DNA of 50,008 nt from Acidobacteria bacterium RIFCSPLOWO2_12_FULL_66_21 (GTDB taxonomy: Bacteria > Acidobacteriota > Vicinamibacteria > Vicinamibacterales > 2-12-FULL-66-21), in assembly GCA_001767455.1 (NCBI GenBank), contig MELC01000030.1:110475-160482 (forward strand). The letters run 5' to 3'. Positions 1-50,008 of this stretch are shown in pieces. The notes beneath the pieces were generated by a model. That model made no database searches. It saw nothing but the letters and a program-made list of their open reading frames with translations, and had not been told where the DNA came from. The translations under genes and the position numbers were made by a program. The number at the start of each line of letters is the position of its first letter. The first letter of the stretch is position 1.

Positions 1-107
1 GGAGCGCAGGGGTCCCCGCCCTTCGGCCTGGCTCAGGGCGTTCCGAGCCCAGTCGAAGCACGCGAAGGACCGAGCCGGCGTCCGGGGCAGAGCCCCGGTT
101 GAAGCAA
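1..107. repeat. Dispersed GC-rich repeat with CCGGGGC hairpin
   Basis: This gap ahead of the first gene is repeat material. Bases 69-100 match 44109-44140 almost base for base; both carry the stem CCGGGGC-AGA-GCCCCGG (here 82-98). The first 25 bases resemble the 80-bp repeat at the far end of the window (shared run of the type GCAGGGGTCCCCGCC). The hairpin could act as a terminator for a gene to the left; it has no T tract. Confidence 0.7.
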
Positions 108-117
108 GAGGAGGCGT

Positions 118-1263
118 ATGTCCCTGACTGAACAGCTCGAGCGGCTGGCGGCATTCGAACCGTCCCCCTTTCCCGTGGTCAGCCTCTATCTCAACACCCG
201 GGCCGGCCAGCACGGGCGAGACGAGCACGACGCATTCGTCCGCAAGGAGTTCAAAGCGCGCAGCCGGACGTATCCGGCCAATTCGCCCGAACGGTCGAGT
301 CTCGAACGCGACCTCGACAGAATCTCGCGGTTCCTCGCGGCCGAGCTGCAGCCCTCGTCGAACGCCGCCGCCATTTTCGCATGCTCGGCCTGTGATTTGT
401 TCGAGACCCAGCAGCTTGGCGCCCCCTTCGATCGACATTCGCTGTATGTAGGCGACCGGCCCCATCTGTACCCGCTTGCCCGGATCCAGTCGCAGCGTCC
501 CCGCTATGCCGCGCTCCTCGTGGACACGAACGCGGCGCGCATCCTCGTCTTTGCGACGGGGGATCTCGTTACCACGCGCGAGATCAGCGGCGTCAAGACG
601 CGCCGCACTTCGGAAGGCGGCATGTCACAGGCGCGCTTCCAGCGTCACGTCGGCAACTTCCATCTGCACCATGCGAAGGAAGTGGTCGACGCGCTCGAAC
701 GGATCGTCCGGCAGGAGGGCATCAGTCAGGTGATCGTCGCGGGCGACGAGGTGATCACGCCGCTGCTGCGCGAGCAGATGCCGAAGTCGCTTGCCGAGAA
801 GATCGTCGATCACGTCCGGCTCGACACGCACGCGCCGGTCGATGACATCGTCCGGGTCTCGCTCGACGCGATGCGGCGGCTGAACGAGCGCACCGATCGC
901 GACAAAGTGGACGCCGCCGTCGGCGCCTATCGCGCGGGCGGACTGGGCCTCGTCGGTCCGGAGGAGACGCTCGCCGCGCTCATCAAGGGCCAGGTCGACG
1001 AGCTGCTGATCAGCGCCTCGTTGCGCGATCTGAAGGAAGCGTCCCCGGAAGGAGCGATGGCCAACGACGCCGTGCTGCCGAAACAGGCCGTCGCGGCGGC
1101 CGCGGCCGGCGAATCCGCCGACGCCACGCCGGGCGTCGTCCGGCTCGCCGACGAGCTGGTCGCGAAGGCCACGCAGACCGGCGCAAGGATCACGTTCATC
1201 GAGGATCCATTGCTGCTGGCGAACTACGGCGGGGTGGCTGCGCTTTTGCGCTTTCGGGTATAG
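118..1263 (+). CDS. baeRF / Vms1-like archaeo-eukaryotic release-factor family protein
   Basis: 381 aa, soluble. The start is fixed by AGGAGG seven bases or so before ATG. The middle of the protein holds a release-factor-like loop GGMSQARFQR at residues 167-176, followed by a helical stretch and an alpha/beta domain with VIVAGDEV. This layout matches the bacterial relatives of eRF1, Pelota and Vms1 (baeRF families), some of which are predicted or shown to release peptides from tRNA on stalled ribosomes. In this protein the glutamine of GGQ is replaced by methionine, with a glutamine two residues on (Q171). The gene stands alone between repeats, so the neighbours do not help. Family membership is fairly secure; peptidyl-tRNA hydrolase activity is inference. 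Confidence 0.75.
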   Translation: MSLTEQLERLAAFEPSPFPVVSLYLNTRAGQHGRDEHDAFVRKEFKARSRTYPANSPERSSLERDLDRISRFLAAELQPSSNAAAIFACSACDLFETQQLGAPFDRHSLYVGDRPHLYPLARIQSQRPRYAALLVDTNAARILVFATGDLVTTREISGVKTRRTSEGGMSQARFQRHVGNFHLHHAKEVVDALERIVRQEGISQVIVAGDEVITPLLREQMPKSLAEKIVDHVRLDTHAPVDDIVRVSLDAMRRLNERTDRDKVDAAVGAYRAGGLGLVGPEETLAALIKGQVDELLISASLRDLKEASPEGAMANDAVLPKQAVAAAAAGESADATPGVVRLADELVAKATQTGARITFIEDPLLLANYGGVAALLRFRV

Positions 1264-1360
1264 CAGGCAGCTGGCAGCTGGCAGCTGGCAGTGGATCACG
1301 CTGTTCCGCTGAACAGTGTGACAGCGCGACTCACCGCATGCTGCCAGCTGCCTGCGGCGC
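1264..1360. repeat. GCTGGCA heptamer repeat with inverted partner
   Basis: Directly after the stop codon there are three tandem copies of GCTGGCA (1268-1290), then GTGGATCACGCTGTTCCGCT, then the inverted motif CTGCCAGCTGCC near 1340. The same order of motifs recurs at 3739-3895. The arms could pair into a long hairpin. Confidence 0.8.
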
Positions 1361-1391
1361 GATGCGCTAACATGGCGACGCTACCATCGCC

Positions 1392-3728
1392 ATGATGCAC
1401 GATTTTCGCCTCGCGCTGAGGGCGTTCCGTTCCTGGCGTGTCGGGGCTGCCGCCGCCATCGCGACGCTCGCGGTTGGCATCGGCACCACCACCGCGCTTT
1501 TCGCGTACCTTCACGCCGGCTTCAGCACCATGACGCCGCGCATCGAAGGTCTTGACGCCGTCGGTCGGATCTACGCGGCGAGCCGGGCTCTCGGCGTCGA
1601 ACGGGCGCCGATCTCATTTGACGAGTTCCGGTCCTCCCTGATTCGTGCCTCGTCGTTCGAATCTGTCTCCGCGCACGCAAGCCGCAAGATGACACTTGCC
1701 GTCGGCGACCGAACGGCAACGGTGTCGGTCGGGGAGGTGTCAGCGGATTTCTTCCGCGTGCTGCGCGCGCGTCCCGTGTCCGGCCGGCTGTTCTCATCCG
1801 CAGATTTTAACGAAGGCTCGCCCGTCGTCGTCAGCCATCGCACGTGGCGCACGTACATCGAGGGGCGCCCGATTGCGAATGCCATCCTGACAATCGACGG
1901 TATGCCAAGGACCATCGTGGGCGTTCTGCCGCCGGAGTTCGAGTTCTCCTTCATCGGCCTCGATGCGGACGCGTGGATTCCAATGGTGCCGCGGCCGGAT
2001 GGCGGGCAGGCGCGCGTCTCGGTCATCGCGCGGCTCAAATCGGATCGGACGTGGGCGGCCGCGTCCGCGGAGCTCGCCGCGCTCGCGCGTCCACATCACC
2101 CGAACGGGCTGTGGACCTGGACGGCGATTTCCGTGCACGACGACCTGCACAGAAGGACGGGCAGCGTCCTGATCCTGTTGTTCGGACCGGCGTTGGCTGT
2201 CCTGCTCATCGGCTGCACGAATGTCGGATGCATGCTGCTCGCCCGCGGAATAGAGCGCGACGTCGAGCTCAGTGTTCGCAGCGCGCTCGGCGCGACGCGC
2301 GTCCGGATCATGCGACAGCTGATCGCGGAGAACCTCCTGCTGGCCGGCGCGGGCGGCGCACTGGGGGGTGGAGTCGCGATGATCCTCCTGCAGCTGCTGG
2401 CGTCGAATATCGGCTCGTACCAGCCGGCCTTCGCGGCTCGCCTCGCAGACGACGTCGCCCTGCTGCCAGTCGTCATCGGTCTCAGTAGCGTCGCGTCGGT
2501 GCTGTTCGGACTCGTGCCGGCGCTCCGCCTGTCACGGCGCGACATCACGACGGCCTTGAAAGGCGGGACGCGCCCGGCGACCGCGTCTTTCATCGGATAC
2601 GGCTTGCGCGACCTGGTCGTGTTCGTCGAGGTTGCCACTGCGGTAGTGCTCGTCGTGGGGGTGGCGCTGTTCCTTGGGGTGTACGCCCAGATGCGGCGGA
2701 TCGTGCCCCTGTTTGCCGCCGATCGCATCGTGGCCGTTGCGGCTCCGGCCGGCGAGGCCGCTGCGGTGCGGGAACGGGTCGCCGCCGTGCCCGGCGTCGC
2801 GGCCGCGACGTTCGCGTCCGCGCTGCCGCGCGAAAGGCATGCGGCGGAGCCCGCGCAGATCGCCGCCGACCACCGTCGTCCGATCAACGTTCAAATCATC
2901 GGAGCAGCCGCGGACTTGCACAAGACAATCGGGCTGCCGCTGGTTCGGGAGCGATCTTTCGATCCGGCCGAAACCGCCGGCGCGCACGTTGCGATTGTCA
3001 GTGAAAGTGTGGCCAAACGTCTTTCCCCCGGCGTCGAGCCGGTCGGCGCGACTGTGACGATCGCCCGCCGCTCGGGCACGGCGACTTACATCGTGATTGG
3101 CATATGCGGTGACGCGCTGAGGCTTGGAACGTTGATGACGTCGGGCTTCTCGCCCGGCGATGTGTACGTGCCTTTCGAGCCTTCGCCGGGATCGACCGTG
3201 ACCGTGCTGGCGCGTGCATCAGGAGATCCGCACGCGCTGGTCAAGCCGATCGAGGCTGCCGTGAGGGCGCCGGGATCGACGGTTCCTCCGCACGCGGCAG
3301 TGCTCAGCGACGTGATGACGTTCGTTCCCCCCGAAGGTACCGTGGTCGCTTCGATGCTGGCGACATTTCCGTTGATCGCGCTGCTCCTGGCCTCGGCGGG
3401 CATTTTCGGCGTCGTCAGCCAGTCGGTCGCACAGCGGACAACTGAGTTCGGGGTACGAATGGCCGTCGGAGCATCGCCGGCTCAGGTGCTGCGCATGGTT
3501 CTTCTGCGTGAAGGCAAGCTGATCGGCGCGGCGATATTCGCGGGCGCCGGCGTCACGATCGGCATCGTGCGCGCTGGTTTCGCCGATCTCCTCGCGATCA
3601 GCGGCGCGGATCCGCGGCTCTGGATTGAGATCGCCGTTCTCTGCTGCGCATTCGTTTCCGCGGCGGCGCTGCTGGCGACATGGCGGATCGTGCGGTTGGA
3701 TCCGTGGACGGTGCTGAGGAGATCGTAA
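1392..3728 (+). CDS. ADOP-family MacB/FtsX-like ABC transporter permease
   Basis: 778 aa inner-membrane protein. It begins with a transmembrane helix (about 17-38), followed by a large periplasmic MacB-type domain (phrases such as SADFFRVLRARPVSGRLF and IVGVLPPEFEF). A central FtsX-like helix bundle (about 255-430) contains SVRSALGATRVRIMRQLIAE; then come a second periplasmic region and a C-terminal bundle with the duplicate motif TEFGVRMAVGASPAQVLRMV. The double FtsX core is the mark of ADOP permeases, which are greatly expanded in Acidobacteriota and usually lack an adjacent ATPase, as here. The substrate is unknown. ATG at 1392 or 1395 is equally possible, as neither has a clear Shine-Dalgarno. 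Confidence 0.88.
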   Translation: MMHDFRLALRAFRSWRVGAAAAIATLAVGIGTTTALFAYLHAGFSTMTPRIEGLDAVGRIYAASRALGVERAPISFDEFRSSLIRASSFESVSAHASRKMTLAVGDRTATVSVGEVSADFFRVLRARPVSGRLFSSADFNEGSPVVVSHRTWRTYIEGRPIANAILTIDGMPRTIVGVLPPEFEFSFIGLDADAWIPMVPRPDGGQARVSVIARLKSDRTWAAASAELAALARPHHPNGLWTWTAISVHDDLHRRTGSVLILLFGPALAVLLIGCTNVGCMLLARGIERDVELSVRSALGATRVRIMRQLIAENLLLAGAGGALGGGVAMILLQLLASNIGSYQPAFAARLADDVALLPVVIGLSSVASVLFGLVPALRLSRRDITTALKGGTRPATASFIGYGLRDLVVFVEVATAVVLVVGVALFLGVYAQMRRIVPLFAADRIVAVAAPAGEAAAVRERVAAVPGVAAATFASALPRERHAAEPAQIAADHRRPINVQIIGAAADLHKTIGLPLVRERSFDPAETAGAHVAIVSESVAKRLSPGVEPVGATVTIARRSGTATYIVIGICGDALRLGTLMTSGFSPGDVYVPFEPSPGSTVTVLARASGDPHALVKPIEAAVRAPGSTVPPHAAVLSDVMTFVPPEGTVVASMLATFPLIALLLASAGIFGVVSQSVAQRTTEFGVRMAVGASPAQVLRMVLLREGKLIGAAIFAGAGVTIGIVRAGFADLLAISGADPRLWIEIAVLCCAFVSAAALLATWRIVRLDPWTVLRRS

Positions 3729-3735
3729 CGGGAGA

Positions 3736-3895
3736 TAGCCGGCAGCTGGCAGCTGGCAGCACGCAGTGGATCACGCTGTCCCGCTGACTCCCGAGACCGT
3801 TCGACAGTTCGACTTACTGCCAGCTGCCGGCTGTTTGCTGCCGGCTATCTGCTTACTGTCTGCTGCCGGCTGCCGGCTGCCGGCTTCGTGATCCC
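3736..3895. repeat. Second copy of the GCTGGCA / CTGCCGG repeat block
   Basis: The block has GCTGGCA units, then GTGGATCACGCTGTCCCGCT, then inverted CTGCCAGCTGCCGG and repeated CTGCCGG units. It fills the gap between two convergent genes. It also reaches into the 3' end of the minus-strand gene and encodes that protein's last dozen residues. Confidence 0.8.
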
Positions 3896-4473
3896 CGATA
3901 CAGCACAATCCCCGACACGATCGTGCCGATCATGGCCAGACCGATCATCGCGGCGACCGTAACCGTGAACGTCTTCGATTCCATCCACGACAGGATGCCG
4001 CGGCCGTAGTGGGCCGCCAGCGCGGCTTCGGTAAGGAAGCGCAACAGGCGCACGCCGGCGAGCGTCACGAAGAACCTCCAGGCATCGGCGCCGAGCGCGC
4101 CGCTCGTCAGCACGAAGGCGGTGAATGGAAACGGCGGCGGAACGATCGCGAGCGCCGCGACACTCACCGCGGCGCTGTGATTCACCCGCTTCTCGATTCG
4201 CGCGAGCCGCGACGGTTTCACCAGCCGCGAGAGCCCGTGCTCGCCCACCTTGCGCCCTATCCAGTACGTCAGCGCCGCACCGATGACCGAACCGAAGGTG
4301 GCCAGCAGCGCATACAGCCAGAACAGCTCGGCTCGCCGGGCCGACAGGATGATGACGACGAAGTCGATTCCGAGGGGGAGGAAGAACACCATCGAGGAAT
4401 CGAGGGCGGCGAGCACGAGCACCCCGGGGATGGTGAGGAAGTAGCCGGCGAACGAATGGAAGAGCGAACGCAT
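3853..4473 (-). CDS. VTT/DedA-like (SNARE-associated, YqaA-type) membrane protein
   Basis: 206 aa integral membrane protein of about five helices. The middle stretch GSVIGAALTYWIGRKVGEHG and the re-entrant proline-rich segment IVPPPFPFTAFVLTSGALG are typical of the VTT/DedA superfamily, which includes lipid scramblases and undecaprenyl-phosphate carriers. The C-terminal tail GSRSRQPAAGSRQ is encoded by the repeat block and is probably not a conserved part of the protein; without it the protein would end after the last helix (SGIVLYRG). No partner gene is adjacent. The exact transported lipid cannot be read from the sequence. Confidence 0.75.
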   Translation of the reverse strand: MRSLFHSFAGYFLTIPGVLVLAALDSSMVFFLPLGIDFVVIILSARRAELFWLYALLATFGSVIGAALTYWIGRKVGEHGLSRLVKPSRLARIEKRVNHSAAVSVAALAIVPPPFPFTAFVLTSGALGADAWRFFVTLAGVRLLRFLTEAALAAHYGRGILSWMESKTFTVTVAAMIGLAMIGTIVSGIVLYRGSRSRQPAAGSRQ

Positions 4474-4636
4474 GGGTGCGAACGGCCGCCGTGCGGCCGA
4501 ATCGCCAGTCTACAGCACGCTCCGGAAGGGGGACAGGAGCGGCCGGAAAGCTGGCGCCGATCGGGGGAAATCGCCGAAAAGTCGGCATACATGAGGAAAT
4601 TCGCATCACGAAGGGCCTGTTTGCGGGATCTCTCCG

Positions 4637-4652
4637 TGGCAGCGCGGTTGCT
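4637..4652 (+). promoter_or_regulatory. Predicted sigma-54 (-24/-12) promoter of cytochrome module A
   Basis: The sequence TGGCAGCGCGGTTGCT matches TGGCAC-N5-TTGCA with the invariant GG and GC at the correct ten-base separation. Transcription should start near 4664, about 26 bases before the cytochrome start codon. Four further matches lie at 43.7-49.2 kb. Confidence 0.6.
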
Positions 4653-4689
4653 ACCTGTGGGAGGCGAAGGCTAAGGCGGAATCCAGTTC

Positions 4690-5727
4690 ATGCACCTCTT
4701 CTTGCTCGCCACGGCGCTGCTGCTGGCGCCACAGAATACGGCGCCTGCCGCGCAGGATGCCGAGACCTGTCTCGCGTGTCACTCGAATCCGCAACTGGTC
4801 ACGACCACCGGTGATGGAACCGCCACCAGGCTGCACGTCGACGGGGCCACCTTCGCCAAGTCCGTCCACGCGAAGCTGGCCTGCGCGGATTGCCATACAG
4901 GGATGTCGACCGTCCCACACGAGCCGCGCCCCTTCCGGACGCAGCGCGAGCTGACGCTCGCCTACGACGAGCAGTGCCGCCGCTGCCATTTCGCCAACTA
5001 CACGAAGACGCTCGACAGCGTGCATCAAGCGTCGGTGGCGCGGGGGGATCGCACCGCACCCGTGTGCGTCGATTGCCACGGCTCCCACGACATCCAGCGT
5101 CCGTCGGAGCCGCGCACGCGCATCTCTCAGACGTGCGCGCGCTGCCATCAAGGTGTCGCGACCGCCTACGTGAAAAGCGTACATGGGCGGGCGCTCACGA
5201 CAGAGGCGGCCACCGACGTCCCGGTGTGCACCGACTGCCACCAGACGCACGACATCGGCGGCCCGCACCAGCAGCAATGGGAGCTCCGCACGCCCGAACT
5301 CTGCGGCCGCTGCCATTCGAACGCCGCGCTGATGAAGAAATACGGGCTGTCGACGGCGGTCCTGAGTACTTATCTCGCCGACTTCCACGGGAAGACGGCG
5401 TCGCTCCGCGAAAACCAGGGGACGACGCCGACCGGCAAGGTCGTGGCGCGCTGCACCGATTGCCACGGCGTGCACGACATCCAGAAGGCGGACGACCCGG
5501 ATTCGCCGGTGATGAAGGCCAACCTGCAGAAGACCTGCCGCAAGTGTCACGAAGACGTCAACGCGAATTTTCCAGGGGCATGGCTGTCGCATTACGAGCC
5601 GAGCTGGAAGAAGGCGCCGATCGTCTACGGCGTGAAGGTCGCCTACAGCGTGCTCATCCCGTTCATGATTGGAGGCCTCGGCCTCCAGATCCTGCTGCAT
5701 CTCTGGCGGCTCATGGTGAATCGATGA
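4690..5727 (+). CDS. Nine-haem membrane-anchored cytochrome c (module A)
   Basis: 345 aa. An N-terminal hydrophobic segment (about 1-14) acts as a Sec signal or anchor. Nine CXXCH sites follow in order: CLACH, CADCH, CRRCH, CVDCH, CARCH, CTDCH, CGRCH, CTDCH, CRKCH. A single C-terminal transmembrane helix (about 318-338) ends the protein, placing the haems in the periplasm. The protein should carry electrons between the cytochrome b encoded next to it and periplasmic partners. It overlaps that gene by four bases (ATGA), so the two products are probably made in a fixed ratio. It has the same architecture as the eleven-haem protein at 41.6-43.0 kb, including the C-terminal anchor. A sigma-54-type promoter lies 38 bases upstream. 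The physiological acceptor is unknown. Confidence 0.9.
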   Translation: MHLFLLATALLLAPQNTAPAAQDAETCLACHSNPQLVTTTGDGTATRLHVDGATFAKSVHAKLACADCHTGMSTVPHEPRPFRTQRELTLAYDEQCRRCHFANYTKTLDSVHQASVARGDRTAPVCVDCHGSHDIQRPSEPRTRISQTCARCHQGVATAYVKSVHGRALTTEAATDVPVCTDCHQTHDIGGPHQQQWELRTPELCGRCHSNAALMKKYGLSTAVLSTYLADFHGKTASLRENQGTTPTGKVVARCTDCHGVHDIQKADDPDSPVMKANLQKTCRKCHEDVNANFPGAWLSHYEPSWKKAPIVYGVKVAYSVLIPFMIGGLGLQILLHLWRLMVNR

Positions 5728-6419
5728 AGGACAGCGTCGTCCGCTTCACGCCGATCCAGCGGATCGAGCATTCCACCGTCATGTCGCTCTTCGCGGTGCT
5801 CGCGCTCACCGGCCTGCCGCAGAAGTTCTACGACCACGGCTGGGCGCAGCGGCTCATGGGACTGCTTGGCGGCGTCGACACGGCGCGGTTCGTCCATCGC
5901 ACCGCCGGCGTGCTCTTCAGCCTCGTGGTCGTCGTGCACATCTCGCGGCTGGTGGTGCTGGTGGCGCAGGGAAGGACGTCGCTGGCGCTGGTGCCGACGC
6001 GCCAGGATTTCAGGGACGCGATCGTGACGCTGCGCTATTACCTGGGACTCTCCGATCACCAGGCGCGGTTCGACAAGTTCGACTACCGGCAGAAGTTCGA
6101 GTACTGGGGACTGGTGCTCGGCGCCGCGATCGTGGTCGGCACGGGGTTCATCCTGCTCTACCCGGCGACGCTGACGCGGTTCCTTCCGGGGGAGTTCGTG
6201 CCGGCCTCGCAGCTCGCGCACAGCAACGAGGGGTTGATGGCGTTCCTCGTTGTCATCGTCTGGCACATCTACAACGCGCACCTGAACCCGGACGTGTTCC
6301 CCTTCGACACCTCGATCTTCACCGGCCGCATCAGCCGGCACCGCCTGCGGCACGAGCATCCGCTGGAGTTCGAGCGGCTGGAGCGCAACGAGCGGAACAA
6401 GTCGAGCAAGATCGCGTAG
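5724..6419 (+). CDS. Di-haem cytochrome b, FdhI/b561-like (module A)
   Basis: 231 aa integral membrane protein. The start is the ATG overlapping the stop of the cytochrome c gene; the open frame runs much further upstream but only as a shadow of that gene. Four helices carry candidate haem b histidines in IEHSTVMSLF, FVHRTAGVLFS, VVVVHISRL, LAHSNEGLMAF and IVWHIYNAHLNP. The C-terminal signature NPDVFPFDTSIFTG followed by HEHPLEFERL is nearly repeated in the cytochrome b at 40.7-41.6 kb. With its partner it should form a b/c complex exchanging electrons with the quinone pool. The direction (quinol oxidation or quinone reduction) cannot be told. Confidence 0.87.
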   Translation: MKDSVVRFTPIQRIEHSTVMSLFAVLALTGLPQKFYDHGWAQRLMGLLGGVDTARFVHRTAGVLFSLVVVVHISRLVVLVAQGRTSLALVPTRQDFRDAIVTLRYYLGLSDHQARFDKFDYRQKFEYWGLVLGAAIVVGTGFILLYPATLTRFLPGEFVPASQLAHSNEGLMAFLVVIVWHIYNAHLNPDVFPFDTSIFTGRISRHRLRHEHPLEFERLERNERNKSSKIA

Positions 6420-6444
6420 CCTTGGCGCCGGGCAGCCCTGAAGG

Positions 6445-6709
6445 GCTGCGCAACAGGACCCCGCGCGGGAGCTGTTCGGTTCGACATCGGCTGCGCAACA
6501 GGACTCGCGCGGGGGCTGTTCGGTTCGACATCGGCTGCGCAACAGGACTCGCGCGGGAGCTGTTCGGTTCGACATCGGCTGCGCAACAGGACTCGCGCGG
6601 GAGCTGTTCGGTTCGACATCGGCTGCGCAACAGGACTCGCGCGGGGGCTGTTCGGTTCGACATCGGCTGCGCAACAGGACTCGCGCGGGGGCTGTTCGGT
6701 TCGACATCG
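6445..6709. repeat. Six tandem copies of a 44-45 bp repeat
   Basis: Units begin at 6445, 6490, 6534, 6578, 6622 and 6666. Each starts GCTGCGCAACAGGAC and ends GTTCGGTTCGACATCG; they differ only at the GGGAG/GGGGG position and by one extra base in unit 1. The array is flanked by the inverted motifs AGCCCTGAAGGGCTGCGCAA (6434-6453) and TTGCGCAGGGCTTCAGCCCT (6711-6730). With its flanks it fills the 318-base gap between the cytochrome b and the histidine kinase. The unit is not a multiple of three, so open frames across it are accidental. Confidence 0.95.
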
Positions 6710-6737
6710 GTTGCGCAGGGCTTCAGCCCTGCCTCTT

Positions 6738-8507
6738 ATGAGATTCTCGATTCAATCACGCGTGCTGGCGCTGGTCAGCGCGGGCGTGTTCATTGCCGCC
6801 GGCGTGCTCTCGCTCATCAGCCGGGCGAGCCTGCTGTCGCTCGGACGCGAGGTGCAGGAAGAGCACCAGCGGTTCGCGGCGGTCATCGCCCGCGACGTCT
6901 CCCGCGCGATTGCCGACGACATGCGGATGCTCGCCGGCGTCGCCGGGGCGGAAGACGATCAGGCGGCGCGGGCCGCGCTCGAGTCTGTCCTGCACCACGG
7001 GCGCGTCGCGTCGGCCGGCTTCCTGGTCAATCCTGACGGCTCGATCGCGAGCTGCGAGCCGGCGGCGGAATGCGGCGCCGCGTCGGACGCCGTGGTCGCG
7101 CGGCTGGCTCTGGAGGCGATGTCGGCGCAGCGCCCCGTTGTCAGCAACACCGTGCCGCAGCCGGACGGATCGATTCCTCTGGTCGGCGTGATGCCGTTCA
7201 GGCCCATGGATCTCCGGGCCGCGGGAGCGGCCGGCGTGCTGATCGATCCGAACGATCGGCGGCTGGCCGAGCTCCTCCAGCCGCCCGACGCGCGCTCCAT
7301 GCTCCGCGTCGAGCTGCGCGACAGCCGGGGACAGTTGCTGGCCGCGGCGGGCGCGGCGCGGACGCGGGCGCCCGGCGTCGAGACGACGGCCGCGGTGGAG
7401 GGGACGCCATGGATCGTGACGCTGTCCGACATGGGTGCGGATCCGGTCGCTCCCATCACGGCGTTCGGCCGGCGTTCGCTCTGGTTCGCCCCGTCGCTGG
7501 CCGCTATAGTCATGCTGCTCGGCTGGGGTATCGCGAGGAGTGTGCGGCAGCCGCTCGTCACCCTGACTGCCGCCGCCGAACGTATTGCCGGCGGCGATCT
7601 CGACCGCGCGATACCGGACAAAGCGGCCTCGCGCGGCGGAGACGAGGTGGGGCGGCTCGCGGTCGCGCTCGAGCGCATGCGGCGCGCGCTGAAGGCCTCG
7701 ATCGACGAGATCGAGCGCTCGAACCGCGAACTGGAACGCCGGGTCGAAGATCGCACGCGCGAGCTGGCCGCGGCCAACGCCGCGCTCGAGGACCGCGAGC
7801 ACCTCCGCCAGCGGCTCCTCCGCAAGGTCATCTCGGCGCAGGAGGACGAGCGCAAGCGCGTCGCGCGCGAGCTGCACGACGAAACGAGCCAGACGCTCGC
7901 GGCGCTCGGCATCGGCGTCGACGTCGCGCTCGCCACGTGCGCCGGCGCCGTCGACGATGCGACGCATCAGCGGCTCGCGGAACTGCGAAGGCTGGTCGAT
8001 CGGATGCACCACGAGCTGCACCGGATGATCGTGAATCTGCGTCCCTCGGTGCTCGACGACCTCGGGCTTGCCGCCGCCATCGCGTGGTTCGCCGACCGGC
8101 AGCTCGCGCATTCGGGCGTCGCGGTGCGTTGCGAGCTTGGCGACCTCGACCTGCGGCTGCCGTCGGAGATCGAAACCGCAATCTTCCGGGCCGTGCAGGA
8201 GGCGATCGTGAACGTCGCGCGCCACGCGAACGCCGAGTCGGTGCTGATCCAGGGCAGCGTGAGCGACGGCGTCCTGCTCGTCGAGATCGAGGACGATGGA
8301 GATGGGTTCGATCCGCAGCAGGTCGTGCGAAGCCCGGAGTCGCTGCGTGGAGTCGGACTGCTCGGGATGCGCGAGCGCATTGAGATTCTCGGCGGATCGG
8401 TCGACATCGAATCGGATCCTGGCGGCGGCACCCGCGTGGCGATGCGGGTGCCAGTGGTGGATCCAGTAGCTTCCAGTTCCGAGCTCCCAGCTTCCAGCGC
8501 GACCTAA
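6738..8507 (+). CDS. NarX/LiaS-type (HisKA_3) membrane sensor histidine kinase
   Basis: 589 aa. The ATG at 6738 is chosen over an upstream TTG lying in the flanking repeat. Domains: a helix at about 12-31; a roughly 215-residue extracytoplasmic sensor region; a second helix at about 247-265; a HAMP linker; a coiled coil ([20 protein letters not shown]). The HisKA_3 box [16 protein letters not shown] has phospho-acceptor His380, and the HATPase has [19 protein letters not shown] and [16 protein letters not shown]. The partner is surely the NarL-type regulator 94 bases downstream. Position after module A suggests redox or ligand sensing, but the sensor domain shows no haem or Cys motif. The last residues (about [12 protein letters not shown]) come from the inverted heptamer repeat. 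Confidence 0.9.
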
Positions 8508-8593
8508 GATTAGCTGGAAACTGGGAGCTGGGAGCTGGAAGCTGGAAGCTGGAAACTGGAAGCTGGAAACTGGGAGCTGGAAGCTGGGAGCTG
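8469..8593. repeat. Heptamer array (GCTGGRA) with inverted partner
   Basis: Eleven consecutive seven-base units of GCTGGAA, GCTGGGA or ACTGGRA run from 8513 to 8589. The inverted form (CTTCCAGTTCCGAGCTCCCA) lies at 8470-8500 inside the 3' end of the kinase gene, so the two halves can pair. The last GGGAG lies about 14 bases before the next start codon and may help ribosome binding. Confidence 0.9.
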
Positions 8594-8601
8594 AGCTTGC
8601 C

Positions 8602-9258
8602 ATGCCGAAGACACGCATCCTCATCGCCGACGATCACGCCATCGTGAGGGACGGTGTACGGGCGCTGCTGGCGCTGGCCGACGACATGGAGGTCGTCGGC
8701 GAGGCGCCGGACGGCTACAAGGCGATCGAGCTCGCCACCTCGCTGCAGCCGGACCTGATTCTGATGGACATCGCGATGCCGGGCCTGGGCGGACTCGAGG
8801 CGACCATTGAAATCCGCAAGCGCGTGCCGGCCGCAAAGATCATCGTGCTCAGCCAGTATGGCGACCCGGAATACGTGCGGAGGTTCCTGAAAGCTGGCGT
8901 GTCGGGCTATGTGCTGAAGAACGCCGCGGGGGCCGACCTGCTGTCGGCCATCCGCGCCGTGGTCCGCGGCGGACTGGTGCTCGATCCGGAGATCGCGCGC
9001 GAGGCGGTACAGGAGGCCGGCGCGCCGGCGATGGCCGACGCGCCGGACGCCTACGACGGGCTCACCGATCGCGAGAAGCAGGTCCTGAAGCTGGTCGCCG
9101 AAGGGCGCAGCAACAAGGAGGTGGCCGAGCTGCTGGGTATCAGCGTCAAGACGGCCATGTCGCATCGCGAGCACGTCATGCTCAAGCTCCACCTGCACAA
9201 CCGGACCGAGCTCATCCGGTTCGCGCTCCGCAACGGCGTCATTCGCGCCGACGCCTGA
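8602..9258 (+). CDS. NarL/FixJ-type response regulator
   Basis: 218 aa cytoplasmic transcription factor. The receiver domain (1-120) has acidic D10 and D11, phospho-acceptor D56 in [10 protein letters not shown], the switch residue in VLSQYG, and K105 in YVLKNAAG. The LuxR/GerE helix-turn-helix (about 150-215) reads [28 protein letters not shown] in consecutive pieces. It should be phosphorylated by the histidine kinase just upstream. It is not an AAA+ sigma-54 activator, so it cannot itself drive the sigma-54-type promoters in this window. Target genes are unknown; the adjacent cytochrome module is a reasonable candidate. Confidence 0.93.
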
Positions 9259-9304
9259 TCGGGTGAGGGCTTGCCTGCCGGAGCGCTGCGCCGAAGGCGG
9301 GTGC

Positions 9305-9664
9305 TCAGGCGGCCCGCTTCGAATCGCCGGGTGCCGTGCCGCTCTTTCCGTGCGCCTCCGCGGCGGAGGCCGTCGCATCGACCGCCGGCGGCGTGGTCTT
9401 GAAGAACGACCGCAGGCGCCCCGCCAGATACATCAGCACCATCGCGATCCCGATGAAGGGGAGGAAGATGGCGTAGACGCCGCCCATGATGGGCGCGAGC
9501 ACGAGCAGCGCCAGCAGCGGCAGCCGCACGTAAGTCACGTCCGCGCGTCCCTTCAGCTCGCCGCCTTCGCGCGGGACGATTTGCGCCTCCCACTCGCGAA
9601 CGTTCCAGTAGAACCCGAACCGCACCTCGTCGCCGCCGTGGAATTTCATGAGTCTCTTTGCCAT
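9305..9664 (-). CDS. Small membrane protein of unknown function
   Basis: 119 aa. The start ATG at 9664 follows a good GGAGG with six bases between; longer open frames upstream are not needed. A polar N-terminal half (HGGDEVRFGFYWNVREWEAQ, PREGG) is followed by two helices (about 48-65 and 67-83: LLALLVLAPIMGG, YAIFLPFIGIAMVLMY) and a charged tail. I do not recognise a named family. It lies between the response regulator (convergent) and the metallopeptidase (divergent), with 164 bases to the latter. Confidence 0.7.
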   Translation of the reverse strand: MAKRLMKFHGGDEVRFGFYWNVREWEAQIVPREGGELKGRADVTYVRLPLLALLVLAPIMGGVYAIFLPFIGIAMVLMYLAGRLRSFFKTTPPAVDATASAAEAHGKSGTAPGDSKRAA

Positions 9665-9828
9665 TGGCCACCTCCGTTGCTGTTCTGGTGTCAAGATACG
9701 GCCTGGGGGCGCGCGCAACAATCGGGCGGGCAACCGCTTTTGGCGGGAACGTGGACCGAAAACACCGGGCAAAACACCCGAGGACAACGGGAGAAACCAC
9801 CCGGGCGCGGCGGGAAGATCCAACCGAC

Positions 9829-11043
9829 ATGAACACGATTGCCGAACGGTATGTGGCGCTGGTCCTCGCGCTCGGCCAGCACGACGCGGACTACGTGGAC
9901 GCGTACTACGGGCCGCCTGCGTGGAAGGCAACCGCGACCTCGCCGAAGAAGAGCCTGGACGCGATCGCGTCCGAAGCGGCGGCGCTCTCCGCCTCGCTCG
10001 CGCGCGAGCCAGAGCCAGCCGCCGAGATGGAGCGCCTGCGCCTCCTGTACGTGCGGCGGCAACTGGCCGCGCTGTCCGCACGCGTGCGGATGCTGAACGG
10101 AGAGCGTCTCTCATTCGACGAGGAGTCGCGCGCGCTGTACGACGCGGTGGCGCCGACCGAGCCCGATTCTCACTTTCAGGCGGTCCTCGACCGCCTCGCG
10201 GCGCGGTTTCCTGGCGGCCCGCCCCTCGTCGAGCGGTACGAACAGTACCGCCGTGGTTTCGTGATCCCGCGCGACAGGCTGGATCGCGTATTCCAGCGGG
10301 CCATCGAGGCCGGTCGCGAGCGCACACTTCGGCACGTGTCGCTGCCACGCGACGAGCAGTTCACGGTCGAGTACGTGACGAACAAGTCCTGGAGCGGCTA
10401 CAACTGGTACCAGGGCGGCTACCGCAGCCTGATCCAGGTCAACACCGATCTGCCCATCTACATCGACCGGGCGATCGACCTCGCCTGCCATGAGGGCTAT
10501 CCGGGACATCACGTCTATAACGCGCTGCTGGAGAAGCACCTCGTCCGCGATCGCGGCTGGATGGAATTCACGGTCTATGCGCTCTTTTCGCCGCAGTCGC
10601 TCATCGCGGAGGGCACGGCGAATTTCGGCATCGAGGTGGCGTTCCCCGGCCGCGAGCGGGTGGAGTTCGAGGAGACGGTGCTCTTTCCGGAAGCGGGGCT
10701 CGATCCGGATCGCGCCGCGGACTATTACGAGGTGCAGGGGCTGGTGGACCAGCTCGCGTATGCGGGAAACGAAGCCGCGCGCCGGTACATCAACCGCGAG
10801 ATCGATGCCGCGCAGGCGACGGCATGGCTCGAGCGGCACGCGCTGATGGCGCACGATCGCGCCGCGCAGCGCGTCCGCTTCTTCGACCAGTACCGCAGCT
10901 ATGTGATCAACTACAACCTCGGGAAGGACATGGTCCGGCGCTACATCGAATCGCGCGGCGGGACGGCGGATGACCCGGCGAAGCGCTGGGAGGAATTCGA
11001 GCGGCTCCTCTCATCTCCGCGGCTCCCGGCGGACCTGGAATGA
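9829..11043 (+). CDS. DUF885-like putative metallopeptidase
   Basis: 404 aa, soluble. The ATG at 9829 is preferred because the upstream in-frame extension is basic, low-complexity and lies over the divergent promoter region; no strong Shine-Dalgarno is visible. The diagnostic motif is HEGYPGHHV at residues 221-229, the H-E-x-x-P-G-H signature of DUF885 proteins, thought to be zinc peptidases. A downstream acidic segment LIAEGTANFGIEVAF probably supplies the third ligand. DUF885 proteins are usually 550-600 aa, so this is a short form. No signal peptide is seen. Substrate unknown. Confidence 0.7.
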   Translation: MNTIAERYVALVLALGQHDADYVDAYYGPPAWKATATSPKKSLDAIASEAAALSASLAREPEPAAEMERLRLLYVRRQLAALSARVRMLNGERLSFDEESRALYDAVAPTEPDSHFQAVLDRLAARFPGGPPLVERYEQYRRGFVIPRDRLDRVFQRAIEAGRERTLRHVSLPRDEQFTVEYVTNKSWSGYNWYQGGYRSLIQVNTDLPIYIDRAIDLACHEGYPGHHVYNALLEKHLVRDRGWMEFTVYALFSPQSLIAEGTANFGIEVAFPGRERVEFEETVLFPEAGLDPDRAADYYEVQGLVDQLAYAGNEAARRYINREIDAAQATAWLERHALMAHDRAAQRVRFFDQYRSYVINYNLGKDMVRRYIESRGGTADDPAKRWEEFERLLSSPRLPADLE

Positions 11044-11049
11044 TGCTTC

Positions 11050-11108
11050 AGGTTCCAAGGTTCTAGAGGGTTCTACATGGTTCTACATGGTTCTAGAGGT
11101 TCTGTAGG
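11050..11108. repeat. Short tandem repeat based on GGTTCTACAT
   Basis: Copies of GGTTCTAGAG and GGTTCTACAT follow each other with small changes just after the metallopeptidase stop. They end in front of the oxidoreductase start. An in-frame ATG at 11077 lies inside this repeat and is therefore an unlikely start. Confidence 0.75.
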
Positions 11109-11112
11109 TGCC

Positions 11113-12132
11113 ATGATCGCGATAGAGATTGCGCAGCCGGGAGGCCCCGAGGTCCTCCGCCCGGTGGAGAGGCCCGTCCCGGTACCGGGCGATGGAGAGG
11201 TCCTCGTCCGGGTTGAAGCGGCCGGCGTCAACCGTCCGGACGTCATGCAGCGGATGGGCAAGTATCCGCCGCCTCCTGGCGCGTCGGACGTGCCTGGCCT
11301 GGAGATCGCCGGCACGATCGCCGCGCTCGGACCGGCGGCGAATGAAGGCCGTTGGCGCGTGAGCGATCGCGTCTGCGCCCTGGTCGCCGGCGGCGGCTAC
11401 GCGGAGTACTGCGTCGTCCCCTCAGCGCAGTGCCTGCCGATTCCGGCCGGCCTTTCAATGCGCCAGGCCGCAGCGGTCCCCGAGACCTTCTTCACCGTCT
11501 GGACCAACCTGTTCCAGCGCGCCGGCTTGCGCGAGGGTGAGACGGTCCTCGTGCACGGCGGGACCAGCGGCATCGGCACGACCGCCATCCAACTGGCCCG
11601 CGCCTTCGGCGGCGAGGTTTACGCGACAGCCGGGACCGACGCGAAATGCGCGGCCTGCGTGCGCCTGGGCGCGAAACGGGCGATCAACTACCGCGAGGAA
11701 GACTTCGTCGAGGCGATCCGCGCCGCGACGGCGGGGCGCGGCGTCGATGTCATCCTCGACATCATCGGCGGCGACTATCTGCCGAGAAACATCGACGCGC
11801 TGGCGATGAACGGGCGCCTGGTGCAAATCGGGCTCATCGGCGGCGCGCGCGCGGCCTTCAACCTGACGCCGGTGCTGCAGCGCCGCCTGACGATCACCGG
11901 ATCGACGCTGCGGGCGCGAACGGTCGAAGAAAAAGGAGCGCTCGCCCGCGAGGTGGAAACACACGTGTGGCCGCTGCTGGCACACGGCACGGTGGCGCCC
12001 GTCATCGATCGCACCTTCCCGCTCGCGAGGGCCGCCGACGCGCACCGGCGCATCGAATCCGGGGAACATGTCGGAAAGATCGTTCTGCTGGTGCAGGCAC
12101 CAGCTACGCTGACCCCTTCACCGCGCCCGTGA
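11113..12132 (+). CDS. NAD(P)H:quinone oxidoreductase, QOR/PIG3-like MDR superfamily
   Basis: 339 aa cytosolic enzyme. The ATG at 11113 begins the conserved N-terminus ([15 protein letters not shown]). The GroES-like half carries [20 protein letters not shown] and the NADPH-binding half carries [20 protein letters not shown] (from about residue 142) and GADYREED-like text ([13 protein letters not shown]). The zinc-binding cysteines of alcohol dehydrogenases are absent, as in quinone oxidoreductases. It stands alone; likely one- or two-electron reduction of quinones or enals, substrate undefined. Confidence 0.85.
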
Positions 12133-12149
12133 CCGTGGTCGTCACGCCG

Positions 12150-12225
12150 CTCGAGTGCCAGCCGCTCGCGGTCCGCAACTCGCAGTCCGCAGCTCGCAGT
12201 CCGCAGCTCGCCGCTCCCGTCTCAC
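12150..12225. repeat. Heptamer repeat of GCAGTCC / GCAGCTC units
   Basis: Seven-base units GCAACTC, GCAGTCC, GCAGCTC, GCAGTCC, GCAGCTC and GCCGCTC follow each other (about 12174-12215) between two convergent genes. The period is the same as that of the GCTGGRA arrays. No gene is seen in this gap. Confidence 0.75.
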
Positions 12226-12229
12226 AGAC

Positions 12230-13828
12230 CTATCGGCGATCGTGCGGCACGCGCACCTGAACGTCACGCGTGCTGACGTTTCCCGCGGCGTCCTGGCACT
12301 CGATCGTGGCGGTATAGATCCGGCCGGGACCGCTGCCCGACCGCTCGGCTCGCAGCTGCAGCGTCAGCACCCCGGTGATTTCCACGTCCGGCGCGCGGTT
12401 GCCCGCACCGCGCACGGTCTCGGACTCACTGCTGCGCGCGGCCACGATCCGGCACGAGACGCTCGCATCACACGCGTCCGTCGCATCCACCGTGATGCTG
12501 ACCGGTACCACGCGCCCGTCCGGTGGCCACAGCGTCGCCGGTGCCGCGGTGGCCCTGGTCACTTCCGGCCCGGCGGTGTCCTGCACTGTCACGTCGACGG
12601 TGTCGGACGAAGTCGCCCCGTCGCCGTCTGTGACCGTCAGCGTGAAGGTGTGCGTTCCGGGCGGTACGCTGGTCGCAAGCTGTGCGCCGGAGCCAACGAC
12701 CGTCCCCTCGGCATTCCGCCACGCGTACGACAACAGATCGCCATCCGGATCGGTCGATGCCGACCCGTCGAGTGTTACCGGTGTGCCGGCGCAGCCCGCG
12801 CATTCGACCGTCTGATCGGGTCCGGCATTCGCCGTTGGCGCGGCATTCGGCGGGACGTCCTGGAACACGGAAACCGTGTTGGTGGTGAATCCGTCCGTCA
12901 CGTAGACTCGGCCGAGATCCGTGTGGACCTGCACCCGCTCGGGCCACTTGCCGCCCACAGCAACGTACGTAGCGACCGTATCCGTGGCGCCATCGAGCAC
13001 GGCCATGGAGCCCTGGCCGTACAAGGTGACGTAGACCCGGTTTGTCCTCTCGTTGACGGCAACACCGGCCGCGCCATCCAGCGTCAGCGTCTTGATCGTC
13101 TCGAGCGTGTCACGGTTCAGCACGACGAGCTGGCCGCCGCCTATCGTGTTGAGCTTTGTCAGGTAGATCTTGTTCGTCCGGGAATTGACCGCGACGCCCC
13201 ATGAATTACCGGACGTCCCCCGGAACACGTCGGCGATCACGGTGTTCGTCGCGCCGTCGAGTACGAGCAGCGTCCCCGCACCGTAGTTGGCCGCATACAC
13301 GAGGTTCCTTTCGACGTCGACGACCCGCGCTGACAGCCAGTTGCTCACGGGAACGGCTGCTATCTGCTCGTGTGTCGTACCGTCAAACACCCGGAGCACG
13401 TTGTCGTAGGTGTTCGACACGTACACACGATCCGTGCGAGGATTCACGGCGATGTATCCCGCTCGTCCACGGGCGGGGACCGTCGCCAGCAGCGACCCGT
13501 TGGTGGAGTCGAAGACTGCGTACACCCACGCTGCCTCTCTGGACACGTAGAGCCGGTTGGTCGTGGGGTTCGGCGCCAGATCCCAGGCGGCGTAGGCCGG
13601 CACTGTGAACACCACGGTGTTGGTCAGCGCGTCGACGACCGACACCGTGCCCGCATAGTGATTGGCGACATAGACGCGATTGGCGGCCGAATCCACGGCA
13701 ACGGCATGCGGGTTGGACCCGGTCTCGATCGTGGCGATCAGCACCTGCGCGGATGCGCCGGCGGGCGTAAGACAGGCTGCGACGACCAGGGCAAGAACAG
13801 CTTGGTGGATGAGCGCCCGTTTCAACAT
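12230..13828 (-). CDS. Secreted YncE-like beta-propeller protein with PKD domain
   Basis: 532 aa exported protein. The start ATG at 13828 follows GGAGG and opens a classic signal peptide (about 1-27, ending GASAQ). Residues about 28-320 form YVTN/YncE-type propeller blades (NRVYVANHYAGTVSVVD, NLVYAANYGAGTLLVLDG, NRVYVTLYGQGSMAVLDG). A PKD domain follows (about 330-420: AGPDQTVECAGCAGTPVTLD, STDPDGDLLSYAWR), then a C-terminal Ig/HYR-like domain (TLWPPDGRVVPVSITVDATD, CQDAAGNVSTRDVQVRVP). Likely a surface or extracellular binding protein; no catalytic motif is seen. The neighbour upstream on the same strand is another secreted repeat-domain gene, 121 bases away. Confidence 0.85.
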   Translation of the reverse strand: MLKRALIHQAVLALVVAACLTPAGASAQVLIATIETGSNPHAVAVDSAANRVYVANHYAGTVSVVDALTNTVVFTVPAYAAWDLAPNPTTNRLYVSREAAWVYAVFDSTNGSLLATVPARGRAGYIAVNPRTDRVYVSNTYDNVLRVFDGTTHEQIAAVPVSNWLSARVVDVERNLVYAANYGAGTLLVLDGATNTVIADVFRGTSGNSWGVAVNSRTNKIYLTKLNTIGGGQLVVLNRDTLETIKTLTLDGAAGVAVNERTNRVYVTLYGQGSMAVLDGATDTVATYVAVGGKWPERVQVHTDLGRVYVTDGFTTNTVSVFQDVPPNAAPTANAGPDQTVECAGCAGTPVTLDGSASTDPDGDLLSYAWRNAEGTVVGSGAQLATSVPPGTHTFTLTVTDGDGATSSDTVDVTVQDTAGPEVTRATAAPATLWPPDGRVVPVSITVDATDACDASVSCRIVAARSSESETVRGAGNRAPDVEITGVLTLQLRAERSGSGPGRIYTATIECQDAAGNVSTRDVQVRVPHDRR

Positions 13829-13949
13829 GACATCCTCCGCATACGAAAGATTCCGGCGGCGCGGCGGCACAGAGGCGAACGCAAAGGCCAGATGGGCTCC
13901 GAACGTGCGGCCCACCCGGCCTTTCCGCCTCTCTGGCATGCGCGCGCGC

Positions 13950-15141
13950 TCATTTGTGAATCTGTACATTCCCTCCTGTGAGCACGACCGGCGTGTACGT
14001 CAAATCCCCGACGATGTTGCCGTCGGGATCGAGTACTTCCAATCCATAGAGATCGTCGCGGCCGGGCTCGCCGTTGTCGACGGCCGTTAGCCTGAACGTG
14101 TATCCGTCGGTGCCGTTGACCGTCGCGCGCCCGATGATCGTCGCGGTATTCCCGACGACCCACACCGTCTCGATTGTCGTACTCTTCAGCCGCACAGCGG
14201 CGTCAGGGCGATGCTCGACATAGGAGAGTGAACCTGTCTTGCCAGCTTCCGCGGTGAACCCGAACGTCGCGCGAACGCCGTTGTTCGCAACCGTTCCACC
14301 GCCATTGACCCGTCGCGGGATACTCACGACCTGAATCGTCAGCGTCTGCGGCAGCTCGAACACGCCCGTACCAGGAGTAGTAGTTCGAGAATCCGTAGCC
14401 GGTCGCCGGTCCGATGCCGATGTAGCTGTAGATCCCGGTCGTCGTGAGGGCTGCGTTCACCACCGGATTTCCGTCCGGAGTCTGCACGTGCACGTCGACG
14501 CGCTTGACCGGCAGCTTCAGGTCGAATGTGAGATTTCCAGTCAGCGTGAGCCCGGACGTGAGCCGGAAATAGTAGTAGGTGGGTGCGGCCGCCGGTGCGC
14601 TCGGGTAACCCCATACCGTTACGGCGTAGTCGCCCGAGGCCACCGAAAACGAGTAGTTGCCGTCGGTGTCCGTCTGGATTTGCGGAAGGTCTGCCCCGCC
14701 GGACGGTGTCAGCACGACGTACTGGTTCGGAAGTGGCACACCCTGTCCGTCGAGCACCCGGCCGCTCAGTGTCACGGAGCCGATGGGCACGAGGACGAAA
14801 TCCAGCGTGGTGTTGCCTGTGATCGTCCGGCCTGGCGCGGTCGCCGTGCCGAACCCGGTGCCGGGCGGCGGTGTTACGCGGATGTCGTACGTTCCAGCAG
14901 AAATCGCAGTGGAGTAGACACCGTCAGGATCGGTGACGGCGTTCGCCGCGAGTGTTGTGGTCCCCGCCTCGAAGACGTCGACGACACTGCCAGCGAGCGG
15001 GCTGCCCGACTGATTGGTCACTCTGCCGGAAAGTCCGTAGGATTGGCCGCCCGCCACCGCTGGCTGGATTCCGGCGAGAGTCAGTGCGGACACACACGCC
15101 AGGAGGGCCGCCGTCCGACGGAAAGCCTGGATGCCCTTCAT
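13950..15141 (-). pseudogene. Secreted CarboxypepD_reg-like protein gene with a single frameshift
   Basis: The first part (from ATG at 15141) encodes a signal peptide (ending QPAVAGG) and two or three carboxypeptidase-regulatory-like/transthyretin-fold repeats (SGRVTNQSGSPLAGSVVDVF; SGRVLDGQGVPLPNQYVVLT). That frame runs to FSNYYSWYG near 14370 and then becomes low-complexity. The conserved-looking continuation (TGVFELPQTLTIQVVSIPRR through to GGNVQIHK, ending at 13950) is in the next frame. One extra or two missing bases near 14370 would explain it. Without the shift the product would be about 395 aa, secreted. It may be a true pseudogene or an assembly/sequencing error; no repeat sits at the shift. 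Confidence 0.75.
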
Positions 15142-15384
15142 CGTTCCTCCATTCCTATGGTTGTGGCACGGAGTGTCGGCCTTTCGCGCGCCGGAAGTGT
15201 CACAACCGTGTCAAGTTCCGGACACAACTTCGTCAAATCCGCGTCGATTTCTTTTGGGCTCTACCTGGGAAAACGCAGGCAGGCGGGCGAAGCGAACGCC
15301 GCGCGCGGTGGGTCCGTACGGCGGGGAAATACGCTGGCATGAATGCCGGCAGGGGACTAAGATCGGCAGCCTGCTCAGACAGTT
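15142..15384. other. Divergent intergenic region between secreted protein gene and ECF sigma operon
   Basis: This gap must hold promoters for both directions. It contains GTGTCACAACCGTGTCAAG and CCGGACACAACTTCGTC, a possible GTGTC...GACAC operator-like pair, but I cannot assign a regulator. I see no clear Shine-Dalgarno before the sigma-factor ATG at 15385. No gene is seen. Confidence 0.4.
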
Positions 15385-15984
15385 ATGACAGACGAAGCCC
15401 CAGGGGGCCGAGCGCCGGCATCCTCGGACGCGGAGTCCAGCTTCGAACTCCTGTGCCGCGCGCGCGTCGGGGACGAAGAGGCGACGAACCTGCTCATCGC
15501 CCGCTACCTGCCCGCGCTCCTCCGATGGGCGCACGGACGGCTGCCGGGGTGGGCCCGCGGCATGTCCGAAACAGACGACGTTGTTCAGGAAGCGGTCATT
15601 CGTGCGTTTTCAAGACTAGAGACGTTCGAGCATCGCGGATCGGGTGCGCTGTTCGCGTATCTGAGGCAGGCCGTGCTGAACCGGATACGCGACGAGATCC
15701 GCCGCGCCGGCTGCCGGCCGGTGCCCGAGACCCTCGATTCCGGGGAGGTCGACCCGGCGCCGTCTCCGCTCGAAGAGGCGATCGGCAGCGAGGCGGCTGC
15801 GCGGTACGAGGCCGCGCTCGGACGTCTGCGGCCGGAAGAACGGGAGGCCATCGTCGGGCGCCTCGAAATGGGCTGCACGTACGAGGAGCTCGCGCAGGTG
15901 CTTGGCCGGCCTTCGCCCGATGCGGCGCGCATGGCCGTCACGCGCGCGCTGCTGCGTCTCGCGGAAGAAATAGGCCATGAATGA
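15385..15984 (+). CDS. ECF-type RNA polymerase sigma factor paired with a kinase
   Basis: 199 aa. Sigma region 2 spans about 25-95 (LLIARYLPALLRWAHGRLPG, ETDDVVQEAVIRAFSRLETF, ending in LFAYLRQAVLNRIRDEIRR). Region 4 spans about 140-195 (LGRLRPEEREAIVGRLEMGC, TYEELAQVLGRPSPDAARMA). No anti-sigma gene is present; instead the next gene, overlapping by eight bases, encodes a transmembrane serine/threonine kinase. In Vibrio parahaemolyticus the kinase PknT activates the ECF factor EcfP by phosphorylation, so control by phosphorylation is the natural hypothesis here. Target promoters are unknown. Confidence 0.88.
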   Translation: MTDEAPGGRAPASSDAESSFELLCRARVGDEEATNLLIARYLPALLRWAHGRLPGWARGMSETDDVVQEAVIRAFSRLETFEHRGSGALFAYLRQAVLNRIRDEIRRAGCRPVPETLDSGEVDPAPSPLEEAIGSEAAARYEAALGRLRPEEREAIVGRLEMGCTYEELAQVLGRPSPDAARMAVTRALLRLAEEIGHE

Positions 15985-18853
15985 CCGCGAACGGCGTCTC
16001 ATCGACATAGCTGCGGCCGTCTCGGATGGCTCTGATGTCGATTGGGCCGCGGCGGAATCCATCGCCGACACCGACGCGGAGCGATGCGTCGTGCGGGACC
16101 TGAAAATGCTCGCGCGGGTGGGTGCGTTCCGCCGGTCCGAGATCAGCTCCGCATCGGCCTGTTCGGATCCTCCGGATACTTCGGACGCGGGCCGCGATCG
16201 TCGTACGGCGGCTCCCGCATGGGGTCCGCTGCGGCTGCTCGAACCGATCGGCAGCGGCAGGTTCGGCGAGGTCTACCGCGCGTGGGACGCCCGGCTCGAA
16301 CGTGAGGTCGCGCTCAAGGTGCTCCGAACCGGTCGCACGGTGCCGGCGCCCAACGCCATTCGCGAAGCACGGCTCCTCGCGCGCGTTCGTCACGGGAACG
16401 TCGTCACGGTGCACGGCGCGGACGTCGTCGACGGACGCACCGGCCTCTGGATGGAGTTCATCCGGGGATCGACCCTCGGCGACGCAGTTGCGGCCAACGG
16501 ACCGTTCGGTGCGCGCGAGACGGCGGCGATTGGCATCGATCTGTGCCGGGCGCTGGCCGCAGTGCACGACGCGGGGCTGGTGCATCGCGACGTCAAGCCG
16601 CAGAACGTGATGCGTGAGCCGGGCGGACGGATCGTGCTCATGGACTTCGGCGCTGGAGCCGAAGAGTCGTCGCGACGTGCGGCGCGCGGCGTGGCCGGCA
16701 CGCCGCTCTATCTCGCACCTGAGTTGTTCGACGCTGGACCCGCGACGGTCCGCTCGGACATCTACAGCCTTGGGGTCCTGCTTTTCTTCCTTGTCACAGG
16801 CAGACATCCGGTCAGCGGCAGTACGGCTGAAGAGCTTCGAGCGCGGCACGCCCGCGGCACACGGCTTCACTTACGGCAGGCACGCCCTGATCTGCCGGTG
16901 CCATTCGTCGAGGCGGTCGAGCGCGCAGTGAAAGCGAATCCAGCGCACCGCTACGAGACCGCTGAGGCATTCGAATCGACGCTGGCGCGCGCGCGCGCGG
17001 CGGATCTCCCCGTGCCATCGGAGCCGTATGACGCCGTGCCGGACAGGCCGTGGCTGCGTCGGGTCGCGCTTTCTGGACTCGGCGTGATCGTGCTCGTATT
17101 GACCGGCGCGCTGGCGGCATGGAGGTTCGGAGGGCTGCCGCTCGGGCCTCATGCGCGCGGCGCGAGCCTCGGTTTCGCCGCGCGCGACTGGGTGCTCGTC
17201 GCGAGTTTCGAGAACCGGACCGGCGAGGCGCTGCTCGACGGCACGATTGAGGCGGCGTTCGAGCGCGAGCTCGCGAACTCGCGGTTCGTCAACGTGGCGC
17301 CACGGGTTCGCATCGAGGACACGCTGCGACTGATGGGGCGGCCGGCCGACACGCGCGTGGACGCGAAGATCGGCCGCGAGATCAGCATGCGCGATGGTGG
17401 AATACGCGCGATCCTGGCGGGCCGGCTCGAGCGGCTGGGTCCTGCGTACCTGCTGAGCGCGGTCGTGCTGGACCCCGCCGACGGCGCGGCGACGGCGAGC
17501 GTCTCCGAAGAGGCGGCCGCGGCCTCGGATCTTTCCCGCGCTCTGCGCCGTCTCTCCAATGGTGTGCGCGAGGCGCTCGGTGAATCACGCCAGGCCGTAC
17601 ACCAGGACGATCGGCGGCTCGAAAGGGTGACCACACCGTCGTTGACCGCGCTCCGGCTCTACACGGACTCGTACCGTCTCGGAGACCGAGGCGACTGGCG
17701 GCCGGCCCTGGAGTTCGCGAGGCAGGCCGTTCGGGAAGATCCCGCGTTCGCGGCCGCACAAATCTGGCTCGCCTGGACGCTTCAGCGCAACGCGGCGCCG
17801 GCAGCGGACGTCGAGGCGGCCGCGGCGAGAGCGGTGCAGCTCGCCGACAACGCCACCGAGCAGGAACGGCATTGGATCATCGGCAGCTATCACTCGCTGC
17901 GCCGGGAATTTGAAAAAGCAATCCCCCAGTACGAGCTCCTGCTGCGGCTCGATCCGGATCATCGATGGACCCTCAACAATCTGACGACCGCGTACCGCAC
18001 GGTCGGACGGCTCGAGGATGTCGAGAGGCTTGCCGTTCACTCGGCGCGTCTGGCGGATTTGCGTCCCACGAGTGTGGCGGAGAATTATTCGGCGGGCGTG
18101 GCCCTGATGCGGCACCAGAACTTCGAGGGAGCGCGTCGCTACTTCACGCGCGTCAAGCAGCTCACCACCGGCTCGGATCTGCCTGCGGCGGACCTCTGGC
18201 CCGGTACGTACGCCAGGCTGGCGCCGGCGTACGAGGCGTGGTTCAAATCACCGATCATCACGACGGGTACCGGTTCGTCGACCTCGTTCTTCCTCACCGT
18301 CTGGTTGAAGATTCGGGGAGGCTTGCTCGAGGACGCTCGACTGGACGTGGAGGGCGGCCGGAAGTCTTTCGAGTCGAGCATTCCGTACTTGAACGGCGAC
18401 CTTGCGCTGGCACGGGGCAACGTCGATGCGGCAGTCGAGCTGCTCCGACCGGTTATCGACAACCCGCCGCGGGCGGCGGCGGGCAGTCAGCTCTTCTGCC
18501 GTGGCGCCGAAGCTCTCGCCGCCGCGCACCTGCGCAACGCCGACGTCGAGAACGCTGCTGGCGTGCTGAGAGCTGCGCTCGCGGCGCGGCGTCCGAGCGC
18601 CGCCGGAAGCCTGACAGGCCACTATTTTTGGATGCGTCTGCAGCTGCGGCTTGCGGAGCTCGATCGGAGCCTCGGGCGTGAGGCGGAAGCGCGCGCGCTC
18701 GAGGAGGAGCTCGCGAGGCTCCTCGCCGTCGCTGACCCGGATTTTCCGCCGCTCGTCCGCCTCCGGAAATTGCGAAGCGGCCGGGCGGTTTCAGCGCGAG
18801 CCGCGGGCGGCATCGGCGTTGAATCACCCAAATACCCGGAGCGGAAGCCGTAG
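15977..18853 (+). CDS. Transmembrane Ser/Thr protein kinase with TPR-rich C-terminal region
   Basis: 958 aa. After an 80-residue N-terminal extension the Hanks kinase domain spans about 86-340: glycine loop IGSGRFGEVY, Lys114 in VALKVL, catalytic HRDVKPQNV (203-211), DFG at 223-225 and GTPLYLAPE. A transmembrane helix (361-383) follows. The outer part begins with a segment like the TolB-N/FlgO-type domain often found in these kinases (VLVASFENRTGEALLDGTIE) and continues into TPR-like helical repeats (about 560-930: WRPALEFARQAVREDPAFAA). The overlap with the ECF gene shows co-translation and suggests this kinase controls the sigma factor in answer to an envelope signal. The last bases run close to a heptamer array. 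Confidence 0.87.
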   Translation: MNDRERRLIDIAAAVSDGSDVDWAAAESIADTDAERCVVRDLKMLARVGAFRRSEISSASACSDPPDTSDAGRDRRTAAPAWGPLRLLEPIGSGRFGEVYRAWDARLEREVALKVLRTGRTVPAPNAIREARLLARVRHGNVVTVHGADVVDGRTGLWMEFIRGSTLGDAVAANGPFGARETAAIGIDLCRALAAVHDAGLVHRDVKPQNVMREPGGRIVLMDFGAGAEESSRRAARGVAGTPLYLAPELFDAGPATVRSDIYSLGVLLFFLVTGRHPVSGSTAEELRARHARGTRLHLRQARPDLPVPFVEAVERAVKANPAHRYETAEAFESTLARARAADLPVPSEPYDAVPDRPWLRRVALSGLGVIVLVLTGALAAWRFGGLPLGPHARGASLGFAARDWVLVASFENRTGEALLDGTIEAAFERELANSRFVNVAPRVRIEDTLRLMGRPADTRVDAKIGREISMRDGGIRAILAGRLERLGPAYLLSAVVLDPADGAATASVSEEAAAASDLSRALRRLSNGVREALGESRQAVHQDDRRLERVTTPSLTALRLYTDSYRLGDRGDWRPALEFARQAVREDPAFAAAQIWLAWTLQRNAAPAADVEAAAARAVQLADNATEQERHWIIGSYHSLRREFEKAIPQYELLLRLDPDHRWTLNNLTTAYRTVGRLEDVERLAVHSARLADLRPTSVAENYSAGVALMRHQNFEGARRYFTRVKQLTTGSDLPAADLWPGTYARLAPAYEAWFKSPIITTGTGSSTSFFLTVWLKIRGGLLEDARLDVEGGRKSFESSIPYLNGDLALARGNVDAAVELLRPVIDNPPRAAAGSQLFCRGAEALAAAHLRNADVENAAGVLRAALAARRPSAAGSLTGHYFWMRLQLRLAELDRSLGREAEARALEEELARLLAVADPDFPPLVRLRKLRSGRAVSARAAGGIGVESPKYPERKP

Positions 18854-18866
18854 CCCCGAGTTGCGA

Positions 18867-18927
18867 GCTGGGAGCTGGGAGCTGGGAGCTGGGAGCTGGA
18901 AACTGGAAGCTGGAAGCTGGAAGCTGG
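18867..18927. repeat. Heptamer array (GCTGGGA / GCTGGAA)
   Basis: Eight full units plus a partial one: four GCTGGGA, then GCTGGAA, ACTGGAA and GCTGGAA units. The array fills the gap between the convergent kinase and topoisomerase genes and ends one base before the topoisomerase stop codon. Confidence 0.9.
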
Positions 18928-18928
18928 T

Positions 18929-20842
18929 TCAGACGTCGAGCTCTTCTGCCTCCTCAGCGCGGTCCATGATGAAGCGGAACCGCGCGGACGGATCCTTCCC
19001 CATCAGCTCGTTGATCACCCGGTCCGTCGTGATCTGATCGACGATCTCCACGCGCAGCAGCCTGCGGGTCCGCGGGTTCATCGTCGTCTCCCACAGCACC
19101 TTCGGCATCATCTCGCCGAGTCCCTTGAAGCGCGTGATCTCCGGGTTCGCGCTGCCGTTGCCGTGCAGCTTCAGCAGCCGGTCCCGGTGCGCGTCATCGA
19201 GCGCCCAGAACGTCTCCTTGCCCACATCGATGCGATAGAGCGGCGGCTGCGCCAGGAACAGGCGGCCGGCGGCGATGAGGCCCGGCATGTGCCGGTAGAT
19301 GAATGTCATGAGGAGCGTCGCGATGTGGTGTCCGTCGGAATCCGCGTCCGACAGGACGATGACGCGCCCGTAGCGGAGCCGCGCGAGATCGAAGTGCTTC
19401 CCGAGGCCGCAGCCGAGCGCGGTCACCAGATCGGACAGCTCCTTGTTCTCGAGCACCTTCGCGATCGACGCGCTCTCGGTGTTCAGCACCTTGCCGCGCA
19501 GCGGCAGGATCGCCTGGCGGCTGCGATCGCGCCCCTGCTTCGCCGAGCCGCCGGCCGAGTCCCCCTCGACGATGAACAGCTCGCTGTCCTCCCGTCCGGG
19601 GGACGTGCAGTCGCTGAGCTTGCCCGGGAGCGTCAGCCGGCCTGACGTCGCCGTCTTGCGCGCGACCTCCTGCTGGGCCGCGCGGCTGGCCTCGCGCGCC
19701 CGGGCCGCGAGGATGACGCGCGCGACGATCGATTCGGCGACGCTGATGTTCGTGTTCAGCCAGTGTTCCAGCGCCGGCCGCACCTGCGAGTCGATCGCCG
19801 ACAGCACTTCGGGGTTGTTCAGCCGGTCCTTGGTCTGTCCCTGGAACTGCGGATCCGCGAGGAACACGCTCAAGACCGCCACCAGCCCCTCGCGAATGTC
19901 TTCGGCGGTCAGCGTCACCCCTTTCGGCGACAGGTTGTGGGTCTCGATGAAGTTGCGGACGGCCTTGCCGAGACCGGCGCGAAACCCGTTCTCGTGCGTG
20001 CCACCCGAGCCCGTCGGGATGCCGTTGACGTAGCTGCGCACGTGCTCATCGGTCGATTGCGTCCACTGAAGGGCGATGTCGAGCTTGATGCCCGATTCGT
20101 CGCTTTGCTTCTCCAGCGTGAACGGCGCCTCGTGCACGGGAATCGCGGACCGCTCCCGCAGGATCGTCTTCAAGTAGTCGGCGAGCCCCTCGGTGTGCTG
20201 GAAAACGGTCCGGTCGCCCGCCGCGGCGTTCTCGAAGACGATCTTCACTCCCTTGTGGAGGTAGCTCGAGACTTCCAGCCGCTGCTTGATCGTGTCCGCG
20301 TCGAATTCGACCTTGGGGAAGATCGTGGAATCGGGCCGGAAGAACACGGTCGTCCCGCTCCCGCGAGCCGGGCCGATCTTCTTCAACGCGCCGACAGGCT
20401 GTCCCTGCTTGAACCGGAGCTCCCATTCGGCGCCGTCGCGCCGGACGGTCGCAATCAGCTCCTTCGATAGCGCGTTGACGACGCTGGCGCCGACGCCGTG
20501 GAGGCCCCCCGCGGTCTTGTAGTTGCCGGGCTCGAACTTGCCGCCCGCGTGCAGCGTGGTGAAGATCACCTCGACGGCGCTTTTCTTCGTTTTCGGGTGC
20601 TTGTCGACCGGTATGCCCCGCCCGTCGTCGGCAATCGTGATCGAGGAGCCGTCCTCGTGGAGGGTGACCGTGATGTTCGAGGCGTAGCCGTTCATCGCCT
20701 CGTCCACGGAGTTGTCGAGGATCTCCCAGACGAGGTGATGAAGCCCGGTGGAGCCGACGCCGCCGATATACATGCCGGGCCGCTTGCGGACCGGCTCGAG
20801 GCCCTCGAGGACCGTGATGTCTTTTGCGGTGTACGTGGCCAT
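18929..20842 (-). CDS. parE: Type IIA DNA topoisomerase subunit B (topoisomerase IV ParE-like)
   Basis: 637 aa. The ATG at 20842 is chosen by homology ([20 protein letters not shown]). The GHKL ATPase domain has [10 protein letters not shown] (40-49), DDGRGIPV (72-79) and [14 protein letters not shown] (112-125); the transducer has QTKDRL (336-341). The TOPRIM domain has [15 protein letters not shown] (426-440) and DADSDG (499-504). It lacks the long insert of proteobacterial GyrB. It pairs with the A subunit encoded 9.6 kb away on the same strand, with sucAB and a kinase gene between. ParE rather than GyrB is preferred because of its partner, but a GyrB role cannot be excluded from sequence alone. 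Confidence 0.85.
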
Positions 20843-20900
20843 TGCTGAGCGGGGAGATCGTAACACGTGCACGGAGGAGACGGAGCGCGCGGAGCAACCA

Positions 20901-21139
20901 CATTACACGGAGGCACGGAGCACACGGAGACGCACGGAGGCGGGTCTGGCCGCGCTTCGCGCGGCGAGGTGGTCTGAGATCCGCAAACACAAACACGCCT
21001 GCAGTTGTCGCGTGCTTGTGTTTGCGGATCTCAGACCACCTCCGTCGCCGGCCCGGAGGGCCGGCCCAGACCCGCCGTACGCCCATCGATGCGACCTGCG
21101 AGTTCCGTGCGTCTCCGTGCTCTCCGCGCCTCCGTGTCA
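20901..21139. repeat. Nested long inverted repeat (cruciform-prone)
   Basis: The 345-base gap between two divergent genes (20843-21187) is dominated by three nested pairs of arms. The inner arms, 20966-20997 and 21011-21042, read GGTGGTCTGAGATCCGCAAA outward and match over 32 bases with one mismatch; the loop is 13 bases. The middle arms GGCGGGTCTGG-CC lie at 20939-20951 and 21063-21076. The outer arms, made of CACGGAG-type short repeats, lie at about 20901-20938 and 21104-21139. No gene is seen; any promoter for either flanking gene must lie in or beside the palindrome. Confidence 0.9.
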
Positions 21140-21193
21140 ACCGTTCCCGTGACCTCCGCCTCCTCCGCGCCCTCCTGGGAGTAATATGTGCGG

Positions 21194-21700
21194 ATGCGCC
21201 GAATACTCCTCGTCCTGCTCGCGCTGATCCTCGCCCCCGTGCCCTCCCTTTATGCACAGCGGCCCACCGATGTCATCAAGTGGAGCGCGAAGGCGCCGTC
21301 CACCTCCGTGAACGCCGGGGGCATTGTCAAAGTGCAGCTCACGGCCGACGTCGAAGAGGGATGGCACTTGTATGCACTGACACAGCCCCCTGACGGGCCG
21401 CCTCCGCTCATGGTCGCTGTCGCGAAGGGGCAGCCCTTCTCCGTCAACGTCAAGGACATCGACGCGCCCGCGCCAACCGTGGCGGTCGATCCGAACTTCA
21501 ATACGGAGACGCAGTTCTACGAAGGCAAGACGACGATGACCGTCCCTCTGGCCGCAGCACGCGATGCGAAGGCGGGAAAGCACACGGTTCCGATCGAAGT
21601 CACGTTCCAGGCGTGCAGCGACCGCATGTGCCTGCGTCCCTTCACGCAGGCGCTGCCGGTGGACGTGACCATCACGGCCGGCGCGCGGAAGGAGAAGTAG
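21194..21700 (+). CDS. Secreted DsbD N-terminal-domain-like protein
   Basis: 168 aa from ATG 21194 (a GTG six bases upstream at 21188 is also possible). A signal peptide ends near LYAQ (about residue 22). The mature part is an immunoglobulin-like fold typical of the DsbD alpha domain (VEEGWHLYALTQ, PNFNTETQFYEGKTTMTVPL, VTFQACSDRMCLRPFTQALP). The two cysteines in ACSDRMC are the pair that accepts electrons from the membrane part of DsbD. There is no membrane part or thioredoxin domain here, so it works with a separate partner or not in that role. Confidence 0.78.
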   Translation: MRRILLVLLALILAPVPSLYAQRPTDVIKWSAKAPSTSVNAGGIVKVQLTADVEEGWHLYALTQPPDGPPPLMVAVAKGQPFSVNVKDIDAPAPTVAVDPNFNTETQFYEGKTTMTVPLAAARDAKAGKHTVPIEVTFQACSDRMCLRPFTQALPVDVTITAGARKEK

Positions 21701-21702
21701 CC

Positions 21703-21762
21703 ATGGAATTCGCCGGGCTCGTCCTGGCGGGGCTCATCGAGAAGCTGCTCGCAGAGAAGTGA
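21703..21762 (+). CDS. Possible 19-residue small ORF
   Basis: An ATG two bases after the previous stop, with AAGGAG eight bases or so before it, opens a 19-codon frame MEFAGLVLAGLIEKLLAEK. It would form one amphipathic helix. It lies between the DsbD-N-like and DinB genes, with 18 bases to the next start. It may be a real small protein, a translational coupler or the remnant of a longer gene; the sequence alone does not decide. Confidence 0.35.
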   Translation: MEFAGLVLAGLIEKLLAEK

Positions 21763-21780
21763 GTGAAGAGGTCCAGCCCA

Positions 21781-22266
21781 ATGTCAGAGGTTTCGCGCAT
21801 CATCGACGAGCTGTCCCGCGAGCACGACGGCGATCCGTGGCACGGCTCGCCGTTGCTCCACATCCTCGAGGGGCTCAGCGCGTCCCACGCCGCCGCCCAT
21901 CCGATCGCGGGCGCGCACTCGATTTGGGAGATCCTGCTCCATGTCACCGCGTGGAAGAAGGAAGTGCGGCGGCGGCTCGCAGGCGCCGAGGCGGCACTTC
22001 CCCAGGACGGAGACTGGCCGCCGGTCGGTGAGGCGACCGAGCAGCGCTGGCGCGAGGCGCGCGTCCGTCTCCAGGAGGCGCACGGCGGGTTGACGCGCGC
22101 GCTCCGCGATTTCCCGGAAGAGAAACTCCTCGAACCCACCAACGACAAGCGCGATCGCTCCATCGGATCCGGCGTGTCGTACTACGTGCTGCTCCACGGC
22201 ATCGTGCAGCACGACGTGTATCATGCCGCGCAGATCGCGATCCTGAAGAAGGGGTTGAGCCTCTAA
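21781..22266 (+). CDS. DinB/YfiT-superfamily protein
   Basis: 161 aa, four-helix bundle. The three metal ligands of the DinB fold are visible as His54 (EILLHVTAW), His144 and His148 (GIVQHDVYHAAQI). In characterised members this nickel- or zinc-binding fold serves thiol transferases and isomerases; most bacterial members have no assigned substrate. The stop codon overlaps that of the convergent kinase gene by three bases, so there is no room for separate terminators. Confidence 0.85.
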   Translation: MSEVSRIIDELSREHDGDPWHGSPLLHILEGLSASHAAAHPIAGAHSIWEILLHVTAWKKEVRRRLAGAEAALPQDGDWPPVGEATEQRWREARVRLQEAHGGLTRALRDFPEEKLLEPTNDKRDRSIGSGVSYYVLLHGIVQHDVYHAAQIAILKKGLSL

Positions 22267-25043
22267 CGCACCAGGCGCTTCAACTCTTCCGTCCAGTTCA
22301 GCACCACCTGTATCGCCGTCACGGGTTTGTCGGTGGGCGTAATCGGTTTTGCCATCAGGAACCGCAGGCCGTCCGGCGTCGCGTCCCATCCCCGCGTCGG
22401 TCCCGTCGTATCGTACACGCCGAGCGGCGCCTCGAACAGGAGACGAGGCGCATCGATCTGAAACGGAGAGAACGAGCGGACCGCCACCGACAGCACCTGA
22501 AGGTGTGTACGTGTATACGTCCGGTAGAGGATTTCACGGCCGCCCGCCGTCCAGATCGGCTCGATACCGAAGTTCGTCGAAATTCGGGTCTTCTCGCCGG
22601 GACCCGGGTAGGGCTGCACGTACACCTCGGACGCGCCAGATTCATTGGAGACGTACGCAATCCAGTGTCCGTCCGGAGAGAAATCAGGCGCCGTCACGTT
22701 GAACCGGGACTGGAGGAACAGCCGTGGCCGGCGCCCCTCGGGAGGGCCGTCCATTGGAAGCACCCATATCCCGTTGTCTTGTAGGGACCGTTCGCGAACG
22801 GCCCCTACGGGCCCTACCCGCTGCAGAAAAGCAATCGCGTTGCCGCGAGACGACCACGAAGATGGAATCTGGTTGTACTCGCTCGTCGCGATGCGTTCGG
22901 GCTTGCCGCCGCCATCGGCGTTGACCGCGTAGAGGCTCCCCGATCCATACACCAGCCGCTTGCCATCGGGAGACCAAGCCGACGTATTGCTGCCGTCGAA
23001 GGTGAGACGGGTAGGCGCACCCCGGCTCACGTCGTAGACCCACAGGTCGGTGGCTCGGCTCGCGCCCCGTCTGACCGTGACCGCCACACGCCGCCCGTCG
23101 GGCGAGAGTCGCGGGGAGAAATACGGGCCCGGCGCGGCGGGCAGCGGCTGCTCCGCGCCCTTGCGGTCGACCCACACGAGGGCCTGCTGGCGTGCCGGGG
23201 TAATCCCGCCGAGCGCGTAGAGCAGCGTCCCCGATGAGGACACGACGAACTGGCCCGACCCTGATTCATTCGCGGAGTTCGGCGCGTTGACGGCCTGCAT
23301 GACGTCGGCGATGAGCGCCACGGGCGCGCCGGTCACCTTCAACGAACCAACGTCGAAAGGAACCGCCATCAACGTTGCGTTCTTCAGGTAGACGATATGT
23401 CCCGTGTCGACGTAGCGAGCGTCCACGCCTCCGGCAATCAGGATCCGCTGCTCGCCGCCCGGGAGGGGCTGCAGGATGATGTTGGCTGTCTCCCAGTCCT
23501 CACCCGTGACGCCTGTAAAGAGGAGCGCCTTGCCGCCGGGCAGCGGTTGCGGAAGCAGGTGCCGCTCGTTCCTGGACCCATCGACCGTGGTCACCGGGGC
23601 GGGTGTTCCCCCGGCTGACGGCACTTTGAAGACTCCGTCCCCGGCTGCGAAGAAGATCGTGCCGTCCTCTCCCCAGCTCGCGCCCCATCGGCGCCCGGGC
23701 GGCGTCGCGCAGACTACTACCGCAACGCCGCCGGCCGGCGGCACCTTCTTGATGGCGTCGCCGGCCCAGAATCCAAGCCACGCACCATCGGGTGAAAAGA
23801 ACGGACCGAGGGCGGCTTCGGTGCCGGCGATCGGCGTCGCTTCCGGCCGATCGAGCGCGCGGATGTAGAGCTGCGAGCCTGGTCCTCGCGCGCCGTCGAA
23901 CACCACGAATCGTCCGTCCGGCGAGATCGCCAGGGCTGTGCGGGCGGGGCGCACCGAGCCGGCCGATCCAATGAGTTGATCGGCGGGTGCCACGCTCATC
24001 TGGAGGTGCACGACGGGAATCGCGCCCGCTGGCCGCCACGCAAGCAGCCATCCGAGGGCCGCGCCGGCCACCAGCGCGGCGAGCAGCCAGGGCGCCATCC
24101 GGCGCCAGCCTCCGGCCGCCGTGCGCGTGACGACCGCCGCGCCGGAGGAAGGACCCTGAGGCGCGTGACCGGCGAGCAGGAACCGCGCGACAGCGATGTC
24201 GCCGATGCGCTCGTTGCGGTCCTTCTCGAGGCATCGCTGAATGAGCGCGACAACGTGAGGCGGAACGTCCGGAGGCAGCGCCGTCCAGTCCGGTGCGCTC
24301 TTGACGACGGCCGCCATGACGTCCGTGACGTCTTCGCCGTCGAACGCGCGCCTGCCGGACAACATCTCGTACAGCACGGCGCCGAACGCCCACACGTCCG
24401 TGCGCTTGTCCACCGCCCGGCCGCGAGCCTGCTCCGGCGACATGTACGCCGCGGTCCCGAGGATCATCCCCATGCCGGTCATCAGCGCCGGACTCGTCAG
24501 CGTGGGTGACTGCGACAGATCGCCGGCTGAGACCGCGTCGGGCTGAACGAGCTTCGCGAGCCCGAAGTCCAGCACCTTGACGGTCCCGTCCTCCCGCACC
24601 TTGATGTTGGCGGGCTTCAGATCGCGATGGATGATGCCGCGCTCGTGCGCGGCTTCCAGCGCCGCCGCGATCTGTCGCGCGATCGGCAGCGCCTCGTCGA
24701 ACGGAATCGGCCCCTGCGCGATGCGGTCGGCGAGGGTCGGCCCCTCGACCAGCTCCATCACGAGGGCTTTCACGCCCGCCTGCCCTGAGCCTATCGAAGG
24801 GGATTCTTCAGAGCCGTAGATCGCCGCGATGTGCGGGTGATTGAGCGACGCGAGGACTTCGGCCTCGCGCTGAAAACGAGCCAGGCGCTCGGGATCCGCC
24901 GCCACCAGGGGCGGGAGGATCTTGATGGCGACCTGGCGCTTCAGCCTCGTATCGGACGCGCGATACACCTCTCCCATGCCGCCCGCGCCAAGCGGCGCGA
25001 GGATTTCGTAGGGGCCGAGCCGCGTGCCGGCGGACACCGCCAT
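22263..25043 (-). CDS. Ser/Thr protein kinase fused to TolB-like WD40 propeller
   Basis: 926 aa. The kinase domain (about 11-290) has GAGGMGEVY, Lys41 in [14 protein letters not shown] (139-146), DFG (159-161) and [14 protein letters not shown] transmembrane helix (about 316-336) leads to an extracytoplasmic propeller (about 345-926) with TolB/PD40 repeats ([66 protein letters not shown]). This architecture is typical of Acidobacteriota sensor kinases. Two stretches look like in-frame repeat insertions: residues 80-90 ([11 protein letters not shown]) in the kinase N-lobe and about 746-755 in the propeller. The first lies in a loop between strands, so activity may be kept. Confidence 0.9.
22781..22808. 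repeat. 28-bp palindrome inside the kinase-propeller gene
   Basis: GTAGGGACCGTTCG followed directly by CGAACGGCCCCTAC is an inverted repeat with one mismatched pair and no loop. It is in frame and adds a short basic stretch ([10 protein letters not shown] region) between AFLQR and [10 protein letters not shown] in a propeller blade. Confidence 0.8.
24776..24803. repeat. In-frame GCCTGCCCTGAGCC...TCGAAGGGGA insertion
   Basis: The run CCGCCTGCCCTGAGCC-TATCGAAGGGGA interrupts the kinase-domain text YGSEE / [12 protein letters not shown] in frame and adds about ten residues. It resembles the GGCTCAGGGC and CAGTCGAAG motifs seen in the first 70 bases of the window. Confidence 0.6.
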
Positions 25044-25058
25044 AGGTGGAGGGTAATT

Positions 25059-26240
25059 CTATTCGAGCAGTAGCGATCCGGGGTCTTCGACGAGCTGCTT
25101 GACGCGAACGAGGAACTGCACGGCCTCCGAGCCGTCCACGATGCGGTGGTCGTACGTCAATGCGAGGTACATCATCGGCCGGACGACCACCTGGCCGTTG
25201 ACGGCCACCGGCCGCTGCTGGATCGCGTGCAGGCCGAGGATCCCCGCCTGCGGCGGATTCAGGATGGGCGTGCTCAGGAGCGATCCGAAGACGCCGCCGT
25301 TGGTGATCGTGAACGTCCCGCCCTTGAGGTCGGCGAGAGACAGCGTTCCGTCCTCGGCGCGCTTCGCAAAGTCGCGAATCTGGCGCTCCATTTCGGCGAA
25401 CGTCATCCGATCCGCGTCCCGCAGCACCGGCACGACGAGTCCTTCGCTCGCGCCCACGGCGACACCGATGTCGTAGTAGTGCTTGAGCACCATCTCGTCC
25501 CCCTGGATTTCCGCGTTGATGCGCGGAAATGCGCGGAGGGCGCCAACCGAGGCCTTCACGAAAAAGGATGCGATACCGAGCCCGATACCGTGGCGTTCCT
25601 TGAACGCCTGCTTGTGGCGCTCGCGGAGCGCCATGACGGCGGACATGTCGGCCTCGTTGAAGGTGGTCAGCATGGCCGCGGTCGCCTGCGCCTCGACCAG
25701 ACGCCTGGCGATCGTCACGCGCCGCTTCGACATGCGGACCCGCTCTTCGGTGCGGTCCGCCTTCGCGGGTGTTTGGATAGCGCCGCCCGCTACGGCGGGC
25801 AGGCTCTGCGGCGACGGCGCTTTGCGCGGCTCGGGTGCACCCTTCGGCTGGGGCGCCTGCGCGGGTGCCGCAGCGCCGGCGGCCTGCTCCACGTCGCGCT
25901 TCATGACCCGGCCCGCGTCGCCACTCCCGCGCACCCGGCTCAGATCGACCGCGTGCTCCTCCGCGGCGTTCCGTGCGACCGGCGTCGCGCGCGTCTTTCC
26001 GGTCGCGTCCTCGATCACCCCCAGCACCTCGCCCACCTTCACGTCGTCGCCATCCTTGTGCGCGATCCGGCCGAGCACCCCCGCCTGTGGCGCCGCAACT
26101 TCGACGTCTATCTTGTCGGTCTCGAGCTCGACCAGCGGATCGCCGACCTCGACGGCCTCCCCTTCTTTCCGGAGCCATCGCGCGACGCGCGCATCCACGA
26201 TCGATTCGCCGACTTCCGGCACGACGATGTTCGCTGGCAT
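25059..26240 (-). CDS. sucB: Dihydrolipoyllysine succinyltransferase, E2 of 2-oxoglutarate dehydrogenase
   Basis: 393 aa. A single lipoyl domain (1-77) carries Lys43 in [12 protein letters not shown] peripheral-subunit-binding domain follows (about 86-120: [20 protein letters not shown]), then an Ala/Pro/Lys-rich linker and the catalytic acyltransferase domain (about 165-393) with the active-site TYDHRIVDG (His365, Asp369). It transfers the succinyl group to CoA in the TCA cycle. It lies 24 bases after sucA in one operon; no lipoamide dehydrogenase gene is adjacent. The kinase gene follows 15 bases downstream and may be read from the same transcript. Confidence 0.95.
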
Positions 26241-26264
26241 CAGATCCTCACGAGCTGAAACTCG

Positions 26265-29087
26265 TCATCCTTTTGCGCTCGTAAGCGCGGCGTCGCGCCG
26301 CCCCTTCTTCTCGACGTCGCCGCCTCGCGCCGGCGCCTCGCCGAATGCCTGATCGACAAGCGCCTGCTGGTTGATCGCGTGGCGCGCGGCGGACCCTTCC
26401 GCCGGGCTGGCGCTGCGCGGGCGGGCGACGCGGCCGACCGCTCGCTTCCCGGCCGCCTCCTGCAAGTACGGCCGCACGAAGTCCCACGCGCCCATGTTCT
26501 CCGGCTCTTCCTGCACCCACACGATCTCCGCGGCATTCGGATACAGATCCAGCGCCGCCCGCAGATCGCGCGTGGCTACCGGGTACAACTGCTCGAGGCG
26601 GCAGATCGCGACGTCATTCCGCGCCGGGCGCTGCTCGCCGGCGACCAGGTCCGTGTAGACCTTCCCGGAACAGACGAGCACCCGCCGAACCTCTCCCGCC
26701 CGCGGCCGCGCGTCCTCGTCGGGAATCACCATCCGGAACCGCCCCTCCGCAAGCTCCTGTGGCGCCGACGCGACGAGGGGATGTCGCAGCAGGCTCTTCG
26801 GCGTCAGGACGATGAGCGGCAGCGGGTCGATCTCGAGCAGCGCCGCCTGCCGCCGGAGCAGGTGGAAGTACTGCGCGGACGTGGTGCAGTTGGCGATCCG
26901 CATGTTGAGGTCGGCGGCAAGTTGGAGGAAGCGCTCGGGCCGCGCGCTCGCGTGGTCCGGCCCCTGGCCCTCGTGCGCGTGCGGCAGCAGCAGCACGAGC
27001 GAGGGACGCAGTCCCCATTTGCCGCGCGCGGAGACGAGGAACTCGTCGATCATCACCTGCGCGCCGTTGATGAAGTCCCCGTACTGGGCTTCCCAGATGA
27101 CGAGCCGCGACGGCTGCTGGATGTTGTAGCCGTACTCGAACCCGACGACGGCGTTCTCGGTCAGCGGGCTGTTGTGGATCTCGAAGGCCGCGCGCGACTG
27201 GGGCAGCGTCTGCAGCGGCACGTGGACCTGCCCGGTCTTCACGTCGTGGGACACCGCGTGGCGGTGGCTGAACGTCCCGCGTTCGACGTCCTCGCCCGTC
27301 AGGCGCACGCTGACGCCGTCGGCGAGAATGGACGCAATCGCCAGCTCCTCGGCCAGCGCCCAGTCGATCGTCCGCTCGCCCGGCGCGTCGAACGCGTGGC
27401 CGCGTTTTTCCCGTCCGCGCTCGCGCTTCCGGTGCATCGTGAAGCCGTCGGGCACCGACAGAAGGCCCTGGTTCAGATCGCGCAGCCGGTCGAGCGCCAC
27501 CGCGGTTTCGGTGCGCGCGGCCGCTCCGGCTGGCGGCTGTGCCGGCTCGGGCTCGGGGGCGGCCTCTTCGGGCTTCAGCGCATCGAGCGCGGCCTGGAGC
27601 TCGTCCATGCGCTGGCGGTTCATCGCGGTGACCGCGTCGGACGTCACGAGCCCACGCTGCACGAGCGTGTGCGCCCACACCTCCCGCACCGTCGGATGCG
27701 ACGAGATCTTCTGGTACATCAACGGCTGCGTGAACGCGGGCTCGTCCCCCTCGTTGTGCCCGTGCCGCCGGTAGCCGATCAGATCGATGAGGAAGTCGCG
27801 CTGGAACCGCGCGCGGTACGCAAAGGCGAGTCGCGCCGCCTCGACGCACGCCTCGGGATCGTCGGCGTTGACGTGCACGATCGGGATCTTGAAGCCGCGC
27901 GCAAGGCCGCTCGCATACGACGTGCTGTATGCGTCTTCGGGTCCGGTGGTAAACCCGAGCTGGTTGTTGACGATGATGTGGATCGTGCCGCCGGTGCTGT
28001 AGCCGGGCAGCCGGCCGAGGTTGAGCGTCTCGGCGACAATGCCCTGTCCGGGAAACGCGGCGTCGCCGTGGATGAGGATCGGAACGCTGATCGTCGCGTC
28101 GAACGACGGCGCGCCGGGGGTGTCGGCAGACGTGCCGGCGGCCCGCGCCATGCCCTCCACGATCGGGTTCACCGCTTCGAGGTGGCTCGGGTTGGGCGGC
28201 ATCGAGACGACGAGGTCCATCTCGGCGCCGCCCGCGATCGCGCGATGCGCGCCCGCGTGGTACTTCACGTCGCCGGTCCACGCCATGTCCTCACGGAAAC
28301 TGCGGGAGGAAACGGCGTCCTTGAACTCCGCGAGGATCTCGCCGTAGGGCTTGTTCAGGACGTGCGCCATCACGTTCAGCCGTCCGCGGTGCGCCATGCC
28401 GATCAGAATGTGGTGGCTCCCCGATTCGGCCGCCTCGCCGATCACCTCGTCGAGGATCGGGACGAGCATGTCGAGCCCTTCGATCGAGAACCGCGTCTTC
28501 CCGGGAAACGTGCGCTGGAGGAACCGCTCGAAGGCCTCGACCTCGGTCAGCCGGTCGAGGAGGGCAATCGGATCGATGGGATCGGACGGGGCGCGGAACC
28601 GGCCACACTCGGCCGCGTTGCGCAGCCACTGGCGCTCCTCGGGCACGAACACGTGCGCGTAGTCGTAGCCGGTGGTCGAGCAGTAGATGCGCCGGAACGC
28701 GTCGATCGCCTCGAGCATGTTCGAGGCGCCGGCGCAGAGCGGCGAGAACACGAGACTCGCGGGCAGGGTGCGGAGATCTTCTTCAGTAACGCCGTGCGTC
28801 TCTGGGAGCAGCGCCGGATCGCCCGCCGGAGGGTTTCCAAGCGGATCGAGCTGCGCGGCGAGGTGGCCGTATCGGCGGATCGACTGGGCGAGGTTGACCG
28901 CGCCGACGATTTTCCGGACCGGCAGTGTCCCGGCAGCCGGGGCGGCGGCCTCTTCGGCGGGAGGCGCCCAGGTATCGAACACCGCGCGCGTCTCGTCGTC
29001 CACCGACCCGGGGTCGTTCCGGTACTTCTCGTACAGCGCGAGAACATACCCACGGTTCAGCCCGGTGAACTCCTCCCACCCCGACAT
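26265..29087 (-). CDS. sucA: 2-oxoglutarate dehydrogenase E1 component
   Basis: 940 aa, full length for the family. It begins with the usual E2-binding segment (SGWEEFTGLNRGYVLALYEK). The thiamine-diphosphate parts are visible in GMAHRGRLNVMAHVLNKP, HGDAAFPGQGIVAETLNL and INNQLGFTT-like text (VNNQLGFTTGPEDAYST). C-terminal transketolase motifs include HAVSHDVKTG, WEAQYGDFINGAQVMIDEF, LLPHAHEGQGPDHASARPER and WVQEEPENMGAWDFVRPYL. It catalyses decarboxylation of 2-oxoglutarate in the TCA cycle. The start codon is only 19 bases from the divergent protease gene, so its promoter must overlap that gene or the gap itself. Confidence 0.96.
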   Translation of the reverse strand: MSGWEEFTGLNRGYVLALYEKYRNDPGSVDDETRAVFDTWAPPAEEAAAPAAGTLPVRKIVGAVNLAQSIRRYGHLAAQLDPLGNPPAGDPALLPETHGVTEEDLRTLPASLVFSPLCAGASNMLEAIDAFRRIYCSTTGYDYAHVFVPEERQWLRNAAECGRFRAPSDPIDPIALLDRLTEVEAFERFLQRTFPGKTRFSIEGLDMLVPILDEVIGEAAESGSHHILIGMAHRGRLNVMAHVLNKPYGEILAEFKDAVSSRSFREDMAWTGDVKYHAGAHRAIAGGAEMDLVVSMPPNPSHLEAVNPIVEGMARAAGTSADTPGAPSFDATISVPILIHGDAAFPGQGIVAETLNLGRLPGYSTGGTIHIIVNNQLGFTTGPEDAYSTSYASGLARGFKIPIVHVNADDPEACVEAARLAFAYRARFQRDFLIDLIGYRRHGHNEGDEPAFTQPLMYQKISSHPTVREVWAHTLVQRGLVTSDAVTAMNRQRMDELQAALDALKPEEAAPEPEPAQPPAGAAARTETAVALDRLRDLNQGLLSVPDGFTMHRKRERGREKRGHAFDAPGERTIDWALAEELAIASILADGVSVRLTGEDVERGTFSHRHAVSHDVKTGQVHVPLQTLPQSRAAFEIHNSPLTENAVVGFEYGYNIQQPSRLVIWEAQYGDFINGAQVMIDEFLVSARGKWGLRPSLVLLLPHAHEGQGPDHASARPERFLQLAADLNMRIANCTTSAQYFHLLRRQAALLEIDPLPLIVLTPKSLLRHPLVASAPQELAEGRFRMVIPDEDARPRAGEVRRVLVCSGKVYTDLVAGEQRPARNDVAICRLEQLYPVATRDLRAALDLYPNAAEIVWVQEEPENMGAWDFVRPYLQEAAGKRAVGRVARPRSASPAEGSAARHAINQQALVDQAFGEAPARGGDVEKKGRRDAALTSAKG

Positions 29088-29106
29088 ATCCTTATAATCC
29101 TACTCC
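29088..29106 (+). promoter_or_regulatory. TATAAT box nine bases before the M48 start (possible leaderless promoter)
   Basis: TATAAT at 29093-29098 is a perfect -10 hexamer. A start site about seven bases on would coincide with the ATG at 29107, giving a leaderless mRNA. No Shine-Dalgarno fits in the space. I see no convincing -35 element. Confidence 0.4.
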
Positions 29107-30417
29107 ATGCCCACACGCCGGCTGGCGCTCGCCATTGCGCGAAGCCTCATGTTTGCCCTCGTGTTCACGGCGCCGGTGCGATCCGCCGCCGATCAGAGGC
29201 TGCCGGTGCCTCCGCCGGATCCCGCGGCCATTGGAGCGGCGGCGGCGGCGGAGGTCTACCTCAACTCACTGTCGTCGGAACAGAAGGTACGGTCCGATGC
29301 GTACTTCGAGGGGAACTACTGGCTGACGCTATGGAATTTCCTGTGGTCGTCGGCGGTCCTCCTCGTCCTGCTGCACGGGGGGTGGTCCGCGCGCCTGCGG
29401 CAGACCGCCGCGCGGATCACGAGGCGTCCGATGCTGCAAGCGACGCTGTACTGGGTCGGCTTCATCACTGTTGCGACCGTGCTGTCATTTCCACTGACGG
29501 TGTACGCGGGGTACATACGCGAGCACCAATACGGACTCGCCACGCAGGACTTCGGCGGCTGGTTCGGCGATCAGCTCAAGAGCTTCGGCCTCTCGGTGGT
29601 GATGGGCGGCGCGCTCGTCGCGGTTCTTTACGCCGTCCTGCGCCGCAGCGGGCGGACATGGTGGGTGTGGGCATCGGTTGTCACCAGCGCGTTTCTCGCG
29701 CTGATGTTTACGGTCGGACCGGTGTACATCGACCCGATCTTCAACACGTACAGGCCGCTCCGCGACGAGGCGGTTCGCCAGCCCATTCTGCGGCTGGCGC
29801 GGGCGAATGGAATCGACGCGACGGAAGTGTGGGAGATGGACGCGTCGAAGCAGTCGACGCGCATCAGCGCGAATGTGAGCGGCATGTTCGGCACCGAACG
29901 CATCACGCTCAACGATAACCTGTTGAAGCGCGGGTCGCCGGAAGCCGTCCAGGCGGTGATGGGGCACGAGATGGGACATTACGTCCTGAACCACGCCTAC
30001 AAGATGCTGCTGTCGTTCTCGGTGGTGGTCGTGATTGGATTTGCCGTCATCGGCTGGACATACCCGCGGCTGGCGGAACGCCATCGTGCGCGCTGGGGCG
30101 TCGAGGGGGTCGCGGACCCAGCGGGTCTGCCGCTGCTCGCGCTGATCCTGGGCGCGTATCTCTTCGTTCTGACGCCGGTCATCAACACGATTGTCCGCAC
30201 GAATGAATACGAGGCCGACGTGTTCGGGCTGAATGCCGCCCGGCAGCCCGACGGCTTTGCCGAGGCGGCGCTGCTGGTGAGCGACTATCGGAAGCTGCGG
30301 CCCGGCCCGTGGGAGGAGGCGATCTTTTTCGATCATCCGAGCGGCCGGACACGGATTTTCACCGCCATGCGCTGGAAGGCCGAGCAGATTCCGGCGCAAA
30401 ATCGTCCCGCCAAATAA
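29107..30417 (+). CDS. M48 family zinc endopeptidase, Ste24/CAAX-protease type
   Basis: 436 aa membrane metalloprotease. Hydrophobic N-terminus (about 8-26), then helices at about 74-90, 111-136, 160-178, 186-206 and two more near 298-316 and 337-358. The zinc site HEMGH lies at 287-291 and the third ligand in NEYEADVFGLN (about 364-374). The order of helices and the sequence YIDPIFNTYRPL match Ste24-like peptidases rather than HtpX. In bacteria, members take part in membrane-protein quality control. It stands alone, divergent from sucA with 19 bases between. Confidence 0.9.
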   Translation: MPTRRLALAIARSLMFALVFTAPVRSAADQRLPVPPPDPAAIGAAAAAEVYLNSLSSEQKVRSDAYFEGNYWLTLWNFLWSSAVLLVLLHGGWSARLRQTAARITRRPMLQATLYWVGFITVATVLSFPLTVYAGYIREHQYGLATQDFGGWFGDQLKSFGLSVVMGGALVAVLYAVLRRSGRTWWVWASVVTSAFLALMFTVGPVYIDPIFNTYRPLRDEAVRQPILRLARANGIDATEVWEMDASKQSTRISANVSGMFGTERITLNDNLLKRGSPEAVQAVMGHEMGHYVLNHAYKMLLSFSVVVVIGFAVIGWTYPRLAERHRARWGVEGVADPAGLPLLALILGAYLFVLTPVINTIVRTNEYEADVFGLNAARQPDGFAEAALLVSDYRKLRPGPWEEAIFFDHPSGRTRIFTAMRWKAEQIPAQNRPAK

Positions 30418-30432
30418 CTGATACAGGCGGGC

Positions 30433-32808
30433 TTACGGCATCGGGGCCGGCGTGACCACGCGCGTGAACTGACCGCGCTGCAGCAGTTCACGCCCCTTGC
30501 CGCCGCGGCCGGTGACCTCGTATTTCGTCGTGCTGATCGTCTGCTCGGCTCCGCGGGTCGTCTCCACGGTCATCAGATCGCGATCGCCCGTTGACGCGAT
30601 GAAGCCGAGCACCCGGTCCTCCTTGGGACTGATCTTGATCAGAATGACGCCGCGGCCGGGGCCTGACAGGAAGTTGACCTCCTCGACCTTGCACAGCATC
30701 GCCCGCGCCTGGTGCGTCGCCGCAATCAGCACCTCGTCGCCGGTGATCCGCGCGACGCCGACACACTCCGCCCCCTCCGCCGTCCGCGCGTAGCGCCTGC
30801 CGGCGCGTGTGCTGGGCTCCACGAACGCTTCCAGGCCGAACCTGAGGCTGTAGCCGTCGCTCGACACCGCGACGGCGTGCACGGGGGGCGCCTCGCCTTC
30901 CCTGCGCGGCGTGATGTTGCCGGCCACGCGCGGATCCAGGCTCATCGCCGCGACGATGCGCTCGCCGTCCCTCAGCTTGAAGAACCGCTGGATGGGCTCG
31001 CCGTACCCCGTCGATGCGGGAATGTCCGTGATGCGCGACGTGTAGGCGACGCCGAAGTTGCTGAAGAACGCCACCGACGCGCGCGTGCTCCCCGGCAGAA
31101 CGGCCATGACCGCGTCCCCTTCGCGCAGTCGCGTGGTCGCCACGTCCTTCACTTCCTTCTGCCGCTTCACCCATCCGTCGCGCGAGACGATGACGACGTT
31201 GTCTTCCTCGATGATGAAGTCTTCCGCGCTGTACTCCGCCTCGCCCGCGTCGCTCGAGATGGAGGTCCGCCTCGCGTCGCCGTACTTCTTCTGGATCTCT
31301 TCGAGCTCGACGCGGACGATGTCCCATCGTGCGCGCTCGTCCTTGAGCAGCGTGCCGATCTGGCGCATGCGGCGGCGCTTGTCCTCCAGCTCCTTGCGGA
31401 TGACCAGGATCTCGAGCCGCGCCAGCCGGTAGATCTTCAGCTCGAGGACCGCGTCGGTCTGGTCGGCGTCGAGATCGAAGCGCTTGATGATCTGCTGCGC
31501 CGCGTCCGCCTTCCCCTCGGACTTGCGCACGATCCGCAGGATCTCGTCGAGCGCGTCGAACACCTTCTCGAAGCCCGTGAGGATGTGCACGCGCTTCTTC
31601 AGCGCCTCGAGCTCGTGCTCCAGCCGCCGCGTCACGACGTCGAGCCGGAAATGGAGGAAGTGCCAGAGCATCGCGTGCAGATCGAGCCGCTCGGGCCGCC
31701 CCACCTCGGGGTTCTCCGTCGGGATCAGGCACGTGAGATTGACGATGAAGCTGGTCTGGAGGGGCGTGTGCTTGAACAGGTACGCCATCACCATCTTCTC
31801 GTCCGCGTCCCGCTTCAGCTCGAGCGCGATCCGCACGTCGTCGGTCGACAGGTCCTTGACGTCCACGAGCGGCGGGAGCCTGCGGCTCAGCGCTACGTCG
31901 GCGATGCGCTCGACGAGCGTGGCCTTGTTGATCGTGTACGGGACGCTGGTGATGTAAATCGTCTTCCCGGCGCGCGTGACCGGCCCTTCCTCCCAGGTGG
32001 CGCGCAGCCGGATCGCGCCGGAACCCGTCTTGTAGATCTCCTTCAGCTCCTCCGGCGAGTTGAGCATCTGGCCGCCCGTCGGGAAGTCCGGCCCCTTCAC
32101 GTAGCGGCACAACTGGACGCTGGTCAGATCCGGGTTGTCCAGGAGCTTGATGAGCGCCGTGCACACCTCGTTGAGGCTGTGCGGCGGAATGTTCGTGGCC
32201 ATGCCGACGGCGATTCCCGTGGCGCCGTTGATCAGCAGATTGGGGATGCGAGAGGGGAGGACAACCGGCTCCGTGCGTGTGCCATCGTAGTTCGGCCGGA
32301 ACGGCACCGTGGCCTGCTCGATCTCCGCGAGGATCTCGTCGCTCAGCCTCGCGAGACGGCATTCCGTGTAGCGCATCGCCGCCGCGCTGTCGCCGTCGAG
32401 CGATCCGAAGTTCCCCGACCCGTCGATGAGCGGATAGCGCAGCGAGAAGGACTGCGCCATGCGGACCAGCGTCTCGTACAGCGCGGAGTCGCCGTGGGGA
32501 TGGTAGTTGCCCATCACGTCGCCCACGACCTTCGCGCACTTGCGGTGTTTCGCGGCGGCCGTGAGGTTCTGCTGCCACATCGTGTACAGGATGCGGCGCT
32601 GCACGGGCTTCAGCCCGTCGCGCACGTCGGGCAGCGCGCGCGACGTGATGACCGACAGGGCGTAGTTGAGGTATCTCGATTGCGCCGCTTCGTGCAGCGA
32701 GACCGCTTCGGGCTCGCCGCCGCCGCGGCCCGACGAATCGACGGCCGTTCCGCCGCCGTCCACCGAATCGAACAGAGACGCGCTATTCTTCTTTCCGCGT
32801 TTGGCCAA
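30433..32808 (-). CDS. parC: Type IIA DNA topoisomerase subunit A (topoisomerase IV ParC-like)
   Basis: 791 aa. The start is TTG at 32808 behind a strong GGAGGAG. After a 35-residue extension the winged-helix/tower domains begin ([20 protein letters not shown]); the quinolone-region text is [20 protein letters not shown] and the catalytic tyrosine is Tyr147 in [11 protein letters not shown]. The C-terminal propeller (about 530-790) has blades such as [14 protein letters not shown] GyrA-box-like GRGGKG occurs only at the extreme C-terminus ([13 protein letters not shown]), not in the first blade as in true GyrA. This favours a decatenating topoisomerase IV. Its B partner is 9.6 kb away. Confidence 0.83.
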
Positions 32809-32903
32809 CGACGCTCCTCCGAAGCCACAAGGTCCCGGTCCAGTCTGTCACGGCTCCCACCGATGATTCTGTACTCGTTTGCGGCAAGCTGCATAATGGC
32901 CCA

Positions 32904-33001
32904 GGCGCGCCGCAGGCGCGCCCGCTGGAGCGGAGCGGGGCGACGGGGCCCCGCGAGCGACAGCGATTGGGGGTCCGGCGGGGCGAAGCCCCCCGGTCTA
33001 G
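32904..33001. repeat. Dispersed GC-rich repeat with hairpin
   Basis: The stretch contains CTGGAGCGGAGCGGGGCGAC and GGGGCCCCGCGAGCGAC, which match the reverse complement of the 80-bp repeat at 49.84-50.0 kb, and ends in a GGCGGGGC-GAA-GCCCCCCGG hairpin. It fills the gap before the broken phzF and ends three bases before that gene's ATG. Confidence 0.75.
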
Positions 33002-33004
33002 TAG

Positions 33005-33585
33005 ATGATTAGATACCTTCACCTCGATGTCTTTACCAGCCGGCCGTTCGAAGGCAACCAGCTCGCGGTGTTTCCCGAGCCCGGCGCGCTCACGGCCGCT
33101 CAGATGCAGACCATCACGCGCGAGATGAACTTCTCCGAGTCCTGTTCGTTCCGCTCGTCACGCGCGACGCCGTCGATCGAGTCTCGGTCGAGCGCCGCGC
33201 GCTGTCGCGCTGCCTCGGCGCCGCGGCTCTTCCGGAGCTGCCGGTCTTCTGTTTTTCAACGGATGGACCGGGTGGGCGGGAGGAAACCGTCTACAGCCGG
33301 ATGCTGGTGCCGTCGCTCGGTGTCGCCGAGGACCCCGCGACCGGCGCCGCCAGCGGCCCGCTCGGCTGCTACCTGCTTCGCCACGGCGTCGTCACGCCGG
33401 AGGCCGCCCGTTCGATGCTCAGCCTGCAAGGCGTCGCCATGCGCAGGCCGAGCCGGGTGCACATCTCCATCGACAGCCGCGACGGCGAAATCACCCGCGT
33501 GCGTGTCGGCGGTCAGTCGGTGCTCGTCGGCCGCGGAGAGCTCGGCCCTGATCCGCGCGGCACAGACGACCGAGGCACGGTCTAA
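33005..33585 (+). pseudogene. PhzF-family isomerase gene with internal deletion and frameshift
   Basis: The first 45 codons are a normal PhzF N-terminus (MIRYLHLDVFTSRPFEGNQL, ending REMNFSES with the catalytic glutamate). From 33142 the reading frame changes and the text continues as the C-terminal third: LFVPLVTRDAVDRVSVERRA, then VAEDPATGAASGPLGCYLLR, ending at 33585. About 100 codons of the middle (including the LRFAGHPT-type region) are missing at the junction. PhzF enzymes are about 280-300 aa; the two halves here total about 190 codons. The gene cannot make a working protein. Convergent with the GH127 gene. Confidence 0.85.
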
Positions 33586-33609
33586 CCGCCGCAGAAGACT
33601 GGAAGAGCG

Positions 33610-35961
33610 TCAAATCGCCCGGATGGCCCGAACCCGCCGGGGGAAGTCCTTGTCGTCGTAATGCTGGCGGCCGGAGTCAGCGAAATCGATGTGATTCGCC
33701 ATGTCGGCCGTCTGCTGCGACGAAGCCCAGTAGGTGAAATTGTCGGCGACGTTGCCTTCTCGAAAATCACCGAGCCCCGCGGCTGTCAGATTGCGATACA
33801 TCAGCGCCAGCTCATCTCTCGACGGGAGGAACCAGCCCCGGATCCCGTTCACGCTGAGATTCGCGCACAAGTCGGCGGCCGTGGCCCGTTCAGTGCAGGC
33901 CGCCAGCATGTCGAGCGTATTCTGTTTACCTGTCCCTACGGCAGTACCGCGAGCACCGGCGATCGCCCGCCGGAAACATCCCCACTTGGCGCCCGCGCTC
34001 TGATCGAAGGGAGCGGTTTCCAGGTAGCGCCACCCGTCGGTCGCGTAGTTCGGGTTTTCATAGAAGATGAAGCCGCCGGCAGGACCGGTGTCGCCGGGCT
34101 CATACCCCGCGGTCGACAACCACACGCTCATCTCCCCCGCTCCACGGTTGGCCCAGAGGTAGTAAGGAACCAGCTTGACCGGCTTGGCGGGCGACGATGG
34201 GTTGCTGATACTCCTGGCCTCCGCCCCGATCACCGTGACGCCGTCGAAGCGTCCCTTCTCAACCGACGGTGTCAACTCCACAGCCGGATCGAACAGCGAG
34301 TTCAGGACGTGCCCGCTGTCTGACTCCGGCCACTCCAGGCAGTAGACGATCGGCCCCCGTTCCACGGCGATCCGGCGCCGGTCCTGTGGCACTCTCCGGT
34401 CGGCTACGTCTCTTCTGACTTCAAAGGGAAATTCCACATCGACCACGTCGCCGTTCTTCCACTGACGATCGAGCGACACGTACCCCGACGCATCGGGAGC
34501 GGCGCCGACGCTTCTCCCGTTCACCGACACCGTGGCCCCTTTGCGGATCTTGTCGGCGTACGCGTACAGCGTTCCCGGAACGGGCCGGTTGCGGGCCCAC
34601 CCGGGAATGCGCAACTTGATGGTGCCCTGCACAGCGTCCGCGGTCGATACGGTGATCCTCGATTTGCCTCCCCACGGCATCTCGCTCGTGACCGACAGCC
34701 CGATCGCCTTCGCGTCGACCTCGAACGAGGTTTGGCTGGACACGTACAGATTCACGTAGATCGCGCCGTTCCTGTCCTGCGCGTAGACGAAGCCAGGCAT
34801 GGATGCGAGAAACCGAACGAGATTCGGAGGGCAGCACTCGAGCGACGCCCGTTGCCAGCGAGTGTCGCGTCCGTCGCCGGCGCTCGCCAGCCTGTTGACG
34901 TAGAAGAAGTGGTCCCCGGACGCCGACACGCCGGCGACGGCGTTGTTGTACATGCCGCGTTCCATCACGTCGATGTACTTGCCGTCGCCCGTCGCCATGA
35001 AGAGTCGGTGGTTCAGCGTGATGAACATCAGCACGGCGCACGTTTCAGAGTAGGCGGAGATGTTCGGAAGCGAATACGGCTCGCCGAACCCTTCGTTCCC
35101 CGTCGTCCCGACGCCGCCGGTGATGTACATCTTCCGGTCCACCACGTCGAGCCACATCCGCTGGGCGGCGTTGAAATAGTCCTTGATCCCGGTCAGCACG
35201 CCCACATCCACGAGAGACACCATGAGGGTGACGCAGTTCACGGCGTGACCGACCGCTTCGTTCTGCTCCAGGACAGGCTTGTAGGATTGATTGTGCCTGC
35301 TCCGGTTCACCGAGTTGGCCAGTCCCCTTATGTCGAGGTAGTGCTTCGCGAGATCGAGATGCTTCTTGTCGTGCGTGGCCCGGTACAACTGAATGCAGTT
35401 GATCGCGTCTCGCTCGCCTCCGGAGAACGGTGGGTTGTTTGCCACGAAATCGCGGTACAGCGCGTCGGCGACCTTGATCGCGTTGTCGAGCAGGTCTCTT
35501 CGTCCCTTCGTGTTGTAGTAGGCTGCAGCGACCTCGAACCCGCCGTTCCCGCGACCTTGCGCCTGCTTCAGTTGTTGAAGGCGAGCATCCACCTGCGCTT
35601 GTAAACGAGGATTCGGGTGTGTCTCGAGCGACAGGATCGCCGCTTCCAGAACGTTGCCGCCAAAGTCTCTTTCCAGCTCATTGAGCTTCTGGACTTCGAA
35701 AGGAATGGTCACTTCCGCGTTGGTCGCGATCTTCGGCTTCCAGAAGGTGTCCGTGATCGTCACGTCGGAATAGCGCTTCGGCTGGATCGGGTAGTCCGCA
35801 ACGGGCGTGTAGCGGTCTCGAGATATCCGGACGTCCGCAGGCTTGGGTGCAGTCCCTGCCTGCGTGTCGGCGCCCGCGCGTGTGGCACCCTCGGCGGCGG
35901 CGACAGATGCCAGCGCGGCCGCCTTCAGGAAATCCCGGCGAGCGATATTGCCCGTCACCAT
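33610..35961 (-). CDS. GH127-like beta-L-arabinofuranosidase with C-terminal Lcl/DUF1566-like domain
   Basis: 783 aa. The ATG at 35961 has GGAGG six bases upstream and opens a Tat-type signal (ARRDFLKAAALASVAAA). The GH127 part (about 60-610) has the zinc/catalytic features known from Bifidobacterium HypBA1: an ETC motif (AYSETCAVLMFI) and CCPPN (SLECCPPNLVRF). HypBA1 removes beta-1,2-linked L-arabinofuranose using a Cys nucleophile and zinc. The last 165 residues are unrelated: GDTGPAGGFIFYENPNY, DGWRYLETAPFDQSAGAKWG, WFLPSRDELALMYRNL and FTYWASSQQ match the Lcl/DUF1566-like domain of surface adhesins. The protein is probably exported folded. It stands alone. Confidence 0.88.
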   Translation of the reverse strand: MVTGNIARRDFLKAAALASVAAAEGATRAGADTQAGTAPKPADVRISRDRYTPVADYPIQPKRYSDVTITDTFWKPKIATNAEVTIPFEVQKLNELERDFGGNVLEAAILSLETHPNPRLQAQVDARLQQLKQAQGRGNGGFEVAAAYYNTKGRRDLLDNAIKVADALYRDFVANNPPFSGGERDAINCIQLYRATHDKKHLDLAKHYLDIRGLANSVNRSRHNQSYKPVLEQNEAVGHAVNCVTLMVSLVDVGVLTGIKDYFNAAQRMWLDVVDRKMYITGGVGTTGNEGFGEPYSLPNISAYSETCAVLMFITLNHRLFMATGDGKYIDVMERGMYNNAVAGVSASGDHFFYVNRLASAGDGRDTRWQRASLECCPPNLVRFLASMPGFVYAQDRNGAIYVNLYVSSQTSFEVDAKAIGLSVTSEMPWGGKSRITVSTADAVQGTIKLRIPGWARNRPVPGTLYAYADKIRKGATVSVNGRSVGAAPDASGYVSLDRQWKNGDVVDVEFPFEVRRDVADRRVPQDRRRIAVERGPIVYCLEWPESDSGHVLNSLFDPAVELTPSVEKGRFDGVTVIGAEARSISNPSSPAKPVKLVPYYLWANRGAGEMSVWLSTAGYEPGDTGPAGGFIFYENPNYATDGWRYLETAPFDQSAGAKWGCFRRAIAGARGTAVGTGKQNTLDMLAACTERATAADLCANLSVNGIRGWFLPSRDELALMYRNLTAAGLGDFREGNVADNFTYWASSQQTADMANHIDFADSGRQHYDDKDFPRRVRAIRAI

Positions 35962-36095
35962 CGCACCTCCTGCGAGCCGTCTAGAATAGACCAAGCGGCC
36001 CGCCGGTTTGAAGGTATGATTGTCGAGGCGCCGATTCCCTGAACGGCGACCTCTCAGCGGTTGGTTTACGGACGTCTTTCCGAAGGACCTGATCA
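35962..36095. other. Divergent intergenic region, GH127 / pantothenate operon
   Basis: 134 bases hold the promoters of both sides. AAGGA lies about ten bases before the plus-strand ATG. I see no strong -35/-10 pair, no riboswitch-like structure and no repeat. Confidence 0.4.
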
Positions 36096-36815
36096 ATGGG
36101 ACAGGTACCCGCGCTCGACACAGCTCCGATCGGTATCGTGGGGGACGGCCGCGTCGCCGGACACATCCTCCACTACCTTGACCTCCTCGGCCTTCCGGTC
36201 CGCGCCTGGTCCCGACGCGTGCCCGGTGCGGGCCCGCTCGAAGCGCTCGCCTCCTGCCGTACCGTCCTTCTTCTCATTCGGGATGCGGGGATCGTCGCAT
36301 TCATCGACGCGTGGCCTGCCTTGAGGGAAAAGCGTCTGGTCCACTTCTCCGGAACCCTCGCCACCGAGGCCGCCGAAGCGGCACATCCGCTCATGACGTT
36401 CGGCCGCGATCTCTACGACCTGACGACCTATCGCAACATCCCATTCATTCTCGAGTCGGGCGGAACTCCGTTCCACCAGCTTCTGCCCGGCCTGCCGAAT
36501 CCATCGTTCACGATTCCGGCGGCCGAGCGCCCGTACTATCACGCGCTGTGCGTGATGGCCGCGAACTTCTCGGCGATCCTCTGGCTGAAGCTGTTCGACG
36601 AGCTTCAGAACCGGTTCGGGATCCCCGCATCGGCGGCGCATCCGTACCTCACGCAGATGACAGCCAACCTCCTCACAGATGCCAGCGCGGCCCTCACTGG
36701 TCCGCTCGTGCGCGGAGACGCCGGGACCGTCGAGGCGAATCTGAACGCCCTTGAAGGGGATCCGTTCCAGGGCGTGTATTCCGCGTTTGCGAGGGCCTAT
36801 GAACGCCGTGCATGA
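36096..36815 (+). CDS. Rossmann-fold plus DUF2520 protein of the pantothenate operon, candidate ketopantoate reductase
   Basis: 239 aa. The N-terminal half is an NAD(P)-binding Rossmann fold (PIGIVGDGRVAGHILHYLDL, then AWSRR after strand 2, as in NADP-binding enzymes). The C-terminal half is a helical DUF2520-type domain (ERPYYHALCVMAANFSAILW; HPYLTQMTANLLTDASAALT). The overall fold is that of 6-phosphogluconate dehydrogenase and ketopantoate reductase. It overlaps panB by 17 bases and is followed by panC and coaX. No PanE is present here, so it is well placed to reduce ketopantoate to pantoate. An alternative reductase, PanG, is known in Francisella; whether this is the same family I cannot check. 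Confidence 0.72.
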   Translation: MGQVPALDTAPIGIVGDGRVAGHILHYLDLLGLPVRAWSRRVPGAGPLEALASCRTVLLLIRDAGIVAFIDAWPALREKRLVHFSGTLATEAAEAAHPLMTFGRDLYDLTTYRNIPFILESGGTPFHQLLPGLPNPSFTIPAAERPYYHALCVMAANFSAILWLKLFDELQNRFGIPASAAHPYLTQMTANLLTDASAALTGPLVRGDAGTVEANLNALEGDPFQGVYSAFARAYERRA

Positions 36816-37590
36816 TTTCGCGCGCTTCAAAGCGGAGGGTCGCAAGATCTCCATCGTCACGGCCTATGACGCCTGGTCGGCTCGCATCGTCGCACGTTCG
36901 AATGTGGACGCCATTCTCGTTGGAGACTCGGCGGCGATGGTCATGCACGGCCAGCCCACGACGCTTGCGGCGACCGTCGGCCTCATGGCGATGCACACGC
37001 GTGCGGTCGCGCGTGCGGCCGCCGGGAAGTTCGTGATCGCCGATCTTCCATTCCTGTCGTTCCGAAAAGGGATACCGGCGGCGATGAGGGCGGTCGGCGC
37101 TCTCGTGACGAGCGGCGCGGAGGCGGTCAAGCTCGAAGGCGTGGACGGCCACGAGGACGTGATTGCGCACATCGTGGGATCCGGCGTACCAGTCATGGGA
37201 CACATCGGCTTGACGCCGCAATCGGTCAATCGGTTCGGCGGCTTCCGCGTGCAGGGCAGAAACGAAGGAGACGCGGCGAAACTGGTCGGTCAAGCGCATG
37301 CGCTGCAGGATCTGGGCTGCTTCTCGATTGTGATCGAATGCGTGCCGGCGGAGCTTGCCGCGCGCATTACCTCGGAGGTGGCGGTCCCCACCATCGGCAT
37401 CGGAGCGGGCGTCGCGACCGATGGGCAGGTCCTCGTGCTGCACGATCTGTGGGGATTCGACACCGGCACGACCCCGCGATTCGTCCGCCGGTACTTCGAT
37501 GGGGACCGCGTTCTCACCAACGCACTCAACGAGTACGACACCGACGTGAAGGAGACGCGATTTCCGGGACCTGAGGAGAGCTACTCGTGA
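36799..37590 (+). CDS. panB: 3-methyl-2-oxobutanoate hydroxymethyltransferase
   Basis: 263 aa cytosolic enzyme making ketopantoate from 2-oxoisovalerate and methylene-tetrahydrofolate. The ATG at 36799 is chosen by homology; the open frame runs further upstream over the preceding gene. Magnesium ligands Asp43 (VGDSAAMVMHG) and Asp82 (IADLPFLSF) are present, with VKLEG, HIGLTPQSVNRFGGFRVQGR and the C-terminal TIGIGAG signature. It is the second gene of a four-gene operon. Confidence 0.95.
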   Translation: MNAVHDFARFKAEGRKISIVTAYDAWSARIVARSNVDAILVGDSAAMVMHGQPTTLAATVGLMAMHTRAVARAAAGKFVIADLPFLSFRKGIPAAMRAVGALVTSGAEAVKLEGVDGHEDVIAHIVGSGVPVMGHIGLTPQSVNRFGGFRVQGRNEGDAAKLVGQAHALQDLGCFSIVIECVPAELAARITSEVAVPTIGIGAGVATDGQVLVLHDLWGFDTGTTPRFVRRYFDGDRVLTNALNEYDTDVKETRFPGPEESYS

Positions 37591-38363
37591 CGGCGGTCCT
37601 CGAGAGCCCGTCTCTGTGGCGCCGCGAGCGTCTCGCCCAGATCCGCGCTGGATTGACGCTCGGTTTCGTGCCGACGATGGGCGCGCTTCATGAGGGCCAC
37701 CTCTCGCTGGTGCGACGCAGCCGGGCGGAAAACGACCGAACGCTGGTGAGCATCTTCGTCAACCCGACGCAGTTCGACGACCCGGCCGACCTCGCGCAGT
37801 ACCCACGGACGCTGCAGCACGACCTCACGTTGCTGGAGGGCGAAGGGGCCGAGTTCGTCCTCGTGCCGGATCAGACGCAGCTGTACGAGGATGCCTTCCG
37901 TTATCGCGTGACCGAGAGCGAGCTCTCGAGGGTGATGGAAGGCGCCCACAGGCCCGGGCATTTCGACGGAGTCCTGACGGTGGTCCTCAAACTCCTGCAG
38001 ATCGCCTCGGCCGAGCGCGCCTACTTCGGTGAGAAGGACTGGCAGCAGCTCAGCCTCGTTCGCGGGATGGCCGCCGCGTTCTTTCTGCCGACCGCTGTTA
38101 TCGGCTGCGCGACCGTCCGCGAGCCCGACGGGTTGGCCCTCAGTTCACGGAACCGCCGCCTGCGCCCCTCGGACCGCCGGAAGGCCCCGCAGTTCTACCG
38201 GGCCCTGTCCACCTCGCCGACTCCAGAGGGGGCAGCTCGCGCGCTCTGCGCGGCAGGGTTCACCGTCGATTACGTCGAGGACCGAGACGGGCGCCGGCTG
38301 GGAGCGGTGCGCCTCGGCGGCGTCCGGCTGATCGACAACGTCCCACTGGGAGACCGGCCATGA
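37587..38363 (+). CDS. panC: Pantothenate synthetase (pantoate-beta-alanine ligase)
   Basis: 258 aa. The GTG start overlaps the panB stop by four bases (GTGA). The nucleotidylyl-transferase HIGH-type motif is [14 protein letters not shown] (His35, His38); other family signatures are [18 protein letters not shown] (usually GEKDYQQL) and [12 protein letters not shown]. The C-terminal domain is somewhat shorter than in the 280-aa E. coli enzyme. It joins pantoate and beta-alanine with ATP. No panD (beta-alanine source) is in the operon. Confidence 0.95.
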
Positions 38364-39175
38364 TTCTTGCGCTCGACGTCGGGAACAGTCAGATCTTCGG
38401 CGGCGTGTTCCAGAACCGGGAACTGACGATGCGCTTCCGCAAACCCTCCCGGTCGCCGACCTCTTCCGACGAGTTGGGACTGTTCCTGCGCGGCGTGCTT
38501 CGAGAAAACGGCGCTGACCCGGGCAGCGTCGAGCAGATCGCCCTTTGTTCCGTCGTTCCGGAAATCATCTATTCGCTCCGGAGCTGTTGCCGCAAGTATT
38601 TCAGGCTCGATCCGTTCATCCTCCAGGCGGGAGTCAAGACGGGTCTCAAAATCCGGTACCGCAATCCGCTCGAAGTCGGCCCCGACCGCATCGCGAACGC
38701 GATCGCAGCCACGCATCTCTATCCCGGCTGCAACCTGATCGTCATCGACTTCGGGACGGCGACGACCCTTGACGTCGTGCGCGCCGGCCGCGAGTACCTG
38801 GGCGGGATCATCCTGCCGGGCCTCCGGATCTCAATGGAAGCGCTCGAGAAGAACACGGCGCGTCTTCCCAACGTTGAAATCGTCCCAAGCACCGAGCTCG
38901 TGGGGCGATCGACGGTCGAGTGCATACAGTCCGGGCTGTACTTCGGCAACCGCGCCGCGGTCGCCGGGCTGACGCGGGAGATTCGCGATCGCGCGTTCCA
39001 AGGACAGCCGTCGCTCGTCATTGCCACCGGGGGATTCTCCCGTCTCTTTGAGCGCGAAAAGCTGTTCGATGTTCTCCTCCCCGACCTCGTTCTTGTCGGC
39101 CTCGAACGCGCCCTGTCCCTCAACCCTGGCGGCAGTGCGCCGTGGCAGGCGCCGGAGACCGAGGTCGCACCGTAA
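38360..39175 (+). CDS. coaX: Type III pantothenate kinase
   Basis: 271 aa. ATGA overlap with panC. ASKHA-fold motifs: DVGNSQ (Asp6; most members have DVGNT), GPDR (107-110), DFGTATT (130-136) and GGIILPGL. These mark the CoaX type, which needs a monovalent cation and is not inhibited by CoA. It phosphorylates pantothenate, the first step from vitamin to CoA, and so closes the operon functionally. The stop is followed by a heptamer-like repeat. Confidence 0.95.
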
Positions 39176-39179
39176 AGCA

Positions 39180-39250
39180 TCGACCGCGATAGGGGCCGAG
39201 CCGCGAGCTGCGAACGGCGAGCTGCGAGCCGAGCCACGAGCAACGGGAGC
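39180..39250. repeat. Heptamer-like GCGAGCT / GCGAACG repeat
   Basis: GAGCCGCGAGCTGCGAACGG and similar units follow the coaX stop (about 39197-39245), between two convergent genes. They are relatives of the GCTGGRA and GCAGCTC heptamers elsewhere in the window. Confidence 0.65.
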
Positions 39251-39252
39251 CG

Positions 39253-40620
39253 TTACTCCATATCGTGGCAGAGATCGCAGTCCTGCTTGATGACCAGGCC
39301 ATCCTTGCTCTTGTGCCTGTCGTCGTGACAGCGGAAGCACCCGGGTGACGAGGTGTGGCCGATGTTGTTCGGGTACGTGCCCCAGGTGACGTTCATCTTC
39401 GGGAACACGTTGCGGCTGTAGGCGCGCTGCGCGGCCGCCACGGCGCGGTCCACCTCGCCACGCCGCGTGTTGTAATCACCCGTGCCCTTGTAGAAGCTCG
39501 TGAGCCGTGTCGCGATGTCCTGCTGGGCCGACACCTGGTCGGGGTAGTTCACCTTCAACGCCGCCACCGCCTCGCGCCGTACGAACGGCAGCTTCGGCAT
39601 CTCTCCGGTGGCAATCGCCGCGTCCACCGCGCGCTCGGGCGACGGATCGAACGCGTGGCTCGGACGGTTGTGGCAGTCCATGCAGTCCATGGTCCGCGGT
39701 TCGTTCTTCTTCAGCTGCTCCTCGGTCACGCCTTCCGCGTAGTACTCGCGTTTGGCGCCCGTCCGATGATCCGTCACCGATACGTACCCCATCATCTGGC
39801 GCTTGTCGTCGGTCGCGATGTAACGCACTTCGTTGTCGACGTTGTTCATGTGCCAGTGGATTCCCGTGGCGATGCCCAGCTTTTCGCTTCCGCCGCCGAC
39901 ATGCACCCGCATCGTGGTGATGCTCTCGGTCACCTTCTCGTCGTCGCCGTACTCGCGGTGGACGTTGACCTTGTCGCCGTGGAACTTCTCCGGCCAGTGG
40001 CACTGCTCGCAGACCTCGCGCGCCGGGCGCAGCGTGTGGACCGGCGAGGGGACTGGCCGCGCGTAGCTGTTGAGCAGCACGGCGACGACCTGCCGCGTTC
40101 CGTCGAGCTTCGACTTGACGAAAAACGGGGCGCCGGGCCCGATGTGGCACTGGACGCACGTCACGCGCGAGTGCGGCCCGTCCTGGAACGCCATGTACTC
40201 GGGCTCCATGACGGTGTGGCAGACCTCGCCGCAGAACGTCGTCGAGTCCATGAACTCGACGCCCTTGTACGCCGCAAGCGAGATGACCACGACGTTCACC
40301 AGCGTCAGGATGAACACGATGAACGCGCCGCGCCGGTGCGACGGCTTGTTCAAGTCGATGGCCGGCCAGTGCAGGTGCGACGTCAAGCCGCGCGCGATTC
40401 GCCGCCGCTCGATGAAGATCCCGATGGGGATGAGCAACAGCCCGAGGATGAAGACCGCCGGAATGACGAGGAAGAAGACGATCCCCATGTAGGGGTTCGT
40501 GTGCAGCCCCAGGAAATCGATGAAGAAAACGACGAAGAACAGGACCGCGCTGACGGTGACAATCACGCCGCCCGTGATGGAGACCGCATTGCGAACCAGC
40601 GCGCGGAGATTATCTGGCAT
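39253..40620 (-). CDS. Six-haem NapC/NirT-like inner-membrane cytochrome c
   Basis: 455 aa. Two N-terminal helices (about 13-35 and 44-66) are followed, after a loop, by a third (about 98-117) and a periplasmic multihaem domain. Haem sites: one CX3CH (CGEVCH, in a NapC/NrfH-like context EFMDSTTFCGEVCHTVMEPE) and five CXXCH (CVQCH, CEQCH, CMDCH, CFRCH, CDLCH). Proteins of this kind oxidise menaquinol at the membrane; Geobacter ImcH is a comparable example. It is the last gene of the module B group, 105 bases after the cytochrome b, and may be cotranscribed. The electron acceptor is unknown. Confidence 0.85.
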   Translation of the reverse strand: MPDNLRALVRNAVSITGGVIVTVSAVLFFVVFFIDFLGLHTNPYMGIVFFLVIPAVFILGLLLIPIGIFIERRRIARGLTSHLHWPAIDLNKPSHRRGAFIVFILTLVNVVVISLAAYKGVEFMDSTTFCGEVCHTVMEPEYMAFQDGPHSRVTCVQCHIGPGAPFFVKSKLDGTRQVVAVLLNSYARPVPSPVHTLRPAREVCEQCHWPEKFHGDKVNVHREYGDDEKVTESITTMRVHVGGGSEKLGIATGIHWHMNNVDNEVRYIATDDKRQMMGYVSVTDHRTGAKREYYAEGVTEEQLKKNEPRTMDCMDCHNRPSHAFDPSPERAVDAAIATGEMPKLPFVRREAVAALKVNYPDQVSAQQDIATRLTSFYKGTGDYNTRRGEVDRAVAAAQRAYSRNVFPKMNVTWGTYPNNIGHTSSPGCFRCHDDRHKSKDGLVIKQDCDLCHDME

Positions 40621-40627
40621 CAGCCCA

Positions 40628-40700
40628 CTCTGCGAATTCGTGAAGTTGTGAATTCGTGAATTTGTGAATTTGTGAATTCACCAACTCACAACTTCGCCAA
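40628..40700. repeat. AT-rich tandem repeat GTGAATTC / TGTGAATT
   Basis: Units of about eight bases (GTGAATTCGTGAAGTT, TGTGAATTTGTGAATT) are followed by the partly inverted CACCAACTCACAACTTCGCC. The stretch is the most AT-rich in the window and lies between the cytochrome b and the NapC-like gene. It is not an obvious terminator. Confidence 0.75.
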
Positions 40701-40725
40701 ATCCCCGATCATTATCGACCCGGGT

Positions 40726-41610
40726 CTATCGGGTCAGGAATGCATACATTATCAGGACCACCAGCGTAAGCCCGACAATGACCGCGCTGGTCCCGACGAA
40801 CCGCCCCACGACGAGAGCGCGGTGGGACGGCGGACCTGCGTTGAGCCGGTCGAGCCCGCCCGTCCGGCGCAGCCGCTCGTGCTCGGCCGGGCGCTCGTGC
40901 CGCAGTTCGGCTTCCGGCAGGCTCCCCGTGAAAATCACCATGTCCATCGGGAACTTCTCCGGGCGGATGTGCCCGTTGAAGAAGTGGATGGTGAAGATGA
41001 ACCCGACCGCCAGCAGCGCTTCTTCGCCGTGCACCAGCAGGGCGATATTGAAGAGCCAGCCCGGCAGCACGCGCGCGAACTGCTCGGGGAACCATAACAT
41101 CAACCCCGAGCCGCCGATAATCGCCATCCCCCAGAAGACGGCCCAGTAGTCGAACTTCTCCCAGTAGGTGAACCGATCGAAGATCGGGCGCGGGCCGGCG
41201 CCGACGAACCACTTGAAATGCCCGAACAGATCCGCGATGTCGCGCGGCTGCGGCACCATCGAGGACGGGCCCCAGAAGATGGAGTAGTCCTTCTTCACTA
41301 TCACGCGGTGCAGCAGGCGCCCGACGTGCGTCACGAACACGCCTATCAGCGTGACGGCCAGGATCCGGTGTACCGTGCCGCCGAACTCGAAGCCCCCGAG
41401 CGCATGGGCCCACGCCTTCGCCCACGGCGCCTCGGAGAAGAGCAGCGGCAGGCCCGTCGCGGCCAGTCCAAGAAAGCTGCACATCATCAGGAAGTGCAGG
41501 TAGCGGTCGGCGCGATCGAAGCGCCTGACGTGGCGCACCTGCACCGCGGCTGCGGCAGGACGCGGCTGGACGTCAGCGGCCTCCGTCTCGCGTTCAGCGG
41601 TCTCGGCCAT
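40726..41610 (-). CDS. Di-haem cytochrome b, FdhI/b561-like (module B)
   Basis: 294 aa. The ATG at 41610 has GGGAGG at good spacing and overlaps the cytochrome c gene by 17 bases. Helices carry histidines in DRYLHFLMMCSF, GTVHRILAV, VTHVGRLLHR, LLVHGEEALL and TIHFFNGHIRP. The C-terminal signature EKFPMDMVIFTG followed by RHERPAEHERL is the counterpart of that in module A. An extra C-terminal helix (about 271-291) is not found in module A. It should pass electrons between quinones and the eleven-haem protein. Confidence 0.87.
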   Translation of the reverse strand: MAETAERETEAADVQPRPAAAAVQVRHVRRFDRADRYLHFLMMCSFLGLAATGLPLLFSEAPWAKAWAHALGGFEFGGTVHRILAVTLIGVFVTHVGRLLHRVIVKKDYSIFWGPSSMVPQPRDIADLFGHFKWFVGAGPRPIFDRFTYWEKFDYWAVFWGMAIIGGSGLMLWFPEQFARVLPGWLFNIALLVHGEEALLAVGFIFTIHFFNGHIRPEKFPMDMVIFTGSLPEAELRHERPAEHERLRRTGGLDRLNAGPPSHRALVVGRFVGTSAVIVGLTLVVLIMYAFLTR

Positions 41611-42973
41611 CGGTGCCCTCCCCCGAACGCGCTCCATGGACCGCGACCGGCTCGCCCGCACGCCGCCGGCGCGCGCGCCTCACGTGCAGCTCCTTCATGA
41701 ACCACATGGTCGTATGCAGACCAAAAAACCCGAAGACGCCGGCGAGCAGGATGGTCATGAACCGCGCCGTGAAGTAGAGGACCGGATTGCCGGCCCTGCG
41801 GTGCTTGTCGGCGTGCGGGTCGTACTTGACGAAATTCTCGCTCGCGTTCGGATGGCACTTGCCGCAGGTCGCGACGAGCCGGGCCTTCGAGATCGGCGAA
41901 CGCGGATCGCTCGCCGGCAGCATCTCGTGGGCGCCGTGACAGTCGGCGCACGACGCCACCGTCCTGAACCCCAGATTCGTCACCTGCCCGTGGAACGTGT
42001 CGCGGAACGTCGCGATCCGGTCGAGATGGCACGTGCCGCACTGGCCGATCACCGACAACTGCCAGCTCGCCGTCTCGGCGCGCTGGATGCCGTGGGCCGT
42101 GTGGCACGTCTGGCAGGTCGGCGCGCCGGTGTTGCCCTTCGCCAGGGCCATGCCGTGGGCGCCCGCGTTGAACTGGTTCGAGATCCCCTCGTGGCACCTG
42201 CCGCACGTGGCCGGCACGTGCATCTTCGAGACGTGGCTGTTCGGATCGTCCCTGCGCCGCACGTCGTGCGCGCTGTGGCAGTCGCTGCAGGTCGGCGCCA
42301 CCACCAGGCCGCTCTTCGAGAGCGCAAGGCCGTGAATGCTGTCGGCGAAGAGCTTCGTGACGTCGCTTGGAATGCCGCCTTTCCTGATCACATCCGCGTC
42401 CCCGTGGCACTTCGTGCACGTCGCGGCGATATTGAGGTGATAGGTGCGCGACTCCGGATCGCTCTTCGGCTTGATGTCGTGCATGCCGTGGCAATCCACG
42501 CACCGCGCCGCCTCGATCGACCCTTTCGCGCGCTCCCGAGCGTGCACGCCTTCCTTGTATTTCGCGACCGAATCGGGGTGACACGTCGAGCAGTCGACCT
42601 TGGCCAGCTTCTCGGGATGCGGGAACTCGATCCCTTTCGCCAGATCCTGATGGCAGTCCACGCAGGAGAGCGGACCGTGCACGGAGTGCTCGAACGCCTC
42701 CGGCTTGACGACGACAGGCCGGCCGTCCGCGCGCACCGCGGAACCGTCGCCGTGACAGGCGAGGCAGTCGGCATTCGACGGTGGAATGGGTTCCGTCTTC
42801 GCTCGTTCCGCAGGCTTGGGCGCGACAGAGGCGGGAGGAACGGCCGGGCGCGTCTTCGCAACTGGATGAGGAGCGGCAGCCGCGATGGCCGGTCCGGGAT
42901 GTGCTCGCACTGACAGGCTCAGTGCGAGCGCCCAGATGGCCACTCCGGTGCCGATGACTCCGCGCGTACTCAT
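41594..42973 (-). CDS. Eleven-haem membrane-anchored cytochrome c (module B)
   Basis: 459 aa. A signal or anchor helix (about 6-24) precedes an Ala/Pro-rich linker and eleven CXXCH sites: CLACH, CVDCH, CSTCH, CVDCH, CTKCH, CSDCH, CGRCH, CQTCH, CGTCH, CADCH, CGKCH. A C-terminal helix (about 402-424: YFTARFMTILLAGVFGFFGL) is followed by a basic cytoplasmic tail. The repeated spacing C-x2-CH-x-x-H-D-I/V is shared with module A's nine-haem protein. Electron carrier in the periplasm, anchored next to the cytochrome b of the following gene. Confidence 0.9.
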   Translation of the reverse strand: MSTRGVIGTGVAIWALALSLSVRAHPGPAIAAAAPHPVAKTRPAVPPASVAPKPAERAKTEPIPPSNADCLACHGDGSAVRADGRPVVVKPEAFEHSVHGPLSCVDCHQDLAKGIEFPHPEKLAKVDCSTCHPDSVAKYKEGVHARERAKGSIEAARCVDCHGMHDIKPKSDPESRTYHLNIAATCTKCHGDADVIRKGGIPSDVTKLFADSIHGLALSKSGLVVAPTCSDCHSAHDVRRRDDPNSHVSKMHVPATCGRCHEGISNQFNAGAHGMALAKGNTGAPTCQTCHTAHGIQRAETASWQLSVIGQCGTCHLDRIATFRDTFHGQVTNLGFRTVASCADCHGAHEMLPASDPRSPISKARLVATCGKCHPNASENFVKYDPHADKHRRAGNPVLYFTARFMTILLAGVFGFFGLHTTMWFMKELHVRRARRRRAGEPVAVHGARSGEGTDGRDR

Positions 42974-43031
42974 GGTAGCCCTCTGCCTCTGGCCCGCGAG
43001 CTTCCGGGAGCACTCGGCGGCCGGAGGACTC

Positions 43032-43373
43032 CTACTTCTTCTTCAGCGTCTGCAGGTAAGCCGTCAGCGCATCGATGTCTTCGGCCGAAAGCGGCTTCTT
43101 CATCATCGCTGGCTTCCGCTCCGCCTTCGTCTGGGCGGCCTTCGCGACCGGATCCGTCAGCCACGCCTTGATGTCCGCCGCCGTCAGCTTCGATCCCACT
43201 TCGTCGAGCGATCCCTTCGGATTGCCGACGCCGGCGATCGAATGACACATCTTGCAACCAGACGAAGCGAACAGCGCCTTCCCCTTGTCGACCTTCGCGT
43301 CAGCCGCGAAAGCCGGGCCGGCGAACACCATCAGTGCCGCCGCCCACACCACCACCGTGACAATGCGTTTCAT
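43032..43373 (-). CDS. Small secreted monohaem cytochrome c
   Basis: 113 aa. ATG at 43373 with a GGGAG-type ribosome site. A signal peptide ends near AFAAD (about residue 23). The haem site is CKMCH (40-44), within KGKALFASSGCKMCHSIAGV, and a Met ligand is likely in KPAMMKKPLS. Class I cytochrome c fold. It probably carries electrons to or from the multihaem protein encoded 58 bases downstream. Confidence 0.9.
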   Translation of the reverse strand: MKRIVTVVVWAAALMVFAGPAFAADAKVDKGKALFASSGCKMCHSIAGVGNPKGSLDEVGSKLTAADIKAWLTDPVAKAAQTKAERKPAMMKKPLSAEDIDALTAYLQTLKKK

Positions 43374-43401
43374 CGTGATTCTCCCTCCCGAGGAGAAGCC
43401 C

Positions 43402-43668
43402 TCAATTGACGCCGAGCGGTTCGCGGATCGACTCGTCGGGCGCGACTGCAAAGAGCCGCGCGACGATCTCAGAAAGGTTCGCTCCGCCGGGACCCGCGAG
43501 CGCCGCCTCGAACCGGGCGGCGATCGCCTGCGTGACGGCCACGCTGATGGCGTCCACTTCCTCGCGATCCGATGGATTCAGCGATGCGGTCTTGCGGCGC
43601 AGGCGCTGCAGCTCGGTGCGGCAAACCTCCTCGAATCGATCGTGAAGAGCACGGCCGATGGGGCTCAT
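43402..43668 (-). CDS. Small protein resembling the C-terminal dimerisation domain of glutamyl-tRNA reductase
   Basis: 88 aa, all helical. The text VCRTELQRLRRKTASLNPSD followed by REEVDAISVAVTQAIAARFE resembles the HemA C-terminal domain (ELxRxLxKLxxLSxEExxAIExLTxxIVNKLL). The catalytic and NADPH domains are absent. It heads the cytochrome operon, 28 bases before the monohaem cytochrome, and a sigma-54-type promoter would start transcription about two bases before this ATG. A link to haem supply is attractive but is inference; the match is by eye and the region is short. Confidence 0.55.
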   Translation of the reverse strand: MSPIGRALHDRFEEVCRTELQRLRRKTASLNPSDREEVDAISVAVTQAIAARFEAALAGPGGANLSEIVARLFAVAPDESIREPLGVN

Positions 43669-43680
43669 GCCGAAGCTAGT

Positions 43681-43696
43681 GGCAAAGGAAGTGCCG
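43681..43696 (-). promoter_or_regulatory. Predicted sigma-54 promoter of the module B cytochrome operon
   Basis: On the minus strand CGGCACTTCCTTTGCC has GGCAC-N5-TTGC with exact spacing. The expected start near 43670 is two bases before the first ATG (43668), so the first gene would be almost leaderless. Confidence 0.6.
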
Positions 43697-43803
43697 GTCG
43701 GCAGAATTGCGATTTCAGGCGGAAAAACCGCTTGTTGACGTTTTGAACAGGTCCTCCGGGATGCCGATATCGCCGGTTTCCCGGCATGATTCGGACCGGA
43801 CCT

Positions 43804-43819
43804 CGGCACGTGCTTTGCG
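43804..43819 (+). promoter_or_regulatory. Predicted sigma-54 promoter of the 70-residue protein gene
   Basis: CGGCACGTGCTTTGCG has GGCAC-N5-TTGC with exact spacing. Transcription should start near 43830, leaving a 28-base leader with GGAGGG before the ATG. Confidence 0.6.
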
Positions 43820-43857
43820 ACCTCCGCCGGTGCTCGACGTAAACCCGGAGGGATCCC

Positions 43858-44070
43858 ATGACCACACAGCACACTCTGCGCCGCGAACCGTGGACGTGCA
43901 AATGGGGACGCTTCGGTGGCCCCATCGAGGCCACGATCCACGAGGCCCCGGGTTTCGTTTTCTGGACCTGCGCCCACCCGGAGAGACAGCCGGCCGGGCC
44001 GCTGAACCGCGGAGCGTGCGAACACTGTCCGGGATGGGAAGCGATGGAGAATGCGGCGGAGGGACGCTAG
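43858..44070 (+). CDS. Small four-cysteine protein of unknown function
   Basis: 70 aa, cytosolic. Strong GGAGGG ribosome site. Four cysteines (Cys14, Cys38, Cys54, Cys57) with aromatic residues around the first two (EPWTCKWGRFGGP, GFVFWTCAH) and CEHC at the end suggest a small metal-binding domain (zinc or iron). I do not recognise a named family. The upstream sigma-54-type promoter and the neighbouring cytochrome and hydrogenase genes suggest a part in the same programme. It is convergent with the 85-residue unknown. Confidence 0.7.
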   Translation: MTTQHTLRREPWTCKWGRFGGPIEATIHEAPGFVFWTCAHPERQPAGPLNRGACEHCPGWEAMENAAEGR

Positions 44071-44081
44071 GCGCGCACGGC

Positions 44082-44140
44082 GCGCCTGCGAGCCGGGGCC
44101 CCCAAGCGACCGAGCCGGGGTCCGGGGCAGAGCCCCGGTT
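44082..44140. repeat. Dispersed repeat with CCGGGGC-AGA-GCCCCGG hairpin
   Basis: This is the second copy of the repeat at 69-100. The stem (44122-44128 with 44132-44138) lies between two convergent genes and could end transcription in both directions. The last two bases overlap the stop of the minus-strand gene. Confidence 0.75.
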
Positions 44141-44396
44141 AGAAATGCGCGGAGCGATAGACAGCCCGCTTCCGGAATAGCCGGAAAGCGTCCCCGCGCT
44201 CCACTTGCTGGGCCAGGTAGCAGATGTCGGTGCAGTTGGGGGAGAAGTTGTACCCGAGCTGGTCTTCGCGGTCCGACACCTCCTCCCACTCTTCCTCGAG
44301 ACCGACGATGGCATTGGCGGCCGCCGCCATCTGATCGGCCGAGGCACCGGGGAACCTCTTCGCGAGCACCGCCAGCACTTTCTCGCGGTCGATCAT
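44139..44396 (-). CDS. Small protein of unknown function under a sigma-54-type promoter
   Basis: 85 aa. ATG at 44396 with GGAGG five bases before. The N-terminal half is helical (DREKVLAVLAKRFPGASADQ, MAAAANAIVGLEEEWEEV); the C-terminal half holds two cysteines (NCTDICYLAQQVERGDAF). I recognise no family. It lies downstream of the radical SAM gene on the same strand but has its own predicted promoter, so it is probably a separate unit. Confidence 0.65.
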   Translation of the reverse strand: MIDREKVLAVLAKRFPGASADQMAAAANAIVGLEEEWEEVSDREDQLGYNFSPNCTDICYLAQQVERGDAFRLFRKRAVYRSAHF

Positions 44397-44435
44397 TGCT
44401 CCTCCGTCAAACATAGGGCACGTGCACCCATCAGA

Positions 44436-44451
44436 GGCAATGGAGGTGCCA
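44436..44451 (-). promoter_or_regulatory. Predicted sigma-54 promoter of the 85-residue protein gene
   Basis: On the minus strand TGGCACCTCCATTGCC matches TGGCAC-N5-TTGCA in every conserved place except the last base. Transcription should start near 44425, giving a 29-base leader that contains GGAGG. Confidence 0.7.
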
Positions 44452-44515
44452 TGGGGCGCAGGGGCGGTCGGAGGCGGGCCGGAGGGGTTTTCTTGGGAAA
44501 AACGGCGACCGTGCG

Positions 44516-45769
44516 CTACGGGCGGAGGGACGCGCCGAATTCGTGAGGGGCGGCGTCGGGAATCCGGCGCGCGCGCGCGCGCAGCCGTGAGCCGAACGCG
44601 GGGCGGGCCGCCACACGCATGGCGCGGCGCCAGAGCTCATACCCGTAGAATCCGGCCGTGCGCGGCGCCAGAAAGGCCGCATCGTCGGGCGTCACGACCA
44701 GGCTGACCTCGATGTTCGGGGCCACGCCGATGGGGATGTGATGCCGCCGGCAGGCGTCGTACATGGCGGCCATGACCTTGCGCATGTCCTCGTAGTCAGG
44801 CGACGCCCAGTCCTCCATCTCGGAGCCGATGGTCGGCCGAAAGATGCAGACGGTGGGAAACGCCCCGATCGACGCGATCCGTTCGATCGCTTCGATCGTG
44901 TTCTCGACTGGCTCCAGACCCGCGATGAGCTCTCCCGACACCGCCCCCTTCCGAAGCCGCGAAGCGCAGTGCTCCATCGCCTGGAAGAACAGCGGCTGCC
45001 CCAGCGTGCGCGCCTTGCCCGGGCAGATTCGCGAGAACCAGTACGAATCGAGCAGCTCGACGCAGAACGAGAAGTGGTCGGCGCCGAGATCGATCAGGCG
45101 GTCGTACCGGGAGAAGTCGCGCTCGGGAGCGAGCTGCACGCCGACGAGCAGGCCGACCTCCTGCTTGACCGCGCGGACGAACGGCTCGGCGAACTCGAGG
45201 CCGTGGCCCCCCTGGAAGCCGCCGTTGAAGTGGACGAAGGTGATGCCCGACTGCTCTTTCGCGGCCCAGCAGGTTTCAACGACGTCCTCGACCGTCTTCT
45301 CCGCGATCTCCGCGCCGCCGACGTTCTGCCCCGTCGTGCAGAAACGGCAGTTCGTCGAGGTCTTCCAGAACTCGCAGACGGGATTGATGTAGATCCCGAG
45401 GTAGGTGCCCTGCAGCACGCCGATGCGCGACATCGGCACGTCGCGCGACGTCAGCCGGTCGTACCACGCGGGACGCTGCGGGACCCGGACGGGATAGCGT
45501 TCGCCGGACCGCTCGTCGACCATCGCGTATTCGCCGGGTCCTCCAGCCAGCACGTAGGGTGAGGTCCGCGCGAACCGCTCCGCCACCGGCGCGTTCATCC
45601 AGAGGTCCGGCTTCAATCGGGACGAGGTGGGGAGGATGAGTTCCAGGCCGGAGCCCAGGCCGGCGCGCGTGCGCGAGATGCCGCGGGCTCCCTCGAGCGA
45701 TACCTCCGGCGGGATGCGCACTCCCCGGCAGAAAAGATCGACCTCGAGCTCACACGGATTCAGCCGCAC
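44516..45769 (-). CDS. Radical SAM protein with CX8CX2C cluster motif, next to hydrogenase maturation genes
   Basis: 417 aa. The start is taken as GTG at 45769, since GGGAGG lies just before it (the longer TTG frame would begin inside that site). The cluster motif is VCEFWKTSTNCRFC: Cys132, Cys141, Cys144, spacing CX8CX2C instead of the usual CX3CX2C. The following TIM-barrel text (FVHFNGGFQGGHGLEFAEPF, ELIAGLEPVENTIEAIERI, IFRPTIGSEMEDW) supports the fold. I know no characterised enzyme that fits. It is the last gene of a minus-strand series with hypF, hypC and a formyltransferase, so work on a hydrogenase cofactor or subunit is likely but unproven. Confidence 0.8.
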   Translation of the reverse strand: MRLNPCELEVDLFCRGVRIPPEVSLEGARGISRTRAGLGSGLELILPTSSRLKPDLWMNAPVAERFARTSPYVLAGGPGEYAMVDERSGERYPVRVPQRPAWYDRLTSRDVPMSRIGVLQGTYLGIYINPVCEFWKTSTNCRFCTTGQNVGGAEIAEKTVEDVVETCWAAKEQSGITFVHFNGGFQGGHGLEFAEPFVRAVKQEVGLLVGVQLAPERDFSRYDRLIDLGADHFSFCVELLDSYWFSRICPGKARTLGQPLFFQAMEHCASRLRKGAVSGELIAGLEPVENTIEAIERIASIGAFPTVCIFRPTIGSEMEDWASPDYEDMRKVMAAMYDACRRHHIPIGVAPNIEVSLVVTPDDAAFLAPRTAGFYGYELWRRAMRVAARPAFGSRLRARARRIPDAAPHEFGASLRP

Positions 45770-45783
45770 GAAACCTCCCAAAA

Positions 45784-45812
45784 CCGGGGCTCGGCCCCGG
45801 ACCCCGGCGCGT
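45784..45812. repeat. Third copy of the CCGGGGC hairpin repeat (inverted)
   Basis: The stem CCGGGGC-TCG-GCCCCGG followed by ACCCCGGCGCG is the reverse-orientation copy of the repeats at 69-100 and 44109-44140. It lies in the 49-base gap between the formyltransferase and radical SAM genes and may weaken read-through. Confidence 0.7.
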
Positions 45813-45818
45813 CCAGCC

Positions 45819-46685
45819 TCACACGCCGACGAGCGGCTCGTCCGGCGTCAGGGTACCGTCCGGCTCGAGGGTCCACCGGCCGAGGGTCGAGATGTTGAGC
45901 GGCCGCTTCGGATCCTCAATGGCCCGCGACACGAGCTCCACCGTCCGCGTCAGCATCGGTCCCCAGGCCTCACGCAGCATCCATTCGCGTTGGGCCCACG
46001 CGGCCGCGCGCAGCACGTCGCCGGCATTGCGGTCGCGCGCCCACTCGGCCACCGGCGGCACGGGGAACGGCCAGGACCGGAGCATCACCGGACCGTTGTC
46101 CACCTGTTCGGTCACCATGTGCGTCGTCGCGCGCGTCTCGCACTCGCCGGCGAGCAGCGCATCCCGCACCGCGCTCAACCCGACGTATTTCGGGGCGCCG
46201 TCGCCGTCACGCACCGTCAGGTCGGCGTGATGGATGTTCAGCACGCGGCCGTCGAACGCGTCGAGGATGGGCGCCGTCAGGACGAGCAGGTAATCGTCGA
46301 GCAGGATCACGTCCGGGTTGAACGGCTTCAGCAGCTCCAGCGTGATCCGATCGTAATCCGGCCGGGCCTCGAGATCGCTCACGGCGGTGCCCCGGCTGAG
46401 GGAGTAGCGGCGAATCGAGTGGGGCAGGCACGGGACGCCCCTCCGCTCGACGCGGACCTCTTCCGCGAACGTGTCGCTCGAGGTGACGCAGCAGACCACT
46501 TCGTAGTCGGCCCCCCGATGCGGATCGCGGTTCAGCAGCTGGACCAGGCCGGGCGCGCGGTGCGAGCAGAGCACCGCGACCTTGACGGGGCGTCCGAGCT
46601 TCCGGCCCTTCGACTCCCTTCGGTCGCCCGGGACGGGGCCGCCATATGCCGGCCGGCCGGTAGTGGCGCGTGGGTCGCGTGTCAT
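45819..46685 (-). CDS. Formyltransferase-family protein in a hydrogenase maturation cluster (HypX N-domain / PurN-like)
   Basis: 288 aa. The ATG overlaps the hypC stop (ATGA). After a basic 33-residue extension the Rossmann-like formyltransferase fold begins at VKVAVLCSHRAPG. The three catalytic residues of glycinamide ribonucleotide formyltransferase are kept: Asn150 and His152 (RVLNIHHADLT) and Asp196 (THMVTEQVDNGPVM). In aerobic hydrogenase producers HypX uses formyl-tetrahydrofolate to make the CO ligand; its N-terminal half is of this fold, but the second, enoyl-CoA-hydratase-like half is absent here. The N-terminal extension coincides with a repeat-like sequence (CCCTTCGACTCCCTTCGGTC), so the true start could be further in. 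Confidence 0.75.
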   Translation of the reverse strand: MTRDPRATTGRPAYGGPVPGDRRESKGRKLGRPVKVAVLCSHRAPGLVQLLNRDPHRGADYEVVCCVTSSDTFAEEVRVERRGVPCLPHSIRRYSLSRGTAVSDLEARPDYDRITLELLKPFNPDVILLDDYLLVLTAPILDAFDGRVLNIHHADLTVRDGDGAPKYVGLSAVRDALLAGECETRATTHMVTEQVDNGPVMLRSWPFPVPPVAEWARDRNAGDVLRAAAWAQREWMLREAWGPMLTRTVELVSRAIEDPKRPLNISTLGRWTLEPDGTLTPDEPLVGV

Positions 46686-46969
46686 GGCTCTGATGCAGTT
46701 CCCGCTGTGATCGCCGCGGAAAGATCCTCGTCATCGCCGTCGCTGGCGGCGCGCAGCCACTCCTCGTACGACGCGAGTGTCTCGGCGATGTCGCGTTCAG
46801 GGATTCGTTGTATCGCGTAGCCGACGTGGTGCAGCACGTAGTCGCCCGGCGCGACCGGCTGCCCCACGAGTGCAAGCCGCACGATACGCCGCACGCCGAA
46901 AAAGTCAACTGTGGCGACGAGACCGTCCGGCGCCACGTCGATGATCCGTCCCGGCACGCCCGATGACAT
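46682..46969 (-). CDS. hypC: HypC/HupF-family hydrogenase maturation chaperone lacking Cys2
   Basis: 95 aa. The ATG at 46969 has GAGGAGA at ideal spacing, and the N-terminus reads MSSGVPGRIIDVAPDG. The body is a clear HypC OB-fold (VDFFGVRRIVRLALVGQPVA, GDYVLHHVGYAIQRIPE). In known HypC, HybG and HupF the protein starts MC, and Cys2 is needed for binding HypD and carrying the Fe(CN)2CO unit to the large subunit; here it is Ser-Ser. A longer in-frame start upstream would not place a Cys next to the GVPG loop. It lies 41 bases after hypF and overlaps the next gene. Confidence 0.88.
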   Translation of the reverse strand: MSSGVPGRIIDVAPDGLVATVDFFGVRRIVRLALVGQPVAPGDYVLHHVGYAIQRIPERDIAETLASYEEWLRAASDGDDEDLSAAITAGTASEP

Positions 46970-47010
46970 CCGGTCTCTCCTCGCGGCACCGCCGGTCGAC
47001 GGTGGCATCG

Positions 47011-49098
47011 TCAGCTCGCCCTCACGATCGCATCGGCGACGACCGCCTGGCCAAGGGCGATGCCGCCATCGCCGGGCGGCACCGTGGCATGCAGGAGCAT
47101 GGTGAACTCCGGCACGAGCTCGTGCACGATGCCTTCGACGAGCCGCGTGTGCTGGAAGCACCCCCCGCTCAGCGCGACGGGCAGACGGCCGTGAATGCAC
47201 GCGACGCCGCGGACGAGATCGGCGGTCGCCGCGGCCAGCGTGTTGTGGAACCGCGCGGACACGCGCGGGGGGGATTCTCCTCCGATCAGCTCGAACACGC
47301 CGTCGCGGACGGCGGGACGCAGGTCGACCTGCCACGGCTGGACGCTCCGGCAGATGCCGTAGCGGTAGCGCCCGCGCTCGTCGTCGGCCGCGGCCGCGTT
47401 CCACTCGAGCGCGAGCTGCGCTTCGTAGCTCGCCAGGTGCCGGCCGAGGCCGAGCGCCCCCATCGCATCGAAGTAGCGCCCCGCGGCGTGCGCGGGAGGC
47501 GCGTGATGCTCCGACGCGATCGATTCGCGCACGTCCGCGATGGCCTCGGCACTGACGTTCCGGAACACGGCAAGCGAGTCGAGCGGCGCGTCGCCCCCGA
47601 ACGCATCGTCCACCACCGCGAGCGCCGTGCGCCATGGCTGGCGGATGGCGAGCTCGCCCCCCGCGAGACGGATCGGCCTGAGCGTGGCCATGCGCTCGAA
47701 AGACGTGTAGCTGGCCACCAGCACTTCACCGCCCCAGTACGTGCCGTCCGTCCCGAGGCCGCCTCCGTCGTACGCGACGCCGATGACGGGCCCCTCGACG
47801 CCGTGCTCCGCCATGACGCTGGCGATATGGGCGTGGTGGTGCTGCACGCCGATGGTCGCGGCGGCCGCACGGGAGAGGGCGTAGCCCGTCGCCAGATACT
47901 CCGGATTCAGATCGTGCGCGACGATCTCCGGCTCGAATCCGAGGAACCGTTCCAGCCGGTCGATCGTTTCGCGATACGACGTGAACGTGTCGAGGTCGTC
48001 CAGGTTGCCCATGTGCGGGCCCAGGCAGGCGTCGGAGCCGCGCGCCAGGCAGAAGGCGTTGGCGACCACCGCGCCGCATGCGAGCACGGGACGCTCGACG
48101 GCGCGCTTGAGCGTCACGGGCCGCGGCGCATATCCGCGCGAGCGCCGCAGCACCACGGGCGCGCCGGCGACGACGCGCGCGATCGAGTCGTCGCAGCGCG
48201 TGACGATCTCGCGGTTGTGCAGGATGAGCACGTCGGCAATGCCGCCCAGCCGGGTGAGCGCTTCTTCGTTCGTGTACGCCATCGGCTCGTCGGAACGGTT
48301 GCCGGACGTCATCACGAGCGGACGGCCGACGCGGTCGAGCAGCAGATGATGCAGCGCGGAGTACGGGACGAAGAGGCCGAGCAGCGGATTGTGCGGAGCG
48401 ATGGCGACGGCGACGGGCGACGGCTCACGCCGGCGCGCTATCACCACGGGACGTTCCGGCGACAGGAGCAGCCGCTCTTCCTCGGGCCCGATGAACGCGA
48501 GCCGCTTCGCCTGCGCCACGTCCGACACCATCATCGCGAACGGCTTCTCGTCGTGGTGCTTGCGCGCGCGCAGCTCCTGCACGTTCGTCTCCGACGTGGC
48601 ATCGCAGGCCAGGTGGAACCCGCCGATGCCCTTCAGCGCGACAATGCCGCCTCTGAGCAGCGCGCGCGCGGCCTCCTCCACCGGATCGTCGGTTTCGATG
48701 CGCGTGCCATTCGGCGCGACGGCGAACAGCGACGGGCCGCACTGCGGGCACGCCGCAAGCGCGTGGAACCGGCGGCCGCCCGGCGTGTCGAATTCGCGCT
48801 GGCACTCGGCGCACATGCGGAACGCGGCCATCGTCGTCCGGGCGCGGTCGTAGGGGGCGGCGGTCGCAATCGTGAACCGCGGGCCGCACTGCGCACAGTT
48901 GGTGAAGCAGTAGTGGTAGCGGCGATTCGACGGATCCCGCAGCTCCGACAGGCACGTGGGACAGATCGGCAGGTCCGGTGGCATCGACCGGAGTCCAGGC
49001 GGGTCGGCCCGTTGCGCGCTCGCGAGCCGCGCCGGCGCCTGGGCCGGAAAGTGCGCGAGCCGCACGCCTCCCGGATGGTCGAAGTTGAAGATGCGCAT
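47011..49098 (-). CDS. hypF: HypF-like carbamoyltransferase lacking the acylphosphatase domain
   Basis: 695 aa from ATG 49098, where a sigma-54-type promoter 35 bases upstream supports the start. Zinc-finger pairs are at Cys46/Cys49/Cys68/Cys71 and Cys96/Cys99/Cys117/Cys120 (ICPTCLSELRDP, CFTNCAQCGPRFTI, MCAECQREF, ACPQCGPSL). The YrdC-like domain follows (about 138-330: GGIVALKGIGGFHLACDATS), then the Kae1/TobZ-like domain with VQHHHAHIASVMAEHG and GVAYDGGGLGTDGTYWGGE. The first 40 residues do not resemble the usual 90-residue acylphosphatase domain, and no QGVGFRP motif is seen in any frame upstream. HypF makes the cyanide precursor by moving a carbamoyl group to HypE. Confidence 0.9.
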   Translation of the reverse strand: MRIFNFDHPGGVRLAHFPAQAPARLASAQRADPPGLRSMPPDLPICPTCLSELRDPSNRRYHYCFTNCAQCGPRFTIATAAPYDRARTTMAAFRMCAECQREFDTPGGRRFHALAACPQCGPSLFAVAPNGTRIETDDPVEEAARALLRGGIVALKGIGGFHLACDATSETNVQELRARKHHDEKPFAMMVSDVAQAKRLAFIGPEEERLLLSPERPVVIARRREPSPVAVAIAPHNPLLGLFVPYSALHHLLLDRVGRPLVMTSGNRSDEPMAYTNEEALTRLGGIADVLILHNREIVTRCDDSIARVVAGAPVVLRRSRGYAPRPVTLKRAVERPVLACGAVVANAFCLARGSDACLGPHMGNLDDLDTFTSYRETIDRLERFLGFEPEIVAHDLNPEYLATGYALSRAAAATIGVQHHHAHIASVMAEHGVEGPVIGVAYDGGGLGTDGTYWGGEVLVASYTSFERMATLRPIRLAGGELAIRQPWRTALAVVDDAFGGDAPLDSLAVFRNVSAEAIADVRESIASEHHAPPAHAAGRYFDAMGALGLGRHLASYEAQLALEWNAAAADDERGRYRYGICRSVQPWQVDLRPAVRDGVFELIGGESPPRVSARFHNTLAAATADLVRGVACIHGRLPVALSGGCFQHTRLVEGIVHELVPEFTMLLHATVPPGDGGIALGQAVVADAIVRAS

Positions 49099-49132
49099 GC
49101 CGTCAGATTTCCAAAGGAACGCGGATGAAGAT

Positions 49133-49148
49133 GGCAAGGGCAATGCCA
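49133..49148 (-). promoter_or_regulatory. Predicted sigma-54 promoter of hypF
   Basis: On the minus strand TGGCATTGCCCTTGCC has GGCA and TTGC with the exact GG-N10-GC spacing. The expected start near 49122 leaves a 24-base leader before ATG 49098. Confidence 0.55.
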
Positions 49149-49289
49149 CCCCGCGGGGTGGTAAGTCCGTGCGCAAATCCTTGATTTGCGCGATTCCTGG
49201 CGTATTTCCGTCGGGTTTCCGGCAACGTGCGCAGCCATCCGGCACGCAATAGTCCGCGTCCGGAGGGGAATATCCCCCGGACCGCTCCG

Positions 49290-49841
49290 TCACACCGTCG
49301 TCCCCGCCGGCGTTCGCTTGTCGGACCCGCGCTGCCACCACGTCTCGGGAGTTCGCGGAACCAATCGCGCCGACGGCGCCGCGCCCTGCCGCTCGAGCTC
49401 GGCGACGACCAGGCCGATCGCAGGCGCTACCGCCTCGCGAAGGGCCGGTCCGAGTTGCACGCCGGTCGCTTCCCATTCGGGGACGACCCCGATCAGCAGC
49501 ACGTGCGACGGCCCCTCTCCCGCGCGTGAGACGCGGAGGAGCGCGGCGCGGATGCCCGGGTCGTGCGGGCACAGGAGCGGCTCGCTCGACTGCGCCACGA
49601 TCTCCCCGAGGTCGTAGGTGTGAATGTCGCCGGGCGTGCCCGCCTTCGTCAGCGTGTCGATGAGGATGACGACGTCGGCGCCAATCAGGTACGGCGCGAG
49701 ATCCAGGCCCGGGCGCCCCGCGTCGATGATCTGCACGTTTTCCGGCATGTCGTAGAACGCGTCGATGACGCGGACGACATACGGTCCAAAGCCATCGTCG
49801 CTCATCAACACGTTGCCGAGTCCGAGCACGCGGATGTTCAT
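49290..49841 (-). CDS. NiFe-hydrogenase maturation protease, HyaD/HybD family
   Basis: 183 aa. The ATG at 49841 begins the conserved glycine-rich N-terminus MNIRVLGLGNVLMSDDGFGP, where Asp16 takes the place of the nickel-binding Glu16 of HybD. The other ligands are expected in VQIIDAGRPGLDLAP (Asp) and LLCPHDPGIR (His). These proteases trim the C-terminus of the large subunit after nickel insertion. The ribosome-binding region is occupied by an 80-bp tandem repeat that reaches the start codon; no Shine-Dalgarno is visible. hypF lies 191 bases downstream. The hydrogenase large subunit it serves is not in the window. Confidence 0.88.
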   Translation of the reverse strand: MNIRVLGLGNVLMSDDGFGPYVVRVIDAFYDMPENVQIIDAGRPGLDLAPYLIGADVVILIDTLTKAGTPGDIHTYDLGEIVAQSSEPLLCPHDPGIRAALLRVSRAGEGPSHVLLIGVVPEWEATGVQLGPALREAVAPAIGLVVAELERQGAAPSARLVPRTPETWWQRGSDKRTPAGTTV

Positions 49842-50008
49842 TGTTTGACTGGCGGGGACCCCTGCACCCCGCCAAGCTCGTCGCTCGCGGGGGCCCCTCG
49901 CCCCGCTCCGCTCCTCGCGATTGTTTGACTGGCGGGGACCCCTGCACCCCGCCAAGCTCGTCGCTCGCGGGGGGCCCTCGCCCCGCTCCGCTCCTCGCGA
50001 TTGTTTGA
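49840..50008. repeat. 80-bp tandem repeat touching the protease start codon
   Basis: Units start at 49840, 49920 and 50000 (each ATTGTTTGACTGGCGGGGAC ...) and are almost identical; the third is cut by the window edge. The internal text GCTCGCGGGGGCCCCTCGCC and CCCGCTCCGCTCC recurs in inverted form at 32.9 kb. The first unit overlaps the first bases of the protease ATG. Confidence 0.92.

Follow-up and report, generated by a model that had tools for sequence, protein, structure and literature searches.

Genes of the locus

The window, that is, the whole stretch of 50,008 nucleotides analysed, corresponds to C30:110475-160482, C30 being the contig that carries it; positions without this prefix are those of the window. 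Genes were called from codon log-odds with no RBS model, a rough procedure that missed some small genes, including that of the four-cysteine protein described below, and that can place starts wrongly (the called EBP1 is probably about 18 codons too short). Two cytochrome modules lie in the window. Module A, on the plus strand, encodes a 345-aa multihaem cytochrome c (4690..5727; PF14522, PF09699) and a cytochrome b (5724..6419, with the start from the gene caller; PF01292 is matched on the longer frame 4890-6419, and the G043 counterpart is 63.5% identical). Module B is on the minus strand. The first gene of its operon (43402..43668) encodes an 88-aa protein resembling the dimerisation domain of glutamyl-tRNA reductase (PF00745, E 4.6e-7), and the module further includes a monohaem cytochrome c (43032..43373; PF00034), a 10-haem cytochrome c with 10 CxxCH motifs and relatives in many phyla (41594..42736; PF14522 on a longer frame), a cytochrome b561-like membrane protein (40726..41610; PF01292, under the curated cut-off) and a 5-haem NapC/NrfH-like cytochrome (39253..40620; PF03264, 5 CxxCH).

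Beside module B, a 70-aa four-cysteine protein is encoded on the plus strand (43858..44070); it matches no family, and the module B cluster of G055 encodes a weak homologue (31.6%). The minus strand carries the genes of an 85-residue protein, again with no family match (44139..44396), and of a 417-aa radical SAM protein that is a conserved neighbour of module B (44516..45769; NF045502 above cut-off). Then come, on the same strand, a formyltransferase resembling the HypX N-terminal part (45819..46685; PF00551; 57% to a gene of the G007 hyp operon), hypC (46682..46969; PF01455), hypF (47011..49098) and a HycI-type hydrogenase maturation protease (49290..49841; PF01750). HypF scores 620.2 with TIGR00143 (cut-off 466.1), the match beginning at model position 90, and by alignment it is without the N-terminal acylphosphatase region; PF00708 (acylphosphatase) was not found in it and is present in the HypF of G007. 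In the genome, no [NiFe] large subunit was found, PF00374 matching just a NuoD-like protein and an Ehr-like one that lacks the cysteine motifs, and no HypD, for which a gap in the 91-contig assembly may account. Given the missing large subunit and HypD and the shortened hypF, what this organism has of the hyp genes seems to be a truncated remnant.

Predicted sigma-54 sites

Five sigma-54-like sites are present: before module A (4637..4652, plus strand, TGGCAGCGCGGTTGCT), module B (43681..43696, minus, CGGCACTTCCTTTGCC), the four-cysteine protein (43804..43819, plus, CGGCACGTGCTTTGCG), the 85-residue gene (44436..44451, minus, TGGCACCTCCATTGCC) and hypF (49133..49148, minus, TGGCATTGCCCTTGCC). 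All five keep the strict GG-N10-GC core; the match to TGGCAC-N5-TTGCA reported in the original prediction is a near one, with 1 or 2 mismatches in each site. They lie 37 bp (4637), 39 bp (44436), 34 bp (49133) and just 12 bp (43681) from the starts of the genes, and 38 bp separate site 43804 from the ATG at 43858. Consensus matching alone does not rise above chance: allowing up to 2 mismatches, 8 matches are found in the window as compared with 9.28 expected in shuffles, the other three (8438, 33882, 48694) being inside called genes, and exact TGGCAC-N5-TTGC occurs 20 times genome-wide as compared with 17 for the reversed control, 5 of the 20 falling within 50 kb of C30. Evidence was therefore sought in weight-matrix scores, in the share of intergenic matches and in conservation.

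The matrix used is an approximate one and does not come from a published table. With it the five sites score 12.1-14.3, each among the top 18 matches of C30:1-240000; all 18 are intergenic, in a sequence of which 90% is called coding. At a score of at least 12, the island of about 103 kb contains 15 sites, every one intergenic, and the remaining ~937 kb contain 37, 24 of them intergenic. Contrary to the earlier impression, gained by eye, that no equally good match precedes the housekeeping genes, such matches do occur elsewhere. The genome encodes RpoN (PF04552, E 2.6e-65) and about 31 activator domains with strong PF00158 matches, and AAA+ activators are encoded on C30 itself.

A predicted palindromic enhancer accompanies the sites

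A second element, absent from the original prediction, is the palindromic enhancer TGCCG-N6-CGGCA (UAS), which often sits about 80-90 bp ahead of the -24 element. The UAS matrix was trained on 14 sites, all from other genomes and hand-picked out of 26, the 12 left out being weaker or off the common spacing. Applied to C30, it gives 18 matches of at least 12, of which 16 fall in the 10% of the sequence that is intergenic. Upstream of module A the UAS at 4572..4587 (CGCCGAAAAGTCGGCA; score 17.2) is 57 bp from the sigma-54 site. Between the divergent sites, that at 43771..43786 (CGCCGGTTTCCCGGCA; 13.6) is 82 bp from 43681 and 25 bp from 43804, and the one upstream of hypF (49209..49224, CGTCGGGTTTCCGGCA; 13.9) is 68 bp from the hypF site. 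For 44436 a weak UAS (44554..44569, CGTCGGGAATCCGGCG; 10.8) is found 110 bp away, within the 3' end of the radical SAM gene; its counterparts in relatives lie 81-103 bp upstream of the site. An enhancer at looping distance is the general arrangement, with just the UAS 25 bp away for 43804 and just the weak one for 44436, which is one of the 5 of 15 island sites (at least 12) having no UAS of at least 11. In 1.04 Mb of this genome 14 UAS-plus-site pairs were obtained, 11 of them in the island. Just outside the window, upstream of the HycI-type gene, there are a sigma-54 site (11.4) and two UAS (C30:160580, 160658, 160705).

Intergenic UAS of at least 14 number 39 (up to 8 of them training sites) in 462 kb of activator-bearing genomes, as compared with none in 138 kb of three genomes without the activator, and sigma-54 sites have a similar density in both sets (45 and 10). 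Helical phasing of the enhancer distances was considered as well. With all pairs, 0 of 2000 jittered sets were as strong (best period 11.4 bp); with unique distances p=0.064, so phasing carries no weight in the argument.

Conservation in related genomes

Of 17 module A orthologues, own locus included, 16 have both elements upstream (site of at least 11, UAS of at least 10), as compared with 1 of 17 on the reverse strand, and in 12 of the 16 the spacing is 78-81 bp; in G106 the UAS scores 15.2 and the best sigma-54 match merely 10.5. For module B, site and enhancer were found at 18 of 30 loci, G007 having a site in the same place. No site of at least 12 was found at the other 12, two of which (G040 and G104) have sequence for 344 and 208 bp upstream only; one of the 12, G053, has the activator, a full upstream stretch and both elements at its module A. 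All five tested copies of the 88-aa first gene are preceded by both elements. Since module B loci of other genomes supplied the 14 training sites, their UAS matches are not independent evidence; the tests on module A, the hydrogenase operons and the 85-residue gene are independent of that training. The 85-residue gene has a site before 14 of 15 relatives' copies, accompanied by a UAS of at least 12 in 10 of the 15. Control genes gave sites of at least 12 in 0/10, 2/12, 0/83, 1/49, 0/2 and 0/11 cases.

The automated upstream test had 0 to 2 usable loci for the hypF, hycI, malic-PTA, Usp, 159-residue and four-cysteine genes (0 for the last), so that support for hypF rests on single readings. Among six relatives' hypF operons, both elements precede those of G007, G021 and G106, that of G037 has the UAS only, and those of G109 and G054 have neither. 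Of eight hydrogenase operons looked at, four carry both (G021, G037, G106, G052), those of G043 and G109 a site without UAS, that of G007 a weak UAS (12.4) without site, and that of G054 neither. As to the proposal that hydrogenase maturation belongs to the regulon, what the hypF site precedes in this organism is the remnant described above; hydrogenase itself has the two elements in the four relatives just named.

An MtrAB-type pair also lies in the island (C30:171131-174362), consisting of a PF11854 porin (E 9.7e-90) adjoining a decahaem cytochrome with 10 CxxCH, and has a sigma-54 site and two UAS upstream. This wiring is partly conserved, with a site in 7 of 15 mtrA cases and a UAS as well in 1.

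The candidate activator

The likeliest activator is an AAA+/Fis-type protein without N-terminal sensor domain, C30:177186-178139, or its 70% identical paralogue C30:203102-204133. Pfam gives AAA+, lid and HTH domains in both, and no GAF match in either; the orthologues of G055 and G059 are 335 aa long. Four conserved cysteines spaced C-x6-C-x-C-x6-C are present in all 30 activators scanned (28 by pattern, 2 by reading), and a NifU-like gene adjoins the activator in 26 of the 30. Sigma-54 sites precede 4 of 46 activator genes, paralogues included, and 10 of 26 NifU-like genes (3 with UAS).

Strong single matches to the activator occur in 33 of 162 genomes, 18 of which were examined for wiring, the other 15 having no ortholog-grade module A or B locus scanned. 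Of the genomes examined, 18 of the 23 that have the wiring also have the activator, as compared with 0 of the 9 that lack the wiring (Fisher p=7e-5, a hand tally uncorrected for phylogeny; G104, left out because of its 208 bp of upstream sequence, would bring p to 3e-5). It was not found in five examined genomes with wiring: G039 (77% complete), G046 (86%), G051 (90%), G050 (92%) and G058 (98%). The family is not sharply bounded: outside the examined set at least G022, G156 and G158 have split matches of 52-69% identity, which may be further members.

Alternative explanations

Chance occurrence of a short GC-rich motif would agree with the consensus counts, both in the window and genome-wide. 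We consider it very improbable given the intergenic bias of the good matches, their pairing at a preferred spacing with an enhancer that was cross-validated, and their conservation before orthologues and rarity before control genes; conservation counts against chance in the case of the two modules and the 85-residue gene, and it does so less completely in that of hypF (both elements in 3 of 6 relatives). Terminators of the upstream genes, the least likely of the readings considered, would equally be GC-rich inverted repeats between genes, and some palindromes do lie past an upstream stop codon. However, no T-run follows the palindromes in the examples read, that at 43771-43786 sits between divergent promoters, in five relatives the palindrome is within the 3' part of the radical SAM gene, and neither the preferred spacing to the sigma-54 site nor the lack of intergenic palindromes of at least 14 in activator-lacking genomes would be expected of terminators.

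The palindrome might instead be bound by the CRP/FNR-like regulator encoded at C30:174726-175442. In this genome its gene belongs to the same cluster, G044 and G055 have it near module B, and the half-sites are laid out 5-N6-5, as in CRP sites. We regard this as improbable: orthologues (E<1e-79) occur in 12 of 18 genomes having the module B site and in 6 of 12 lacking it, which shows no association (p=0.46, hand tally), the complete genomes G043 and G059 have palindrome and activator with best CRP/FNR-like matches of just 3e-25 and 5e-14, and a sigma-54 promoter requires an enhancer-binding protein regardless. Somewhat less unlikely is that the promoters are real and served by different activators, with no single regulon. 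The many activator domains of the genome, the two close paralogues of the candidate, the island sites short of a UAS and a second palindrome (TCAGGCCTGA, at C30:193664 and C30:204507) speak for it; a single 16-bp palindrome upstream of both modules, of the hyp operons and of the hydrogenase operons in relatives speaks against it. The paralogues and the other strong activator domains also make the choice of activator provisional.

Proposed regulon and its meaning

Sites, palindrome, their pairing, their conservation and the genes downstream are all read directly from the DNA, and at the level of sequence the regulon they point to is well supported. We consider it very likely that all five sites are RpoN (sigma-54) promoters and belong to a single enhancer-driven regulon, which continues past the window on C30 (about 115-212 kb). 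The single RpoN programme originally put forward gains from the counterpart sites before orthologues of module A, module B, the 85-residue gene and hypF, and from the common palindrome. An NtrC-family activator, for which the candidate above is proposed, would bind TGCCG-N6-CGGCA, loop to the waiting sigma-54 polymerase and open it with ATP. Both multihaem b/c cytochrome modules would be turned on, probably with the MtrA/MtrB-type outer-membrane conduit, and in relatives retaining the hydrogenase a Hyb-like uptake hydrogenase and the hyp genes would be switched on too. The simplest purpose would be to pass electrons, H2-derived ones included, to an acceptor outside the cell under oxygen scarcity; the four cysteines and the NifU-like neighbour suggest low oxygen, redox or iron-sulphur status as the signal. 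A more tentative possibility, somewhat doubtful as yet, is that the activator is self-sensing, NifA-like and nif-independent, with C-x6-C-x-C-x6-C holding an Fe-S or metal centre loaded by the NifU-like partner, and that cluster or oxygen status gates H2 uptake and extracellular electron transfer in Acidobacteriota.

The Acidobacteriota group concerned, to judge by matching contigs the order Vicinamibacterales, consists mostly of uncultured soil and water bacteria, and to our knowledge control of anaerobic and metal-linked respiration in the phylum is largely uncharted. The pair of shared switches would amount to a type of control not recognised before, which probably serves life with little oxygen. 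From the analysis come a DNA element, its target genes and a candidate activator, the prediction that H2 oxidation is turned on jointly with outward electron transfer, and, in site plus enhancer, a sequence handle for finding further members in metagenomes. Of 80 loci of the 10-haem protein, three were too short to scan; 14 of the other 77 have site and enhancer, acidobacterial by title save one apparently mislabelled MAG. As the protein occurs in many phyla, these acidobacterial copies also represent a case of regulatory rewiring.

Comparison with known systems

HoxA and FhlA place hydrogenase and hyp genes under sigma-54 control. The arrangement described here resembles theirs in having sigma-54 promoters on hydrogenase and hyp operons, and differs in the phylum, in the activator type and in being shared with multihaem cytochrome modules. 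PspF is likewise a stand-alone AAA+ plus HTH protein without N-terminal sensor domain, and its neighbour is PspA; unlike it, the candidates score below the PspF cut-offs and have the cysteine motif and the NifU-like neighbour in place of PspA. In Geobacter an activator of a bc complex exists, on which no claim here rests; on BccR/cbcBA nothing relevant was found among the open-access papers listed.

With NifA of alpha- and beta-proteobacteria, as presented in the accessible part of PMC10590331, the candidates share AAA+ plus HTH, and NifA 9qq6 is the best PDB sequence match of paralogue C30:203102-204133. Unlike NifA, they score 332.5 and 345.7 (TIGR01817 cut-off 528.85), no N-terminal GAF domain was found in them, and the enhancer is TGCCG-N6-CGGCA instead of TGT-N10-ACA (PMC10590331). 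NifA is marked by four cysteines at the AAA+ end and linker (PMC10590331); the four conserved ones of the candidates are spaced C-x6-C-x-C-x6-C, a spacing that differs from NifA. The genome has no match to PF00148 (nitrogenase).

The RpoN regulon of Geobacter sulfurreducens, in the part of PMC2725144 available, includes cytochromes of extracellular electron transfer, a sigma-54 control like that proposed here, in another phylum and over other cytochromes; hydrogenase and hyp genes are not among the members described there. In Proteobacteria, hydrogenase subunits and Hyp factors are under sigma-54 according to the available part of PMC12316311. Taken singly, the parts are therefore not without precedent. 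Among the open-access papers that our search listed, none describes multihaem cytochromes or hydrogenase of Acidobacteriota as members of a sigma-54 regulon. Finally, the porin beside a decahaem cytochrome is the arrangement of the MtrAB/PioAB conduits, and unlike these the pair lies in the island of the predicted regulon, with a sigma-54 site and two enhancers upstream.

Sigma-54-Type Sites and a Putative Enhancer

Five sigma-54-type promoters had been predicted, lying before module A (4637–4652), module B (43681–43696, minus strand), the gene for a four-cysteine protein (43804–43819), an 85-residue gene (44436–44451, minus strand) and hypF (49133–49148, minus strand); modules A and B are sets of multihaem cytochrome c and cytochrome b genes. 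All five sites were found at these positions, each with one or two mismatches to TGGCAC-N5-TTGCA. As eight matches of such quality are observed in the window versus 9.28 in shuffles, the sigma-54 motif by itself is no proof. The remaining three matches of equal quality (8438, 33882, and 48694) lie within called genes. We scored 240 kb of the window's contig (C30:1–240000), 90% of which is called coding, with an approximate sigma-54 weight matrix. The best 18 matches are all intergenic, in agreement with the predicted location of the sites upstream of genes and not inside them, and include the five sites (scores 12.1–14.3). A scan of 1.04 Mb of the genome gave 15 matches of at least 12, all intergenic, in an island of about 103 kb (C30:110–212 kb), and 37 in about 937 kb outside it, 24 of them intergenic. 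Genome-wide, exact TGGCAC-N5-TTGC occurs 20 times, five of these in C30:154911–204491, and the reversed pattern 17 times. The module B site ends 12 bp before the ATG (the stretch 43668–43696), as it also does in G007, which belongs to the same family; provided that this start is correct, the transcript would be nearly leaderless.

In the 200 bp preceding the module B sites a palindrome, TGCCG-N6-CGGCA, recurs; at 11 of 26 sites it lies 89–91 bp away. The matrix for this putative enhancer (UAS) was trained on 14 of the 26 sites, none from the window's genome, and yields 18 matches of at least 12 on C30:1–240000, of which 16 are intergenic. UAS copies lie in the window at 4572–4587 (score 17.2), at 43771–43786 between two divergent sites (13.6) and at 49209–49224 (13.9), and a weak one at 44554–44569 (10.8). 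Spacing between UAS and site is 78–81 bp at module A in 12 of 16 orthologues, which are outside the training set.

Another palindrome, TCAGGCCTGA, was noticed beyond the window, in an AATT context at C30:193664 and C30:204507. These are its only exact copies in 1.04 Mb; both are intergenic and adjoin sigma-54 sites, and the palindrome is possibly a site of the paralogue (C30:203102) of the candidate activator. Repeats with GGGGGACAGGCAC lie at about C30:202370–202490, upstream of a sigma-54 site (C30:202590) immediately downstream of which no gene is called.

Past the window, the island encodes an MFS transporter, a molybdopterin oxidoreductase accompanied by Fer4 and Rieske proteins, and a multihaem cytochrome together with an MtrB/PioB porin. 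It also carries genes for a CRP/FNR-like regulator, two stand-alone activators, a PAS kinase, a response regulator of NtrC type and two universal stress proteins, besides hemerythrin-like, radical SAM and NifU-like genes. The names feoA/B, hemN, ferrochelatase and protoporphyrinogen oxidase, also given to island genes, come from reading translations, not from family matches.

Conservation of the Sites

When 162 genomes of the order Vicinamibacterales were searched for the 10-haem gene of module B, 30 loci were obtained, our own included. In the 1.5 kb upstream, the operon strand carries a site of at least 12 at 18 loci and the opposite strand at two; the upstream stretch is cut off in two of the 12 site-less loci. 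In G007 the module B site occupies the same position (15.6). Of the 17 module A orthologues (E < 1e-120, own copy counted), 16 are preceded by both a site of at least 11 and the UAS. Three weaker relatives (in G072, G073, and G082) have neither element, just 103 bp being searchable in G073. Sites were also found before 14 of 15 loci of the 85-residue gene and 5 of 5 of the 88-residue first gene of module B; control genes gave 0/10, 2/12, 0/83, 1/49, 0/2, and 0/11.

Relatives of the 10-haem protein occur on contigs titled Deltaproteobacteria, NC10, Rokubacteria, Burkholderiales, Bacteroidetes and others. Loci with 500 bp or more of upstream sequence number 77, several of them duplicates of loci in the Vicinamibacterales counts; sites occur on the operon strand at 21 and on the opposite strand at two. 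The 14 with both site and enhancer are acidobacterial by title, except for one apparently mislabelled MAG. This is L173, titled Bifidobacterium breve, a title that is probably wrong as site and enhancer accompany the 10-haem gene there. Judged from sequence, there is good support for one conserved sigma-54 and enhancer regulon, predicted to unite the multihaem cytochrome modules with hyp genes and, in some relatives, with hydrogenase.

Hydrogenase Genes in Relatives and in the Window's Genome

Site and UAS stand directly ahead of the hydrogenase operons of four relatives (G021, G037, G106, and G052), that of G021 running small subunit, Fer4 protein, NrfD-like protein, large subunit. The operons of G043 and G109 have the site without the UAS; in G043 a module A copy, itself preceded by both elements, comes after the operon. 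For the G007 operon the UAS is weak (12.4) and no sigma-54 match reaches 11.5; that of G054 has neither element. The hydrogenase operon of these two genomes looks different and lies near another activator gene, 44–48% identical to C30:203102 (G007:C27 136407–137399, L257, and G054:C139 20074–21054, L258, in contig coordinates); it may be under its own activator.

The original prediction also tied hydrogenase maturation into the regulon. The hypF promoter and enhancer are indeed kept, but the cluster (45819–49841) is apparently a remnant. The window retains hypF, hypC, a formyltransferase and a HycI-type protease. In G007, a site of 13.9 lies about 26 bp ahead of a hypF with an acylphosphatase domain; the operon also contains hypA, hypC, hypD and genes for a HypB/CobW-family protein, a HypE-like protein with an AIRS domain, an enoyl-CoA hydratase and the formyltransferase. 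Compared with G007, the window's hypF is without the acylphosphatase domain, and hypD and the hypE-like gene are missing from between hypC and the formyltransferase gene. HypD was searched for throughout the genome and not found, nor was a [NiFe] hydrogenase large subunit, the search for which returned just a NuoD-like and an Ehr-like protein, the latter with no nickel-binding cysteine motifs read. A full-length large subunit is present in 8 of 14 relatives searched. An assembly gap could explain the absence of hydrogenase genes elsewhere in the genome; the local loss of hypD and the hypE-like gene is internal to a single contig. A near-perfect direct repeat (ATTGTTTGACTGGCGGGGACCCC...) lies in the stretch 49842–50008, immediately upstream of the protease gene.

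A Candidate Activator

Both rpoN and a nearby AAA+ activator were looked for. The genome has rpoN. Its strong activator domains number about 31, of which three are on C30. The candidate is an AAA+/Fis-type protein (C30:177186–178139) with a 70% identical paralogue (C30:203102–204133). Of 162 genomes, 33 contain a strong single match to it (E at most 2e-33); the family boundary is not sharp, G022, G156, and G158 being among others with split matches at 52–69% identity. In a hand tally of the genomes in which a locus of module A or B was scanned, the candidate occurs in 18 of the 23 that have the wiring and in none of the 9 that lack it (Fisher p = 7e-5, uncorrected for phylogeny). Wiring without the candidate is seen in G039, G046, G050, G051, and G058, of which G058 is 98% complete. 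Between genes, palindromes of at least 14 number 39 in 462 kb of genomes that have the candidate, up to eight being training sites, and none in 138 kb of three genomes that lack it; the two sets hold 45 and 10 sigma-54 sites. A CRP-like regulator, considered as the palindrome's binder, shows no comparable association with the wiring. The AAA+/Fis-type protein is the probable activator; we infer its signal and the regulon's physiology.

All 30 scanned activators carry C-x6-C-x-C-x6-C between the AAA+ and HTH domains, and for 26 of them a NifU-like gene lies no more than about 1.5 kb away; in the window's genome this gene adjoins the paralogue. Of five activators in the sampled contigs of this genome, only the candidate and its paralogue have the motif. 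Identity with NifA was ruled out by cut-off, domains and target genes. NifA of alpha- and beta-proteobacteria is described as having four cysteines in this part of the protein, proposed as metal-cluster ligands (PMC10590331).
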